50,963 bases of DNA. It comes from a virus. Positions 1-50,963 of this stretch are shown here, one piece after another. Each line of letters starts with the position of its first letter. Position 1 is the stretch's first letter. The notes under the pieces are model-generated. The model did no database searches. It saw only the letters and a list, made by a program, of their open reading frames with translations, and was not told the DNA's origin. The stretch is from positions 1 through 50,963 of the IMG/VR virus record IMGVR_UViG_3300025520_000101; one strand, 5' to 3'. The translations under genes were made by a program, and so were the position numbers.

Positions 1-3000
1 AAGATTCAATCTAACGACAGAAGGCTTGAGGTCTTTTTTACAGGAACAGCGACGGTAACTTATAACACCGGACAAACAGCTACGGATGACGATGTGAAAT
101 CACAAGCAGAGATCATCGATGGAGGCGATGAAGTAGAGACATTCGCACTCATTGAAGAACTTGATCCGTTGATGGTGGAAATCGATGCGCCGACAGAAAT
201 GCTTGATACTGAGAAATTCGCTATTGTAGACAGCTCAACATTTCCTTTTGGAGTCACGAGAACCGTTGAAATAGATGGCGTGACGCTATCGCCAAGTGAT
301 GCTGAAAACTTTATTTCCGGAAATCATATATTCCCACTTCTAGGAGTAGACAAGGTATACACCTACAAGGTGCACTATGATGATGGCAAAGGCCTTGTAC
401 TCACCTTCGCCGATTATGTCGTTGTCTACTCAACAAAGCCAAAGGCTCAATTTAAGGTAACGGGAACGTTTAAAGAAAACAGGCTGATTACAGCAAATAC
501 GGATGTATCAAATGTAAATTCGGCATATCTTAAAGCCAATGCAACCATAAACACAAATTTCTTCATGGCTCGAAATGTCGATGGAGATAACAGCATAATA
601 AAGTTTGGCGCTCAAAACACATCAACATTAAGCTACATCGTAAAGGCTGAAGCTGCTATCAAGATGGAGATGCAGGTTTCAGCATCAATCCCTCAGAGTA
701 AGATTCAACGTTCTGACATTCCTTCCGGCTATCATACTTCCGACATCTATAAATATGATTTATTTGTGCTTCCGGATTATGAACCGGCTCTCATAGCAAA
801 CATATGGAACGGTGTGCTTACTAGAAATGAAACACTGGATTTTTACTATGACGCTGCGAGCGTGGATGAAGACATCATAAGTGTTAATTCCTATAAAATT
901 TTCTACGACACTAACGGCGATAATATTCCTGAAACACTTGTAAGACAAGGAAATTATGCTGATTTTACAACTTATAAACCGGACAAGCTTGGTTATTACA
1001 AGATTGAATTCTACGCTGAAGAAACTTTTGGCCAACCGACATTACCACAATTCATCACAGAAGCAGATAAAAGAAAATTCACTCTAGAAAGAGAATTTTT
1101 CGTTGACAACCTGGCTCCGATGACAAAGATTTATACTGACATCGAATATAATTTTCCTCAAGCCGATGTCATTGTTTTGAACGATCAAGGCATAACTAGA
1201 GAGCTTAACAACACCATCGTCCAAGAAAGAGTAAACTGGATTAATGGATTAAGACAATCTGGTATTTTGGGCAGTGTTCAAGTTTGGGATCTATACACAT
1301 ACATCTATGACAAGCCCGCATCTACTACTCGAAATACCGGATCTAGTTATCCTTCGGCAACAACGAGTTTTTCGTCCGACGGATATTCTGGAACACTTTC
1401 ACGCTATAGTGTAACAAACAATCCATACCAAGTGGACAATGGGTATTATAGAACCGTGACGGAATCCAGTACGGGTTATGCCGACGTTCCCAATACATCT
1501 GGCGGAACAGCAGTGTACGAATACAGAGCTTCGGGATGGTCAATGGTCAGTGGATGGTCTGGATCGGATTTGCCTAGCACAATGTCATATAGTAGTGGTG
1601 GATGGACAGGAACACTCAGCAAAGTAGGTGGTACAGATTATTCGGACCCTCCGCCGAGCGGAACGGCAGCTATCGGAACGAGGTATTACAGACAGTTTTA
1701 CTGGATTGCGCATTATCAAGGCCCTATTTCAAGACAGGTACAAGTTTGGCAATCGAATTGGGTTTGGTACGACGATTACACCGGATACTATTCCGGAACG
1801 ATCTACAAAAACGTGAAGCAAACCTTCACACCGACATTCAGAAACACAGCCGATAAGTACCTAGTCTACTTCGCTGATTCAAATATAAACAATCTTGCAG
1901 ACGTCCAGTATATCAAGAACAGAGGTGCTGTAAAGGTAATTTTAGTTGGTAAAGCAAGCACCAAGGCGCAGCTCGCACATGATTATTATATTGATTCATC
2001 AAAACCTTTGGCGGATGTGCTAGCTGAGATCAACAACTTGGTAAAGACAAACAATCCTATCGAAAATCGACAACTGGTGCTTGTTGGCCAGACATTTGCG
2101 TTAAACAAGGCCGACTATGATGATGAAAACGATCCAATAACGCAAATCGGGTATCAATACGTGCATGACGCAAATTACTATGATAACAGCACGGGACTTG
2201 AAACCGGAGCAAGAGCTGCGTTCAGTACGAACAAGACTGATTATGTGAGTACGGTAAAAACATCATTTACAAAGCCAGGGAAATATACTATCTATAGACA
2301 AATCGTAGATGCGCCGACAGGAATGCCTGCTTATGCTAAAGATTCAAACACGCCAGCACTAGAAATTTTTGTGCATCGAAAACCAATCGCAGATTTCACT
2401 CTCGATTGGGATTATAATGCCGGTTCTGCAACCTACCTGACAACATGGGTTGACAAGTCATACGATTTAGATCATCAGTTTTCGGATCCTCAAAAGGGTA
2501 TTCGTGATCGTAAGATCATGTATCGCAAGACATCCGGTGATAATATTTGGATTTATGCAATACCGAATAATCTTACATCTGGCACCTATGAACTAAGATA
2601 TGCTGTAAAAGATATTGAAGGTGTGTGGTCCGACGATAAAACAATGATATTTACACTTAATCCTGAAGTGCCTATGCAATTTTCAGCAGAACTCAGATCG
2701 TCAATTCCTGAAATGCTGCTAACCAAATTTACCATAGGAAATGATGTAGAGTGGTATGATGTTTGGACACGTTTTCCATATGCCCACAGGCTCGATATTT
2801 CGCTTTGGGATGGACTTTCAAGAGTGACGGCGCTTCCTATTAAAACGGTCACTTATACCGGCACAAACGCTACGAAAATCGGTAATGACTACTACTGGAA
2901 CAACATTAACTACACAATCCCGAAAGGGATTGGCCTTCAGGAAAAAACGTACCAAGTAAGGATAGAAGCTATATCAAATTCAAATCCAAACAATAAAATT

Positions 3001-3738
3001 ACAATAAATCGCAATGTGACGCTCATCAATAACACAGCTCCAACTGTTAGTTTTACAGGTCAGCAACCGACTACGGTTTATGAAGGGGATACAATTAGAA
3101 ACACGATTCTCCCAATCGATGCCGATGGCGACCGACTAACAATCCAGTACTATGTAGCAAAACCTGGTCAATCTTTCGTATTGTTCAAAACATATATCAA
3201 CGTACAGCAAGGTGTTCCGTTTGTGCTCGATGATGTGATTGATGTTGATTCAGGAAACTATCAGTTTAGAGTTGTTGTAAATGATGGAAATGGAGGAGTA
3301 GGTCAGGCAGAAAAGACAATCGGTGTAAATCCTTTTGAAGTAACATCATATTCACTACTTCCAAGTGATCCAATGGCAGGTGACATGCTTTACTTTAATG
3401 TGGCGACAACCGGTTATGTCGATAAAATTGAAATCATCCTGGAATCTGACATTGTATCAAATGACAACCGTGTTTCCATGGGGTATAATGCGGTCAATTA
3501 CCAAGGCAATAGCATAGTTTTCTCAATATCCCCAATAACTTTGACATCAAACAAAACGTATCAGTACATTGCATGGGTAAGTACACCTCAGTCAGTCACA
3601 TTAAAAGGTGTAAGAAACCGTGCTCCATATACTTTTACGATCAGGGCTTGGCGTGGGGCGAGATATAAAGATTACTTCATCACAAGGGATATTAAAGGCG
3701 ATGTAAGGCAAACGCTCAAGATGGGTATTGGCGATTGA
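1..3738 (+). CDS. Large extracellular or surface-type protein, 5'-truncated by the window edge
   Basis: The reading frame is open from base 1, so the gene begins upstream; the GTG at 94 is only the first in-frame start codon seen here. At least 1245 residues are visible. The sequence is beta-rich with aromatic, Ser, Thr and Asn-rich stretches. The middle (about residues 440-620) holds two imperfect copies of a Tyr/Gly/Ser-rich unit (SSDGYSGTLSRYS and SSGGWTGTLSKVG) and ends with YTGYYSGTIYKNV. A later segment (APTVSFTGQQP ... DADGDRLTIQYY) resembles cadherin/PKD-like Ig folds. No cell-wall sorting motif is seen at the C-terminus (GIGD). It resembles large secreted proteins of Firmicutes conjugative elements and plasmids, but that match is from memory. 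The function is unknown; adhesion or mating-pair surface contact is a guess. Confidence 0.7.
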   Translation, partial: KIQSNDRRLEVFFTGTATVTYNTGQTATDDDVKSQAEIIDGGDEVETFALIEELDPLMVEIDAPTEMLDTEKFAIVDSSTFPFGVTRTVEIDGVTLSPSDAENFISGNHIFPLLGVDKVYTYKVHYDDGKGLVLTFADYVVVYSTKPKAQFKVTGTFKENRLITANTDVSNVNSAYLKANATINTNFFMARNVDGDNSIIKFGAQNTSTLSYIVKAEAAIKMEMQVSASIPQSKIQRSDIPSGYHTSDIYKYDLFVLPDYEPALIANIWNGVLTRNETLDFYYDAASVDEDIISVNSYKIFYDTNGDNIPETLVRQGNYADFTTYKPDKLGYYKIEFYAEETFGQPTLPQFITEADKRKFTLEREFFVDNLAPMTKIYTDIEYNFPQADVIVLNDQGITRELNNTIVQERVNWINGLRQSGILGSVQVWDLYTYIYDKPASTTRNTGSSYPSATTSFSSDGYSGTLSRYSVTNNPYQVDNGYYRTVTESSTGYADVPNTSGGTAVYEYRASGWSMVSGWSGSDLPSTMSYSSGGWTGTLSKVGGTDYSDPPPSGTAAIGTRYYRQFYWIAHYQGPISRQVQVWQSNWVWYDDYTGYYSGTIYKNVKQTFTPTFRNTADKYLVYFADSNINNLADVQYIKNRGAVKVILVGKASTKAQLAHDYYIDSSKPLADVLAEINNLVKTNNPIENRQLVLVGQTFALNKADYDDENDPITQIGYQYVHDANYYDNSTGLETGARAAFSTNKTDYVSTVKTSFTKPGKYTIYRQIVDAPTGMPAYAKDSNTPALEIFVHRKPIADFTLDWDYNAGSATYLTTWVDKSYDLDHQFSDPQKGIRDRKIMYRKTSGDNIWIYAIPNNLTSGTYELRYAVKDIEGVWSDDKTMIFTLNPEVPMQFSAELRSSIPEMLLTKFTIGNDVEWYDVWTRFPYAHRLDISLWDGLSRVTALPIKTVTYTGTNATKIGNDYYWNNINYTIPKGIGLQEKTYQVRIEAISNSNPNNKITINRNVTLINNTAPTVSFTGQQPTTVYEGDTIRNTILPIDADGDRLTIQYYVAKPGQSFVLFKTYINVQQGVPFVLDDVIDVDSGNYQFRVVVNDGNGGVGQAEKTIGVNPFEVTSYSLLPSDPMAGDMLYFNVATTGYVDKIEIILESDIVSNDNRVSMGYNAVNYQGNSIVFSISPITLTSNKTYQYIAWVSTPQSVTLKGVRNRAPYTFTIRAWRGARYKDYFITRDIKGDVRQTLKMGIGD

Positions 3739-3750
3739 TTTATGAAGTAA

Positions 3751-3777
3751 AGCCAGTGGGAAATTTGCCCACTGGCT
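3751..3777 (+). terminator. Strong hairpin after the large protein gene
   Basis: A perfect 10-bp stem AGCCAGTGGG / CCCACTGGCT with a 7-nt loop lies 12 nt after the stop codon. It is not followed by a T tract, so it may act as a weak terminator or as an mRNA 3'-end stabiliser. Confidence 0.6.
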
Positions 3778-3797
3778 ATAATTAATGGAGGTAAAAC

Positions 3798-4763
3798 ATG
3801 AAACAAAGTGATATTTTAGAAGAGAGTAATATTATGTTGCGATACAATTTAAGGCATCGAATTATTACAGCGATGGAAAGTTATAGATTGTCATTTGAAC
3901 AACTATCTGCATTAGCGAATAATAAAGTTACACCTGAACAACTTGAAAGTTTTGTTCGTGGTAACTATCCAAATATTAATGGCATATACCTAATGAGAAT
4001 ATGTTCCATCCTAGGTATTAGTATTTCAACCATTGCTCGAGGTTATTTTAGTTATTATGAAAGCAATGAAGAAAGAGGTGCAATAGAAGGTATTATTAAT
4101 AAATCAAGAGAGGTAGAATTATTGATTAAAAGCTTAGGAGGACATATGAAAAAAACAGCTCAAGATCTATTAACAGGAAATACGCTCATCGTCGGAGGGC
4201 CTGGTACTGGTAAAACTTATTTAACGATGGAATTTATTAAAGAGTTAGAAGAGGTTAAAAATTCAAAAATTCTAGTTGTAGATTATGAAAATGAATATGA
4301 AGAATTTAATGGAAAATTCAGTAATCTAAAATCATTTTATGAGATTGGAAAAGCAATTCCTGAATCAATTCCTGGTTGGGATAAACATACATTTTTAGTT
4401 CCAAAAGTAAGATCTAGCGATATGTATAATTATTTAAGAAATAATGCTCAAATTGAACTTGAAAAGATTCTAACACATGCACTTAATAATGATTTCAATT
4501 TGCTTTTCTTAAGCCCAAATGCTGTTTCATATTTTTTAATTGATCACATTGAAAACTATCAAGAATATTTAAAAAAGATTAAAGTGGTAGTACAAGTGCA
4601 CGCTTTGGGTTTCTGTGCAGATGTGAACTTAGAAAAGTTCATGAACATCATTGTGTTTGCTAGTCATGATGTATATACTACTGATCTATTGAAAAAGACT
4701 TTTGAAATTGATGTAAAAAAGTTAAGTTATCAAAAACGTGGCGAGTATCAGGTACTAAAATAG
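3798..4763 (+). CDS. HTH-like N-terminus fused to a P-loop ATPase
   Basis: 321 residues; AGGAGGT-like site just before the ATG. Residues about 20-80 look like an XRE-type helix-turn-helix (FEQLSALANNKVTPEQLESF ... MRICSILGISISTIARG). A Walker A motif GGPGTGKT lies near residue 132, followed by ILVVDYENEYEEF, and a hydrophobic strand before VVVQVHALGFC could carry the Walker B region. NIIVFASHD late in the protein resembles a sensor strand. The fold suggests a RecA/AAA-type ATPase of the kind that moves or senses DNA, but no named family was recognised. A second HTH/P-loop protein with the opposite domain order sits at 20840-21475. The gene stands alone, bounded by hairpins. Confidence 0.75.
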   Translation: MKQSDILEESNIMLRYNLRHRIITAMESYRLSFEQLSALANNKVTPEQLESFVRGNYPNINGIYLMRICSILGISISTIARGYFSYYESNEERGAIEGIINKSREVELLIKSLGGHMKKTAQDLLTGNTLIVGGPGTGKTYLTMEFIKELEEVKNSKILVVDYENEYEEFNGKFSNLKSFYEIGKAIPESIPGWDKHTFLVPKVRSSDMYNYLRNNAQIELEKILTHALNNDFNLLFLSPNAVSYFLIDHIENYQEYLKKIKVVVQVHALGFCADVNLEKFMNIIVFASHDVYTTDLLKKTFEIDVKKLSYQKRGEYQVLK

Positions 4764-4793
4764 TCTCAGGGTTATTGAAATAAGAAGTATTAA

Positions 4794-4820
4794 GGGCACA
4801 TAAATTTGTGCTCTTTTTTA
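4794..4820 (+). terminator. Intrinsic terminator
   Basis: Stem GGGCACA / TTGTGCTC with a short AT loop followed by TTTTTTA. It closes the 3798-4763 transcription unit, just upstream of the next promoter. Confidence 0.8.
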
Positions 4821-4831
4821 CAACCATTGTG

Positions 4832-4860
4832 TTTACATGGTGATATCACTGTGATATAAT
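4832..4860 (+). promoter_or_regulatory. Sigma-A promoter with overlapping palindrome
   Basis: -35 TTTACA (4832-4837), 17-bp spacer, extended -10 TGA-TATAAT (TATAAT at 4855-4860). The spacer contains the perfect palindrome GTGATATCAC (4840-4849), and its half GTGATAT is repeated directly at 4851-4857, running into the -10. This is a likely operator. The promoter drives the long rightward operon of small genes. Confidence 0.8.
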
Positions 4861-4894
4861 GTAAGTAACAAATAATATATTTGAGGTGAAATCC

Positions 4895-5080
4895 ATGGAA
4901 TACGTTGTTATTTATGAAGACAGAGATCGCATAATTAAAGATGAAGTTGTATCCGGAAATGTTAGTGCAAGAATTCGTCAAATCGAATCTAGTGGAGGTT
5001 ATTTTCTCCGCTTAATGAAGAAAGAAACTTATGATCAAGCAAAGGCTAAAAGAAAAAGGGTAAGCTCATGGAGCGATTGA
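4895..5080 (+). CDS. Small unknown protein, first gene of the rightward operon
   Basis: 61 residues. The ATG at 4895 is preferred over the GTG at 4886 because GAGGTG (4883-4888) is then well spaced. It begins MEYVVIYEDRDRI and ends with a basic then Ser-rich tail (AKAKRKRVSSWSD). No family recognised. The last 13 bases overlap the next gene, which points to translational coupling. Confidence 0.6.
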   Translation: MEYVVIYEDRDRIIKDEVVSGNVSARIRQIESSGGYFLRLMKKETYDQAKAKRKRVSSWSD

Positions 5081-5331
5081 ATACTATTGACCTTGCACTA
5101 GAGATCAATAGTATCAGCAACCATCTCTCATCTTTATCTCACGAAATGAATAGGCTCATTCATCAGTTTGATTCTCATATGTTAGCGGATGAAGATTTAA
5201 AAAAACTCATCCTTCTGCTTGATGAAAATACTATTTGTCACTTCCAATCCACCATTTTTAATATCCGATCTTTTGATGCAATGGTTGAATTGATTAAACT
5301 CTCGGGAGGGTTATATGAAAAAGTTTGGTAA
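5068..5331 (+). CDS. Small helical unknown protein
   Basis: 87 residues, start ATG overlapping the preceding gene by 13 nt, with AGGGTAAG upstream. It is helical and Leu/Ser-rich, ending AMVELIKLSGGLYEKVW. The C-terminal pattern (hydrophobic, ELIKL.GGL) resembles the end of the 10309-10566 product (ELIRLMGGLENVSK), and both genes overlap the gene after them, so they may be distant paralogues. Function unknown. Confidence 0.55.
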   Translation: MERLNTIDLALEINSISNHLSSLSHEMNRLIHQFDSHMLADEDLKKLILLLDENTICHFQSTIFNIRSFDAMVELIKLSGGLYEKVW

Positions 5332-5674
5332 GGTTATGATAACTATAATGTTGGTCAATTTTTTACTAAGTGCAGGCCTTGGTCTTTATTATGCAGGTCC
5401 GGTAATGGATGAAAATGATATTGGTGTTCTTGATCTCGTTATCAGTTCTGAAAGTCGCAGCGTATTCAAAGAAGAAGTAGTAAAAGCAAACAACGAGAAA
5501 GCATATGGCATTGTTTCGGCTTTCTTTGGATATCTGATCGATGAAATTTCAGTCGATCCGAATGCAAAAGCATTTGAAGAATATAGCGAAGATGCGTTTG
5601 ACTTTGAAGCCTTAATTCGTGAAAAGGAAAAAATGGACAAAATATACGACGAAGAATATTCCTCGAATCCATGA
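5315..5674 (+). CDS. Predicted membrane-anchored or exported small protein
   Basis: 119 residues. Start ATG behind CGGGAGGG, overlapping the upstream gene by 17 nt. The N-terminus KKFGKVMITIMLVNFLLSAG is a basic then hydrophobic stretch typical of a signal anchor. The rest is acidic and soluble, ending in a Glu/Asp/Lys-rich tail (REKEKMDKIYDEEYSSNP). No cysteine lipobox. Function unknown. Confidence 0.6.
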   Translation: MKKFGKVMITIMLVNFLLSAGLGLYYAGPVMDENDIGVLDLVISSESRSVFKEEVVKANNEKAYGIVSAFFGYLIDEISVDPNAKAFEEYSEDAFDFEALIREKEKMDKIYDEEYSSNP

Positions 5675-5703
5675 ATTTAAGATTGCGTAAGGAGACATTT
5701 TAT

Positions 5704-5949
5704 ATGAGAATATGCTTTAACTGCAAGTATAAGAGAGTTGTAAATAGTCTGGACAAGAGTGAATCCTTTAAAGGAATGATTCATGCAAAAGACAACATCT
5801 ATGTTGAGTGTTTGAAGGGCAATTCGCACAGAATGGCAGAGCTATACAAGGATTATTCGCACATGGTGTTTGGCTCGTTAGAATATAAGGAATTTGATTG
5901 TCATGAGACTCCCGATGCCACTCTTTGTTTGGGGCATTATGCTTGTTAA
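5704..5949 (+). CDS. Small cysteine-containing protein, possible zinc binding
   Basis: 81 residues from the ATG at 5704, preferred because AAGGAG (5689-5694) lies 9 nt upstream; the earlier ATG at 5671 has no such site. Cysteines occur as CFNC near the start and as single C, then CHETPDATLCLGHYAC at the end, a pattern that could bind zinc. No known family recognised. A hairpin repeat follows 30 nt after the stop. Confidence 0.55.
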   Translation: MRICFNCKYKRVVNSLDKSESFKGMIHAKDNIYVECLKGNSHRMAELYKDYSHMVFGSLEYKEFDCHETPDATLCLGHYAC

Positions 5950-5979
5950 TCAATCTTGTAAGTATTTATTATTTTGTAA

Positions 5980-6044
5980 TGTAACTCGTTTTTGATTGCC
6001 TGGTCGCATCGATCGCCGGCTGCAGGAAGCAATATTGAGTCACA
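5980..6044 (+). repeat. 65-nt hairpin element, copy A
   Basis: Ends TGTAACTC (5980-5987) and GAGTCACA (6037-6044). Inside, ATTGC pairs with GCAAT and CTG with CAG around a GC-rich core containing CGATCG. Identical at 64 of 65 positions to copy D (25191-25255), which is inverted. It lies between two operon genes, 26 nt before the next ATG. Confidence 0.75.
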
Positions 6045-6069
6045 AATATTATTTTGAAAGGATGTAATT

Positions 6070-6423
6070 ATGAAAAATTTAAAGCAAATGAGGTTATCTA
6101 AACTTGTAAATGATTCAAACCCAGACTCAAAATTTATTAGAGATATGATAGAACAAAGCATCTCTTTTGTTGAAGATCACACAGAGTTACTTAGTGTCGA
6201 TGTAGTATCATTGGACGATATTTTTGATTTAAGACCAGATGAAATTATTAGTATCAACAAGTGCTACATTCAAAAGGTTATTGCATTTCACACCAACTTT
6301 ATAGCTATTGGGAAATGGATGGAAGATGATGCAAAACTATACACGATCATGTTCGCTAGCACCAAACCCGATGCGTTTGTTTACGATGTAAAAAATGATT
6401 TTGGGATTGAAATTAAACGATAA
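6070..6423 (+). CDS. Unknown soluble protein
   Basis: 117 residues, ATG behind GAAAGGATG. It is acidic in the middle (LSVDVVSLDDIFDLRPDEI) with a beta-rich second half (CYIQKVIAFHTNFIAIGKWMEDDAKLYTIMFAST). No motif or family recognised. It is the first gene after hairpin element A, so any cis-effect of that element would act on this gene first. Confidence 0.55.
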   Translation: MKNLKQMRLSKLVNDSNPDSKFIRDMIEQSISFVEDHTELLSVDVVSLDDIFDLRPDEIISINKCYIQKVIAFHTNFIAIGKWMEDDAKLYTIMFASTKPDAFVYDVKNDFGIEIKR

Positions 6424-6458
6424 ACGGGATAGTCAGATATTATATTTTGGAGGTTTAA

Positions 6459-6665
6459 GTGATTTTTAGTGATTCGGTTATTGAAGGTATCAGTTTTATA
6501 GCACGATTACTGTGTTGGTGGGGAATATCCTTTGCTCTTATTTACATTGGATCTAAATTTTACTTTGTAGATAAGTTAAGCGTGAAAATCAAATTAATGC
6601 TTATCGTAGTTGTTATCTTATTTTCAAGAGTTGCATCAGAACTCATAGTATCAGGATTACTTTAA
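6459..6665 (+). CDS. Small two-helix membrane protein
   Basis: 68 residues starting at GTG 6459 with GGAGG at 6449-6453. Two hydrophobic segments, about residues 10-32 (ISFIARLLCWWGISFALIYI) and 44-66 (LMLIVVVILFSRV ... LIVSGLL), separated by a short basic loop. No family recognised. Part of the same operon. Confidence 0.55.
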   Translation: MIFSDSVIEGISFIARLLCWWGISFALIYIGSKFYFVDKLSVKIKLMLIVVVILFSRVASELIVSGLL

Positions 6666-6693
6666 AATCTTTGAGCAAGGAGAAGTTCAGGAG

Positions 6694-6858
6694 ATGAACA
6701 ATAGAAATAAGGAATTATTAGAACATATCAACAAGAAGCGTGCTGCAAATGATAAGAAAAAGTTCAGATTGGCTCTTATAATTTCATTGATGCCAATTAT
6801 TATTTTTGTTCTGTATCATGCCATTGCTGTAATATATGCTCTGTTTTTTAATAGCTAA
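6694..6858 (+). CDS. Very small single-pass membrane protein
   Basis: 54 residues, ATG 6694 to TAA 6856-6858, with AAGGAGA (6677-6683) and AGGAG directly upstream. The N-terminal half is charged (NNRNKELLEHINKKRAANDK) and is followed by one hydrophobic helix of about 25 residues (LALIISLMPIIIFVLYHAIA). Function unknown; the arrangement is common for small membrane proteins of mobile elements. Confidence 0.5.
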   Translation: MNNRNKELLEHINKKRAANDKKKFRLALIISLMPIIIFVLYHAIAVIYALFFNS

Positions 6859-6879
6859 TAGATAATTAGATTCTAATTT

Positions 6880-6897
6880 GCCCAAATGGGCTTTTTT
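6880..6897 (+). terminator. Short terminator-like hairpin
   Basis: GCCC-AAAT-GGGC followed by TTTTTT. The stem is only 4 bp of G-C pairs, so it is weak, but the T tract is good. It may give partial termination between 6858 and the gene at 6915. Confidence 0.5.
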
Positions 6898-6914
6898 CAT
6901 TAGGAGGGGTAATT

Positions 6915-7517
6915 TTGACAAGAAAAAAAGATGTTAAAAGCATCAAAGAATATGCAGCTGAAATTGTTGAAAAATTTGAACGATGGAACAATATACACAC
7001 GCATGGCGGTAGTGATCCTTTTTGGCCTGATGGATCTAATCTAATGCTCATTAGAAATCATATTATCCATGCAAAAAGAGGATTAGAAGAATACTGCGAA
7101 AGTAATAATCTTGAGCTACCAAACGAATATTATTTCCCGACACCAGATGAAGTAGATCGAGATTACATGGCCAGAAAAGATGAAATCATTGAAAAGGCAA
7201 AAGCTGATTTTTCTGTTATTTCCAATGACGAGGATTTTAAATTTTTACAAGGCACGTACACGCTTATCAATGATAAGAAAGTCAGAGAAGAAGCGCAAAG
7301 TATAGTCCGTAGGCTCGAACCAAACTTCAACGATTTAGTGGTTTTAAGAAGGTACAACCGCAGTGTTGAATGGGATATGAAGCGCCTTAAAGAATTCTTG
7401 GAAAAACATAGAGATTCTATGCTGTTAGGTTTTAATGCTGCGGACCATGAAAGGGATGATGAAGAATTAAATGATGATTATTTTGAAGATGATGATTACC
7501 AGTTTGAAGAGGAATAA
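6915..7517 (+). CDS. Conserved-type unknown protein with acidic tail
   Basis: 200 residues from TTG 6915, chosen because AGGAGGGG lies just upstream. The segment DGSNLMLIRNHIIHAKRGLEE (about residues 38-58) resembles a motif I associate with uncharacterised proteins of Firmicutes plasmids and integrative elements. The C-terminus is strongly acidic (EELNDDYFEDDDYQFEEE), as in DNA mimics, though that alone is weak evidence. Possibly coupled to the next gene 41 nt downstream. Confidence 0.6.
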   Translation: MTRKKDVKSIKEYAAEIVEKFERWNNIHTHGGSDPFWPDGSNLMLIRNHIIHAKRGLEEYCESNNLELPNEYYFPTPDEVDRDYMARKDEIIEKAKADFSVISNDEDFKFLQGTYTLINDKKVREEAQSIVRRLEPNFNDLVVLRRYNRSVEWDMKRLKEFLEKHRDSMLLGFNAADHERDDEELNDDYFEDDDYQFEEE

Positions 7518-7558
7518 CGGTTTTTCAATAACCAATACGACTTGAAAGGAGGAGGGGC

Positions 7559-8386
7559 ATGCTTAACAAGAAAATTCATGAGATTCTAACGGAGATTGCT
7601 TTAAAAACTTATCCTGATGTTAAACACGTGAAATTCTACTTGGATATTGAAAACAGAGAAATGAAGTCATTTCATGGCGACTGGTCATTACCTTCAAATA
7701 GAGGGTATGCAACAATTCGAATATTCAATTTATCTCGTGGAACTAAGGATATCATCAAGACTTCTATTCATGAGCTGGCACATAACACCGAGTACTCTAT
7801 CTATAAAAAAACTGGACATTCTAAGCGCTTCTATGAAGTTTATAAAAAGCTTCTTACAACCGCCATACACATGAATCTATTTTCACTCAATGACATGGAT
7901 GATGTTGATTCAAAACATGATCTTGATATGTTGATCAAACATCATGGGCCTATTACACTGGATGAATCAAAAGTGGATGCTTATAAAGGCGACATCGCTA
8001 TTGTGAAGATTAAAAATTCCTATGATATTAAAGATCAGTTGAAGGAGCTTGGATACATTTATAATGCTCTTGAGAAATGTTGGAACACCGAGATTAGTAA
8101 ATCCGAACTTAATTCTCATCTTGTAAAAATCAAAGCGCTGACACAAGAATCAAACATCATTGTAACGGATTACTCAGACTTAAAAATTGATACTTATGGC
8201 TACCTGATCGTTTCTGGTAACACATACGCTATAAAGGACGATCTCAAATCTACTGGATTCATTTTTAATGGATATAACATCGGAACTAATGCTTGGGTGA
8301 AAAAAATCCTGATGAAAGATAAAGATGTCGAAATTATGAATCTTAAGAAATATGATTCTATACATGTATCGATGAAAACTATATAA
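7559..8386 (+). CDS. SprT-like HExxH protein with two C-terminal repeats
   Basis: 275 residues; ATG behind AAAGGAGGAGG. Residues about 77-82 are HELAHN, the HExxH zinc-metalloprotease signature, followed by GHSKRFYEVYKKL, whose His would be a third ligand as in SprT/Wss1-type proteins. The C-terminal half carries two copies of a roughly 60-residue unit (IKNSYDIKDQLKELGYIYN ... CWNTE and VSGNTYAIKDDLKSTGFIFN ... AWVKK), resembling the small DUF5710-type domain found on mobile-element proteins. The role could be processing of DNA-bound proteins during transfer; this is inference. Confidence 0.7.
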   Translation: MLNKKIHEILTEIALKTYPDVKHVKFYLDIENREMKSFHGDWSLPSNRGYATIRIFNLSRGTKDIIKTSIHELAHNTEYSIYKKTGHSKRFYEVYKKLLTTAIHMNLFSLNDMDDVDSKHDLDMLIKHHGPITLDESKVDAYKGDIAIVKIKNSYDIKDQLKELGYIYNALEKCWNTEISKSELNSHLVKIKALTQESNIIVTDYSDLKIDTYGYLIVSGNTYAIKDDLKSTGFIFNGYNIGTNAWVKKILMKDKDVEIMNLKKYDSIHVSMKTI

Positions 8387-8398
8387 GGGGTGAAAAAC

Positions 8399-9214
8399 AT
8401 GAAAAATCCATTTAATCTCAGCAATTTTAGAATCGAATCGCTCAATGTTGATACTTTTGTTGTCAGATCAGATAGCGAGCGCTTCGGGAAAGGTGCAATT
8501 ACATTTGAAAGCTTTTCTAGAAATGATTGTGTAGAATATATATTCAATAATTCGGATCCCGTAAAGCCATCGTATTATGTCATTGAAGATTTGAGCACTT
8601 GGAGCTCAAATGCTGCTGTAAAAAGCAAGATTGAGCGTTTTGATACGTTTATAGATGCGATTAAGGCTTTTGATAGGTATCGTTCAAATCCTTATGATTA
8701 TACAGATGAAAAGGCAAGACTTACTCTTGGCGTATCCGTGGGCAACGCCGAGGTAGACATCATTCATGTAAGGGGTGATAAGAATTGTCTTGTTGCCGAT
8801 TTTATAGGATCTCCAGCGATAAACACCAATAAGTACTTTCTTAATAATATGATGAGCTTAAATAATCTCATCGGTATCGATCGAATCAGGTTGTATAATA
8901 CTGGTGGATTTTCAGATGTTGAATACAAAGACTGGACAAATATGTTCTTTAAAGACGCATCAATGGATGAATATGTTAGAACGTGTAATAGCTGCAAGAA
9001 CGATATGTTTGAAGGCTATCTGTTGGAAGTGAGCGGTGACACATACTGTTCGGAGGAATGTCTACACTTAGAAGTCTCTCCAGATGAATATGAAGAGTTT
9101 TTTGAATCAGGCGATGCATGCTGGACAACATTCCCTATTCCGGATGGTTATATGCTTGATGATGTGCAGGATTATAAAGTATTAGTTGATGAAGAAATGG
9201 ATATGGAGGTGTAA
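8399..9214 (+). CDS. Zinc-ribbon-containing unknown protein
   Basis: 271 residues from ATG 8399, preferred over GTG 8390 because AAGGGG then serves as a spaced ribosome site. A CxxC ... CxxxC cluster (CNSCKNDMFEGYL ... YCSEECL, about residues 200-223) looks like a small zinc ribbon. The N-terminal two thirds are mixed alpha/beta with no recognised family. It is 12 nt after the SprT-like gene and is followed immediately by 9216-9452, so the three are likely translated from one message. Confidence 0.6.
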   Translation: MKNPFNLSNFRIESLNVDTFVVRSDSERFGKGAITFESFSRNDCVEYIFNNSDPVKPSYYVIEDLSTWSSNAAVKSKIERFDTFIDAIKAFDRYRSNPYDYTDEKARLTLGVSVGNAEVDIIHVRGDKNCLVADFIGSPAINTNKYFLNNMMSLNNLIGIDRIRLYNTGGFSDVEYKDWTNMFFKDASMDEYVRTCNSCKNDMFEGYLLEVSGDTYCSEECLHLEVSPDEYEEFFESGDACWTTFPIPDGYMLDDVQDYKVLVDEEMDMEV

Positions 9215-9215
9215 A

Positions 9216-9452
9216 ATGAAACGAGTTGGAACATACAAATCGTTCAAGCTTTATGAAGTGACGGAAAAAGATATTTATGAGTCTGGGGGCGCTGAAAGCA
9301 CCTATGTTAAAGGTTCGATTTTGATCTTTCTTCCGGATGATGATAATCCTTCTTTTCGATACGAAGAATGGAACGCTGATTCCATGCAAGAAGCAAAAGA
9401 TTTTATTGATAGTCATGAAATCAATGACGCTGAAGATGAATATGAGAGGTGA
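9216..9452 (+). CDS. Small acidic unknown protein
   Basis: 78 residues from ATG 9216 with GGAGGTG (9205-9211). It starts right after the preceding stop. Sequence MKRVGTYKSFKLYEVTEKDI then acidic, ending in DAEDEYER. The beginning (short basic strand then Lys/Tyr pattern) is seen in many element-borne small proteins, but no function is known. Confidence 0.55.
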   Translation: MKRVGTYKSFKLYEVTEKDIYESGGAESTYVKGSILIFLPDDDNPSFRYEEWNADSMQEAKDFIDSHEINDAEDEYER

Positions 9453-9483
9453 GTTTGATTAATAAGTATATTGGAGAAAATTT

Positions 9484-9837
9484 ATGGATAAAGAAAATTA
9501 TAATGTAAAAGAAAAAATCTATTTTGTACCATACTATGCGAATGGTTCCGGATTCTGGGGATTGCTTTTTTATTTCGTTTTGGAAAAAATATTTAGGAGA
9601 ATAAGCTTAAAGAGCATTCTAACGAAAGTAAGAAAATTGTCTTTGCTATCCTCTTTATTGGTCCTACTGTTTCTTGTTGGGTGGTTTAGTTTTTCAATAT
9701 TAATACCTTCACTAGAAGTATCTAATATAACTCTCGATGAGATATTTAAAAATGAAATAAGTCATGAGAAGCTACTGCGATTCAAGATTGAAGTTGATGA
9801 AAGAAGTTCATTTATCAGGAGCGATCCAATAAATTAA
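9484..9837 (+). CDS. Membrane protein, unknown
   Basis: 117 residues, ATG behind TTGGAGAA. One clear hydrophobic helix (about residues 57-80, LSLLSSLLVLLFLVGWFSFS) and a weaker one near residues 20-36 (GSGFWGLLFYFVLEKIF), joined by a basic loop. The C-terminus is charged and probably soluble. No family recognised. Confidence 0.55.
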   Translation: MDKENYNVKEKIYFVPYYANGSGFWGLLFYFVLEKIFRRISLKSILTKVRKLSLLSSLLVLLFLVGWFSFSILIPSLEVSNITLDEIFKNEISHEKLLRFKIEVDERSSFIRSDPIN

Positions 9838-9873
9838 ATTCACAAAATAGAATAATAACCTGAAGGAGAATTT

Positions 9874-10290
9874 ATGAGTGTAAGAAAAACGTTGTTTATT
9901 AGCAATTTGAGTGATTTACCAAGCTCAGAGCAATATTATACCTCTAGAAAATACGACAGCATGGAGTATGTGAAAAAGAGCATAAAATATTTTGTCGTTA
10001 GCTCATTGATCGGCCTTTTCTTCGCATGGATATTAACGCTGGATGGAGCTTCGATTGATCCAAACATTAGCACTGGCTTATCACGTGTAATTATCGTAGC
10101 TGCGTTTGGATATATGGGATTTTCTTTCCATGCAGGAATGTCATTAATCGATGCGAAAGTGAGTTTTGTAACGATTCTAATACTATTAGTTACAGGGATT
10201 CTTGCCTTAGTGTTTGCTTTTGCAACTGCAATAGGATCTATAATCGCCATTCCACGTTTTATAATCAATGTACGTAAGATCTACAAATAA
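9874..10290 (+). CDS. Multi-pass membrane protein, unknown
   Basis: 138 residues, ATG behind GAAGGAG. A soluble N-terminus of about 40 residues is followed by three to four hydrophobic segments (FVVSSLIGLFFAWILTL, VIIVAAFGYMGFSF, VTILILLVTGILALVFAFATA), ending in a basic tail (RFIINVRKIYK). No family recognised. It follows another membrane protein in the operon and may work with it. Confidence 0.55.
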   Translation: MSVRKTLFISNLSDLPSSEQYYTSRKYDSMEYVKKSIKYFVVSSLIGLFFAWILTLDGASIDPNISTGLSRVIIVAAFGYMGFSFHAGMSLIDAKVSFVTILILLVTGILALVFAFATAIGSIIAIPRFIINVRKIYK

Positions 10291-10308
10291 TTCATGTGAG
10301 GTGTTTTT

Positions 10309-10566
10309 ATGAAATACAAAGAAGAAAATGAAAAAATAATTACCGACACTGGTCGAGTGGATGATGACGTGCTACAGTACATTAAATCGATTTCAGCGAT
10401 CATCGACTTTGACTTGTCCCAATTCGAAATATCTAACATTTACTCATTGAATGCTATTTTGGATTCTCCAGATCGTTTTATCAACGATGCTGATACTTGT
10501 CAGAAGATTAGAGATCTTAAAGAGCTTATTCGTTTAATGGGAGGTCTCGAAAATGTATCAAAATGA
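10309..10566 (+). CDS. Small unknown protein coupled to the RadC-like gene
   Basis: 85 residues, ATG behind GTGAGGTG. Acidic and helical, ending ELIRLMGGLENVSK. Its last 14 bases overlap the start of the RadC-like gene, and the GGGAGGT needed for that gene lies inside this one, so translation of the two is probably coupled. Weak C-terminal similarity to the 5068-5331 product. Confidence 0.55.
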   Translation: MKYKEENEKIITDTGRVDDDVLQYIKSISAIIDFDLSQFEISNIYSLNAILDSPDRFINDADTCQKIRDLKELIRLMGGLENVSK

Positions 10567-11770
10567 TTTAGAGCGTTTTATAGAGCTTTTTAGTTCTTTT
10601 ACAAAAGTAAATAAGTCAACTCTAACTAAATTCTTGAGAGACAACAATGTTACAGAACTTTTATCAAGACCAACGGATGTCACGCTCAATCCAAAATCGC
10701 TAGAAGCTATTGAGAACCTACGGTCATTGCGAAACCTTTTTGACAACTTAAAATCATACGATCGTGAGTATAAGCTTACAAGCCCTAAAGAAGCGTGCGA
10801 CTATTTTAAGAATAGATTTGCCGATATAAGAGACAAAGAATACTTTTCCGTTACTTACTTAGACACGAAAAATCGTGTGATTGATTCTGAAATCATTTTC
10901 AAAGGAACTATTAATGCGTCTGCTGTTTTTCCAAGAGAGATATTTAAAAACGTTTTAATGAAAAATGCGCAATCTGTTTTATTCGGCCACAATCACCCGT
11001 CTGGCATTTGTGATCCTAGCAAAGAAGATATCGCAATTACAAGAAGGTTAATTGAAGCTGGCAATATCTTCAACATCTCAGTACTAGATCATGTAATTGT
11101 AGGTGGAACTAACTACTATTCCATGAGAGAAAATAACGATTTTGTTTTTGAAAATTCATTCTCTAACGATATCAAATCTGGACTTGTTAGTGAATCTGCT
11201 TCGGAACAATATATGTTGAAAGGGGAGGATGTAGCAGTGGAAAAAAAGAATAGCACGGAAGTAAAAATGTTATATGAGATGATCGGCTACAAGCTTGACG
11301 ACAAACTTTGCTTCACGACATTTGAAATGTTAGAAAATGAGTTCGAAAAAGGAAATCTATTTGAAAATATAAAAGCGTTTTCAAATCTTCCGGACGAAGA
11401 GAAACAATTAATGGCTAATGATTTTGAAGTTAATTTTAAACAGTATCAAGATGATTATGAATGGGATGAGTTTTATCGTGACAATGTAGCGAATTATAAT
11501 CAAATCACTGAAATTATTAATTTCGATTATACTGATATATCTGTAGATGGTCATGCCGGCAGATGGCATTCAGTAATGGAAGTGCCAAACAGATGGAGCA
11601 ATGAATTTAATGAGGGCGAACCTTTTTACCTGGTAAAACATGATAGCGAAGATAAACCATACGCAATCATAACTGAAAATCTTCGTGTTGTGCTTCATGA
11701 AGCTCCAAACGGTTTCAGAGATCTAGATATGGAGTCACAGATTTCTAATGATCAAGAATTTGAAATGTAA
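10553..11770 (+). CDS. RadC/JAB-domain protein with C-terminal LPD-like domain
   Basis: 405 residues. The JAMM/JAB metal site is seen as GHNHPSGICDPSKED (about residues 145-159), the form found in RadC-family (MPN/JAB) proteins; the usual RadC N-terminal helix-hairpin-helix is replaced by an unrelated helical region. Residues about 330-395 (GRWHSVMEVPNRW ... EPFYLVKHDSEDKPYAIITENLRVVL) resemble a large-polyvalent-protein accessory domain (LPD28-like) common on proteins delivered by phages and conjugative elements. A JAB peptidase or anti-restriction helper is plausible; the biochemical role of RadC-type domains is unsettled. Hairpin element B follows 20 nt downstream. Confidence 0.8.
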   Translation: MYQNDLERFIELFSSFTKVNKSTLTKFLRDNNVTELLSRPTDVTLNPKSLEAIENLRSLRNLFDNLKSYDREYKLTSPKEACDYFKNRFADIRDKEYFSVTYLDTKNRVIDSEIIFKGTINASAVFPREIFKNVLMKNAQSVLFGHNHPSGICDPSKEDIAITRRLIEAGNIFNISVLDHVIVGGTNYYSMRENNDFVFENSFSNDIKSGLVSESASEQYMLKGEDVAVEKKNSTEVKMLYEMIGYKLDDKLCFTTFEMLENEFEKGNLFENIKAFSNLPDEEKQLMANDFEVNFKQYQDDYEWDEFYRDNVANYNQITEIINFDYTDISVDGHAGRWHSVMEVPNRWSNEFNEGEPFYLVKHDSEDKPYAIITENLRVVLHEAPNGFRDLDMESQISNDQEFEM

Positions 11771-11790
11771 GTTGAATTTTGATTAATCTT

Positions 11791-11855
11791 TGTAACTCGT
11801 TTTTTTATGCTGGTAGCTCATGGCCAATGCCTGGAGAAGGACATTTTGAGTTACA
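11791..11855 (+). repeat. 65-nt hairpin element, copy B
   Basis: Perfect terminal inverted repeat TGTAACTC (11791-11798) / GAGTTACA (11848-11855). The centre holds GGTAGCTCATGGCCAATGCC, which folds with CAT pairing ATG. Aligns without gaps to copies A and C. It ends 21 nt before the next ATG. Confidence 0.75.
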
Positions 11856-11876
11856 TTCAATTAGAAAGAGGTGTTT

Positions 11877-12035
11877 ATGGAAAATAACGAAAAAGAAAAA
11901 AGAAGAAAACGAATTGAGGTTCTTATGAAGCAATATGAGGAATTGTATGGCTACGATCACGTCATGAACAATTTCAATTATTTCTATGACAAAGCGGTCT
12001 CAGAAGAGTACACAGTAACTGATGTCTCAAACTAG
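11877..12035 (+). CDS. Very small basic-N-terminus protein
   Basis: 52 residues, ATG 11877 behind AAAGAGGTG, ending TAG at 12033-12035. It begins with a strongly charged run (ENNEKEKRRKRIEVLMKQYEEL) and continues with aromatic residues (YGYDHVMNNFNYFYDKAV). Likely a real gene because of the ribosome site and its place between hairpin element B and a strong hairpin. Function unknown. Confidence 0.5.
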   Translation: MENNEKEKRRKRIEVLMKQYEELYGYDHVMNNFNYFYDKAVSEEYTVTDVSN

Positions 12036-12051
12036 AAACAATAACATTAAA

Positions 12052-12081
12052 GAAGCCCTTGGATATTAATCCAGGGGCTTC
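12052..12081 (+). terminator. Strong hairpin without T tract
   Basis: GAAGCCC / GGGCTTC extended by TGGAT / ATCCA gives a 13-bp stem (one T-G pair) with a 4-nt loop. No T run follows, so it may be a processing or stability hairpin rather than an efficient terminator. It separates the long operon from the gene at 12105. Confidence 0.6.
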
Positions 12082-12104
12082 AATACATAATAGGGGGAAT
12101 TTAC

Positions 12105-12713
12105 TTGAAAAAGCACGAAATGATACATATGGTAGAAAACTACATCCACTACATTAAAGACACTCAGAGAGTAAAAATGCCATCTACAACGCTACTCCTG
12201 TTAAGAAAATTGATTGACCATATGAACAAAGATGGGTTCTGCTTTATAAAAAACGAAACGCTTATGAACTATCTTCAAAAATCACTTAGAACTGTGCAAT
12301 CATGTACAAAATACCTAGAAGATAACGGATTTGTAGTGAAAGTTACTCGATTCAGGAACAATGGCAGTCAGAAAGAAAATGGTTATCAGTTGAAGATTGA
12401 CGTCCTTCTTGGGCTGGATCATGAACTCGAACATGAAAAACAAAACCTTGAAAACAAATCGCAAGACGAGAAGATTGATTGGAATTATTATCAAACCGAA
12501 GCATACATCGAGGGGTGCAGAAATTCGCTCAAACTTATCAATGAGGATCCCAAAGACATCTCTTTTTCAATAACCGGAGAGCTTGATGAATGGAGAAATA
12601 ATCTCAAGGTGAAAGTGGAGAGTCTTAAGCAAAGTGGATTATCAGGAAATCGTGATGGACCATCAAAAAACAAAAACTGCATGGGGAGGGTGCAATTATC
12701 TGCTCCCCCTTAA
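12105..12713 (+). CDS. Winged-helix DNA-binding protein
   Basis: 202 residues from TTG 12105 with GGGGG upstream. Residues about 25-85 form a winged-helix pattern (LLLLRKLIDHM ... FIKNETLMNYLQKSLRTVQ ... YLEDNGFVVKV) like the wHTH_36 type found in plasmid replication initiators and phage regulators. The C-terminal half is charged and helical. The last codons lie in a GGGGAG/CTCCCC hairpin (12683-12708) that may terminate transcription. A role in replication or regulation is inferred, not shown. Confidence 0.6.
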   Translation: MKKHEMIHMVENYIHYIKDTQRVKMPSTTLLLLRKLIDHMNKDGFCFIKNETLMNYLQKSLRTVQSCTKYLEDNGFVVKVTRFRNNGSQKENGYQLKIDVLLGLDHELEHEKQNLENKSQDEKIDWNYYQTEAYIEGCRNSLKLINEDPKDISFSITGELDEWRNNLKVKVESLKQSGLSGNRDGPSKNKNCMGRVQLSAPP

Positions 12714-12768
12714 CTATAACTCTTGAACTAGATATGGGATATTGAAAATAAGATAAAGGAGTTAGTAT

Positions 12769-13488
12769 ATGAGAAGAATATACAGAAAGAGACATGCTAA
12801 ATCTTTCAGCACATTTACATTTATTTGCGTTTTGATCAGTTATTACACGTTTTACTTTTGGGGAATAGAGAAGGTAATCATGGTGGCCATACTCATGTTA
12901 CTGAGCTTCTTTTTCTATAAAAAATTTCGTAGCTTTCGTACTAAGTCAAAATACTTAAACTCTGGCATGAAAGAAGTTGATACCATGTCTGGTACAGAGT
13001 TTGAAAACTTTCTTTTGGCGCATTTTGAGAAGCTAGGTTACAAAGGAAACACAACTCAGGCTTCTAACGATTTTGGTGCTGACCTGGTACTAAAAAAAGA
13101 TGGTGAGATTATTGTGATCCAAGCTAAGCGTCACAAAGGCAAAATTGGCATTAAAGCCGTTCAAGAAGTATCTGGAGCAATTAATTTCTATAGTGCTACA
13201 AAAGGCATTGTTGTGACAAACAATTATTTTACGCCTGCTGCTGTTAAGCTTGCAGAAGCTTCTAAGATCGAATTATGGGACCGCAAATCACTTTCAGTCA
13301 GGATGAAAGCGTATATGAAAAATAAACGACTTTCTGACGATCATCTAAATTCAAACGAGCAATCAGGAGTAGAGGGGCATCAGATGTGTCCTCGATGTAA
13401 TGCCAATCTTGTTGAACGCAAAGGACAGCACGGAAATTTTTACGGATGTTCTAACTTTCCAAAGTGCACATACACTCAATCAATTTGA
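12769..13488 (+). CDS. Membrane-anchored Mrr-type restriction endonuclease-like protein with zinc ribbon
   Basis: 239 residues, ATG behind AAAGGAG. Two N-terminal hydrophobic helices (about residues 12-48) are followed by an Mrr_cat/PD-(D/E)xK domain: MSGTEFENFL, NDFGADLVL, IVIQAKRHKGKIG (D and QxK catalytic pattern, about residues 66-150) and GIVVTNNYFTPAA. The C-terminus is a topoisomerase-type zinc ribbon (CPRCNANLVERKG ... FYGCSNFPKC). Such proteins are thought to cut modified or foreign DNA near the membrane; the specificity is unknown. It is tail-to-tail with the next gene with only 12 bp between. Confidence 0.8.
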   Translation: MRRIYRKRHAKSFSTFTFICVLISYYTFYFWGIEKVIMVAILMLLSFFFYKKFRSFRTKSKYLNSGMKEVDTMSGTEFENFLLAHFEKLGYKGNTTQASNDFGADLVLKKDGEIIVIQAKRHKGKIGIKAVQEVSGAINFYSATKGIVVTNNYFTPAAVKLAEASKIELWDRKSLSVRMKAYMKNKRLSDDHLNSNEQSGVEGHQMCPRCNANLVERKGQHGNFYGCSNFPKCTYTQSI

Positions 13489-13500
13489 TTAGGAGCGTAT

Positions 13501-13803
13501 TTAATATTTATTGCGCAGTTCTATATCATCTGGATGCAATTTTGATATAAATCGTTGAAACGCTGCTTCAAGATCTCGTAATACGGTTTTATCAATAAGT
13601 TCTCTTTCTATTGGTTCAACGTATTCCATTTCCACGAGCAACTGGTCATACATGTTAAGTCTTTCGTTGAAATAATACCCCCAAAATTCATTATCTTTAT
13701 GCCGATTGCTGTGATCGTAGAGCACAATTGAACCTGCCTTTGCAGGTTCTCCCATATCATCGACGAAATCTTCTTTGAATATAAAAAACTTTCTTTTTGC
13801 CAA
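13501..13803 (-). CDS. Unknown small protein downstream of a structured RNA locus
   Basis: 100 residues from TTG (13803) with GAAAGGAAGG upstream. Sequence AKRKFFIFKEDFVDDMGEPAKAGSIVLYDH is beta-like and compact; the rest is helical and charged. No family recognised. The gene lies downstream, on the minus strand, of a multi-hairpin RNA locus that ends in tandem hairpins with T tracts in this direction. That order (RNA, terminator, small protein) recalls type III toxin-antitoxin loci, but the protein does not look like a known ToxN. Confidence 0.55.
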   Translation of the reverse strand: MAKRKFFIFKEDFVDDMGEPAKAGSIVLYDHSNRHKDNEFWGYYFNERLNMYDQLLVEMEYVEPIERELIDKTVLRDLEAAFQRFISKLHPDDIELRNKY

Positions 13804-13892
13804 TTGGAATACCTTCCTTTCTTCGTGTCGGAATATGTCGAATATTGTATTTTTTTATTTTATAAATCTATTTTATATGTTATAATGGCTTT

Positions 13893-14087
13893 AAGCAAAA
13901 CAAAACCACCATTTCTGGTGGTTAGATTTTAAAAACCACCTACAGGTGGTCATACATATTAGTTTCACCCTTACAAGCGTTTCCTAGGCGTTTGTAAGTG
14001 GATCAAGTTAGCGGTCACTAACCTGAAACAACTCGACACTAAGTCTAAAGCACTAGACGAAATGTGATTAATGCGATGAAACTTTTT
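13893..14087. ncRNA. Candidate structured non-coding RNA with a cloverleaf-like fold
   Basis: No gene fits here. Long-range stem AGTTTCA (13961-13967) / TGAAACT (14077-14083) encloses three hairpins: a 10-bp stem at 13970-13979/13989-13998, GTTAG/CTAAC at 14007-14022 and GTCTA/TAGAC at 14043-14058. Two further hairpins, both ACCACC/GGTGGT, lie at 13904-13923 and 13935-13950. Promoters face in from both sides: an extended -10 TGTTATAAT (13878-13886) on plus and a good promoter on minus (14094-14122). The strand is unsettled: one stem has a G-T pair only in the plus RNA, while the two ACCACC hairpins carry T tracts only in the minus RNA. Confidence 0.6.
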
Positions 14088-14093
14088 GATTTG

Positions 14094-14122
14094 ATTATAC
14101 CACATCAAATGTCATTCGACAA
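14094..14122 (-). promoter_or_regulatory. Sigma-A promoter reading leftward into the RNA locus
   Basis: On the minus strand: -35 TTGTCG (14117-14122), 17-bp spacer, -10 TATAAT (14094-14099) preceded by TGG, an extended -10. Transcripts would start near 14087 and meet the T-tract hairpins at 13931-13950 and 13900-13923. Confidence 0.7.
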
Positions 14123-14128
14123 TATTAT

Positions 14129-14158
14129 TTGACGTTGATACGTGCCATTTCATAAAGT
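14129..14158 (+). promoter_or_regulatory. Probable promoter of the 14240 gene
   Basis: -35 TTGACG (14129-14134) and a poor -10 around CATAAAGT (14151-14158). It would start transcription just ahead of the terminator at 14184-14222. Divergent from the promoter at 14094-14122. Confidence 0.45.
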
Positions 14159-14183
14159 TTTAACATTTAAGGATGTTTCTGTT

Positions 14184-14222
14184 ATGCTGTCTAGCTTAGT
14201 TCTAGGCAGCATTTTTTATTTT
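14184..14222 (+). terminator. Attenuator-like terminator directly before a ribosome binding site
   Basis: 11-bp stem ATGCTGTCTAG / CTAGGCAGCAT (one T-G pair) with a 7-nt loop, followed by TTTTTTATTTTTTT. The T tract ends 7 nt before the AAGGTGG ribosome site of the gene at 14240, so every transcript of that gene must pass it. The upstream partner able to break this stem is not obvious in the plus leader. Confidence 0.85.
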
Positions 14223-14239
14223 TTTGATAAGGTGGTAAT

Positions 14240-15085
14240 ATGAGATTAAAAAGTAGCATCCTTATAAAACTTCAAAATGATGAGACGATACAGTATAAAG
14301 CAGCTGTTATTATTTTGATGCATATGGCAAAGCGACAGAATAATAATGGCTACGTTAAGGATCTTCATTATTCTGAAGTCTGTGGAGAAACGGGCTACGT
14401 TCGTCAAACTTTTTATGATACCCTTAAAGCTTTAAGAACTGGAGGGTATATTAAATATCACCATCTTCAAAAAAATGGTTTTTATGATATTCAAATTTTG
14501 AACAACACCATCTCAAAAGGAGATCAGTTTTTGAAACTCAATGACAAAGAACTCTTGAGTCGAGAACTTAGAAACTTATCAACCGCAGAGTTAAAGCTTT
14601 ATTTGTATGGTCGCCAGAGCTGCTATACAACAGAAAAGCGCAAGAAGGCATATACATCAATTACAGTAATGAGGTTAGCACAAATCATAGGAATCTCTGA
14701 AAAATCGGTGTATTTAATCAAGTCAATGCTTGAAAAAGTAAAGAGTAAAACTAAAATGGCAATAAACATCGAGGGAAATTCCGATAAACCGAATTGGCCA
14801 TCAGAGATTTTATATCTTGCTTATGCAAGTAATTCTGAAAAAGAATTCGATTATGACGATTGCGGGATGTACTCACACTCTATTAAATCAAATTGTAGAC
14901 GAGCGGGTATAGATTCAGGAGTCGATCAGAAAGCAATCATGGATACAGCAAATCTTATTATTCAGTACCACAAGAAAGCTGATCCGAACGCAATGTTAAA
15001 ATTCATAATAGACACAATTCTAAAACGTAGATCCAATGAACCTAAATATATTCACCAGGTATTACGTGATAGATTTTCATTCTAA
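14240..15085 (+). CDS. Protein with winged-helix segments; candidate replication or copy-control protein
   Basis: 281 residues, ATG behind AAGGTGG. The N-terminal 90 residues form a winged-helix pattern (YKAAVIILMHMAKRQ ... YSEVCGETGYVRQTFYDTLKALRTGGYIKYHHL). A second possible DNA-binding segment is seen around residues 140-170 (SITVMRLAQIIGISEKSVYLIKSML). Similar proteins occur on Bacillus and Clostridium plasmids. The attenuator in front and the regularly spaced repeats behind (15234-15385) fit a replication initiator, but no catalytic motif is present, so a plain regulator is equally possible. Confidence 0.6.
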   Translation: MRLKSSILIKLQNDETIQYKAAVIILMHMAKRQNNNGYVKDLHYSEVCGETGYVRQTFYDTLKALRTGGYIKYHHLQKNGFYDIQILNNTISKGDQFLKLNDKELLSRELRNLSTAELKLYLYGRQSCYTTEKRKKAYTSITVMRLAQIIGISEKSVYLIKSMLEKVKSKTKMAINIEGNSDKPNWPSEILYLAYASNSEKEFDYDDCGMYSHSIKSNCRRAGIDSGVDQKAIMDTANLIIQYHKKADPNAMLKFIIDTILKRRSNEPKYIHQVLRDRFSF

Positions 15086-15157
15086 AAGGCGCTCATAGCG
15101 TCTATTAGTGTTTGTATTAAAAGGTCAACAAATTAGTCGAGATTATAAATAAAAGCG

Positions 15158-15188
15158 AACACAGGTCAAATTTGAGCCTGTGTTTTTT
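15158..15188 (+). terminator. Intrinsic terminator after the 14240 gene
   Basis: AACACAGG (15158-15165) pairs with CCTGTGTT (15177-15184) around the palindrome TCAAATTTGA and is followed by TTTTTT. A strong terminator. Confidence 0.85.
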
Positions 15189-15233
15189 CATTTCATAGGT
15201 ATTTCTGCATCAGGAACTCTTTTTTTCCTCCTT

Positions 15234-15385
15234 TTGTCCAATAACAATTAAAAATTTGATTATAAGTCCAATTGTTTCTAATTAATTTTAGATAAGTCCA
15301 ATAAATATCAATAATAAGTCCAACAAAATATAAAAACCTTATTATAAGTAAAATAGTTTTAAAATATAGCATCAATTAAGTCCAC
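15234..15385. repeat. Iteron-like array of AAGTCCAA repeats
   Basis: Core AAGTCCA occurs at 15264, 15294, 15316 and about 15377, with degenerate copies TTGTCCA at 15234 and AAGTAAA at 15346. Successive starts are about 30, 30, 22, 30 and 31 bp apart, so the copies fall close to the same helix face. An AT-rich stretch follows. The rest of the gene-free stretch 15086-15717 holds a terminator, an A/T-rich run, a hairpin at 15526-15551 and a promoter. Confidence 0.6.
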
Positions 15386-15525
15386 TATTTATAAAAGATG
15401 AAGGTTTTGAACACATTGAAAAATTAAACTGTGAGCGGGAATTAAGAAGAGGATATTATTATTCTCTTTTATTATTAATCTAAGACTATATATACTATAA
15501 TTCTTAGTTTAATATTAATCTCTCA

Positions 15526-15551
15526 TCGGAAGAAAACTTCGTTTTCACCGA
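15526..15551. other. Hairpin in gene-free region
   Basis: TCGG / CCGA outer pairs and GAAAAC / GTTTTC inner pairs around a TTC loop. No clear T tract; it could be a weak bidirectional terminator separating the repeat array from the restriction operon. Confidence 0.4.
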
Positions 15552-15634
15552 TCTTTATATTTAATGCGGATAGAGTTTCTAACGAAACTCATTATTGATA
15601 TATTGGATATTGAAAAAGAAAGTTTCATCTTAAA

Positions 15635-15664
15635 TTGACAAATGTTAGCAGGTAATGATATTCT
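15635..15664 (+). promoter_or_regulatory. Promoter of the restriction-modification operon
   Basis: -35 TTGACA (15635-15640), 18-bp spacer, -10 TATTCT (15659-15664) preceded by TGA, an extended -10. It reads into the small gene at 15718 and the methylase-nuclease gene behind it. Confidence 0.7.
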
Positions 15665-15717
15665 AAAAGCATTATAGGTTCTATAGTGTCTATAGGATTT
15701 TGGGAAGGAGACTTTGT

Positions 15718-15957
15718 ATGAAAACATTTCATCCACGCAATTCAGTGTATGTGCCGGCAAGCGCTCCACATCCATCAAACACACAATACAAAGTATCAAT
15801 TGGTGTTGAAATGTGGGGCTGTGATCCAGTGGAAGTGATCAAAATTCAAATGGTCTATGATGGAAAGGTTGAGGGAAGAAAAAGTCCTTCATATCCAATT
15901 AATACGAAAGATTGGCTAAATGTCCATGAAGCAATTATCAGCTTAAAGAGTGTCTAG
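15718..15957 (+). CDS. Small unknown protein leading the restriction operon
   Basis: 79 residues from ATG 15718 with GGAAGGAG (15703-15710); the upstream GTG-like starts lack such a site. Sequence MKTFHPRNSVYVPASAPHP then beta-strand-like with MVYDGKVEGRKSPSYPI. It shows no helix-turn-helix, so it does not look like a controller (C) protein. It is 31 nt ahead of the methylase gene and shares its promoter, so a link to restriction control or to the element is possible but unproven. Confidence 0.5.
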   Translation: MKTFHPRNSVYVPASAPHPSNTQYKVSIGVEMWGCDPVEVIKIQMVYDGKVEGRKSPSYPINTKDWLNVHEAIISLKSV

Positions 15958-15988
15958 TAGATTGATTTGAAAATAAGGGGGATTATTC

Positions 15989-17926
15989 ATGGCGAAGAAA
16001 GAAGTAAAAACTGATTTATGGGTTTACAACCTACTGAAAGATGCAAATATTGATTTGGATCCACAAGGAAGTACCATTAAGGAAATTGATTTAGCACTAA
16101 AGAGCGCTTCAAAATCTGGTACGGGTAAAGTAGGGTTTCCTGAATATGTCGGCGTAGTTAAGGATTTTTTGATTGTCATTGAAGATAAAGCTGATTTGTC
16201 AAAACACGTAAAGCTTGATGAAAAAGGCTTAATAAGTACTTTGAAAAATGATGTAAAAAATTATGCTGTAAATGGTGCTTTATTCTATGGCCAGCATTTA
16301 GCAAAGAACACATCTTATAAAAAAATTCTTGCATTTGGAATATCAGGAAATGAGAAAAAGCACAAAATTAGCCCTTTCTACATAGATGAAACGGAGTATT
16401 ACAGAGAATTGCCAGAAGTGGAATCGTTCATTTCATTTAATATAGACAATATTGATGAGTATTATATAAGAGAAGTTCTTAATGAAAACACTGATGAAGA
16501 AAAAGAAACAGCTGAAATCTTAAAAGATGCAGCTATTCTTCATGAAGATCTCAGAAACTATGGAAACTTAAAAGATATTGATAAGCCTTTGATCGTATCA
16601 GGAATCATGTTGGCGCTAAGAGAATCCGAATTTAAGAATTTTTCAATTGATGATTTAACAGGTGATACTGTTAAAACCGATGGCCAGAAAATCTACGACG
16701 CTATCAACTCTAATTTAAAAAGAGCAAACGTATCTCCTGACGTAAAAAAAGATAAAATTTTGAGTCAGTTTTCAATTGTTAAGGATACTCAGATTCTAAA
16801 TGAAATCAATGTCAAATTGAACAAAACACCTTTAAAGCATTTTACAGAGTTCTTAAATGAAAAAATCTATAGAAGTATTAAATATTCCCACTCTGCTGAA
16901 GACTATTTAGGTAGATTTTATGGTGAATTCATGTCTTACTCGGGCGGCGATGGTCAAACTTTGGGAATAGTTCTTACTCCAAAGCACATAACTGAATTGT
17001 TTTGTGATTTAGTTGAATTAAAGTCTAGTGACATAGTATTGGACCCGTGCTGTGGAACCGCAGGATTTTTAATTGCTGCAATGCATAAGATGTTGAATCT
17101 TGCTAGTAACGACAATGAGAAAAAAAATATAAAACAAAAACAATTGCTTGGCTTTGAGCTGCAACCATATATGTTTACCATTGCTACTACAAATATGATC
17201 TTAAGAGGGGATGGCAAAAGCAATCTTATAAATGTTGATTTCTTAAAACAAGACACAAATAAACTACAGTTAATGCAATCAACTGTAGGCATGATGAATC
17301 CTCCGTATTCACAAGGATCTAAACAAAATCCAGACTTGTATGAATTGGCTTTTACTGAACATTTATTGAATTCACTTGCTGTTGGTGCTAGATGCGTAGT
17401 AATAGTACCTCAATCATCTATGACTGGCAAAACTAACGAAGAAAAGACTATTAAGGAAAATATTTTAAAGAAACATACATTAGAAGGTGTAATAACTCTT
17501 AACAAAGATACCTTTTATGGGGTAGGAGCTATGCCATGTATTGCAATGTTCACAGCAGGAGAACCACATAAAAAGGATAAAGAATGTAAGTTTGTTGATT
17601 TTAAAAATGATGGTTATAAAGTAAGTCCTCACATAGGATTGGTTGAGACAGAATCAGCAAAAGATAAGAAGCAACATTTGCTTGATGTTTGGTTTGACAG
17701 AATTGAATCAGAAAGTAGCTTTTGTGTTAAAACTTCAATTGATTCATCTGACGAATGGCTTCATAGTTTTTATTATTTTAATGATGAATTACCTACAGAT
17801 GATGATTTTGAAAAAACTGTTGGTGATTATATGTCTTTTGAGTTTGCAATGATCATGCAAAATAGAGAATATCTTTTTGAGTCTCCTGATAGAAATGAGG
17901 GTGATGATAATGAAACTAACAGATAG
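15989..17926 (+). CDS. BcgI-like Type IIB restriction nuclease/adenine methylase fusion
   Basis: 645 residues, ATG behind AAGGGGGA. N-terminal PD-(D/E)xK-type nuclease region: PEYVGVVKDFLIVIEDKAD (about residues 46-64, with the D and ExK pattern). C-terminal N6-adenine methylase of the HsdM type: motif I LDPCCGTAGFL (about residues 351-361) and motif IV MNPPYS (about residue 435). A single chain carrying nuclease and methylase, paired with a separate specificity gene, is the BcgI plan; BcgI A is about 637 residues. It should cut on both sides of a bipartite site and methylate that site. The next gene overlaps by 17 nt. Confidence 0.85.
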   Translation: MAKKEVKTDLWVYNLLKDANIDLDPQGSTIKEIDLALKSASKSGTGKVGFPEYVGVVKDFLIVIEDKADLSKHVKLDEKGLISTLKNDVKNYAVNGALFYGQHLAKNTSYKKILAFGISGNEKKHKISPFYIDETEYYRELPEVESFISFNIDNIDEYYIREVLNENTDEEKETAEILKDAAILHEDLRNYGNLKDIDKPLIVSGIMLALRESEFKNFSIDDLTGDTVKTDGQKIYDAINSNLKRANVSPDVKKDKILSQFSIVKDTQILNEINVKLNKTPLKHFTEFLNEKIYRSIKYSHSAEDYLGRFYGEFMSYSGGDGQTLGIVLTPKHITELFCDLVELKSSDIVLDPCCGTAGFLIAAMHKMLNLASNDNEKKNIKQKQLLGFELQPYMFTIATTNMILRGDGKSNLINVDFLKQDTNKLQLMQSTVGMMNPPYSQGSKQNPDLYELAFTEHLLNSLAVGARCVVIVPQSSMTGKTNEEKTIKENILKKHTLEGVITLNKDTFYGVGAMPCIAMFTAGEPHKKDKECKFVDFKNDGYKVSPHIGLVETESAKDKKQHLLDVWFDRIESESSFCVKTSIDSSDEWLHSFYYFNDELPTDDDFEKTVGDYMSFEFAMIMQNREYLFESPDRNEGDDNETNR

Positions 17927-19004
17927 AGAATGGAAAATATTTAATTTCTCCGACGTTTTTGATATCCAAGGTGGTTTTTATAATAAGAAACCACCTAAAG
18001 AGAAGAATGGTACAATTCCTTTTTTAGGCGCATCTGGATTTAATAATGGTATTACTGAGTTTTATACTTTGGATACTATAAAAAATAATAGTAAAACTGG
18101 TTCAGGAAAAAATGAAAAGATTGAGCAAAAAATATATAAAGGCAATTGTATATGTGTAGCAAACAATGGTGTTGGAACAGGGAGTTCATTTTATCAAGTT
18201 GTTGATTTTACTTGTAGTCATGATGTTAACCCATTGTATTTGAAAAATTATACCTTAAATGAGAATATTGCACTGTTCTTAATCCCTTGTATTAAAGCTC
18301 AAAAAATGTGTTTTGAATATTCTCGTAAATGGCGACCTTCAAGAATGAAAAACTCTAAATTTATGCTACCGACAAAAGATGGAATAAATCCTGACTGGGA
18401 ATTCATGGATGAATATATTTCAGCACAAAAGAGGGATAAAAAAAATTCATGTACGAAATATATTAATGATAGATTAAATGAAATTAAATATAGGAATATT
18501 CCATTATTAAAAGAAAAATCATGGAGAACATTTTTTTTATCTGATATATGTTATATTGAATCAGGACAAGATATTTACGCCGATGAAAGAAAAGAAGGAG
18601 ATATTCCATATTTATCGTCTGGTTCGCAAAATAATGGAGTTGGGTATTTTGTATCAAATTCAAATCAAACATTAGAAGCAAATGCCATTTCTATAAATAG
18701 GAATGGTTCAGTAGGATATGCTTTTTATCATAAATATCCGGCATTGTATTCTAATGATTGTAGAAAATTAAAATTGAAAGAACATCGCAATGAATATGTT
18801 TCTTTGTTCATAACAAACCAAATAATGCAACAAAAGGATAAATATAATTATGGTTATAAAATGGGAACTGGAAGATTGCAAAAACAACTAATACTATTAC
18901 CGATCAACGACATGGATGAACCAGATTATGAATATATGGAACAATATATCAAAAATCTAATGATCTCAAAATATAAAAAGTATATAACAACTGTATCTAT
19001 GTAA
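17910..19004 (+). CDS. Specificity (S) subunit of the BcgI-like system
   Basis: 364 residues from ATG 17910, inside the end of the methylase gene and preceded by GAGGGTGAT. Two target-recognition domains are visible as an internal duplication: EWKIFNFSDVFDIQGG ... IPFLGASGFNNG at the start and SWRTFFLSDICYIESG ... IPYLSSGSQNNG from about residue 196. Each half would read one part of a split DNA target, separated by helical spacers. BcgI B is 341 residues, close to this length. Its TAA stop lies inside the first 5 nt of hairpin element C. Confidence 0.85.
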   Translation: MKLTDREWKIFNFSDVFDIQGGFYNKKPPKEKNGTIPFLGASGFNNGITEFYTLDTIKNNSKTGSGKNEKIEQKIYKGNCICVANNGVGTGSSFYQVVDFTCSHDVNPLYLKNYTLNENIALFLIPCIKAQKMCFEYSRKWRPSRMKNSKFMLPTKDGINPDWEFMDEYISAQKRDKKNSCTKYINDRLNEIKYRNIPLLKEKSWRTFFLSDICYIESGQDIYADERKEGDIPYLSSGSQNNGVGYFVSNSNQTLEANAISINRNGSVGYAFYHKYPALYSNDCRKLKLKEHRNEYVSLFITNQIMQQKDKYNYGYKMGTGRLQKQLILLPINDMDEPDYEYMEQYIKNLMISKYKKYITTVSM

Positions 19005-19064
19005 CTCAAAACCTTTAACCGGCAGCTCGTGATCAACGCCTTCAGGAAGATGTTATGAGTTACA
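19000..19064 (+). repeat. 65-nt hairpin element, copy C
   Basis: TGTAACTC (19000-19007) / GAGTTACA (19057-19064), extended to a 10-bp perfect inverted repeat. Core GGCAGCTCGTGATCAACGCC folds with CGT pairing ACG, where copy B has CAT and ATG. The left end overlaps the stop codon of the specificity gene, and the IS200-type gene lies just beyond. Confidence 0.75.
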
Positions 19065-19082
19065 TCCCATACAGGTTATTGA

Positions 19083-19117
19083 AAAAAAAGAAAAAAGCTC
19101 CTGGATTCAGGGGCTTT
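19083..19117 (-). terminator. Terminator of the IS200-type transposase gene
   Basis: AGCTCCTG (19096-19103) / CAGGGGCT (19108-19115) with a GATT loop. On the minus strand it is followed by a run of six T. It begins right after the transposase stop codon and may also form part of the element end. Confidence 0.75.
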
Positions 19118-19528
19118 TCACTTTCTCTGGGATGTTTTCTGGCTTTCAACATAACGTTGAATGGCATCCATTGAGATTTCACCTACAGTTGATACGAGGT
19201 AACTATGGGTCCAAAGGGTGGGTAACTTGGTTCTTAATTGAGGAAATTCATCTCTTAAATATTTGGAAGTAATTCCTTTTAGGTTTTTAACCGCTTTATG
19301 AATACCTGTTTGCGGATCTACTTCAATTAATAGTTGCACATGATCTGGCTTGATTTCCAGTTGGATTATATCGATGTTCATGTTGGCACACGTTTCATTT
19401 AACAACTCCTTAAGCCGTGTTTCGACATCGCCAACTAGAATTTTTCTTCGATATTTTGGACACCAGACAACATGATATCTGCAAGAGTAGACTATATTAT
19501 TGCTTGATTTATATTTTGAATTTATCAT
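19118..19528 (-). CDS. tnpA: IS200-family Y1 transposase TnpA, HUH motif altered
   Basis: 136 residues, the normal length for this family. YSCRYHVVWCPKYRRKIL and the IQRYVESQK segment with the catalytic tyrosine are clear. The metal-binding HUH motif, normally PDHVHLL, reads PDHVQLLIEV (about residues 61-70): the second histidine is glutamine (CAA). Y1 enzymes need both histidines for metal binding, so this copy may be weak or dead, though His-to-Gln at this place is tolerated in some HUH enzymes. The rest of the frame is intact. Confidence 0.9.
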   Translation of the reverse strand: MINSKYKSSNNIVYSCRYHVVWCPKYRRKILVGDVETRLKELLNETCANMNIDIIQLEIKPDHVQLLIEVDPQTGIHKAVKNLKGITSKYLRDEFPQLRTKLPTLWTHSYLVSTVGEISMDAIQRYVESQKTSQRK

Positions 19529-19569
19529 ATTTGAATTATATACGTGTTATTAAGATAATACAAGCATGT

Positions 19570-19872
19570 TTACAGATTGAAATCTGGATATCTGAAAACA
19601 GACTCAATATAATTCAAATCTTCTTTTTCAATATCCACGATTCTGTTTTGAGTGGCCTTTATTATGAATAATTGTCCGAAGTATGCTGTATTATCATAAA
19701 TCAAGTTAATATTATCATATTCGTTAGGCTGGGCAAGGAGATAAAATCCTCTTCCAAGTGTAACGCTGATCAGCGAGAGATTTACTTCATGCGACAAATC
19801 GGCTATGCTTTTGGATGATACATACTCGTACTTAAAAGGGCTATCAGGGCGCTTTGAAAATATATTAGGCAT
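19570..19872 (-). CDS. Unknown protein next to the recombinase remnant
   Basis: 100 residues, ATG at 19872 behind GAGGTGAT. Mixed beta/alpha with a Gly/Phe segment (VTLGRGFYLLAQPNEYDNINLI), no recognised family. It lies 11 nt downstream of the recombinase reading frame in the same direction, so the two were probably one transcription unit. The IS200-type element lies just beyond its 3' end. Confidence 0.55.
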   Translation of the reverse strand: MPNIFSKRPDSPFKYEYVSSKSIADLSHEVNLSLISVTLGRGFYLLAQPNEYDNINLIYDNTAYFGQLFIIKATQNRIVDIEKEDLNYIESVFRYPDFNL

Positions 19873-19883
19873 TATTGATCACC

Positions 19884-20583
19884 TCATAGAATGTATTTGT
19901 TGATGTGCTTATTATACTCGGTCTGAGCATCATTTATTGAAAGTTTTGAATAGATCTCTAATGATTTCCTACTTTCATGGCCACTATATGGCTGTATCAG
20001 TGCATCATCGATACCTTGTTTTTTTAACCAGGTGAACAAATAATGGCGCAGCTTATGTGGTGAAACATTTTTAGGGAGGTTGGCCGTCATAGAATATTTT
20101 TCAAGAATCTTTCGTATACCTCGATCGGTATATTTTTTGTTCCAGGATGATTCAAAGAGGTACACCGATTTTAATTTAAGCTTCTGATCTATATGAAAAG
20201 CAAGTAATTCTTTGAAGGATGAAGGGAAGGGGACAATCCTATCTTTATGACCTTTGCCATCGTTAATTTTAATCTGACATTCATTAAGCAGCACATCGAC
20301 AATTTTTAAATCGACAAGCTCTGAAACCCTTATTCCAGTGTATAAAAACATCTTAATGATTTATCATATCCTGAAAATTCTTAGAGCTCCACACAGCGTC
20401 ATAATAGCGCTTAATTTCTTCATCAGTAGGAACATAAGGGAGAGTTTTTTTCTTTTTGGGGATTTCAATCTCAAGTTCAGATCTAAGTTCTTTAAAAACA
20501 GCTTTCAAATAATCATAATCGGGTCGTTCATGGCGGAGATGCTTGGATAATTCTTTTGCCTTTTTCTTTGGTGATGTCCTCAT
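19884..20583 (-). pseudogene. Tyrosine recombinase, frameshifted
   Basis: Two adjacent reading frames make up one short recombinase of about 230 residues. The upstream part (20583-20353) gives RTSPKKKAKELSKHLRHERP ... LPYVPTDEEIKRYYDAVWS and stops after QDMINH. The downstream part (20351-19884) continues at MFLYTGIRVSELVDL, with HKLRHYLFTW (HxxR), SGHES and a Tyr in LEIYSKLS. Joining QDMI to KMFLYTG restores the usual family pattern, so one small indel near 20345-20355 breaks the gene. The short N-terminus is normal for this recombinase group. Programmed frameshifting cannot be excluded but no slippery run is visible. Confidence 0.75.
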
Positions 20584-20723
20584 GATCTGCTCCTTAAAAA
20601 GTTCCTATAATTGATAGAGTAGGAATAATTCTTATCGATTAGAGTATAACATTAGGGATATTGAAAAACAAATAGAGGTCCGTTTATATGAAGTTCCTTT
20701 TCTATTTAGATTTTCGGAAATAA

Positions 20724-20769
20724 AAAAACTACTGATACATAGGATTTATCTATGCTTCAGTAGTTTTTG
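20724..20769. terminator. Strong bidirectional terminator
   Basis: AAACTACTGA and CATAG pair with CTATG and TCAGTAGTTT, with A and T runs on both sides. It would end the leftward operon finishing at 20840. Confidence 0.85.
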
Positions 20770-20839
20770 ATTAGTTGGGTATTTGGATTTTAGTGTAGAG
20801 CATCCTCATTTTTTTCATTTCTATTGATATTTACGAAAA

Positions 20840-21475
20840 CTAATCTTTAATTTTTTCTCCAAAAACAGAAATCACATCTTCCTTCAAATAAAAATATCCA
20901 TTTTTCGTTTTCATGATAGGTATAAGCTTTTTATTTTTAACTATACCTTGTCTTGTAATTCCGTACATTTCAGATATCTCACTTGTTACCAATAATTCGT
21001 TTTTAATAAGCTCACGAATATTTATATCCTGATCAAGATTAATTATTCTGTCTGATTTTATTTTCGATTTTAACTTGTTAGTTAATGCCTCTGTGCTTTG
21101 ACTAGCAACTATAAGATTTACACCTTTATCAACTAATCTATCTACTAGACTTATTGTTTCAATTGATAATGCTGTGTAATCATCTATAATACACCAAATA
21201 TTATCATCTTCCTTACATGATTCTTTAATGCTCTCAACATAATTTTCTAATTCTAAATATGTTGAAAGCAACATATCTTTTTCAAAATTATTTAGTTCAT
21301 AATCCACACACATAACATTTGATAAGTGCTTCTTCAATAATCTTGAAATTTGTTGAAGATATGTCGTTTTTCCTGAAGCAGGTTTTCCAGTAACTAAAAA
21401 TAACTTGCCATTGCCATAAATCCATTCCCTTTTTTCATACATAAAATCATAAACCAAGTAGTCTATTCTATCCAT
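20840..21475 (-). CDS. P-loop ATPase with C-terminal HTH
   Basis: 211 residues, ATG behind GAGGTG. Walker A GKPASGKT (about residues 30-37), a strand VMCVDYELNNFEKD, Walker B-like WCIIDDYTA (about residue 100) and a sensor-like NLIVASQSTE. The last 60 residues form a helix-turn-helix (VTSEISEMYGITRQGIVKNKKLIPIMKT) of the excisionase/MerR-like kind. The domain order is the reverse of the 3798-4763 product, yet both share the VDYE strand and a small HTH. Possibly an ATP-dependent regulator or partition-like factor; no named family recognised. Confidence 0.7.
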   Translation of the reverse strand: MDRIDYLVYDFMYEKREWIYGNGKLFLVTGKPASGKTTYLQQISRLLKKHLSNVMCVDYELNNFEKDMLLSTYLELENYVESIKESCKEDDNIWCIIDDYTALSIETISLVDRLVDKGVNLIVASQSTEALTNKLKSKIKSDRIINLDQDINIRELIKNELLVTSEISEMYGITRQGIVKNKKLIPIMKTKNGYFYLKEDVISVFGEKIKD

Positions 21476-21526
21476 AATTTACACCTCACATACTTAATAT
21501 CATAACATTTCAATACTAGAATCCGA

Positions 21527-21847
21527 TTACCTATTATTTATTAATTCGCTTATACCCTTATTAAATAAATCTAGTTCATCCCATGAGTCATTTATATTCT
21601 TATTGAATTTATTAACTCTGTTAACAGATTCTAAAAATTTTTTATACTCTCTCTTGTTGAAGGGGATACCGTTTGAATAATATCCACCTTCTATAGGATG
21701 CTCGTAAAAATCGATTATAAATAGATCGTTCTTGTACAATTTTCCACTATAGTACTCACTATAATCATAATGGTTTAAATTGCTTTTTAGTTCTCTTAGT
21801 TTATATGAGGGGCCCAATTTTCTTTTTTTAGCTTTTCGTTTATTCAT
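21527..21847 (-). CDS. Unknown small protein with basic N-terminus
   Basis: 106 residues, start overlapping the 3' end of the upstream gene by 8 nt. A very basic start (NKRKAKKRKLG) is followed by Tyr-rich strands (YDYSEYYSGKLYKNDLFIIDFYEHP) and a charged helical end. No family recognised. It belongs to the leftward operon of small proteins. Confidence 0.55.
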   Translation of the reverse strand: MNKRKAKKRKLGPSYKLRELKSNLNHYDYSEYYSGKLYKNDLFIIDFYEHPIEGGYYSNGIPFNKREYKKFLESVNRVNKFNKNINDSWDELDLFNKGISELINNR

Positions 21848-22523
21848 CGTCGCCCTCCTTTTCTTTATAAATCAGAAATGAATCTTCAAACTCATTCCTT
21901 ATTCCCACTTCGATGCGTTTCTTATAAAGATAATCGTAAATACCCAATTGGGTTAATAAAGCCTTACAGTAAGCAAGTGTACTTGATCTCCTTGAACAAG
22001 CTTTATTTGATACAAACATACCATCTTGACTTGCGAATAAAACTACTTTCAGAGTGTTCCATTCACAAATAATTTCAAAGCCGTATTGAACAACTGGTAA
22101 TTCAGAATACTCTCTCTCGTCATGCTCTACAAATACATTTGCATTAACAAATTCTCCAAAGGATCCGGTTGAACGCTTAGTAGATATAATAGCATCTATA
22201 TTATCAAAATATTGAGCTACCACATTTACTAAGTTTGCATAGTAAACATCTTTATATATAGGATTAATCTCCTTCATTTCATCCTTAGATGTTGTTATAT
22301 TCAGTTTATTTTTTTGTTTATCTACTGTATTTTTTAAATACAGCTCCTCAGCTAGAAATTCATTGATTTGTTCTCGGCCATCTTTAAAATACAAAACGTG
22401 ATATTTCATGGGAAAAATAAACCGTGTCATTTTGACAACAACACCTTCAAATAGGTGATTCTCATCAATTGTGCCTTCTGTGAATATAACTACATCACCA
22501 ACATTAATTTTATTTTTTTTCAT
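21840..22523 (-). CDS. Unknown soluble protein
   Basis: 227 residues from ATG 22523, with AGAGGTAA upstream inside the preceding gene. The first 60 residues (KINVGDVVIFTEGTIDENHLFEGVVVKMTRF) look like a small beta-barrel of the KOW/SH3 kind, and the rest is mixed alpha/beta. The start overlaps the upstream gene across GGTAAATATGAAAAAA, a junction repeated almost exactly at 23641-23655. Function unknown. Confidence 0.55.
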   Translation of the reverse strand: MKKNKINVGDVVIFTEGTIDENHLFEGVVVKMTRFIFPMKYHVLYFKDGREQINEFLAEELYLKNTVDKQKNKLNITTSKDEMKEINPIYKDVYYANLVNVVAQYFDNIDAIISTKRSTGSFGEFVNANVFVEHDEREYSELPVVQYGFEIICEWNTLKVVLFASQDGMFVSNKACSRRSSTLAYCKALLTQLGIYDYLYKKRIEVGIRNEFEDSFLIYKEKEGDDE

Positions 22524-22833
22524 ATTTACCTCTTTCAATATTTTTTCTGAATTTATCCAACGTTACAGGTCTACCAGGATCATATTGACCTAAAATAACC
22601 CCATTCTGATTATGAAAATCTTTATTGAAGAAATCAATTGAGATAGCATTTTGTGTATTGATCATCCACGCTTCATCAAATAAAGGTGGGAGCATTTTCG
22701 CAAATGGTTTTCTTCGCATCGGCTTTCCATGCATTTTCAACCAATTATTTGACATGAATCTGTGTTCATAGTTTCTCTTAACCACTACGAAATCTGGCTT
22801 TTTAAAATCTTCTATACTCTGTGTTACAATCAT
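22510..22833 (-). CDS. Unknown protein, intact member of a duplicated pair
   Basis: 107 residues, start near 22833 with AAAGGAG upstream. The core SNNWLKMHGKPMRRKPF, then DEAWMINTQNAI, is shared with the decayed copy at 23641-24024. It ends QYDPGRPVTLDKFRKNIERG. The basic and aromatic pattern could bind nucleic acid; no family recognised. It overlaps the next gene by 14 nt. Confidence 0.6.
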   Translation of the reverse strand: MIVTQSIEDFKKPDFVVVKRNYEHRFMSNNWLKMHGKPMRRKPFAKMLPPLFDEAWMINTQNAISIDFFNKDFHNQNGVILGQYDPGRPVTLDKFRKNIERGKYEKK

Positions 22834-22926
22834 CAAGATGTTTCTCCTTTCATCTAGGGAAAAAAGCGAAAAAGCCATACATTAAAAGTCCACCAATACA
22901 CACATAAACCCCTTAGCATACATGAA

Positions 22927-23130
22927 CTATGCACTTAAAATATCTATTTTTTTAAGCTTTTCAAGCGCTGATTTTATATCGGATATACCGTCAGAGAGAG
23001 ATTCAATTAACTCTAACGTTTCACGATCCTTATTTTCAATGCGTTGATATTTATCCAATCGTTCCTTCTTAAACTTTAATTGTTCAGTCAATGCCGACTT
23101 TATCTCAAACACTTCATTAGCGGTAAACAT
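22927..23130 (-). CDS. Small coiled-coil protein
   Basis: 67 residues from ATG 23130, with AAGGAG upstream (a TTG at 23136 is also possible). It is almost wholly helical with a heptad-like pattern (LKFKKERLDKYQRIENKDRE ... LSDGISDIKSALEKLKKI). No family recognised. Confidence 0.5.
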   Translation of the reverse strand: MFTANEVFEIKSALTEQLKFKKERLDKYQRIENKDRETLELIESLSDGISDIKSALEKLKKIDILSA

Positions 23131-23210
23131 AAACAAACTCACTCCTTCACATTTTATTCAAACAGCTTAATACCTATTAAACCTTCATCCTGATTAACGG
23201 AAATATTAGA

Positions 23211-23648
23211 TTATTTCTCACTAACTGTTACTTCACCAACGCCAATATGACCAATAATTTTACACTTAAAACATATATTGAATTTAGGACTATCTTGTCT
23301 TTCATCGTCGGCAAGCCTATAGATTGGTTCGCCACATTTAGAACAAGTTGTTTGTTCTTGCTTTCTAGCTTTAAAATAAGATTTCATTTTTTCCCTTTGT
23401 GGTTGTTCTTCAATTTTTAACTCTCGATTTCTCAATTCCCAGTTGAGCCACGTTAATTCATCTTTACTCATTCCCCAAGTGATTATTAGGAAAAGGAGAA
23501 CACCTACCCACAAAAAAAATGTATTTTTGTCGTAATGTCCAGTCCATGCATATAAAAGCCAGAACGCAATTGTAGTAACAATTGAACATAATAGAGCGAT
23601 CGGAACTGCCTTTGCAATTATCATTAAGTGACTTGTTAGTTTTTTCAT
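23211..23648 (-). CDS. Membrane protein with C-terminal zinc ribbon
   Basis: 145 residues, ATG 23648 overlapping the reading frame of the decayed upstream gene; AGAGGT upstream. Two hydrophobic helices (about residues 8-33 and 44-60), then a basic linker and a CxxC ... CxxC ribbon (CSKCGEPIYRL ... CFKCKIIGHIG). Likely a small inner-membrane protein with a cytoplasmic zinc domain. Function unknown. Confidence 0.6.
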   Translation of the reverse strand: MKKLTSHLMIIAKAVPIALLCSIVTTIAFWLLYAWTGHYDKNTFFLWVGVLLFLIITWGMSKDELTWLNWELRNRELKIEEQPQREKMKSYFKARKQEQTTCSKCGEPIYRLADDERQDSPKFNICFKCKIIGHIGVGEVTVSEK

Positions 23649-24024
23649 ATTTACCTCTTTCTAAATTTTTTCTGAATATATCAAACGCTGCAGGACGACC
23701 AGGATCATGTTGACCAACAATGATTCAATTTTGTTTTTTGATATCTTTACTGAAGAAATCGAATTTAATAGCATTTTGTGTATTGATCATCCACGCTTCA
23801 TCAATTAATGGGCGGGGCATTTTCTTGAATGGTTTTCTTCGCATTGGTTTTCCATGCATTTTCAACCAGTTATTTGATTTGTATTTGTGAAAATCATTTC
23901 TTTCAACTCTAATAAATTCGGGTCTTTTAAAATCCGCTAAGCTTTGTGTTAAGATGTGTTGTCTGCGTTCTTTTTTTCCAAGCTCGATTAAAAATTCTTT
24001 GCATTTTTCATTGAAATCACTCAT
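23641..24024 (-). pseudogene. Decayed paralogue of the 22510-22833 gene (in-frame stop)
   Basis: ATG 24024 behind AGAGGTTTAAT. Residues match the intact copy over SNNWLKMHGKPMRRKPFKKM and DEAWMINTQNAI, then a TGA stop (23725-23727) interrupts at the place where the intact copy has glycine (GGA). Beyond the stop the frame still encodes VGQHDPGRPAAFDIFRKNLERG, the expected C-terminus. A single G-to-T change explains it. The truncated 99-residue product might still be made. Confidence 0.75.
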
Positions 24025-24025
24025 A

Positions 24026-24427
24026 TTAAACCTCTTTATCCATATTGAGCTTACCAAACCACAGTTCAAACGACATTCTCAATAAAAATGCAAAGTTCAA
24101 AACAATTACCATAATTTTTATTCCCCAAAAGAGGATGTCCATTATGACTAAATTTAAGAAAATCGAACCTAACGAAAGCTTTAATATTGGATATGCTGAC
24201 GAAATAAAAATTACTAGGTTAAGTAAAATACCGAAGATAGCTATGAATCTTGATTGTTTTTGTCTTCTGGTATTAATCAAATACAAAAGTGCTGAAGTGC
24301 CTAAAAACAAACTCAAAATCATTACTTCTATTTTCGTGTAATAAGCAAATGACAAACCTAGTATTAAAATCCAGGTAATAATTGCTGTAACTGTAGATAC
24401 CGTTAGAAAATCGTTATTTTTTCGCAT
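24026..24427 (-). CDS. Multi-pass membrane protein
   Basis: 133 residues from ATG 24427 behind GTGAGGTC. Four hydrophobic helices (VSTVTAIITWILILGLSFAY, VMILSLFLGTSALLYLI, FIAIFGILLNLVIFISSA, IFLNLVIMDILFWGIKI ...). Short soluble ends. No family recognised. Confidence 0.6.
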   Translation of the reverse strand: MRKNNDFLTVSTVTAIITWILILGLSFAYYTKIEVMILSLFLGTSALLYLINTRRQKQSRFIAIFGILLNLVIFISSAYPILKLSLGSIFLNLVIMDILFWGIKIMVIVLNFAFLLRMSFELWFGKLNMDKEV

Positions 24428-24453
24428 TTGTGACCTCACAATCTATGTAGAAG

Positions 24454-24777
24454 CTATTTAAAAAGCGACAAGTTAAACATAATTAAGGCTAAACATATAG
24501 TAATAAATATAATCCAATAAAGCAGACCATCTATTTCGTACCATCGAGCCAGAAGATTAAAAGGGATAAGAACGATAATGGCAAGAGGAAACATGGTTAT
24601 TGAAAGAAGAATTAACATACCTACAGAATCTGGATATTTATCATACATAACACCAATTAAGTATGTAAATATCAATAGAGCCAACAGCAATAAGATCAGT
24701 TTCTTTTCTTTTTTTTCTCTTTCTAAATCTATACTATTTTTCTTTTTCATAGTGCACTCGATTTGATTTCTTCTCAT
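24454..24777 (-). CDS. Three-helix membrane protein
   Basis: 107 residues from ATG 24777 behind AGAGAGGA. A charged N-terminus (KKKNSIDLEREKKEKK) is followed by helices LILLLLALLIFTYLIGVMY, VGMLILLSITMFPLAIIVLI and WIIFITICLALIMFNL. No family recognised; similar in style to its neighbour at 24026-24427. Confidence 0.55.
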   Translation of the reverse strand: MRRNQIECTMKKKNSIDLEREKKEKKLILLLLALLIFTYLIGVMYDKYPDSVGMLILLSITMFPLAIIVLIPFNLLARWYEIDGLLYWIIFITICLALIMFNLSLFK

Positions 24778-24874
24778 TCTAAATCCTCTCTTTCTCAACA
24801 ATCTTAGTTTCTAGTATTATTTTCACTTTCATTAATCGTTGTCTTTTCTTCCTTCTCAAACATCCACCCATATT

Positions 24875-25144
24875 CTAAAACAAAATAACCAAAGCAAGTG
24901 CATTTAAACCAACTTCTTTGTACTTAGTATAAAGAAAATGCTTCCAAGGTTCCGATGGAATCTTATAAGATTTGAGTCTATGTGTAACTGGATATGCTTT
25001 TTTAGTTTTTGGTTTTTTACTGATTCTCAATTTTTTTTGTCTATTATTGCAGTTAATACAAAGTTTTGGCGTGTGTCCTAGACCGATTAAAACACCGCAA
25101 GAAGAACATCGGTCAGGAGCTTTTCTTTTTTCATTGTAAGTCAT
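24875..25144 (-). CDS. Small basic zinc-finger protein
   Basis: 89 residues from ATG 25144 behind CGAGGT. CxxC ... CxxC (CSSCGVLIGLGHTPKLCINC, about residues 12-31) forms a zinc ribbon, followed by a strongly basic stretch (RQKKLRISKKPKTKKAYP). Probably nucleic-acid binding. Hairpin element D lies 46 nt upstream, in its leader. Confidence 0.6.
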   Translation of the reverse strand: MTYNEKRKAPDRCSSCGVLIGLGHTPKLCINCNNRQKKLRISKKPKTKKAYPVTHRLKSYKIPSEPWKHFLYTKYKEVGLNALALVILF

Positions 25145-25190
25145 GATAAATCTACCTCGTATTAAAAGTGATGCTTCTTTTAAAAATATT

Positions 25191-25255
25191 TGTGACTCAA
25201 TATTGCTTTCTGCAGCCGGCGATCGATGCGACCAGGCAATCAAAAACGAGTTACA
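25191..25255 (-). repeat. 65-nt hairpin element, copy D
   Basis: On the minus strand TGTAACTC ... GAGTCACA, 64 of 65 bases identical to copy A at 5980-6044 but in the opposite orientation. It sits between the genes at 25283 and 25144, in the orientation of those genes. Confidence 0.75.
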
Positions 25256-25282
25256 AGATAGGATATTGAAAAAGAAATGTCA

Positions 25283-25681
25283 TTAATACGGTTCTGATTC
25301 GCCATCCCAATAATATGGACTGTTTTCGCAAGATTCTTTTGCAGCGCAATCTTTACATTCAGTACAGTCTTTAGTTTCGAATCTTGAATCACTAATTTGT
25401 CGATATAGGTTGATAACCTCTGGATTTTCTTCATTGAATCTTTCATCATTGAGTGCAGGTATCTTAAAAATGCCTTCCATATCATTCATAAGCTCAGTAG
25501 CGTTAGCGCCTTGTTCAAACTTTCCTCGAATGCGCTCCAATGCTAAGTAATAGCTATTCGGATTCGCTTCAACACATTTGCTGTGAAAGGGCCAACCACC
25601 TTCTCTAATTGTTATTTCTGATCCTTCTTTGACTGGTTCAAAGCAAACTCTACATACACCGAGATAATCATCATTTTTCAT
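25283..25681 (-). CDS. Cysteine-rich zinc-binding protein
   Basis: 132 residues, ATG behind AAAGGAG. An N-terminal CxxC ... HxxC module (CRVCFEPVKEGSEI ... FHSKC, about residues 10-36) resembles one half of a LIM or treble-clef finger, and the end has CTECKDCAAKESC. The middle is helical and acidic. No named family recognised. Confidence 0.6.
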   Translation of the reverse strand: MKNDDYLGVCRVCFEPVKEGSEITIREGGWPFHSKCVEANPNSYYLALERIRGKFEQGANATELMNDMEGIFKIPALNDERFNEENPEVINLYRQISDSRFETKDCTECKDCAAKESCENSPYYWDGESEPY

Positions 25682-25693
25682 AGCTCGTCTCCT

Positions 25694-26191
25694 TTAAAAT
25701 TCTAATTCTTCACTATCTTCATTTGTGTCATCTTCTATTTCGTAAGGCCGTTTCCAGTACGTAGATTCATAGTACTTATAACACTCATCAACGAGTTTAA
25801 CTTCACCATTGATTAGCTCATATCGATAACTGTAATCATCCTCTTCTGGAAATACTTCAATCATCTGTACAGATTCAATGAAGTATGGCAGTAGTTTAAA
25901 GAAATGTTCAATCTCCTGATCGTAATTGTTTGTGCTGCATTGAAAGGTCCAAACTCCTGTGAATGAATCTAAGTGATTTAAGAATTCCTCATCATCTTCA
26001 TCCCAATCCCCTGGCATATGATGTAGAGGACCGTTAGGAATGTTTGAAGCATTTCTATATTTTCCAAATTCATGAAACATTATATCCGGATGGCTTAACC
26101 AATCGCCTGATGCCGCTATTAGATTAAAATTAGATCTAAATTCTTTCTTTACGACTCCTTTAAATCGTAAGCCAGTATATACACCACTCAT
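25694..26191 (-). CDS. Unknown acidic protein
   Basis: 165 residues from ATG 26191 behind AGGAGGA. Beta-rich start (SGVYTGLRFKGVVKKEFRSN), then aromatic and acidic, ending in EIEDDTNEDSEELEF. No family recognised. It is 12 nt before the zinc-finger gene and 10 nt after the HTH gene, in one operon. Confidence 0.55.
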   Translation of the reverse strand: MSGVYTGLRFKGVVKKEFRSNFNLIAASGDWLSHPDIMFHEFGKYRNASNIPNGPLHHMPGDWDEDDEEFLNHLDSFTGVWTFQCSTNNYDQEIEHFFKLLPYFIESVQMIEVFPEEDDYSYRYELINGEVKLVDECYKYYESTYWKRPYEIEDDTNEDSEELEF

Positions 26192-26201
26192 GCCAATCCT
26201 C

Positions 26202-26627
26202 CTACCAAATTTGATTTTTAAACCAGTCATAATAGCTATTTACCGTACTTTTTGTAAGATTGTAAATGCTTGCACATTCCTGAAATCCTTTTTCTTCAAC
26301 ATTTTTAATAAATTCCTGTTTCATTTCATCGGTCCAACGAATAGTGCCTTTTGGAGCATTGATAACTCTATTATTTGGTATTACAAGATCATCAATTGTA
26401 ATATGAAAAAATACGCAAACTTTCAAAGCAAATTCAAAAGAAAGTTTACAAGGATTTGCTTGGTTGTAGAAATTTTTTAGCTGACTTTTTGACACACCTA
26501 GCATATCAGCAATATATTTTAAGTTAAAATCACTGTTTTTGACCAATTCATACAAATTGTTTTTAATAGACTTGTTGTCTGCATTATTTAATTTATCTAT
26601 TAAAGATAGAATTTCTTCATATTTCAT
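26202..26627 (-). CDS. XRE-type regulator with second HTH
   Basis: 141 residues, ATG behind AGGATTG. An XRE helix-turn-helix (LKYIADMLGVSKSQLKNFYN, about residues 36-55) is followed by FALKVCVFFHITIDDLVIP. The last 50 residues (IRWTDEMKQEFIKNVEEKG ... ASIYNLTKSTVNSYYDWF) form a second homeodomain-like HTH of the transposase/recombinase kind. It heads a leftward operon behind its own promoter and may regulate it. Confidence 0.7.
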   Translation of the reverse strand: MKYEEILSLIDKLNNADNKSIKNNLYELVKNSDFNLKYIADMLGVSKSQLKNFYNQANPCKLSFEFALKVCVFFHITIDDLVIPNNRVINAPKGTIRWTDEMKQEFIKNVEEKGFQECASIYNLTKSTVNSYYDWFKNQIW

Positions 26628-26659
26628 AATCGTGTCAATCCTCTTTTCTTATCAAAAAT

Positions 26660-26687
26660 AGTATATCAAAACCACACGTTATGTCTC
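26660..26687 (-). promoter_or_regulatory. Extended -10 promoter of the XRE gene
   Basis: On the minus strand TGA-TATACT (-10 at 26660-26665) with a poor -35 (GAGACA) about 16 bp upstream. Start of the leftward operon. Confidence 0.5.
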
Positions 26688-26763
26688 AGTAAACATTTTA
26701 TTCTTGTAATGCTTTTTACAAATAATTTTCTATATTTTAATGTGAAGGTGAAGAGGGCGGTTT

Positions 26764-27090
26764 TTAATTGTTGATTACAACTTCTATTGATTTGCTGTCT
26801 TGAACAGTATATCTGACTGGAATAATGATGACTTGGCCAGGATATATTGGATCGTCTTTTAGATTGTTGCTTGTTTTGATTTCGTGTATTATTTGTCGAA
26901 CGTCCTCGTTGTAGTAGTTGAAATTTTTCGCTATATCCCAAAGAGTATCATTTGGGACGACTGTATATATATGATGTCTTGTATAAACCTCTTCTTTTGT
27001 GTTAAAATTATTGATGAAAGAGGTAATTGTGATTACAATGAGTATCAGTAGAGCGATTGAGCGAATCCTTCTAAATGTTCTCTTTTTCAT
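26764..27090 (-). CDS. YneA-like LysM cell-division inhibitor
   Basis: 108 residues, ATG behind AAAGGAT. One N-terminal transmembrane helix (IRSIALLILIVITITSFI) then a LysM domain (HIYTVVPNDTLWDIAKNFNY ... IYPGQVIIIPV). Length, helix and single LysM match YneA, the SOS-induced division suppressor of Bacillus and relatives (about 105 residues). A carried copy could delay host division during element activity. Upstream, AGGCAG/CTGCCT (27108-27126) forms a hairpin around GCGAAC, which is only half an SOS box, so SOS control is not supported by a full site. Confidence 0.7.
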   Translation of the reverse strand: MKKRTFRRIRSIALLILIVITITSFINNFNTKEEVYTRHHIYTVVPNDTLWDIAKNFNYYNEDVRQIIHEIKTSNNLKDDPIYPGQVIIIPVRYTVQDSKSIEVVINN

Positions 27091-27311
27091 ATTTTATCCT
27101 TTCTTGGAGGCAGGTGCGAACTGCCTTCTTTTATTTTTTTGTAGAAATTCAATTGTTGGATCTTCACCTTCAGATGAAACATGTTTAGTAAATGGAGATT
27201 TTGCATAGTTTCAATTTGTCAACCATTTTTACCCCGTATTTATGTGGGTTTTTTTACTTTTTATTATTTGATAAAATACAACTACTTGCGCCAAATGCAT
27301 AATCTTGCTAT

Positions 27312-27602
27312 TTAGTCAGATTGGGATAGAGATGCTGCTTTTTTAAAAACATACTCCAAATTTCGTTTCATTGTTTCCAGTTCACTTAAAAGATATTGTT
27401 GTTTTACAATTTCTTTGTTGGTCTGAAGCAGCCTTTTCTGCTTTTCTGCTAATTGTTTTTCAATATCCGGAATGCTCGTCATTGCGAAAAGGACCATATT
27501 TTCAAATTTTTCATTAAACCCGTCGCCTTTTTGTGATTCAACGAAATTCCGAACAGTTTCTGTCATGCGAATGCTCCTGCTGTACTCTTTTTTTTCCTTC
27601 AT
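27312..27602 (-). CDS. Ribbon-helix-helix-like protein with coiled coil
   Basis: 96 residues, ATG behind GGAGGT. The N-terminus (YSRSIRMTETVRNFVESQKG) is RHH-like and the rest is a coiled coil (LAEKQKRLLQTNKEIVKQQY ...). This form is common among small accessory proteins of plasmid mobilisation and replication regions. Its ribosome site directly follows hairpin element E. Function inferred only. Confidence 0.6.
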   Translation of the reverse strand: MKEKKEYSRSIRMTETVRNFVESQKGDGFNEKFENMVLFAMTSIPDIEKQLAEKQKRLLQTNKEIVKQQYLLSELETMKRNLEYVFKKAASLSQSD

Positions 27603-27617
27603 GTCATACCTCCATTT

Positions 27618-27671
27618 TGTGACTCTATTTCATGTTGATTTCCAGGTGATCGATCTTATTTTTGAGTTACA
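27618..27671 (-). repeat. Hairpin element, copy E (short, 54 nt)
   Basis: On the minus strand TGTAACTC (27671-27664) ... GAGTCACA (27625-27618). It begins on the base after the upstream stop codon and ends 4 nt before GGAGGT of the next gene. The centre differs from the other copies and is 11 nt shorter but keeps GATCGATC. Confidence 0.65.
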
Positions 27672-27920
27672 TTATGTGTTTATTAGACCTTCTTTAATTT
27701 TTTTGATTATTGCTTCTAACAACGGTTCGGGGATTCTAAAATTTTCATTTTCGAATATATTGGTCTTGATTTTCCCATCGTTATCAATAAACTCTGTGAA
27801 GTTTAAGGCCAATACTTCGATAGTTCTACTTACATAAACCAGATTGCACTCTTTGGTTTTTTTCTCAAGGATTGAATATATTTCTGGGGATACAGCTACT
27901 CGCTTATGTTGTTTCTTCAA
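27672..27920 (-). CDS. Ribbon-helix-helix-like repressor candidate
   Basis: 82 residues, ATG behind AGGAGGTGA. The start KKQHKRVAVSPEIYSILEKK is a beta strand then helix like MetJ/Arc proteins. It is first in a leftward unit, behind a promoter with two AAAGGTGTACA sites, so it is a good candidate to bind those sites and repress itself. Confidence 0.6.
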   Translation of the reverse strand: MKKQHKRVAVSPEIYSILEKKTKECNLVYVSRTIEVLALNFTEFIDNDGKIKTNIFENENFRIPEPLLEAIIKKIKEGLINT

Positions 27921-27958
27921 TTTATCACCTCCTGATGAAACACATCCCTTATAGAGTA

Positions 27959-28005
27959 ATTATATCACACTTATGTACACCTTTCAACCATTTGTGTACA
28001 CCTTT
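27959..28005 (-). promoter_or_regulatory. Promoter with two operators for the RHH gene
   Basis: Minus strand: -35 TTGAAA (27982-27987), 17-bp spacer, -10 TATAAT (27959-27964). AAAGGTGTACA occurs twice (27974-27984 and 27995-28005), 21 bp apart, one between -35 and -10 and one just upstream. GTGTACAC in the outer site is a palindrome. Confidence 0.8.
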
Positions 28006-28012
28006 AGTGTAA

Positions 28013-28042
28013 TTGATTAGTTAATATTTATTATGTTATAAT
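28013..28042 (+). promoter_or_regulatory. Divergent promoter of the sigma-like gene
   Basis: -35 TTGATT (28013-28018), 18-bp spacer, TGT-TATAAT (28037-28042), an extended -10. It is next to the operators at 27974-28005, so the same repressor may control both directions. Confidence 0.65.
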
Positions 28043-28099
28043 ATTTTTTCTCTCTGACGAACGATTATCCCATCTTTCTACCGAAAGGAGGTGATAATT

Positions 28100-28471
28100 G
28101 TGTGTTCAAATAATGAGCAAGAAAATATGCATTTTGAATTGTTTTTCAAAGAGGAAGATAGAGCAGAATACAACAATACTAGAAAATACTACAGACATAA
28201 TCGCAGCTTAGATAAAATACGTATCAATTTACTATTTACACATTTCGACATTTTGGATTTTTTCGATCTGTTAGATCAAATAGATAATGCAGCTCTGTTT
28301 AGGGCATTAAAACAACTCAGCACTATTGATCTTCAGATAATCAAACTAAAGTATATGCACAAATTTACACTAATCGAAATAGCAAATATTCTAAATATGA
28401 ATCCCAACACAGTAAAAAAGAAGCATTCGAGAGCAATTAAGAGAATAAGCAAGATAGTTAAAGAAAAATAA
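28100..28471 (+). CDS. Sigma-70 region 4-like regulator
   Basis: 123 residues from GTG 28100 with AAAGGAGGTG upstream. The C-terminal 60 residues (LKQLSTIDLQIIKLKYMHKF ... LIEIANILNMNPNTVKKKHSRAIKRI) match sigma region 4: a sensor helix and HTH reading the -35. No region 2 is visible, so it is a phage or Tn916-type small sigma-like activator rather than a complete sigma factor. Probably regulates genes of this element. Confidence 0.75.
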   Translation: MCSNNEQENMHFELFFKEEDRAEYNNTRKYYRHNRSLDKIRINLLFTHFDILDFFDLLDQIDNAALFRALKQLSTIDLQIIKLKYMHKFTLIEIANILNMNPNTVKKKHSRAIKRISKIVKEK

Positions 28472-28615
28472 GTATAATTGCATTTTTTGGTTGTTTTTAG
28501 TTTATTTTTTGCTATAATTAAATCAAGGGGTTTTTGTTGAAATTTCGTGTTTGGTGTCCCTTTTTTGGTCTTTTGCAGGCTATATATATGTAAGGGTTTC
28601 TAGAAAGGATTAGCT

Positions 28616-28864
28616 ATGAACAAAACAAACAATAAATTTTCTGCAAAAAAACGCTTAATTAAAATGCAAATTAACAACCAAATCAAAAACTTAAAATGCA
28701 AAAATTGTAGATTCCGCAACAAAATTAGACGAGAGTGGTGCTATTTACATGGCAGACGTCTTTTGGACATTGGTAGTCATTGTACTATTGATCCAAATAA
28801 CATCTCGCAAAATCAAATTCAAATGTTGTGGAAACGCAAACTAATGAATCGTTCAGTCAGATAG
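28616..28864 (+). CDS. Small basic cysteine protein
   Basis: 82 residues, ATG behind AAAGGA. Very basic, with CKNCRFRNKIRREWCYLHG in the middle (CxxC then C), possibly zinc-binding. No family recognised. It lies between the sigma-like gene and a long gene-free stretch before the recombinase. Confidence 0.5.
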   Translation: MNKTNNKFSAKKRLIKMQINNQIKNLKCKNCRFRNKIRREWCYLHGRRLLDIGSHCTIDPNNISQNQIQMLWKRKLMNRSVR

Positions 28865-29248
28865 CAATCTCAAAAGAGATTCTTATAACGGTCTTTGAAA
28901 ATGAGCATCAGCTCGTGCGATGACTGTCAGCTAGTGATAGTTGATGTGAGTACTATATAAATCTGAACTCAATTAAAGGTGGGAGCGTCGCTTGCAATGA
29001 CCTGTCATTTTGACGGAGAGCAATTAAAGATCAACAAATTATACATAGCAATGTATATGCGAAGATCACCGATAATTCAGCAGACTTTAATCGTCATCAT
29101 CGATGTAGCGAGATTAGGGGAGGGTCCATGGTGTTTGCCTGGATACTGTAGTCTGGGGCCTAGCAAGCTCATTCAGATTTTTATTAACTGTTTAGGTGGA
29201 GTGCCTTTTAAGAGGTGCTCCATTTTAAATAGAGAATGGAGGGGTTTC
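28865..29248 (+). other. Gene-free leader rich in hairpins
   Basis: No convincing gene in 384 nt. Hairpins include GAGC-ATCA-GCTC near 28910 and GGAGTGCC / GGTGCTCC (with two G-T pairs) near 29199-29222. It could be a regulatory leader or an attachment-site region for the recombinase behind it; nothing more can be shown. Confidence 0.35.
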
Positions 29249-29380
29249 ATGCAAGACAAGCTTATGGTATTCGTAATCAAATTGGCATTGCTAAACAAGT
29301 TGTTAGGGGCTAATAAAATTACAATGCGTGAGTATATTGCAGTTAAATCAAGCTTAATGCGAAAATATAACGTATTTTAA
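29249..29380 (+). CDS. Small SHOCT-like protein before the serine recombinase
   Basis: 43 residues from ATG 29249 behind GGAGGGG. The second half (LLNKLLGANKITMREYIAVK) has the hydrophobic LxxxKxITxxEY pattern of SHOCT domains, which often precede large serine recombinases in Firmicutes elements. The longer in-frame reading upstream (from 28979) has no coding character and is left out. Confidence 0.55.
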   Translation: MQDKLMVFVIKLALLNKLLGANKITMREYIAVKSSLMRKYNVF

Positions 29381-29467
29381 GAGTTGCACTTCTCGTTTGT
29401 GTTCCTGTACCATCTAAGATAAAGCTAGGGTGATATCCTATAAGAACACGGAAGGGTGATTTGTCAA

Positions 29468-31153
29468 ATGAATAATGTGAAAGTAATTAGCGCTACAGAG
29501 GGTAGAGTTAATAGGCTCTCGGCAATTCAAGTAAACTTGGTCCGTGTGGCCGCTTATTGCAGAGTTAGTACAGACTCTGATGAACAACTGCTCAGTTACA
29601 ATTCTCAAGTCATACATTATAGAGACTTGGTTAATTCAAAATCTGACTGGCAACTGGTTGATATTTATGCCGATGAAGGAATAAGTGGAACTCAAGTTTT
29701 CAAGAGAATCGAGTTTCAACGGATGATAAACGATGCAGTAGAAGGTAAGATAGACCTGATTATCACAAAATCTATCTCCAGATTCGCAAGGAACACACTG
29801 GACACACTGAAATACGTAAGATTACTAAAAGAGAAAAACGTTGCTATTCTTTTTGAAAAAGAAAACATTAACACAATGACCATGAATGGTGAAATGTTAC
29901 TCGTCATTTTAAGTTCATTAGCACAGCAAGAGAGCGAGTCGCTTTCAGCCAATGTGAAAATGGGGCTTAAAATGAAAATGAAGCGAGGTGAACTTGTAGG
30001 ATTTCACGGTTGCCTGGGATATGATTATGATCCGATTTCAAAAACGTTGTCCATAAATGAAAAAGAAGCGAACATTGTAAAATACATATTTGATAGATAT
30101 GTGGATGGTGTAGGTTCTTCAGTAATAGCAAAAGAGCTTAGATCACTAGGATATAAAACAAAAAAAGGGAACGTCAACTGGACAGAAGGCTCAGTTAGGA
30201 GGATATTGAAAAACGAAAAATATAAAGGAGACCTTCTTCTTGGAAAAACATTCACAGTTGATCCAATTACACACCGTAGGTTAGAAAATATGGGTGAAGA
30301 AGAAAAATATTACATTGACGAACATCATGAAGGGATTATTTCCGATGATCAGTTTGATGAAGCCCAGCGCATCCTCAACAAAAGAAGTTTGAAACATAAT
30401 GGCAAGGGTCGCAATGATAAATACAGTCGTAAATATGCATTCAGCAGCATTATCAAATGTGCTTATTGTGAATCAACAGCTATCAGACGCACCTGGCATG
30501 CTAAGTCTGATCATGAAAAATTTGTATGGAGCTGCATGCGAGCTGTTAAGTATGGTAAATCCAATTGTCCTCACAGCAAAGGTGTAGATGAAAAAGAAAT
30601 TGAACTTTCCTTTATCAAAGCATTCAATACACTTTGTAAAAGCAATAAAAACATAATTGAAGAGTTTTTAAAAGAAATGGAAGACACACTGGTTAATTTA
30701 GACGTCAACAAAGAAATACTTGAGATTGATAAATCCATTGAAAAATGTGAGAATAGCCTTAACAAACTAATTGACATGCATCTTGAGGAAATAATTGATA
30801 AATCTTCATATGAGTCAAAATACAAAGAGTTGATGGATAAAATTGGTGTCTTAAAATCTAGTCGATATGATTTGGAAAAATCAGTTGATGAGAACAACGA
30901 CATCAAAAAACGTATTCAATCATTTAAGCTTATATATGATAAAAACGAAGCGCTTGCTGATTTTGATAAAAACATATTTGATAGCGTTGTTGAAGAAGTG
31001 ATCCTGGGAAATGATTCTGATGATGAACGTGATCCATATTATTTGACTTTTGTTTTTAAAACTGGCCTTAGAATGGAGGGCAGCGCAAAAGAAAAAAAGT
31101 TTGATGCTTCGCTCGACGAAGTGTATTCTTATACCCTACACGAGCCATGTTGA
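29468..31153 (+). CDS. Large serine recombinase (integrase)
   Basis: 561 residues from ATG 29468 (GGAAGGG upstream; a GTG at 29456 is possible). The resolvase domain has the catalytic serine in YCRVSTDSDEQ (about residue 33) and SRFARNTLDTL. A recombinase domain follows (VRRILKNEKYKGDLLLGKTF), then a zinc ribbon (CAYCESTAIRRTW ... WSCMRAVKYGKSNC) and a long coiled coil near the C-terminus. This is the plan of large serine integrases of prophages and integrative elements, and it marks the likely right end of the AT-rich block. A strong terminator lies after it. Confidence 0.9.
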   Translation: MNNVKVISATEGRVNRLSAIQVNLVRVAAYCRVSTDSDEQLLSYNSQVIHYRDLVNSKSDWQLVDIYADEGISGTQVFKRIEFQRMINDAVEGKIDLIITKSISRFARNTLDTLKYVRLLKEKNVAILFEKENINTMTMNGEMLLVILSSLAQQESESLSANVKMGLKMKMKRGELVGFHGCLGYDYDPISKTLSINEKEANIVKYIFDRYVDGVGSSVIAKELRSLGYKTKKGNVNWTEGSVRRILKNEKYKGDLLLGKTFTVDPITHRRLENMGEEEKYYIDEHHEGIISDDQFDEAQRILNKRSLKHNGKGRNDKYSRKYAFSSIIKCAYCESTAIRRTWHAKSDHEKFVWSCMRAVKYGKSNCPHSKGVDEKEIELSFIKAFNTLCKSNKNIIEEFLKEMEDTLVNLDVNKEILEIDKSIEKCENSLNKLIDMHLEEIIDKSSYESKYKELMDKIGVLKSSRYDLEKSVDENNDIKKRIQSFKLIYDKNEALADFDKNIFDSVVEEVILGNDSDDERDPYYLTFVFKTGLRMEGSAKEKKFDASLDEVYSYTLHEPC

Positions 31154-31207
31154 GTGTGTTGTCTTGATGTCAAGGGTGGAGAAATAGGGTTATTCAAAAC
31201 ACGGATA

Positions 31208-31286
31208 AATAAAGGGCTTCCTGACATTGAACTTTTCTCACGGCTACTTTGCCGTAGATGTTAATGTCGGGAGACCCTTATTTTTA
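31208..31286. terminator. Long bidirectional terminator between converging genes
   Basis: AAGGG ... CCCTT outer pairs continue through TTCC/GGGA and GACATT/AATGTC, with an inner hairpin ACGGC-TACTTT-GCCGT, then TTTTTATT on plus and an A/T-rich run on minus. It separates the recombinase from the leftward defence operon. Confidence 0.85.
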
Positions 31287-31384
31287 TTCTTTGAGAAAAC
31301 ATATCAACTGCCCTGAAAGCGATAGGGTCGAGTTGACAGATTAGATTTTTTATTGAGGTTGAGGAGACAGGATAGATGCATTAT

Positions 31385-33892
31385 TTAATCTTCTCGTACA
31401 GCATCTGTATCGAAAATCCTATCCAGTTCCTCGTTTGATGTTATGCCACGAACTTTATTCCTAATCGTTGTTTTTCCCATATCTAGTCGATAGAAATGTT
31501 CACGACCATCTACACCTTTTTTAAGTCGAATGAGCTGAATCCTGCCAAATATATCCCAATGCTTCTCTGCGAATTTTGCTAAACCCACTGCCTTAGGATA
31601 ATTGTCTTTTCGGCTAGGATCGTGTGGTTCTAAAATATCAAAAACATAACCTTGTGCATCAGATCTAACAATAACTAAATCCGGGAACATAGGAGTGGTG
31701 ACACCGCTGACTTCGTAAGGGATTTCTAGTGACCACTTTTTGCGGTCAAGATTACGTAACCAGCATACAGCACCATTGTTAAGCTCTTCTGTAACAACTC
31801 CGCTTTCCCATGGATTCAGTGATGTTTCAAATGTGCCATCCTCAGAACAATAAAGATGCTGCTCAAATTTTATGCTATTATCTGGTATAGAAAAATCGAT
31901 TGAATCTGGTAGTATCCATGGTACAGATATCGGTTGTACAGAAGCATTAGTTAATCTTTCATAGACATTCTTTCGTGCCTCGCTAAGTCTAGCAATGGAT
32001 CGCTTGTTGTTTTCGTACAGTGTTATGAATTCTTCCTCAGCATAGTCATTAATCCTTTCCATTGCATCAGTATCATGTGTAAGAATGATGATTTCTTTTT
32101 TTACATCAATATGGTCTCGGGTACTATGACGAATCCAATATTCCTTGTGTAAACCCTCTCCCAACAACTTTCCGGCTTGCTCAAAATGTCGGGAAATATC
32201 AAAATCGGACATGGTCATTGTCTGTGTTTCTTCATCAAAGGAATAGGCATTGTCTCCGTATTCAAATATCAGTGTACCGAGAGCAAAACCAGTAATTGAA
32301 GCCCCTCGAGTGTCAAAGTCTCCGCTTTCTTTTATCCGTGATATCTCATCATCCATTTTTGATAAAACTGCATTTTTAACAGCTTTCTGCGCCCCTAAGT
32401 CGATACCATCCATTGTCAGCGCACGGGAAAGCTGTATTAATAATTTAAGTGGTGCCTGCTTTCGAGATGAATCTATCCGATAAGTTATGAGGTTATCCAT
32501 TGCCTCAAATACATCGGAATAGGCAAGGTTTCGTCCAAGTGTAACAAGCTCTTTACTGGTACCTGTTTCAGTGGGCATAGCAGCCTCGCTGTCACGCAAA
32601 GCATTGACTACATTTTTCACTGTTTCTTCATCAAAGTATGGAAGAAATAGGCTGACACTATTAAGCTCTGCGTCGGAAGAAATCCGTCTTGCCAAAGGCG
32701 TACGTATCATACGTCCCAGCAACTGAGCGATATAAGTATAATCTTGTGCACTGCGGAATGACATCATCGTTTCAGCTCGTGGGCAATCCCAACCTGTGGA
32801 AAGATTCATTTTGAAGAATACGATTAATACACTTTCATCCTCCTGAATTCGAGAGGCTTCAATTTGCTGAATTTCAACGTCACGTATTTTAAGAGTTCCA
32901 TGGTCATTGAAAGTATGTACCGCTTCTCCAGGCTGTAATTTGCGTCCCAGCGTTTCTTCTAGTAAATCGATGCAAGCCCCCAAATCGGTTTGGGTTGCTA
33001 TACGATCATTTCCATCTTCAACTTGAATAACAAGAATAGGGTTTATCACTTTTTCATCTTCGCGCTCACAGTAAGTCTTCCAATGAGTGCATTTTTTGCG
33101 CCAATTATCAACTGCCCCTTTAAACATGGTCATATCAGCATTGAATTGAATATCTGGATAGTGAATAATAATTCTATCTTTCAAAAGACCTGACTCACGA
33201 ACATGCTCAGGTGGAACGATGACTTTTTGAACCGTTGAAGTCGTTCCGGCAATTAAGTTATCAAATCTCTGAGGGGTTGCAGTTACACCTATAACTAAAG
33301 GCATGACGCAAAGACCGTCATCTTCACTACCCTTAATGAATTTTTGCATGATAGATTGAGCCTTATTTTCTGCTTGCACAGAGGTATAAGTTCCTCTATG
33401 TGCTTCATCTATCACCACATAAAACTTTTTAGGAATCTGTTTTGCAGTATTAGTAAGGGTTTCCCATATAGAATACTGACGCTTATCAGATGTTGAAGTC
33501 AGTAGCTTATCAGAACCTAGTTTTTGTGTATTTAGAAAATAAACGCAACCACCTTCGAGATACTCAGCACTAAAATTTGAATCTATAGTCACTAAGTCTC
33601 TAACACGGATTTTATCCGACTTGCTTTCAATTTTTAGCCGTGTTTGCTCATTGAGCTCTGGTGAATCGGAAAGCCAAACAAAAACTGAATCTGGATCTCC
33701 GATGTTGTCCTCGTTACCATAGAGTATTTCCTCAAAAAGAGTCGTCATAATAATAGTTTTTCCCGAACCAGTAGGTGCGGAAAACGAGATTATCTGAGGC
33801 TTATTTTCACGCCACACTGCATGAGCATCTTTAATTGCAGAATGCAGTTCACCAAGGGCTGTTTCCTGAAAAGGAAATAGTATATCTCTCAT
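31385..33892 (-). CDS. Type III-like restriction helicase/nuclease (Res)
   Basis: 835 residues, ATG right after the methylase stop with AGGAGGG upstream. Superfamily 2 helicase motifs: Walker A APTGSGKT (residues 39-46), VVIDEAHRG (about 165), GVTATPQRF, and motif VI YIAQLLGRMIRTP. The C-terminal nuclease-like region has PDLVIV ... FDILEPHDPSRKDN ... KAVGLA: a D and E are present, but the usual ExK reads EPH, so cleavage chemistry is uncertain or uses the later lysine. With the methylase it should form a Type III-like complex. Here it ends a six-gene operon that also encodes ABC-three-component-like proteins. Confidence 0.8.
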   Translation of the reverse strand: MRDILFPFQETALGELHSAIKDAHAVWRENKPQIISFSAPTGSGKTIIMTTLFEEILYGNEDNIGDPDSVFVWLSDSPELNEQTRLKIESKSDKIRVRDLVTIDSNFSAEYLEGGCVYFLNTQKLGSDKLLTSTSDKRQYSIWETLTNTAKQIPKKFYVVIDEAHRGTYTSVQAENKAQSIMQKFIKGSEDDGLCVMPLVIGVTATPQRFDNLIAGTTSTVQKVIVPPEHVRESGLLKDRIIIHYPDIQFNADMTMFKGAVDNWRKKCTHWKTYCEREDEKVINPILVIQVEDGNDRIATQTDLGACIDLLEETLGRKLQPGEAVHTFNDHGTLKIRDVEIQQIEASRIQEDESVLIVFFKMNLSTGWDCPRAETMMSFRSAQDYTYIAQLLGRMIRTPLARRISSDAELNSVSLFLPYFDEETVKNVVNALRDSEAAMPTETGTSKELVTLGRNLAYSDVFEAMDNLITYRIDSSRKQAPLKLLIQLSRALTMDGIDLGAQKAVKNAVLSKMDDEISRIKESGDFDTRGASITGFALGTLIFEYGDNAYSFDEETQTMTMSDFDISRHFEQAGKLLGEGLHKEYWIRHSTRDHIDVKKEIIILTHDTDAMERINDYAEEEFITLYENNKRSIARLSEARKNVYERLTNASVQPISVPWILPDSIDFSIPDNSIKFEQHLYCSEDGTFETSLNPWESGVVTEELNNGAVCWLRNLDRKKWSLEIPYEVSGVTTPMFPDLVIVRSDAQGYVFDILEPHDPSRKDNYPKAVGLAKFAEKHWDIFGRIQLIRLKKGVDGREHFYRLDMGKTTIRNKVRGITSNEELDRIFDTDAVRED

Positions 33893-36346
33893 TTATGAAT
33901 CCCTCCTGCTCCCTAATACAAAGTTATCGATGTAATCACGATATAGTTGGTATGTGTTATTTGCTTTAACTCCCGAAGTCATTTCGCGGAAGGCTTCCTC
34001 GGAGTTGGTGACGAAATAGATAACTCTAATATTATCTTCCTCCGAAAGTTTTTCAGCAAACTCAGCATACTTTGTTTCATCAATTAGAATAGCGAAGCCG
34101 TTCTGCGGTAGAATTAACATTTCCGGTTCCTCATTGCTACTTACTTCAGGCCGCTTACCGATTGCACCAGATTTAAGCCAAAGTAAGGGTAATATTTCAC
34201 GGAACTGTTGCCCCAGTGACACGCTGGTTTTATCCAAGAAATCCAGCTTGTAGTATTCTACGTTGGTTGGAAAGCCTTCGCTCATTGGACGCTTAACTTG
34301 TGATGTTACATTTATAAGGCCGAGCAAGTCGGAAACCTTCGCTTTAATTCTCTTGAATACCGCTGCTTCCTTAACAACAATGTAAAAGTCTATGATGTGG
34401 TCTTGACCTTCCAGCTCATCCAACCATTCATCAACAGCATTTACATCAAAAAGAATCGATGCCGTATGTTTATCCGAAACGATGAATTTACTATCCGCTT
34501 TTACCAACGTTTGTGGAAGTTGCGTTTTTCCTTCCTTGCTACGAAGCAAAGAGACAAGCTGCTTCTTGGCACTGCTCTTTAGAACTTCGAAGTCTTCAGC
34601 AAAGCCAAGTTGATAGAATGAGCGTTCAACTTCTTTTGTTTCAGTCAGGGTTGTAAAGTAATCGCCTGTCAAGACCGTACCGTCGTCACGATTGCCAAGG
34701 GTGCTATATTTTGTCCTCGGCCAAGTTACTGCTCGGCAAATTCCCTGTTTTTCCCATTCAGGATCACCCGGCTGATAGCCGCTCCTTTGTAAATTCCGTG
34801 CCTCGTCAACAGAAACTTCATTGTTGGTAACTAGTATGCATCGCCTGTGACCGCTGTCCTCAGCGTTCAATAGATTCACGGCGTGGAGAGTCGTACCACT
34901 CCCAGCGAAGAAATCAACAATGAGAGCATTTGGGTTATCTTTAATTACCACACCAAGCGCATCATGTACCGCATAAAGTGATTTAGGGAAAGAAAATGTA
35001 TTGGGTTTATTGAGTATACTTGTAATCATGTCAGTTCCATATGTTCCTGCATTGTGAGAGTTTCGGTACCAAACAGTTCGGACGAGCTGATTTGTCTCTC
35101 CAGCATATTCCACCTCAACGGCTCCAGTAACATTGTTACGCCCAGTTATGATTATCTCTCCACGTTCAATCTGTTCGCGTTGTTTCTTAAACAAATATTT
35201 AATAGGCCATGTCTTTCGCTTAGGATCGAATTTTCCAACAGAAACATATCCAAGCTCTATCATCTTATTTAAAGTTTCATTGCTCATTGACCATCGGCCT
35301 TCTGATAAATCAGTTCGAACGGGCCATGCTGCTTTATATCCATCTATAGTAGCATCGTAATCAGGGTGTTCTCCTAATGGTAAAACATCCCCAGCCTTGA
35401 CAACCCGGCTATTTTCTTCATCAATTAATATTGGATAGTATAAATTAGGTGAATCTTGCCTATATGAATCACTGCCTCGTCTAAGTAAAGATGCCCATGT
35501 TACCTTTTTAGAAAAAGTATCGTTTTCGCCAAGCATTCTATCGTACCAACTTGAAATATTCGCCATCGGCATAAAAACATAAATAATATACTCCTCAACT
35601 CGAGCAAAATGTCCTTGTGATACGCCTTTATAATTAATTACGTCAGTTACCATCTGAATATGAGCCTCAGGGAAAAGCTCCGCAAGTAAAGTGCGAAGAT
35701 GATGAACTTCGTGCTCATCGATTGTAACAATCAATATACCCGTATCAGGGTTCAATATCCTTCTAGCAATTTTTAATCTTTTTTGCATCATTGAAAGCCA
35801 TTTGCTATGGCGCCAGTTATCACTAGAATCTACGTAATCATTATTGTATTTCCAATCCCGCGCACCTGTGTTGTATGGTGGATCAATATAAATACAATCA
35901 ACCTTCTTGGGGTAGAGATATTCTAGTAACTGAAGTGCATGGTAATTATCTGCTTCAATGATTGAATGCCATAAATTACTATCAGGCGCATTTTCTACAG
36001 AATCAATTGGCTGAAGAGTAGGAAATATCGGTTCCCCAAACTGAGCAACTGAAACTAACTCCATAAGTGGGGAGTTCATTATATCCCCTGTTGTTTTATT
36101 ACGGCAAATAGCAGAATCACCATCTATTTTTATTACTGTATATACATCATTAATGTGGCCAGTTTTTAACGCAACTGTCGAACCGCGTTTGATAGGAACG
36201 TTGTAAAGAGGAGTACATTCTGGGATATGCTCCTCAAATACGAGTCCAAATTTTTTATTTTTTGAAATGCGGGCAAATTCCTGTTCCAAGCGGCTACGCA
36301 AGGAAGTGTCCGGAATTTGGCGCAATAAATCATCAATTGCAGCCAT
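33893..36346 (-). CDS. Type III-like N6-adenine methylase (Mod)
   Basis: 817 residues from ATG 36346 behind AGGAGGA. The catalytic motif IV IYIDPPYNTG (about residue 155) comes before motif I IVDFFAGSGTT, the order of beta-class methylases of Type III systems. NWRHSKWLSMMQKRLKIARR follows motif IV as in Mod proteins. Between the two lies the target-recognition region. It should methylate one strand of an asymmetric adenine-containing site, protecting host DNA, and is needed for Res activity. Long for a Mod (often about 600-680 residues), with extra N-terminal sequence. Confidence 0.85.
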   Translation of the reverse strand: MAAIDDLLRQIPDTSLRSRLEQEFARISKNKKFGLVFEEHIPECTPLYNVPIKRGSTVALKTGHINDVYTVIKIDGDSAICRNKTTGDIMNSPLMELVSVAQFGEPIFPTLQPIDSVENAPDSNLWHSIIEADNYHALQLLEYLYPKKVDCIYIDPPYNTGARDWKYNNDYVDSSDNWRHSKWLSMMQKRLKIARRILNPDTGILIVTIDEHEVHHLRTLLAELFPEAHIQMVTDVINYKGVSQGHFARVEEYIIYVFMPMANISSWYDRMLGENDTFSKKVTWASLLRRGSDSYRQDSPNLYYPILIDEENSRVVKAGDVLPLGEHPDYDATIDGYKAAWPVRTDLSEGRWSMSNETLNKMIELGYVSVGKFDPKRKTWPIKYLFKKQREQIERGEIIITGRNNVTGAVEVEYAGETNQLVRTVWYRNSHNAGTYGTDMITSILNKPNTFSFPKSLYAVHDALGVVIKDNPNALIVDFFAGSGTTLHAVNLLNAEDSGHRRCILVTNNEVSVDEARNLQRSGYQPGDPEWEKQGICRAVTWPRTKYSTLGNRDDGTVLTGDYFTTLTETKEVERSFYQLGFAEDFEVLKSSAKKQLVSLLRSKEGKTQLPQTLVKADSKFIVSDKHTASILFDVNAVDEWLDELEGQDHIIDFYIVVKEAAVFKRIKAKVSDLLGLINVTSQVKRPMSEGFPTNVEYYKLDFLDKTSVSLGQQFREILPLLWLKSGAIGKRPEVSSNEEPEMLILPQNGFAILIDETKYAEFAEKLSEEDNIRVIYFVTNSEEAFREMTSGVKANNTYQLYRDYIDNFVLGSRRDS

Positions 36347-36365
36347 TTCTTTTGATCCTCCTATG

Positions 36366-38006
36366 TTAATAATCATTCGATTCGTATTTACTCCACGAAC
36401 GACCAAATAATTCATTTCCGTCCGATAAGCGTAAGATTGCTGTCTCTTCTAAGATTTTATGAGCCTTTGTAGTTGTAGAGTCAGCTTTATCAAATGCAAT
36501 AAAAACCTGACGTCTACTGGTCTGATAACGTTCCAATATGCGTTCCAGATGAACATCCTCGATACGCTTTAAAATATTTGAATCATGGATAAGTGCAGGG
36601 ATTGGACGTAATTCAAGTATGCTTAAATCGTACACAACAAGGCTCTTGTATGCTGTTCCCTCACTTGTATTGCTAGGTGTTTCAAAGACGATCTCCTTTT
36701 GAGGAGTGATATACAAAAGAGGGGCAGTTTCCTGTTCCTCAGTTACTACACCGTTAATTTTATTCATGCGCAGATTTATGTCATCTTGTATTTCATCCAA
36801 TTTTTCAGTTTGTTGCTGCAACAGTTTTTCAAGTATTTGTTCTGCATCAGCTCGTGCATCCTGAAGCTCTTTTTGATGAATCAATTCCGCTGTTTCTTCC
36901 TCAAGCTTATCAATACTTTTAGACACATTAACACACTGAGATAGTACTCTCTCAGACATCTCTTTTGCAAGACCAGACTCTTCAATTTTTCGATTAAGTC
37001 GCATAATCTCTTGATCATACTGATTGATTAACGGTTGTAATCGTTCGATTTCCTGATTCATTTCTTCGCCAAGGATTTCCCTAATTTTCTTATGAAAATA
37101 TTCAATCTCTTCAAAAGCTTTTATATTAGTGTTTGGGAAAAAATGTACCAAGGAATCAAATTCACTTGCGGTGTCTACTTTGTTATCAGCAATATTGCTC
37201 TTTATAGCATTAAGTTGTGATTGGAGGCGATTACGCTTGCGAACAAAGCTATTTAATTCTTTTTGAATTGCTGTTATTCTCTCAAACGCCTGAGTGTCAA
37301 ATCCAAACAAGGCTAATTGAGCTTCTTCACTATTTTTCATTAGCTTTTGAAGTCTATTCCTCAACGACTCTATTGTTTTTTGGTTACTCTCAATTTTCTC
37401 TATGTCAACCTTTTGGCGCTGGCGAGATTTAAGTTGTGAAGACTTAATTCCGAGTTCTTCCTCCATACTTCTTATAGAAGCAAGAATTCTATAGTGCCCG
37501 AATAGCTTTAATAGAAAATCTACAGCCTTTTCATCCTGTTCACGAGGTTTTACAAGCAACGGATACTTTTCAAGTGTATTTTCACGGCCATAGATACGGA
37601 AAAAACGCTCGGTTATTTCTGAAAATGCAAGGGAAGGAATCCCAATTTTATATTCCTGAAACAGAAATTTCCGAAAATCTTCTAGCGATAATTTTGTAAT
37701 GAAATGGCCCTCTTCATCACTCCGATATACATTTTTAGGATCATCCGTACTTCTATAGAAATAGTATGGTTGTTCATCAAACTCGAAAGTGAAATAGATG
37801 ATATGCGAACCTATTTCCTTTTTTATATCATCAGTTAGGGAGTAGTAGCTTTCACCGCCGAATACATAATCTATAATCCATAGAAATGTTGATTTTCCGA
37901 TTGCATTACTACCACCTGCACTACCTAAAACTGTATTTAGACCAGAGTTAAACCGGATAACTCGATGATCCGGTGCAAATTTATCACACTGAATTTCCTT
38001 TAACAT
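36366..38006 (-). CDS. DUF2326-type SMC/ABC-like ATPase
   Basis: 546 residues from ATG 38006 with GGGAGGG upstream, inside the preceding gene. Walker A GGSNAIGKSTF (about residues 32-42), a long coiled coil (about 170-410), then KSLVVYDLSIL and RRQVFIAFDKAD near the C-terminus, as in DUF2326 ATPases of ABC-three-component (ABC-3C) systems. These are thought to sense nucleic acid and trigger an effector. The stop overlaps the next ribosome region. It likely works with the two upstream gene products and may gate the Type III-like pair. Confidence 0.8.
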   Translation of the reverse strand: MLKEIQCDKFAPDHRVIRFNSGLNTVLGSAGGSNAIGKSTFLWIIDYVFGGESYYSLTDDIKKEIGSHIIYFTFEFDEQPYYFYRSTDDPKNVYRSDEEGHFITKLSLEDFRKFLFQEYKIGIPSLAFSEITERFFRIYGRENTLEKYPLLVKPREQDEKAVDFLLKLFGHYRILASIRSMEEELGIKSSQLKSRQRQKVDIEKIESNQKTIESLRNRLQKLMKNSEEAQLALFGFDTQAFERITAIQKELNSFVRKRNRLQSQLNAIKSNIADNKVDTASEFDSLVHFFPNTNIKAFEEIEYFHKKIREILGEEMNQEIERLQPLINQYDQEIMRLNRKIEESGLAKEMSERVLSQCVNVSKSIDKLEEETAELIHQKELQDARADAEQILEKLLQQQTEKLDEIQDDINLRMNKINGVVTEEQETAPLLYITPQKEIVFETPSNTSEGTAYKSLVVYDLSILELRPIPALIHDSNILKRIEDVHLERILERYQTSRRQVFIAFDKADSTTTKAHKILEETAILRLSDGNELFGRSWSKYESNDY

Positions 38007-38223
38007 AGCGAAGCACCCTCCCTTCCTCAATTAATTCAATTTTACCTAATGCAAACAAACAGTTTAAAGCACTTAGAAAATCAGCTAAGTCCTTTTTACG
38101 AGAAGCTGTTATTTCAAACAACTCTTTAGGGGACATGTCCTGCTGCGTTAATGCCTCTAAGATATCCGGAAAAAGAGCAATAACGCTATTAGTATAGGGA
38201 ATTACTTTATTTGGTAACCTCAT
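37984..38223 (-). CDS. ABC-3C middle component-like small protein
   Basis: 79 residues from ATG 38223 (GAGGTG upstream), overlapping both neighbours. It looks like a small winged-helix adaptor (FPDILEALTQQDMSPKELFE ... LADFLSALNCLFALGKIELI ... RVLRYV). Size, fold and place between the CTD-like and DUF2326 genes fit an ABC-3C middle component; the subgroup is not assigned. Confidence 0.65.
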   Translation of the reverse strand: MRLPNKVIPYTNSVIALFPDILEALTQQDMSPKELFEITASRKKDLADFLSALNCLFALGKIELIEEGRVLRYVKGNSV

Positions 38224-39445
38224 CGAACACCTCACACCTTTGTACGAAGTAGGAGATTATAATCTCACACGCTCCTCTATATTTGCGGCCTGTCTTTTCA
38301 AACAATGTTTCAACAAGCAGATAGTAAATTTCGCTTTGTGATATATGTGATTCACTTGCATCTTCATACATCCGTCTAATGCTTTTAGCAAACCTATCAA
38401 CGTTTAATCTGTTTTCACCAGCTAGCCGATATAATGAATCGTTTACCCCCTCATATAACTGCCTGACATCAAACAGCACCCGATCCTTCAACCGCTTTTC
38501 GGTAATTTTATTCTCAACCTTAACAGGCTTGATTTTTAGCTGTGTATCATCGGTAACATCCATTAAATCTACTTCCCGAAGTACTTGTTCAATTTGTTTT
38601 TCTAGTGTATATCGCGAAGTAGCATCCCTTGCTATCATAAGATTTTCCAGGTCACGCTTGTCCGAAAGCAAAGCCAATTTCTCTTCTTCGGAGGCACTCT
38701 GGATTTCGCGTTCACACTCAACACACAGAAGCACTTCATCCGTTTCTGAAAGGCGAACGACTTTAGCGTAGTTAATGTCATTGCCTTCTTTTTTAATACC
38801 TAAAACTCTTCCGCACTTTTGGCATTTGCCCCCTGTTTCTGCAAGCAACACGAGAGAGTGGGCGTCAATCGCAATTTCGTAAGCAGTCTCTGGAATCAAA
38901 TTACTATATGCCGTAATGAAGCTTATGTCTAATTTTTTATCTTCAAAGGAATGTATGTACTCATCTGTTATCTCACTAACACTGCCTTCGCAATTTCGAT
39001 TTTCGACGTAAAGCACTGTATAAAGTAGGATTCCTGCAAGGAAGTCCTCCAATACAAAGGAATTACGCTTTATGATATCTTCCTTTGTCATGCGGTTTAC
39101 TATTTCAACAATTGTATCAGGCTCGATAGAGTTATCAGATGCAATAATGTCTTTTAGGGCTAAAACGATTAGGCTTCTCTTATTACTATTCAACATCTGG
39201 AGAATGTTTTGCTTAAAGTAATCTGAAATATCATGAGGATCTACATCAGGAGCTGTTTCAGTTACTATTGGGGATAAATTTTTTTTGCCTAGTATTAAAT
39301 CTGAAACGGTACCATCTTCACCACTAATATCATAAGTGGGCGCAATAGAAAGAAGCATGGTACCACACAATCGTTTTTGTGTAACTCTTTTAGCCATGCA
39401 TTTCTTTAAAATTGTTGCAAAAGTACCAAAGCATAACTTTTTCAT
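38207..39445 (-). CDS. ABC-3C C-terminal-domain-like protein with zinc ribbon
   Basis: 412 residues from ATG 39445 with AAGGGGG upstream. The middle has a CxxC ... CxxC pair (CQKCGRVLGIK ... CVECERE, about residues 230-275), and the end is helical (SQSEIYYLLVETLFEKTGRKY ...). In ABC-3C operons the third component carries such a C-terminal domain and selects the target or effector; the position before the middle component and the ATPase agrees. Also seen is SIAPTYDISGEDGTVSDLIL near the start. No enzyme motif is visible. Confidence 0.65.
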   Translation of the reverse strand: MKKLCFGTFATILKKCMAKRVTQKRLCGTMLLSIAPTYDISGEDGTVSDLILGKKNLSPIVTETAPDVDPHDISDYFKQNILQMLNSNKRSLIVLALKDIIASDNSIEPDTIVEIVNRMTKEDIIKRNSFVLEDFLAGILLYTVLYVENRNCEGSVSEITDEYIHSFEDKKLDISFITAYSNLIPETAYEIAIDAHSLVLLAETGGKCQKCGRVLGIKKEGNDINYAKVVRLSETDEVLLCVECEREIQSASEEEKLALLSDKRDLENLMIARDATSRYTLEKQIEQVLREVDLMDVTDDTQLKIKPVKVENKITEKRLKDRVLFDVRQLYEGVNDSLYRLAGENRLNVDRFAKSIRRMYEDASESHISQSEIYYLLVETLFEKTGRKYRGACEIIISYFVQRCEVFDEVTK

Positions 39446-39468
39446 ACATTGCGCCCCCTTCAATAATT

Positions 39469-39687
39469 TTATTTCTTCGGAGTATCATCATCGATGTAGT
39501 CAACGATATCGCCTATGTTAACTTCAAGAGCTTTACAGATTCTTCCTAACACATCCATGCTTACCGGTAAATCTTTACCCATTTTTGCTAACGTTGTTGA
39601 AGTTAAATTTGTTCTTTCCATTAAATCCTTTTTCAACATCTTTTTATCAATTAAAAGCTTCCATAGTTTATTATAACTAAATGCCAT
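39469..39687 (-). CDS. XRE-family small regulator
   Basis: 72 residues. A classic HTH_3/XRE fold: YNKLWKLLIDKKMLKKDLMERTNLTSTTLAKM then GRICKALEVNIGDIVDY. It resembles YozG-type regulators. First gene of the leftward defence operon, directly behind its promoter, so it may repress itself and the operon; it could also be the lysogenic regulator of the neighbouring prophage. The ATG has GGAGGG upstream. Confidence 0.8.
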   Translation of the reverse strand: MAFSYNKLWKLLIDKKMLKKDLMERTNLTSTTLAKMGKDLPVSMDVLGRICKALEVNIGDIVDYIDDDTPKK

Positions 39688-39740
39688 TTTTAACGCCCTC
39701 CAAGCACTATTGGATGGTTTTTATTGATGCGTATTTACTA

Positions 39741-39813
39741 ATTATAGCAATTTACTAAGCGAATTTCAATCAATAATCTAAAAATACTAAGTATTTCTTT
39801 ACAAATGCTTAGT
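39741..39813 (-). promoter_or_regulatory. Defence-operon promoter with CTTAGT half-sites
   Basis: Minus strand: -35 TTGAAA (39764-39769), 17-bp spacer, -10 TATAAT (39741-39746). The hexamer CTTAGT or its complement ACTAAG occurs in the spacer (39754-39760) and upstream (39786-39792, 39807-39813). These are candidate binding sites of the XRE protein. Confidence 0.75.
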
Positions 39814-39842
39814 TTTTTTGTCGTGATGTAAAAAAAGAATTT

Positions 39843-39882
39843 GCGGAGTATCAGCGGAGTGTCAGCAGAGTGCCAGCTGAGG
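39843..39882 (+). repeat. Tandem 11-bp degenerate repeat
   Basis: Four successive units, GCGGAGTATCA, GCGGAGTGTCA, GCAGAGTGCCA and GCTGAGG (truncated), lie in the spacer between the two divergent units. The same bases read in one frame as a peptide without a start, so a decayed coding tail is also possible. The rest of the gene-free stretch 39688-40178 holds the promoter above and the leader below. Confidence 0.5.
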
Positions 39883-40006
39883 ATTTAAGACGCCCAAATT
39901 ATTAGAATTTAAATAGATGGTAAGACAAGCTTACTTTAGCAAATAGAAAAACTTGACCGCTTACCAGCTACAAAAAAAATATATCAAATGCCTGATTTGC
40001 AATAAG

Positions 40007-40175
40007 GGCAAAGGATACATATTGCAACGTTTCAGTCCGTTTAGGATTGTTATGCGTTGCAATAGAAGTACCTTACCTTGTTGCGATCATTTTCAGGATA
40101 TAAGGGTCTGTGTACTTCTAGTACAGGCCTATTTTTGTATCCTTTGCCGCCAGTGCAATCCGGCGGAAAGGATGC
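40007..40175 (+). promoter_or_regulatory. Riboregulator-like leader of the sigma-like gene
   Basis: GGCAAAGGATACA (40007-40019) is an exact complement of TGTATCCTTTGCC (40136-40148). The latter can instead pair, as TATCCTTTGCCGCC (40138-40151, one bulge), with GGCGGAAAGGATG (40162-40174), burying the ribosome site AAAGGA and leaving 4 nt to the ATG at 40179. In between are TATTGCAACG/CGTTGCAATA (40020-40029/40055-40064) and a terminator-like hairpin with TATTTTT (40105-40136). Two mutually exclusive states can thus be drawn. Confidence 0.65.
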
Positions 40176-40178
40176 AAA

Positions 40179-40712
40179 ATGAAAATTAGAATTCTGTATG
40201 ACAACAAACCTACCTATCTGGAGGTGCCAGACGAGGACTGCACTGTAATGATTGATGCGGATTATGAAGACAGGCTATCTTCTGCTGAAGATAAAGAAAC
40301 TGTAACTCGACGATCTGTCCAAGAAATTATAGATGAGCGGTTCAATAAGCCGGAATATAACAACTGGCATAAATTTGATAGACACAGGGGCATGCCCAAG
40401 AAGCCATTTCGCAAGGATGACGAGGCTGAAGATGAAATCGATCATATGGACTATTTTCCTGATAACTCAGATGAAGAGGCTCGGGAGAAGCAGGCAGAGT
40501 ATGAATATATCTGTGAAATTATTCGCAAGAATCTCAAAGAAAAACAGGCAGAACTTCTCATAGCTATCGTCATGGATGGCATTTCTGTAACAGAATATGC
40601 AAGGCGTGAAGGGGTTACAGTAGGTGCCATTTCACATCGCATGGAAACTGCAATGAAAAATTTCAAAAAAGTTTTTCCTAAATCCTCAACTTTCCCCTCT
40701 TCTCAAGGCTAA
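40179..40712 (+). CDS. Sigma-70-like phage regulator
   Basis: 177 residues. The start KIRILYDNKPTYLEVPDEDC is typical of early regulators of Clostridia prophages. The C-terminus has a sigma region 4-like HTH (LKEKQAELLIAIVMDGISVT ... YARREGVTVGAISHRMETAM). It heads the prophage early operon, diverging from the defence operon. The ribosome site lies in a hairpin. Confidence 0.75.
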   Translation: MKIRILYDNKPTYLEVPDEDCTVMIDADYEDRLSSAEDKETVTRRSVQEIIDERFNKPEYNNWHKFDRHRGMPKKPFRKDDEAEDEIDHMDYFPDNSDEEAREKQAEYEYICEIIRKNLKEKQAELLIAIVMDGISVTEYARREGVTVGAISHRMETAMKNFKKVFPKSSTFPSSQG

Positions 40713-40758
40713 AAGGTAGAGGGCAGTACATAAACGCTCTCGGAAAGAGGTGAAGAAC

Positions 40759-40977
40759 ATGAAACACAATTTGAAAATCAGTGTTTCAAAACATCCACAG
40801 TCTGGCGGGATTGTTTCCTGTCGTAATGTCACCATTAGGGAGCGTTTCCTTCGTTTCTTACTTGGTGATAAGCAGAAACTGACTATCCTTGTTCCAGGTG
40901 ATACCGTACAGGAACTCGCTATCTGTGAGATTAAGGAGGGAGGAATAAGTCATGAGCAAAATCAAGTTACTCCTTGA
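40759..40977 (+). CDS. Small conserved-type prophage protein
   Basis: 72 residues from ATG 40759 with AAGAGGTGAAG upstream. Beta-rich (KHNLKISVSKHPQSGGIVSC, then LRFLLGDKQKLTILVPGDTV), often found between a sigma-like gene and DUF2800 in Clostridia prophages. Function unknown. Its end overlaps the next gene by 26 nt. Confidence 0.6.
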   Translation: MKHNLKISVSKHPQSGGIVSCRNVTIRERFLRFLLGDKQKLTILVPGDTVQELAICEIKEGGISHEQNQVTP

Positions 40978-41275
40978 TGTGGTTTCTGATATGCGTTCTT
41001 TGGCAGACAGCATACAGGCGGTTGCAGAAGTAATGGCGGGCAATGAACCTGTCGAAACAAAAGAACCGACTACAACTGTAAAAGAGCCTAAACCAAAGAA
41101 AAAAGAAATCACATTGGAGGAAGTCAGAGCGAAACTCGCTGAAAAGAGTCAAGCCGGTCTTACTGCTGAAGTGAGGGAGATTATAAAAAAATATGGCGGC
41201 TCTAAATTAAGTGAAGTTGATTCAAAACATTATGCAAATATGCTGAAGGACGTGGAGGTACTTGGCAATGAGTGA
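40952..41275 (+). CDS. Small helical prophage protein
   Basis: 107 residues, ATG behind AAGGAGGGAGG. Helical N-terminus (LLLDVVSDMRSLADSIQAVA), a Pro/Lys/Thr-rich linker, then an SAP-like or rho-N-like end (LEEVRAKLAEKSQAGLTAEV then REIIKKYGGSKLSEV). The end resembles accessory proteins seen before DUF2800 in phage recombination modules. Role unknown; perhaps DNA binding. Confidence 0.65.
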   Translation: MSKIKLLLDVVSDMRSLADSIQAVAEVMAGNEPVETKEPTTTVKEPKPKKKEITLEEVRAKLAEKSQAGLTAEVREIIKKYGGSKLSEVDSKHYANMLKDVEVLGNE

Positions 41276-42416
41276 TCACGCAGTACTTTCCGCATCTGGG
41301 TCGCATAGGTGGCTTCACTGTCTTCCGTCTGCAAGATTGGAACTGGAGTTTGTAAATAACGAATCCAATGCAGCAGCCGAAGGTACCGCCGCCCATGCTC
41401 TTTGTGAACATAAACTTAAAAAAGCACTTCATATGAGAAGTAAGCGTCCTATCTCGGATTATAACACCGATGAGATGGAAGAACACAGTGATGCTTATGT
41501 GGAATTTGTAATGGAGCAGCTTGAAATAGCGAAGCAAAGCTGTACGGACCCGCTGGTACTTATTGAACAACGTCTTGATTTTTCTTGCTATGTGCCGGAG
41601 GGATTCGGAACGGGTGACTGCATCATCATTGCCGATAAAGGGCTTCATATTATCGATTTTAAATATGGCATGGGGGTGCTCGTAGATGTGGTGGATAACC
41701 CGCAGATGAAACTGTATGCACTTGGAGCTTTGGAAATCTACGATAGACTATATGACATTGAGGAGGTTTCCATGACCATCTTCCAACCACGTAGGGAGAA
41801 TGTCAGCACATGGACTATATCCGTAAAGGAATTAAAAGACTGGGCAGAAAATGAACTAAAACCAAAGGCATTGATGGCCTATGACGGTGAAGGTGAATAT
41901 CTTCCAGGTGAGTGGTGTACTTTCTGCCGAGCTGCTGTTAAATGCCGTGCAAGAGCAGAAGAAAAGCTGAAACTGGCACAGTCGGAGTTTAAATTACCAC
42001 CTCTACTTACGGACGCTGAAATTGAGGAAGTCCTTGCTAAATTGACAGACCTTACGAAGTGGGCAAACGAAATCATTTCTTATGCCACGGATGCTGCAGT
42101 CAATCACGGTAAAGAGTGGCATGGGTTTAAGATAGTTGAGGGTAGGTCTGTCCGTAAATATAAAGATGAAGATGCTGTGGCTGAAGCAGTCAAGGCAAAT
42201 GGCTATAAGGATATCTACCGTCAGAGTCTCATTACATTAACAGAAATGCAGAAGTTAATGGGTAAGGCAAAATTTGAGGAAATTCTCGGTGGCCTCATAC
42301 ATAAACCACCGGGCAAACCGACGCTAGTCCCACTTTCAGATAAGCGTCCGGTTATGAATGTATCAAACGTAAAAAACGAATTTAACGAAATAACGGAGGT
42401 ATTGGAATATGAATAA
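41268..42416 (+). CDS. DUF2800 family RecB/Cas4-like nuclease
   Basis: 382 residues from ATG 41268 with GGAGGT 8 nt upstream. Hallmarks: SASGSHRWLHCLPSARLE, AAEGTAAHALCEHKL, the PD-(D/E)xK strand IADKGLHIIDFKYGMG (about residue 120-135), QMKLYALGALEIY and a cysteine pair CTFCRAAVKC late in the chain as in iron-sulphur Cas4-like nucleases. Found with DUF2815 and phage polymerases, it probably works as the exonuclease of a recombination/replication module. Confidence 0.85.
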   Translation: MSDHAVLSASGSHRWLHCLPSARLELEFVNNESNAAAEGTAAHALCEHKLKKALHMRSKRPISDYNTDEMEEHSDAYVEFVMEQLEIAKQSCTDPLVLIEQRLDFSCYVPEGFGTGDCIIIADKGLHIIDFKYGMGVLVDVVDNPQMKLYALGALEIYDRLYDIEEVSMTIFQPRRENVSTWTISVKELKDWAENELKPKALMAYDGEGEYLPGEWCTFCRAAVKCRARAEEKLKLAQSEFKLPPLLTDAEIEEVLAKLTDLTKWANEIISYATDAAVNHGKEWHGFKIVEGRSVRKYKDEDAVAEAVKANGYKDIYRQSLITLTEMQKLMGKAKFEEILGGLIHKPPGKPTLVPLSDKRPVMNVSNVKNEFNEITEVLEYE

Positions 42417-42957
42417 TCAAAACAGAACTAAGGTTGTTACAAGTGTAAATACAAGGCTAAGCTATTTTCATGGCTGGGAACCGGTATCCATCAATGGCGG
42501 AGCGGAAAAGTACAGCGTTTCAGTACTGATTCCCAAGACAGATAAGGAAACCATCAATGCAATTAATGCAGCAGTAGATGCAGCTATTGAAGAGGGCATT
42601 GCAAAGTTTGGAGGTAAGAAACCGAATAAGGCTGCCATCAAGTTGCCGCTTAGGGATGGGGACGTGGAGCGTGACGACGAGGCTTACAAAGGTCATTATT
42701 TCGTAAATGCCAACAGCAATACTCCACCTCAGATTGTAGACAAAGCGGTCAGACCTATTCTAGATCGTAATGAGGTGTACAGCGGTTGCTATGCGAGAGT
42801 ATCCCTTAATTTCTATGCTTTCAACTCAAATGGAAATAAGGGCGTAGCCTGTGGACTTGGCAATATCCAGAAGGTAAGGGACGGAGAGCCTTTAGGTGGC
42901 AGAACTAATGCTGCGGATGATTTCACCACTGTTGAAGATGATGATTTCCTGGCATAA
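42409..42957 (+). CDS. DUF2815 ssDNA-binding-like protein
   Basis: 182 residues, start overlapping DUF2800 by 8 nt. Features: RLSYFHGWEPVSINGGAEKY, VLIPKTDKET, LRDGDVERDDEAYKGHYFVN and CYARVSLNFYAFNSNGNKGV, then an acidic tail (TTVEDDDFLA). The family pairs with DUF2800 and is thought to be an OB-fold single-strand DNA-binding protein; the acidic tail is typical of SSBs. Confidence 0.85.
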   Translation: MNNQNRTKVVTSVNTRLSYFHGWEPVSINGGAEKYSVSVLIPKTDKETINAINAAVDAAIEEGIAKFGGKKPNKAAIKLPLRDGDVERDDEAYKGHYFVNANSNTPPQIVDKAVRPILDRNEVYSGCYARVSLNFYAFNSNGNKGVACGLGNIQKVRDGEPLGGRTNAADDFTTVEDDDFLA

Positions 42958-43035
42958 CAGATAAATAATTAGACAGACGAGGTGGCGGAGGAAGTTCTTC
43001 TGCCACTTTGTTTGTATTCGAAAGGACGGTAATAT

Positions 43036-44970
43036 ATGAATTCTATTTCTGTTGACATAGAGACGTTTTCGAGTGTCAATCTTCAAAAATGCGGAGTTTA
43101 CCGTTATGTCGAGAGTGATGATTTTGAAATTCTGCTGTTTGGCTATTCCATTGACAATGGCGAAGTACAGGTTATTGATCTTGCCTGTGGAGAGGAAATC
43201 CCGGAGGAGATTATCAATGCCCTCATGGATAATTCCGTAACCAAGTGGGCTTTTAATGCAATGTTCGAGCGTGTTTGTATATCGAAATGGCTTAATCTTT
43301 CAGAATATCTTGACCCTGTATCATGGAAGTGCTCCATGATATGGTCGGCATATATGGGACTTCCTCTTTCTCTAGAAGGTGTCGGTGCTGTTTTAGGATT
43401 GGAAAAACAAAAGCTAACTGAGGGTAAAGACTTAATCAGATACTTTTGTACACCTTGCACTCCTACAAAATCAAATGGGGGTCGAGTACGAAATCTGCCG
43501 GAACATGATTTGGATAAATGGGAGCGTTTTAAAGCCTATAACCTTCGTGACGTGGAAGCCGAGATGTCTATAAAGCAGAGATTATCCAAGTTTCAGATGC
43601 CAGAGAATATATGGGCGGAATATCATCTTGACCAGGAAATCAATGATCGTGGCATTGCCATTGATATGACCTTTGTCAAACAGGCTGTCGCAATAGATGA
43701 ACATACCCGTGAAAAGCTAACTGCTCTTATGCAGGACATGACTAATCTAGAGAATCCAAACTCGGTGCAACAAATGAAAGGTTGGCTTTCAGAGAATGGG
43801 TTAGAAACAGATACCCTTGGTAAAAAAGCAGTTTCAGAGATGTTAAAGACAGCACCTGAACCACTAGGCACTGTTTTGGAGCTTCGTCAGCAGCTTGCTA
43901 AATCATCTGTGAAGAAATACACAGCAATGGAAAATGCGGTATGCCATGACGGTCGTGCTAGAGGGATGTTTCAATTTTACGGAGCCAACAGAACGGGCAG
44001 GTTTTCTGGGCGGCTGATTCAATTGCAGAATCTCCCTCAAAACCATATGCCTGATTTGGAACAGGCCCGTGCTTTAGTTCGTAGTGGAAACTTTGATGCC
44101 CTCACTCTGCTCTATGATTCCGTACCTGAGGTCTTATCGGAACTTATCCGTACTGCTTTTATACCCCGTGATGGAATGAAGTTTATCGTTGCAGACTTCT
44201 CAGCGATTGAGGCTCGTGTCATTGCCTGGCTTGCAGGTGAGAAATGGAGAACAGAGGTATTCCAAAAGGGTGGTGACATCTACTGTGCCAGTGCCTCTCA
44301 GATGTTTAATGTACCTGTTGAAAAACACGGTGTGAACGGACATCTTCGTCAAAAAGGCAAAATAGCCGAACTTGCACTCGGCTATGGTGGGTCTGTTGGA
44401 GCATTAAAATCGATGGGTGCTTTAGAGATGGGAATTGAAGAAGAAGAACTTCAGCCTCTTGTAAATGCTTGGAGACAGTCCAACCCCAATATCACAAAAC
44501 TTTGGTGGGATGTTGACCGTGCGGTAAAAACCTGTGTTAAGCAGAAAACTCCCACAGAGACACACGGCATTCAATTTATATATCAAAGTGGAATGCTCTT
44601 TATTGTTCTTCCTTCCGGTAGACGGCTTGCCTATGTAAAACCTCGTATGGGAGAGAATGTTTTTGGCGGTGAGTCGGTTACTTATGAAGGTGTCGGCGGA
44701 ACGAAAAAATGGGAAAGAATCGAAAGCTACGGACCCAAATTTGTAGAGAATATTGTTCAGGCAATCAGCCGTGACATTTTGTGCTACGCCATGCAGACAT
44801 TAAAGAATTGTTCTATTGTGGCTCATGTACATGATGAAATTATTATCGAAGCAGATATGAGAATGTCACTTCCTACCGTTTGTGAACAGATGGGACGAAC
44901 ACCAAGCTGGGCAAAAGGTCTGTTACTTAGTGCCGATGGCTATGAGTGTCAGTTTTATCAAAAAGATTAA
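43036..44970 (+). CDS. Phage family A DNA polymerase with 3'-5' exonuclease domain
   Basis: 644 residues; AAAGGACGG upstream. The DnaQ-like exonuclease has the metal motif SVDIETFSSVNL at residues 3-14. The polymerase core shows motif A IVADFSAIEARVIAW, the motif B helix RQKGKIAELALGYGG and motif C HVHDEIIIE. There is no 5'-3' exonuclease domain, as expected for a phage replicase. It copies prophage DNA during induction, in operon with DUF2815. Confidence 0.92.
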   Translation: MNSISVDIETFSSVNLQKCGVYRYVESDDFEILLFGYSIDNGEVQVIDLACGEEIPEEIINALMDNSVTKWAFNAMFERVCISKWLNLSEYLDPVSWKCSMIWSAYMGLPLSLEGVGAVLGLEKQKLTEGKDLIRYFCTPCTPTKSNGGRVRNLPEHDLDKWERFKAYNLRDVEAEMSIKQRLSKFQMPENIWAEYHLDQEINDRGIAIDMTFVKQAVAIDEHTREKLTALMQDMTNLENPNSVQQMKGWLSENGLETDTLGKKAVSEMLKTAPEPLGTVLELRQQLAKSSVKKYTAMENAVCHDGRARGMFQFYGANRTGRFSGRLIQLQNLPQNHMPDLEQARALVRSGNFDALTLLYDSVPEVLSELIRTAFIPRDGMKFIVADFSAIEARVIAWLAGEKWRTEVFQKGGDIYCASASQMFNVPVEKHGVNGHLRQKGKIAELALGYGGSVGALKSMGALEMGIEEEELQPLVNAWRQSNPNITKLWWDVDRAVKTCVKQKTPTETHGIQFIYQSGMLFIVLPSGRRLAYVKPRMGENVFGGESVTYEGVGGTKKWERIESYGPKFVENIVQAISRDILCYAMQTLKNCSIVAHVHDEIIIEADMRMSLPTVCEQMGRTPSWAKGLLLSADGYECQFYQKD

Positions 44971-44997
44971 ATTAATTTTTCAAAATCCTCAACATTC

Positions 44998-45057
44998 ATT
45001 ACCTCCTGTGGCTATTAGGTAGAGGAACTTTCCTCTGACTAAATTACAGGAGGTAAT
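44998..45057 (+). promoter_or_regulatory. Hairpin burying the antirepressor ribosome site
   Basis: ATTACCTCCTGT (44998-45009) is an exact 12-base complement of ACAGGAGGTAAT (45046-45057), which includes the AGGAGG ribosome site. Within the loop AGAGGA/TCCTCT (45021-45026/45031-45036) makes a second hairpin. Translation start 45062 follows directly, so translation should be low unless the stem is opened. Confidence 0.8.
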
Positions 45058-45061
45058 TCGT

Positions 45062-45814
45062 ATGGACGAATTAGTAAGAATCAACTATGAAAATCATCGA
45101 CCAACCGTACTCGGTCGTGATTTACATGAAGCCTTGGAAGTCAAGACAGCGTATAAGGACTGGTTTCCAAGAATGTGTGAGTATGGATTTGAGGAAGGGT
45201 CAGACTTTAGCTCATTTTTGAGCGAAAGTACTGGAGGCAGACCAAGCGTAGATCATCAGCTTACCATCGACATGGCAAAAGAGCTATGCATGATACAGCG
45301 TACTCCAAAAGGAAAGCAGTGCCGCCAATACTTCCTTGATATTGAGAGGAAGTGGAATTCACCAGAGGCAATCATGGCAAGGGCACTACAGTTAGCCAAT
45401 CAACAGCTAACTCAAATAAGACATCAAAATAAACTGCTTGAAGGTACGATTGCTGTTCAGAATCAACAGATTACAGAAATGAAACCGAAGGTGTCCTATT
45501 ATGATGTGGTTCTAAATTGTAAAGACCTTATTTCCACATCGGCAATTGCTAAGGATTATGGCAAGTCTGCTATATGGATGAACCGTTATCTTCATGATAA
45601 AGGCATCCAGTTCAAGCAGGGTGACATCTGGCTTTTATATCAGAAGTATGCGGAGAAAGGCTACACCAGTACCAAAACACATAGCTACCTTGGCAGTAAA
45701 GGAGAACAACATACAAAGGTTCATACTTACTGGACACAAAAAGGCAGACTCTTCATTTATGAACTTATGAAGGCAGACGGTATCTTACCACAGATAGAAA
45801 TGGAGGGTGCGTAA
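45062..45814 (+). CDS. Phage antirepressor (AntA/AntB plus KilAC)
   Basis: 250 residues. N-terminal AntA/AntB-like domain (LGRDLHEALEVKTAYKDWF ... TIDMAKELCMIQRTPKGKQCR) and C-terminal KilAC (VSYYDVVLNCKDLISTSAIA ... GRLFIYELM). Such proteins inactivate the prophage repressor and push toward induction. The hidden ribosome site suggests tight translational control. Confidence 0.88.
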   Translation: MDELVRINYENHRPTVLGRDLHEALEVKTAYKDWFPRMCEYGFEEGSDFSSFLSESTGGRPSVDHQLTIDMAKELCMIQRTPKGKQCRQYFLDIERKWNSPEAIMARALQLANQQLTQIRHQNKLLEGTIAVQNQQITEMKPKVSYYDVVLNCKDLISTSAIAKDYGKSAIWMNRYLHDKGIQFKQGDIWLLYQKYAEKGYTSTKTHSYLGSKGEQHTKVHTYWTQKGRLFIYELMKADGILPQIEMEGA

Positions 45815-46248
45815 TGGGAATCAACAAATTCAATCCTGAGGGTTACCATGATCCAACTCCTCATGAAGCACTGACCAACATAATGAGAAAGGAAAAGGCA
45901 GATAAAAAATCTGCCTTTAAGCCGCTTGTATATATTTGTTCTCCCTATTCCGGTGATATAGAAGGGAACGTTGAAAAGGCTCGTAGCTTTTGTAGATTTG
46001 CCTTGGAGCAAAATTGTATACCAATTGCTCCGCACCTTATGTTTCCGCAGTTTATGGATGATGAAAACCTAAATGAACGGGAACTTGCAATTTTCATGGA
46101 TATCGTGCTCATGGGAAAGTGCTCTGAGGTATGGGTGCTTGGGAACATCATCTCAAGCGGTATGACAAGGGAGATTGAAGTAGCTAAAAAACGCAGACAG
46201 ACGGTCAGATATTTTAATCCGGAGTATAAGGAGGTCGAAAGGCTATGA
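45814..46248 (+). CDS. DUF4406-like protein
   Basis: 144 residues, start sharing a base with the previous stop (GGAGGGTG upstream). KPLVYICSPYSGDIEGNVEK, CIPIAPHLMFPQFMDD and SEVWVLGNIISSGMTREIEV match the nucleoside 2-deoxyribosyltransferase-like fold of DUF4406. These are common in phage early modules; a nucleotide-salvage or signalling role is guessed. Confidence 0.75.
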   Translation: MGINKFNPEGYHDPTPHEALTNIMRKEKADKKSAFKPLVYICSPYSGDIEGNVEKARSFCRFALEQNCIPIAPHLMFPQFMDDENLNERELAIFMDIVLMGKCSEVWVLGNIISSGMTREIEVAKKRRQTVRYFNPEYKEVERL

Positions 46249-48611
46249 AAATCGCAGTGGGCAACAGCCGGATGGATAAAAAGTGGAAAAACAGTGATGT
46301 TTCATGGGAGGATTTTTGCTCCCGTGTAAAAACGACACAACGTACCACAGAAACGGTAGAGGAATATCGGAAACTTAAAAAAGGCCAACAGGATGACATC
46401 AAGGATGTAGGCGGCTTTGTCGGAGGGCATCTAAAAGAAGGAAGGCGAAAGAAGGGTAATGTTCTATGCCGCTCTTTGCTTACCCTTGATATGGACTACG
46501 GTAAGCCGGATATCTGGGAGCAAATATCAATGCTTTTCGATTTTAAATGCTGCGTCTACTCCACCCATAAACACACACCAGAAAATCCAAGACTTAGGCT
46601 TATTATTCCACTTGCTCGTGAAATCAGCGAAGAAGAATATGCAGCCGTTGGACGTATGGTGGCAAAAGAAATCGGTATTGACCTTTTCGATGACACGACA
46701 TATGAAGCGCATCGCCTTATGTATTGGCCATCCACATCCTCAAATGGTGAATTTGTCTATGAAGAACAGGATGGAGCATTACTTGATCCTGATATTTATC
46801 TTTCAAAATATGAAAACTGGCATGATACATCAACTTGGCCGGTATCAAGCAGACAGTCTGAAGTTATTAATCGCAGTCTTAAGGAGCAGGCAGACCCGCT
46901 TTTAAAGGAGGGTGTGGTAGGAACATTCTGTCGTACCTATTCCGTTTGTGAAGCAATTGAGAAATTCTTAGGTGCAGTATATACCCCATCTGCTATGGAA
47001 GGCCGCTATGACTATATCCCGGCTGACAGTAGTGCAGGTGTGATTATCTATGATGATAAGTTCGCATACAGTCACCATGCCACCGATCCGGCAAGCGGTC
47101 TACTCTTAAATGCTTTTGACCTTGTTCGCATTCATAAATTCGGTTCTTTAGATGATAAGGTCTCCACTACTACGGCTCCCGGCAGGATGCCGTCTTTTGT
47201 AGCAATGTGTGAGTTTGCCATAAAAGACGATGCAGTGAAAGCAGAGTTTGCCAAGGAAAGACAGGCTCAAGCTGAAGAGGAGTTTAGCGATGAAGATTGG
47301 CAGACGGGATTGGAACTGGATAAGCAAGGGCGAATAAAAGACACACTAGACAACATTGTCCTAATTATTCGGCATGATGGGAATTTACAACATATAGCTT
47401 TTAACTGCCACCGTGATGGTATTGATGCCAAAGGTGGTTTGCCTTGGGAACAGATTAAGGCTGGCTGGAATGATTCAGATAACGCATTACTTAAAGTGTA
47501 CTTAAGCAGTATGTATGGAGTTTATTCTCCTACTAAGACCAAGGATGCAGTGGTAGCTGTAGCTACGGAGAGAGCCTACCATCCTATTAAGGAGTATCTG
47601 AACTCCCTGCCAAAATGGGATGGTATTAATCGGGTGGAAAACCTGCTTATTGATTATTTCGGTGCAACGGATAATTCCTATACAAAAGCAGTCATTCGTA
47701 AAACTATGGTTGCAGCGGTAGCCCGTATTTATAGACCAGGTACAAAATTTGACAGTGTGCTTATCTTAAACGGACCCCAGGGCATCGGTAAGTCTACCTT
47801 TTTTGCCAAACTTGCTGGAGATTGGTTTTCGGACAGTTTGACCATTACGGATATGAAGGATAAAGCAGGTCCTGAAAAATTGCAGGGATATTGGATGTTG
47901 GAACTGGGTGAGCTTGCCGGAATGCGTAAGACCGATGTGGAGGTTGTTAAGTCTTTTATCTCTAGGACTGATGATAAGTACCGTGCAAGTTATGGAGTCA
48001 ATGTAGAAAGCCATCCCCGTCAATGTGTGATTGTGGGTTCTACAAATGCAGAAAGCGGATTTCTTCGGGATATTACGGGCAACCGCAGATTCTGGCCAGT
48101 CCGCATTAGTGGTAACAGTAAAAAGAAAGCTTGGCAGATGACAAAAGAGGAAGTTCAGCAGATCTGGGCAGAGACACTGGTGCTTTATGAGAATGGTGAA
48201 AAACTCTACCTTGAAGGTGATGATCTACATTTAGCAACCAGTGAACAGGCTGATGCAATGGAAACCGACGAACGAGAAGGACTGGTTCGTACCTATCTGG
48301 ATACCCTTTTGCCAGATGATTGGGATGCCATGTCTTTGTACGAGCGTAGAAATTTCCTTGGCGGTAGCGAGTTTGGTGGCGGCACCCGTGTTGGAACAGT
48401 AAAAAGAACCCTTGTTTGTAATATGGAGATTTGGTGTGAGTGTTTCGGTAAAGAGGCATCAATGCTAAAGCCTTCAGACTCCTATGCCATCGGTGCCATT
48501 ATGAGAAAAATCAGTGAGTGGAACAAGTACACCGGGAACAAGAATGGTGTAGTGACGTTTCCTGTCTACGGAAAGCAGCGAGCTTATTCCCGAAATGAGG
48601 AACAAAGCTAA
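46245..48611 (+). CDS. Primase-helicase, virulence-associated E (VapE) type
   Basis: 788 residues, overlapping the previous gene by 4 nt. N-terminal archaeo-eukaryotic primase-like region: LTLDMDYGKPD (about residue 85), STHKHTPENPRLRLIIPL and EAHRLMYWPS. C-terminal VapE helicase with Walker A GPQGIGKSTF (about residue 510), YWMLELGELAGMRKTDVEVV and NRRFWPVRI. Primes and unwinds prophage DNA for replication, with the polymerase gene nearby. Confidence 0.88.
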   Translation: MKIAVGNSRMDKKWKNSDVSWEDFCSRVKTTQRTTETVEEYRKLKKGQQDDIKDVGGFVGGHLKEGRRKKGNVLCRSLLTLDMDYGKPDIWEQISMLFDFKCCVYSTHKHTPENPRLRLIIPLAREISEEEYAAVGRMVAKEIGIDLFDDTTYEAHRLMYWPSTSSNGEFVYEEQDGALLDPDIYLSKYENWHDTSTWPVSSRQSEVINRSLKEQADPLLKEGVVGTFCRTYSVCEAIEKFLGAVYTPSAMEGRYDYIPADSSAGVIIYDDKFAYSHHATDPASGLLLNAFDLVRIHKFGSLDDKVSTTTAPGRMPSFVAMCEFAIKDDAVKAEFAKERQAQAEEEFSDEDWQTGLELDKQGRIKDTLDNIVLIIRHDGNLQHIAFNCHRDGIDAKGGLPWEQIKAGWNDSDNALLKVYLSSMYGVYSPTKTKDAVVAVATERAYHPIKEYLNSLPKWDGINRVENLLIDYFGATDNSYTKAVIRKTMVAAVARIYRPGTKFDSVLILNGPQGIGKSTFFAKLAGDWFSDSLTITDMKDKAGPEKLQGYWMLELGELAGMRKTDVEVVKSFISRTDDKYRASYGVNVESHPRQCVIVGSTNAESGFLRDITGNRRFWPVRISGNSKKKAWQMTKEEVQQIWAETLVLYENGEKLYLEGDDLHLATSEQADAMETDEREGLVRTYLDTLLPDDWDAMSLYERRNFLGGSEFGGGTRVGTVKRTLVCNMEIWCECFGKEASMLKPSDSYAIGAIMRKISEWNKYTGNKNGVVTFPVYGKQRAYSRNEEQS

Positions 48612-48805
48612 AGTTGTACCATACTTTGTTCCCAGACTTGTTCACTCGCAAATATAGATAAAGCAATAAAGAATGACGGTTTGGAACAAGTGGAACAAGA
48701 AATTACCTTTATATATAAAAGATGATAAAAAGAAGAGTGTAAGCCTGTGCATACGTATATACACGCGCGTATAGGAAAAATCGGTCAAAGTTGTTTTCTT
48801 GTTCC
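48598..48805. repeat. GGAACAAG sites behind the primase-helicase
   Basis: The octamer GGAACAAG or its complement, in whole or in part, occurs at 48598-48605, 48627-48632, 48637-48643, 48683-48690, 48692-48699 and 48798-48805. The two perfect direct copies are 9 bp apart. Together with the tract at 48746-48773 this gene-free spacer resembles a replication origin or a protein-binding array. Confidence 0.5.
48746..48773. other. 28-bp perfectly alternating purine-pyrimidine tract
   Basis: Every step from 48746 to 48773 alternates pyrimidine and purine, including ATACGTAT and ACGCGCGT, both palindromes. Such tracts favour Z-DNA or cruciform extrusion. It lies between the GGAACAAG copies. Confidence 0.7.
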
Positions 48806-48828
48806 GAGCCTTTATATAGGAGGAATTT

Positions 48829-49110
48829 ATGCTTGAAAAAGTTATCGAAAAGAAACTGGTGGCGGCGGTAAAAAAGATGGGAGGTATTGCGGCGAAGTTT
48901 GTTAGTCCTGGTTTAGATGGAATGCCAGACCGCCTGGTACTTTTGCCAAATGGGAAGATGGCATTTGTGGAATTAAAGGCTCCCGGTAAGAAACCCCGTC
49001 CGCTACAGCTTAGAAGAATAAAGCAATTACAACAGTTAGGATTTGCCTGCTATGTAATTGACAATGATGATCAGATTGGAGGGATACTCGATGAAATACA
49101 ATCCTCATAA
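48829..49110 (+). CDS. VRR-NUC domain nuclease
   Basis: 93 residues, ATG behind TAGGAGGAA. A complete minimal VRR-NUC domain: LEKVIEKKLVAAVKKMGG, SPGLDGMPDRLVLLPNG with catalytic D, AFVELKAPGKKPRPLQ (ExK) and QLGFACYVIDN. A stand-alone phage VRR-NUC, predicted to resolve branched DNA. It overlaps the SNF2 helicase gene by 20 nt, its usual partner. Confidence 0.9.
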   Translation: MLEKVIEKKLVAAVKKMGGIAAKFVSPGLDGMPDRLVLLPNGKMAFVELKAPGKKPRPLQLRRIKQLQQLGFACYVIDNDDQIGGILDEIQSS

Positions 49111-50452
49111 ATATCAGACCTACGCGACCAACTTCATTTTAGAGCATCCCATAGCTGCAATATTCTTGGAGATGGGTCTTGGGAAAAGCGTGATTACACT
49201 TACTGCTATATTTGACTTGTGCCTTGATAGTTTTGAAGTCGGAAAGGTTCTGGTCATTGCCCCACTCCGGGTAGCAAGGGATACTTGGCCAGCTGAGATA
49301 AATAAGTGGGAGCATCTAAAAGGACTGAAGTTTTCAGTGGTAATCGGTACAGAGCAAGAGCGTCTTTCAGCACTTAGGAAACCTGCAAGTGTCTATCTTA
49401 TAAATAGAGAAAATGTAGATTGGTTGGTAAACAAAAGCGATGTTCCCTTTACTTTCGATATGGTGGTCATTGATGAGCTGTCATCCTTTAAGTCCTACGG
49501 TGCAAAAAGGTTCAAAAGCTTACTAAAAGCCAGACCAAGGGCAAAACGTATTGTGGGTCTTACGGGTACACCATCAAGTAACGGTTTAATGGATTTGTGG
49601 GCAGAGTTTCGTATTCTCGACATGGGTAAAAGACTCGGCAGGTACATAACTCACTACCGCAATTCCTTCTTTACTCCGGATAAACGTAATCAGCAGATTG
49701 TGTTTTCATATAAACCGTTACCCGGGGCAGGGGACGCAATATATCGGCTCATTTCGGATATCACCATTTCCATGAAGTCAGTGGATTTTCTGAAAATGCC
49801 AGAATGCGTGATCAATGAAGTGCCTGTATATTTGAGTGAAAAAGAGCAGTCGGTGTATAACAACTTTCGTGAAGAGATGGTTCTTGCACTTGCTAGTGAA
49901 GAGATTGATGCCATGAATGCAGCAGTCCTTTCAGGCAAACTCCTACAGATGGCAAACGGTGCTATCTATGATGAAGATAAAAGTGCCCATTTCATTCATG
50001 ATCGAAAGCTGGATGCCCTTGAAGATTTAATTGAAGGTGCAAATGGCAAACCTGTGCTTATTGCCTATTGGTATAATCACGATTTAGAGCGTATCAAGGC
50101 GAAATTCAAAGTCCGTGAAATTAAGACTTCCAAGGATATTAAGGATTGGAATAATGGCGATATTTCTGTAGCAGTTATTCATCCTGCATCAGCAGGACAT
50201 GGTCTGAACTTACAAAGTGGTGGTTCAACTCTGATATGGTTTGGACTTACATGGAGTCTGGAACTGTATCAGCAAACCAATGCGAGACTTTGGAGGCAAG
50301 GCCAAAATGAAACGGTTGTAATCCATCACATCATTACCAAAGGCACTATTGATGAAGATGTTATGAACGCCTTGAAACGAAAGGAAAAGACACAGAACGA
50401 CCTAATCAATGCGGTCAAAGCAAATCTTGGGAAAGCGAGGGAGGCGGTATGA
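49091..50452 (+). CDS. SNF2-family phage helicase
   Basis: 453 residues from ATG 49091 with GGAGGG 8 nt upstream. Motifs: Walker A LEMGLGKSV (about residue 28-36), VLVIAPLRVARDTW, VVIDELSSFKS (DExx box), GLTGTPSSNGL, then VIHPASAGHGLNLQSGG and QTNARLWRQGQ (motif VI). Typical of prophage DNA-translocating helicases paired with VRR-NUC. Confidence 0.92.
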   Translation: MKYNPHKYQTYATNFILEHPIAAIFLEMGLGKSVITLTAIFDLCLDSFEVGKVLVIAPLRVARDTWPAEINKWEHLKGLKFSVVIGTEQERLSALRKPASVYLINRENVDWLVNKSDVPFTFDMVVIDELSSFKSYGAKRFKSLLKARPRAKRIVGLTGTPSSNGLMDLWAEFRILDMGKRLGRYITHYRNSFFTPDKRNQQIVFSYKPLPGAGDAIYRLISDITISMKSVDFLKMPECVINEVPVYLSEKEQSVYNNFREEMVLALASEEIDAMNAAVLSGKLLQMANGAIYDEDKSAHFIHDRKLDALEDLIEGANGKPVLIAYWYNHDLERIKAKFKVREIKTSKDIKDWNNGDISVAVIHPASAGHGLNLQSGGSTLIWFGLTWSLELYQQTNARLWRQGQNETVVIHHIITKGTIDEDVMNALKRKEKTQNDLINAVKANLGKAREAV

Positions 50453-50673
50453 TGGACGCATTTGAAAAATTGGCGAATGCCATTATTCTACAAGCAGTTA
50501 AGGATTACCGCTTTGCACTACAAAGATTGGTGAAATATCCTCGTAATGATTCTGCTTTATATACGAAACGTGAGGTTGAGCGATTCTTCCGTTCCAGACT
50601 TTTCTCTAACATAACCTCCCTTGAACCAGAAATGTTAATTCAAAAGCTACATGAGGAGGTGGTTAGGCGATGA
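50449..50673 (+). CDS. Small prophage protein
   Basis: 74 residues, start overlapping the helicase stop (GGAGGCGG upstream). Helical, DAFEKLANAIILQAVKDYRF ... YTKREVERFFRSRLFSNI; this form regularly lies between SNF2 helicase and DUF1492 genes in Clostridia prophages. Function unknown. It overlaps the next start by 4 nt. Confidence 0.65.
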   Translation: MMDAFEKLANAIILQAVKDYRFALQRLVKYPRNDSALYTKREVERFFRSRLFSNITSLEPEMLIQKLHEEVVRR

Positions 50674-50722
50674 CGGCAAAGGAATTCTTAAAGCAGGCTT
50701 ACCGTCTAAATGAATTGATAAA
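50670..50722 (+). pseudogene. DUF1492-like gene fragment, cut by an insertion
   Basis: MTAKEFLKQAYRLNELIN is the conserved start of DUF1492 (ArpU/sigma-like late regulators). From about 50723 the sequence changes to unrelated AT-rich DNA, and the frame runs to an unrelated stop. The remaining gene, if any, lies beyond the window on the far side of the insertion. Confidence 0.7.
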
Positions 50723-50963
50723 TGTAAATTATATAATTAAATTAGCCAAAAATTCTAATCTCAAAATACACAGATTTGTACATTTTCTATTGTATAATAT
50801 TTTCAAAAAAACGATAGGGGAAATATTATGCGTAGGGATGTGGCTAATCAAATAAATTTATTGAGAGAGGAGTTTGGGTTGTTGAACAAGAGTGAACTAG
50901 CTAGAAGATTTAACTGTGATAGAAGAACTGTAGATAGATACATTTCTAATTTAGGAAATGATA
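50723..50963 (+). mobile_element. IS21-type insertion sequence, left end (truncated by the window)
   Basis: Begins at about TGTAAATTATATAATT, where the DUF1492 frame breaks. An AT-rich terminal region with a -10 TATAAT (50793-50798) precedes the IstA start. The right end and IstB are outside the window. Confidence 0.65.
50828..50963 (+). CDS. istA: IS21-family transposase IstA, N-terminal part
   Basis: 45 codons visible from ATG 50828 with AGGGGAAA upstream; the gene runs out of the window. Residues RRDVANQINLLREEFGLLNK, then SELARRFNCDRRTVDRYI form the IstA N-terminal HTH that binds the element ends. The catalytic DDE region is not visible here. Confidence 0.75.
   Translation, partial: MRRDVANQINLLREEFGLLNKSELARRFNCDRRTVDRYISNLGND

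What the first reader, a model, noticed from the sequence alone, without database searches (positions are those of the whole stretch)
40007..40181. Switch-like leader with two exclusive pairings and a buried ribosome site
A 13-base segment (40136-40148) can pair exactly with 40007-40019 or with the ribosome-site strand 40162-40174. A 10-bp stem and a T-tract hairpin lie between. This is the logic of a riboswitch or antisense-controlled leader, ahead of a phage early regulator. I do not recognise it as a named riboswitch class.
Basis: partly seen in the sequence, partly recalled or inferred. Interest (0 to 1): 0.72.

Follow-up and report, generated by a model that had tools for sequence, protein, structure and literature searches.

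The report
Self-pairing RNA switch before phage genes
A 190-base RNA leader at the start of a phage's early gene block can fold in two exclusive ways that hide or expose the ribosome-binding site, and its relatives keep these pairings, plus a self-matching loop suggesting that two copies bind each other, while the sequence itself changes almost completely; it looks like an undescribed class of phage RNA switch.

Summary
The leader (39986-40178) of the early operon folds far better than shuffles (z -8.1) and has no Rfam match. Pairing alpha (40007-40019 with 40136-40148) is an exact 13-bp helix. The competing ribosome-site hairpin is 12+5 bp with one bulge, not an exact 13-mer. Related leaders occur in many Bacillota phages and prophages, before the same sigma-like gene and before several other first genes. 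Over sequences that have diverged completely, alpha, the ribosome-site hairpin and a third pairing (beta, into the terminator hairpin) are kept by compensatory change (permutation z -6.6, -5.3 and -4.8; 0 of 20,000). The logic is strands 1:2 + 3:4 (OFF) against 2:3 (ON), with termination apparently coupled to translation. New here: the 5'-most hairpin loop always carries a 6-10 nt palindrome whose sequence differs between relatives (10 different cores). Close relatives switch palindromes by paired changes. This points to RNA homodimerisation through kissing loops, as in the HIV-1 leader. No ligand, antisense RNA or leader peptide was found. The switch is well supported; dimer sensing is inferred, and its direction (ON or OFF) is unknown.

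The parts
39469..39687 (-). divergent Cro/CI-type repressor (HTH_26), the likely lysogeny repressor
   Evidence: Pfam PF13443, E 2.2e-18
39953..39980 (+). weak sigma-70-like promoter candidate (TTGACC-16-AAAAAT) for the leader
   Evidence: 9 of 12 consensus match, no more than chance; conserved A/T-rich block just upstream of H1 in relatives
39989..40010 (+). H1: 5'-most hairpin, stem 39989-39993 with 40006-40010 (strands 1 and 2)
   Evidence: first helix formed in nascent-length folds; RNAalifold consensus helix, G-C 31/31, C-G 31/31, U-A 16/C-G 11/U-G 4; cognate test z -4.1
39997..40002 (+). palindrome TTGCAA in the H1 loop (putative kissing-loop self-complementary site)
   Evidence: a palindrome of at least 6 nt centred here in 16 of 16 representative leaders, next best column 5 of 16; different sequence in each type; compensated switches between close relatives
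40007..40019 (+). strand 2 of alpha (pairs with 40136-40148), also 5' strand of P2 and 3' strand of H1
   Evidence: exact complement; alpha cognate test z -6.6, 0/20,000; 117 of 546 alpha pair cells changed on both sides
40011..40074 (+). P2 (40011-40014 and 40016-40018 with 40068-40074) capped by P3 (40020-40030 with 40054-40064)
   Evidence: MFE; P2 z -3.9; P3 z -6.6
39997..40086 (+). P1 (39997-40007 with 40076-40086): monomer pairing that sequesters the palindrome in the finished fold
   Evidence: MFE and growing-chain folds; P1 z -3.0, P0+P1 z -4.5
40064..40119 (+). beta: 40064-40071 (AGAAGTAC) with 40112-40119 (GTACTTCT, 5' arm and loop of the terminator); candidate anti-terminator
   Evidence: z -4.8, 0/20,000; forms unasked when alpha is forced, and the reverse
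40104..40136 (+). intrinsic-terminator-like hairpin and T tract
   Evidence: only terminator-like site found in 39680-40300
40136..40148 (+). strand 3: anti-ribosome-site segment, pairs with strand 2 (alpha) or strand 4
40134..40178 (+). ribosome-site hairpin (strands 3 and 4) burying SD 40167-40172
   Evidence: SD unpaired probability about 0.02 or less; covariation z -5.3
40179..40712 (+). controlled gene: 177-aa sigma-70 region-4-like early regulator, first gene of the early operon
   Evidence: phrog_11138 E 8e-40 and phrog_1740 sigma factor E 1e-7; C-terminal helices pLDDT about 88, best fold matches are sigma factors but none below E 0.001

Best explanation
This is a cis-acting RNA switch that gates the early operon of a large group of Bacillota phages. 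SHOWN by sequence and covariation: four strands pair as 1:2 (hairpin H1) plus 3:4 (ribosome-site hairpin), or as 2:3 (alpha). The P2 helix that holds strand 2 has a 3' strand that can instead pair into the terminator hairpin (beta). INFERRED from folding: when P1/P2, the terminator and 3:4 are formed, transcription ends early and any read-through message is not translated (OFF). When P2 opens, alpha frees the Shine-Dalgarno sequence and beta breaks the terminator (ON). INFERRED sensor: H1 is the first helix to form, and its loop always carries a palindrome kept self-complementary while its sequence changes. Two leader RNAs can therefore kiss through this loop, and later folding (P0/P1) hides the palindrome again. 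Dimerisation would bias the switch, so the leader reads how many like transcripts are present (promoter activity, phage copy number or number of co-infecting phages). Whether the dimer turns the operon on or off is not known.
For: Structure far beyond shuffles. Cognate against permuted pairing: alpha over 36 leaders under 90% identical, sum -1041.6 against -774.7, sd 27.6, 0/20,000; over 15 leaders under 75% identical, alpha z -6.6, ribosome-site hairpin z -5.3, beta z -4.8, while three of five controls are flat. 117 two-sided compensated alpha cells. Forcing alpha produces beta without constraint and the reverse; alpha costs about 10 kcal/mol in the window, under 4 in about ten of 38 relatives, and is already the MFE in three. 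Alpha is retained before unrelated first genes: several other sigma-like proteins and a Rha-type regulator. Palindrome in every leader with an intact 5' end, 10 hexamer cores, 16/16 at one column. Paired switches between close relatives: TAGCTA/TACGTA at 93% identity, ATGGCCAT/TAGCGCTA at 87%, ATGGCCAT/ATGCGCAT at 86%. Precedent: the HIV-1 leader hides a palindromic loop by an intramolecular pairing (PMC7357161).
Against: No RNA probing, expression or dimer data. Permutation tests do not fully remove relatedness, and two of the five control pairs were not flat (strand 2 x ribosome site z -2.8; strand 2 x terminator z -3.1). Types B and D have no separate terminator hairpin by inspection, so the termination branch is not universal. 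Some relatives do not form beta when alpha is forced. The palindrome could serve a dimeric protein. Co-resident prophages in one genome can share a palindrome, so it is not a strict compatibility key. In a few leaders (L180, L208) the ribosome-site hairpin overlaps alpha only partly.
Confidence: 0.66

Rival explanations
1. An orphan metabolite riboswitch: P0-P3 form an aptamer and a small molecule decides between P2 (OFF) and alpha/beta (ON). The palindrome has another or no role.
For: Aptamer-plus-expression-platform layout, the GGAU(A/G)C...G(U/C)ACC internal loop recurs across types A and C, and switch logic on terminator and ribosome site.
Against: No Rfam class even at relaxed threshold. 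Apart from short patches, most positions of P0-P3 covary and few unpaired bases are invariant across types, unusual for a ligand pocket. The most constrained feature is self-complementarity, not a fixed sequence. The genes behind it are phage regulators with no shared metabolic theme.
Confidence: 0.15
2. Control by a phage or host protein that binds the leader, for example autoregulation by the first gene's product or a dimeric protein that reads the palindromic loop.
For: Leader and regulator are adjacent; in L016 and L018 the leader type and the protein's N-terminal part follow the donor while the C-terminal part resembles the window's.
Against: The same leader precedes several unrelated first genes and a Rha-type gene, and L019 combines leader type B with a type-A-like N-terminus. 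One protein would not be expected to read ten different hexamers while requiring each to be palindromic.
Confidence: 0.12
3. Trans-acting or antisense control: the prematurely terminated 5' leader (about 150 nt) acts as a small RNA on full-length messages, or an antisense RNA is made in the region.
For: The terminator would release an RNA carrying strand 2 and the palindrome, which could pair in trans with strand 3 of another message (inferred and the alpha pairing).
Against: No antisense promoter inside the leader was found by the scan (one search shows only the repressor's own promoter on the minus strand); every needed pairing is already available in cis. It overlaps the dimer model and is not excluded.
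Confidence: 0.1
4. A DNA-level element: operator, replication origin or other protein site whose inverted repeats only look like RNA folding.
For: Palindrome and dyads near a promoter in the repressor-early operon interval; imperfect direct repeats lie upstream.
Against: The compensated pairs join the Shine-Dalgarno strand to the leader; spacers around the palindrome are often unequal (3 against 2 nt), as in a hairpin loop rather than a DNA dyad; the upstream dyads that look like operators vary while the palindrome stays the same.
Confidence: 0.04
5. A ribosome-stalling attenuator of the ermC kind, with a leader peptide over strand 1.
For: The 1:2 + 3:4 against 2:3 geometry is that of ermC (own knowledge), and type A leaders contain ATGCCTGATTTGCAATAA.
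Against: That ORF is absent in the other types and has no Shine-Dalgarno; no short ORF with an SD-like site is conserved across the eleven leaders examined.
Confidence: 0.03

Closest known systems
HIV-1 5' leader monomer-dimer switch (DIS kissing loop; PMC7357161)
   Same: 6-nt palindrome in an apical loop flanked by purines; in the monomer the palindrome is sequestered intramolecularly; exposure is coupled to pairing of the start-codon region.
   Different: DNA phage of bacteria; output is translation and termination of an early operon, not genome packaging; the palindrome differs between close relatives; dimerisation not shown here.
ermC-type translational attenuator (from own knowledge)
   Same: Strands 1:2 and 3:4 exclude 2:3, and strand 4 carries the ribosome site.
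   Different: No conserved leader peptide; a terminator and a palindromic loop are added.
Riboswitches with terminator or SD-sequestering expression platforms (from own knowledge)
   Same: Alternative pairings decide termination and SD access.
   Different: No known aptamer (Rfam negative), no ligand evidence.
ColE1 and IncFII antisense copy control with kissing loops (from own knowledge)
   Same: Loop-loop recognition whose specificity can drift by paired changes and which reads copy number.
   Different: Here the partner would be a second copy of the same RNA, not a separate antisense RNA.
GOLLD and ROOL homo-oligomeric RNAs (PMC12286853)
   Same: Bacterial RNAs, GOLLD and ROOL often phage-associated, that assemble with themselves.
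   Different: Those are large non-coding RNAs; this is a short mRNA leader with an expression platform.

Membership tests
Any Rfam 15 family | covariance-model match at gathering score | tested here: not met
   none in the window or in 15 related loci; best relaxed hits far below cut-off
Metabolite riboswitch | conserved aptamer that binds a small molecule | not testable with these tools
   no known aptamer matched; binding cannot be assayed here
Metabolite riboswitch | expression platform with mutually exclusive pairings | tested here: met
   alpha against ribosome-site hairpin, beta against terminator
ermC-type attenuator | 1:2/3:4 against 2:3 geometry with SD in strand 4 | tested here: met
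ermC-type attenuator | conserved translated leader peptide over strand 1 | tested here: not met
   no conserved short ORF with an SD-like site
T-box | T-box anti-terminator sequence and specifier domain (Rfam T-box model) | tested here: not met
   no Rfam T-box match
Palindromic kissing-loop (DIS-like) RNA | palindrome of at least 6 nt in an apical loop, conserved as self-complementarity rather than sequence | tested here: met
Palindromic kissing-loop (DIS-like) RNA | stem under the loop that covaries | tested here: met
   (z -4.1)
Palindromic kissing-loop (DIS-like) RNA | dimer forms and palindrome mutations block it | not testable with these tools
   needs native gels
Intrinsic-termination attenuator | terminator hairpin plus T tract with an exclusive anti-terminator | tested here: inconclusive
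   met in the window (beta z -4.8), but types B and D have no separate terminator hairpin by inspection; termination itself not assayed

The most novel reading that the evidence does not exclude
A phage mRNA leader that counts its own kind: nascent leaders pair with one another through a palindromic kissing loop before the monomer fold hides it, and dimerisation sets termination and translation of the early operon. The phage would thus sense transcript number, copy number or multiplicity of infection by RNA homodimerisation alone, with a self-recognition code that diversifies between relatives.
Probability: 0.35. Interest if true: 0.93.

Novelty: new variant of a known kind. Interest (0 to 1): 0.78.

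Why it matters
The lytic-lysogenic decision in most Bacillota prophages is known mainly at the level of repressors. A widespread RNA gate placed between the early promoter and the first early gene adds a control layer, and it occurs in gut, Streptococcus, Erysipelothrix, Clostridium and Bacillus-group phages. If the palindromic loop works as a dimer switch, it would be a bacterial cis-regulatory RNA controlled by its own concentration, and multiplicity sensing by RNA would become directly testable with a reporter and a set of palindrome swaps.

Tried and rejected
Rfam at gathering and relaxed thresholds, window and 15 relatives: nothing. Leader peptide: none conserved. RNAalifold on the mixed 5' domain alignment recovers only H1 because P3 is misaligned between types, so covariation was measured by cognate-versus-permuted duplex energies instead. 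Model R1 rests mainly on sequence (4 pairs); it finds types A, A' and C easily but types B and E weakly and type D not at all, so genome counts are lower bounds; hits near the threshold were judged chance. The palindrome as repressor operator was considered and rejected because upstream dyads vary at constant palindrome. Plasmids: no match for one type C leader. Relatives of the window's genome could not be drawn because it is a virus record. Literature searches found no description of this leader, but most subscription papers are not held and no supplementary tables of earlier motif screens could be read. The window phage's host and taxonomy were not established.

Full report
WHERE IT IS. The window is a virus record of 50,963 bases. 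The interval lies between a leftward Cro/CI-type repressor gene (39469-39687, HTH_26) and a rightward early operon. That operon begins with a 177-aa protein (40179-40712) and goes on with two small proteins, a DUF2800 exonuclease-like protein, an Enc34-type ssDNA-binding protein and a family A DNA polymerase. The 177-aa protein has no Pfam hit, but it matches phrog_11138 (E 8e-40) and a sigma-factor PHROG (E 1e-7). Its AlphaFold model has a confident C-terminal four-helix part (pLDDT about 88) whose best fold matches are sigma factors and their region 4, none below E 0.001.

CHECK OF THE OBSERVATION. 40136-40148 is the exact reverse complement of 40007-40019 and both 13-mers are unique in the window. 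The claimed second exact pairing with 40162-40174 is not exact. The actual hairpin is 40134-40145 with 40167-40178, G40146 bulged, and 40147-40151 with 40162-40166. It buries the Shine-Dalgarno sequence almost completely (unpaired probability about 0.02 or less). The two pairings cannot coexist. The region folds at z -8.1 against dinucleotide shuffles. One terminator-like hairpin with a T tract lies between. No Rfam family matches.

RELATIVES. Protein searches gave 29 viral loci, then 49 loci in bacterial genome contigs (Clostridium, Bacillus, Lysinibacillus, Lachnospiraceae, Erysipelotrichia, Megasphaera and others) and 69 viral loci (many overlap). Nearly all carry a leader of the same design immediately upstream, in at least six sequence types that I call A (window), A', B, C, D and E. 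One relative (L088) lacks it. A covariance model of the 5' domain (R1, mainly sequence) matches 27 of 391 sampled genomes of one class and 14 of 395 of another at E 0.01; about 17 and 6 of these are strong. Several strong hits are not in front of the same protein. They precede other sigma-like proteins (L162, L163, L169, L174, L175, L177, L178, L179, L181, L182) or a Rha-type regulator (L176). So the leader is a module of the early operon, not of one gene. Deposited phages that carry it include Streptococcus phages Javan630 and Javan422, Erysipelothrix phage phi1605 and several gut phages, some filed as Ca. Heliusvirales; none annotates it as an RNA.

COVARIATION. I compared each leader's own strand pair with pairs made from different leaders. 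Over 36 leaders under 90% identical, strand 2 x strand 3 sums to -1041.6 kcal/mol against -774.7 (sd 27.6) for permutations, none of 20,000 reaching it. Over 15 leaders under 75% identical: alpha z -6.6, ribosome-site hairpin z -5.3, beta z -4.8 (all 0/20,000), H1 z -4.1, P2 z -3.9. Controls: -0.8, +1.7, +0.8, and two less clean ones at -2.8 and -3.1. P3 z -6.6 and P0+P1 z -4.5. Counting alpha pairs directly, 117 of 546 pair cells differ on both sides from the commonest pair. Alpha persists in leaders before the other first genes, for example 14 bp in L181 with a wholly different sequence.

LOGIC. Strand 1 (H1 5' side), strand 2 (H1 3' side running into the P2 5' side), strand 3 (anti-ribosome-site) and strand 4 (ribosome site) pair as 1:2 + 3:4 or as 2:3. 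The 3' side of P2 (AGAAGTAC) is complementary to the 5' arm and loop of the terminator (GTACTTCT); in type C both change to GAAGATG and CATCTTC, in type E to GAGATA and TATCTC. Forcing alpha on the window RNA makes beta appear in the MFE without constraint, and forcing beta makes alpha appear; this ON fold is about 10 kcal/mol above the OFF fold. In relatives the difference runs from 0 to 19 kcal/mol, under 4 in about ten of 38, and three have alpha as their MFE. The coupling of termination and translation is an inference from these folds. By inspection types B and D have no separate terminator hairpin, so translation control through 3:4 against 2:3 is the common denominator.

THE PALINDROME. 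The loop of H1 carries TTGCAA in the window. Every leader with an intact 5' end carries a palindrome of 6 to 10 nt at this position, with ten different hexamer cores: TTGCAA, TAGCTA, TACGTA, TGGCCA, TGCGCA, AGCGCT, GGCGCC, GCGCGC, GACGTC, and in L210 AGGCCT. The GACGTC case (L073) is less clear as a loop. Across 16 representatives the position scores 16 of 16; the next best column scores 5. Close relatives differ by paired changes that restore symmetry: L059 TAGCTA and L117 TACGTA at 93% identity; L072 ATGGCCAT and L141 TAGCGCTA at 87%; L138 ATGGCCAT and L024 ATGCGCAT at 86%; L063 GGCGCC and L076 ATGGCCAT at 82%. A single-chain palindrome without a spacer cannot close on itself, so the constraint points to pairing between two molecules, or to a dimeric protein. 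Against a DNA operator: the upstream dyads that look like operators vary while the palindrome stays, and the spacers in the hairpin loop are often unequal. In growing-chain folds H1 is made first and persists until about 40080; P0/P1 then invades and buries the palindrome (40098). This gives a time window for meeting another transcript. The HIV-1 leader uses the same device (PMC7357161). The direction of the effect is not determined by any evidence here.

NOVELTY. In mechanism this is a new variant of known attenuator logic. As an RNA family it matches nothing in Rfam or in the papers I could search. If the dimer sensor is real, it would be a new principle for a bacterial leader.

LIMITS. Everything rests on sequence and folding computation. 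Permutation tests reduce but do not remove shared ancestry. Host and taxonomy of the window phage were not established. Some metagenome-bin labels (Mycobacteriales, Parabacteroides) are probably misbinned contigs.

Noticed in passing
window 36366-39463 (-): Three-gene ABC-three-component (ABC-3C) defence-like set (DUF2326/AAA, MC7, CTD11) next to the repressor.
   Followed up: no
window 39843-39882: Three to four imperfect 11-bp direct repeats (GCGGAGTATCA GCGGAGTGTCA GCAGAGTGCCA GCTGAGG) between the repressor and the leader, iteron- or operator-like.
   Followed up: no
L016, L018 against window 40179-40712: Leader plus N-terminal part of the regulator come from another phage type while the C-terminal part resembles the window; the join is near the invariant YNNWHKFDRH motif, a likely recombination point.
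   Followed up: partly
L059, L112, L117, L023, L100, L018 upstream of H1: Inverted repeats such as AGTGCCAGAGGCACT, GAGTGGCAGACACTC and TGTAAGGGACAAGTCTTACA just before the presumed -10 region, varying between relatives: likely repressor operators.
   Followed up: partly
G004 (L157, L162, L164) and G002 (L153, L163): Single bacterial genomes carry two or three such leaders; some share a palindrome, others differ.
   Followed up: partly
L178, L179 after the leader: The next long ORF starts only about 350 nt after the leader start, unlike all other cases; something may lie between.
   Followed up: no
L044, L049: Leader and protein on contigs binned as Mycobacteriales and Parabacteroides, probably misbinned Bacillota prophage sequence.
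   Followed up: no
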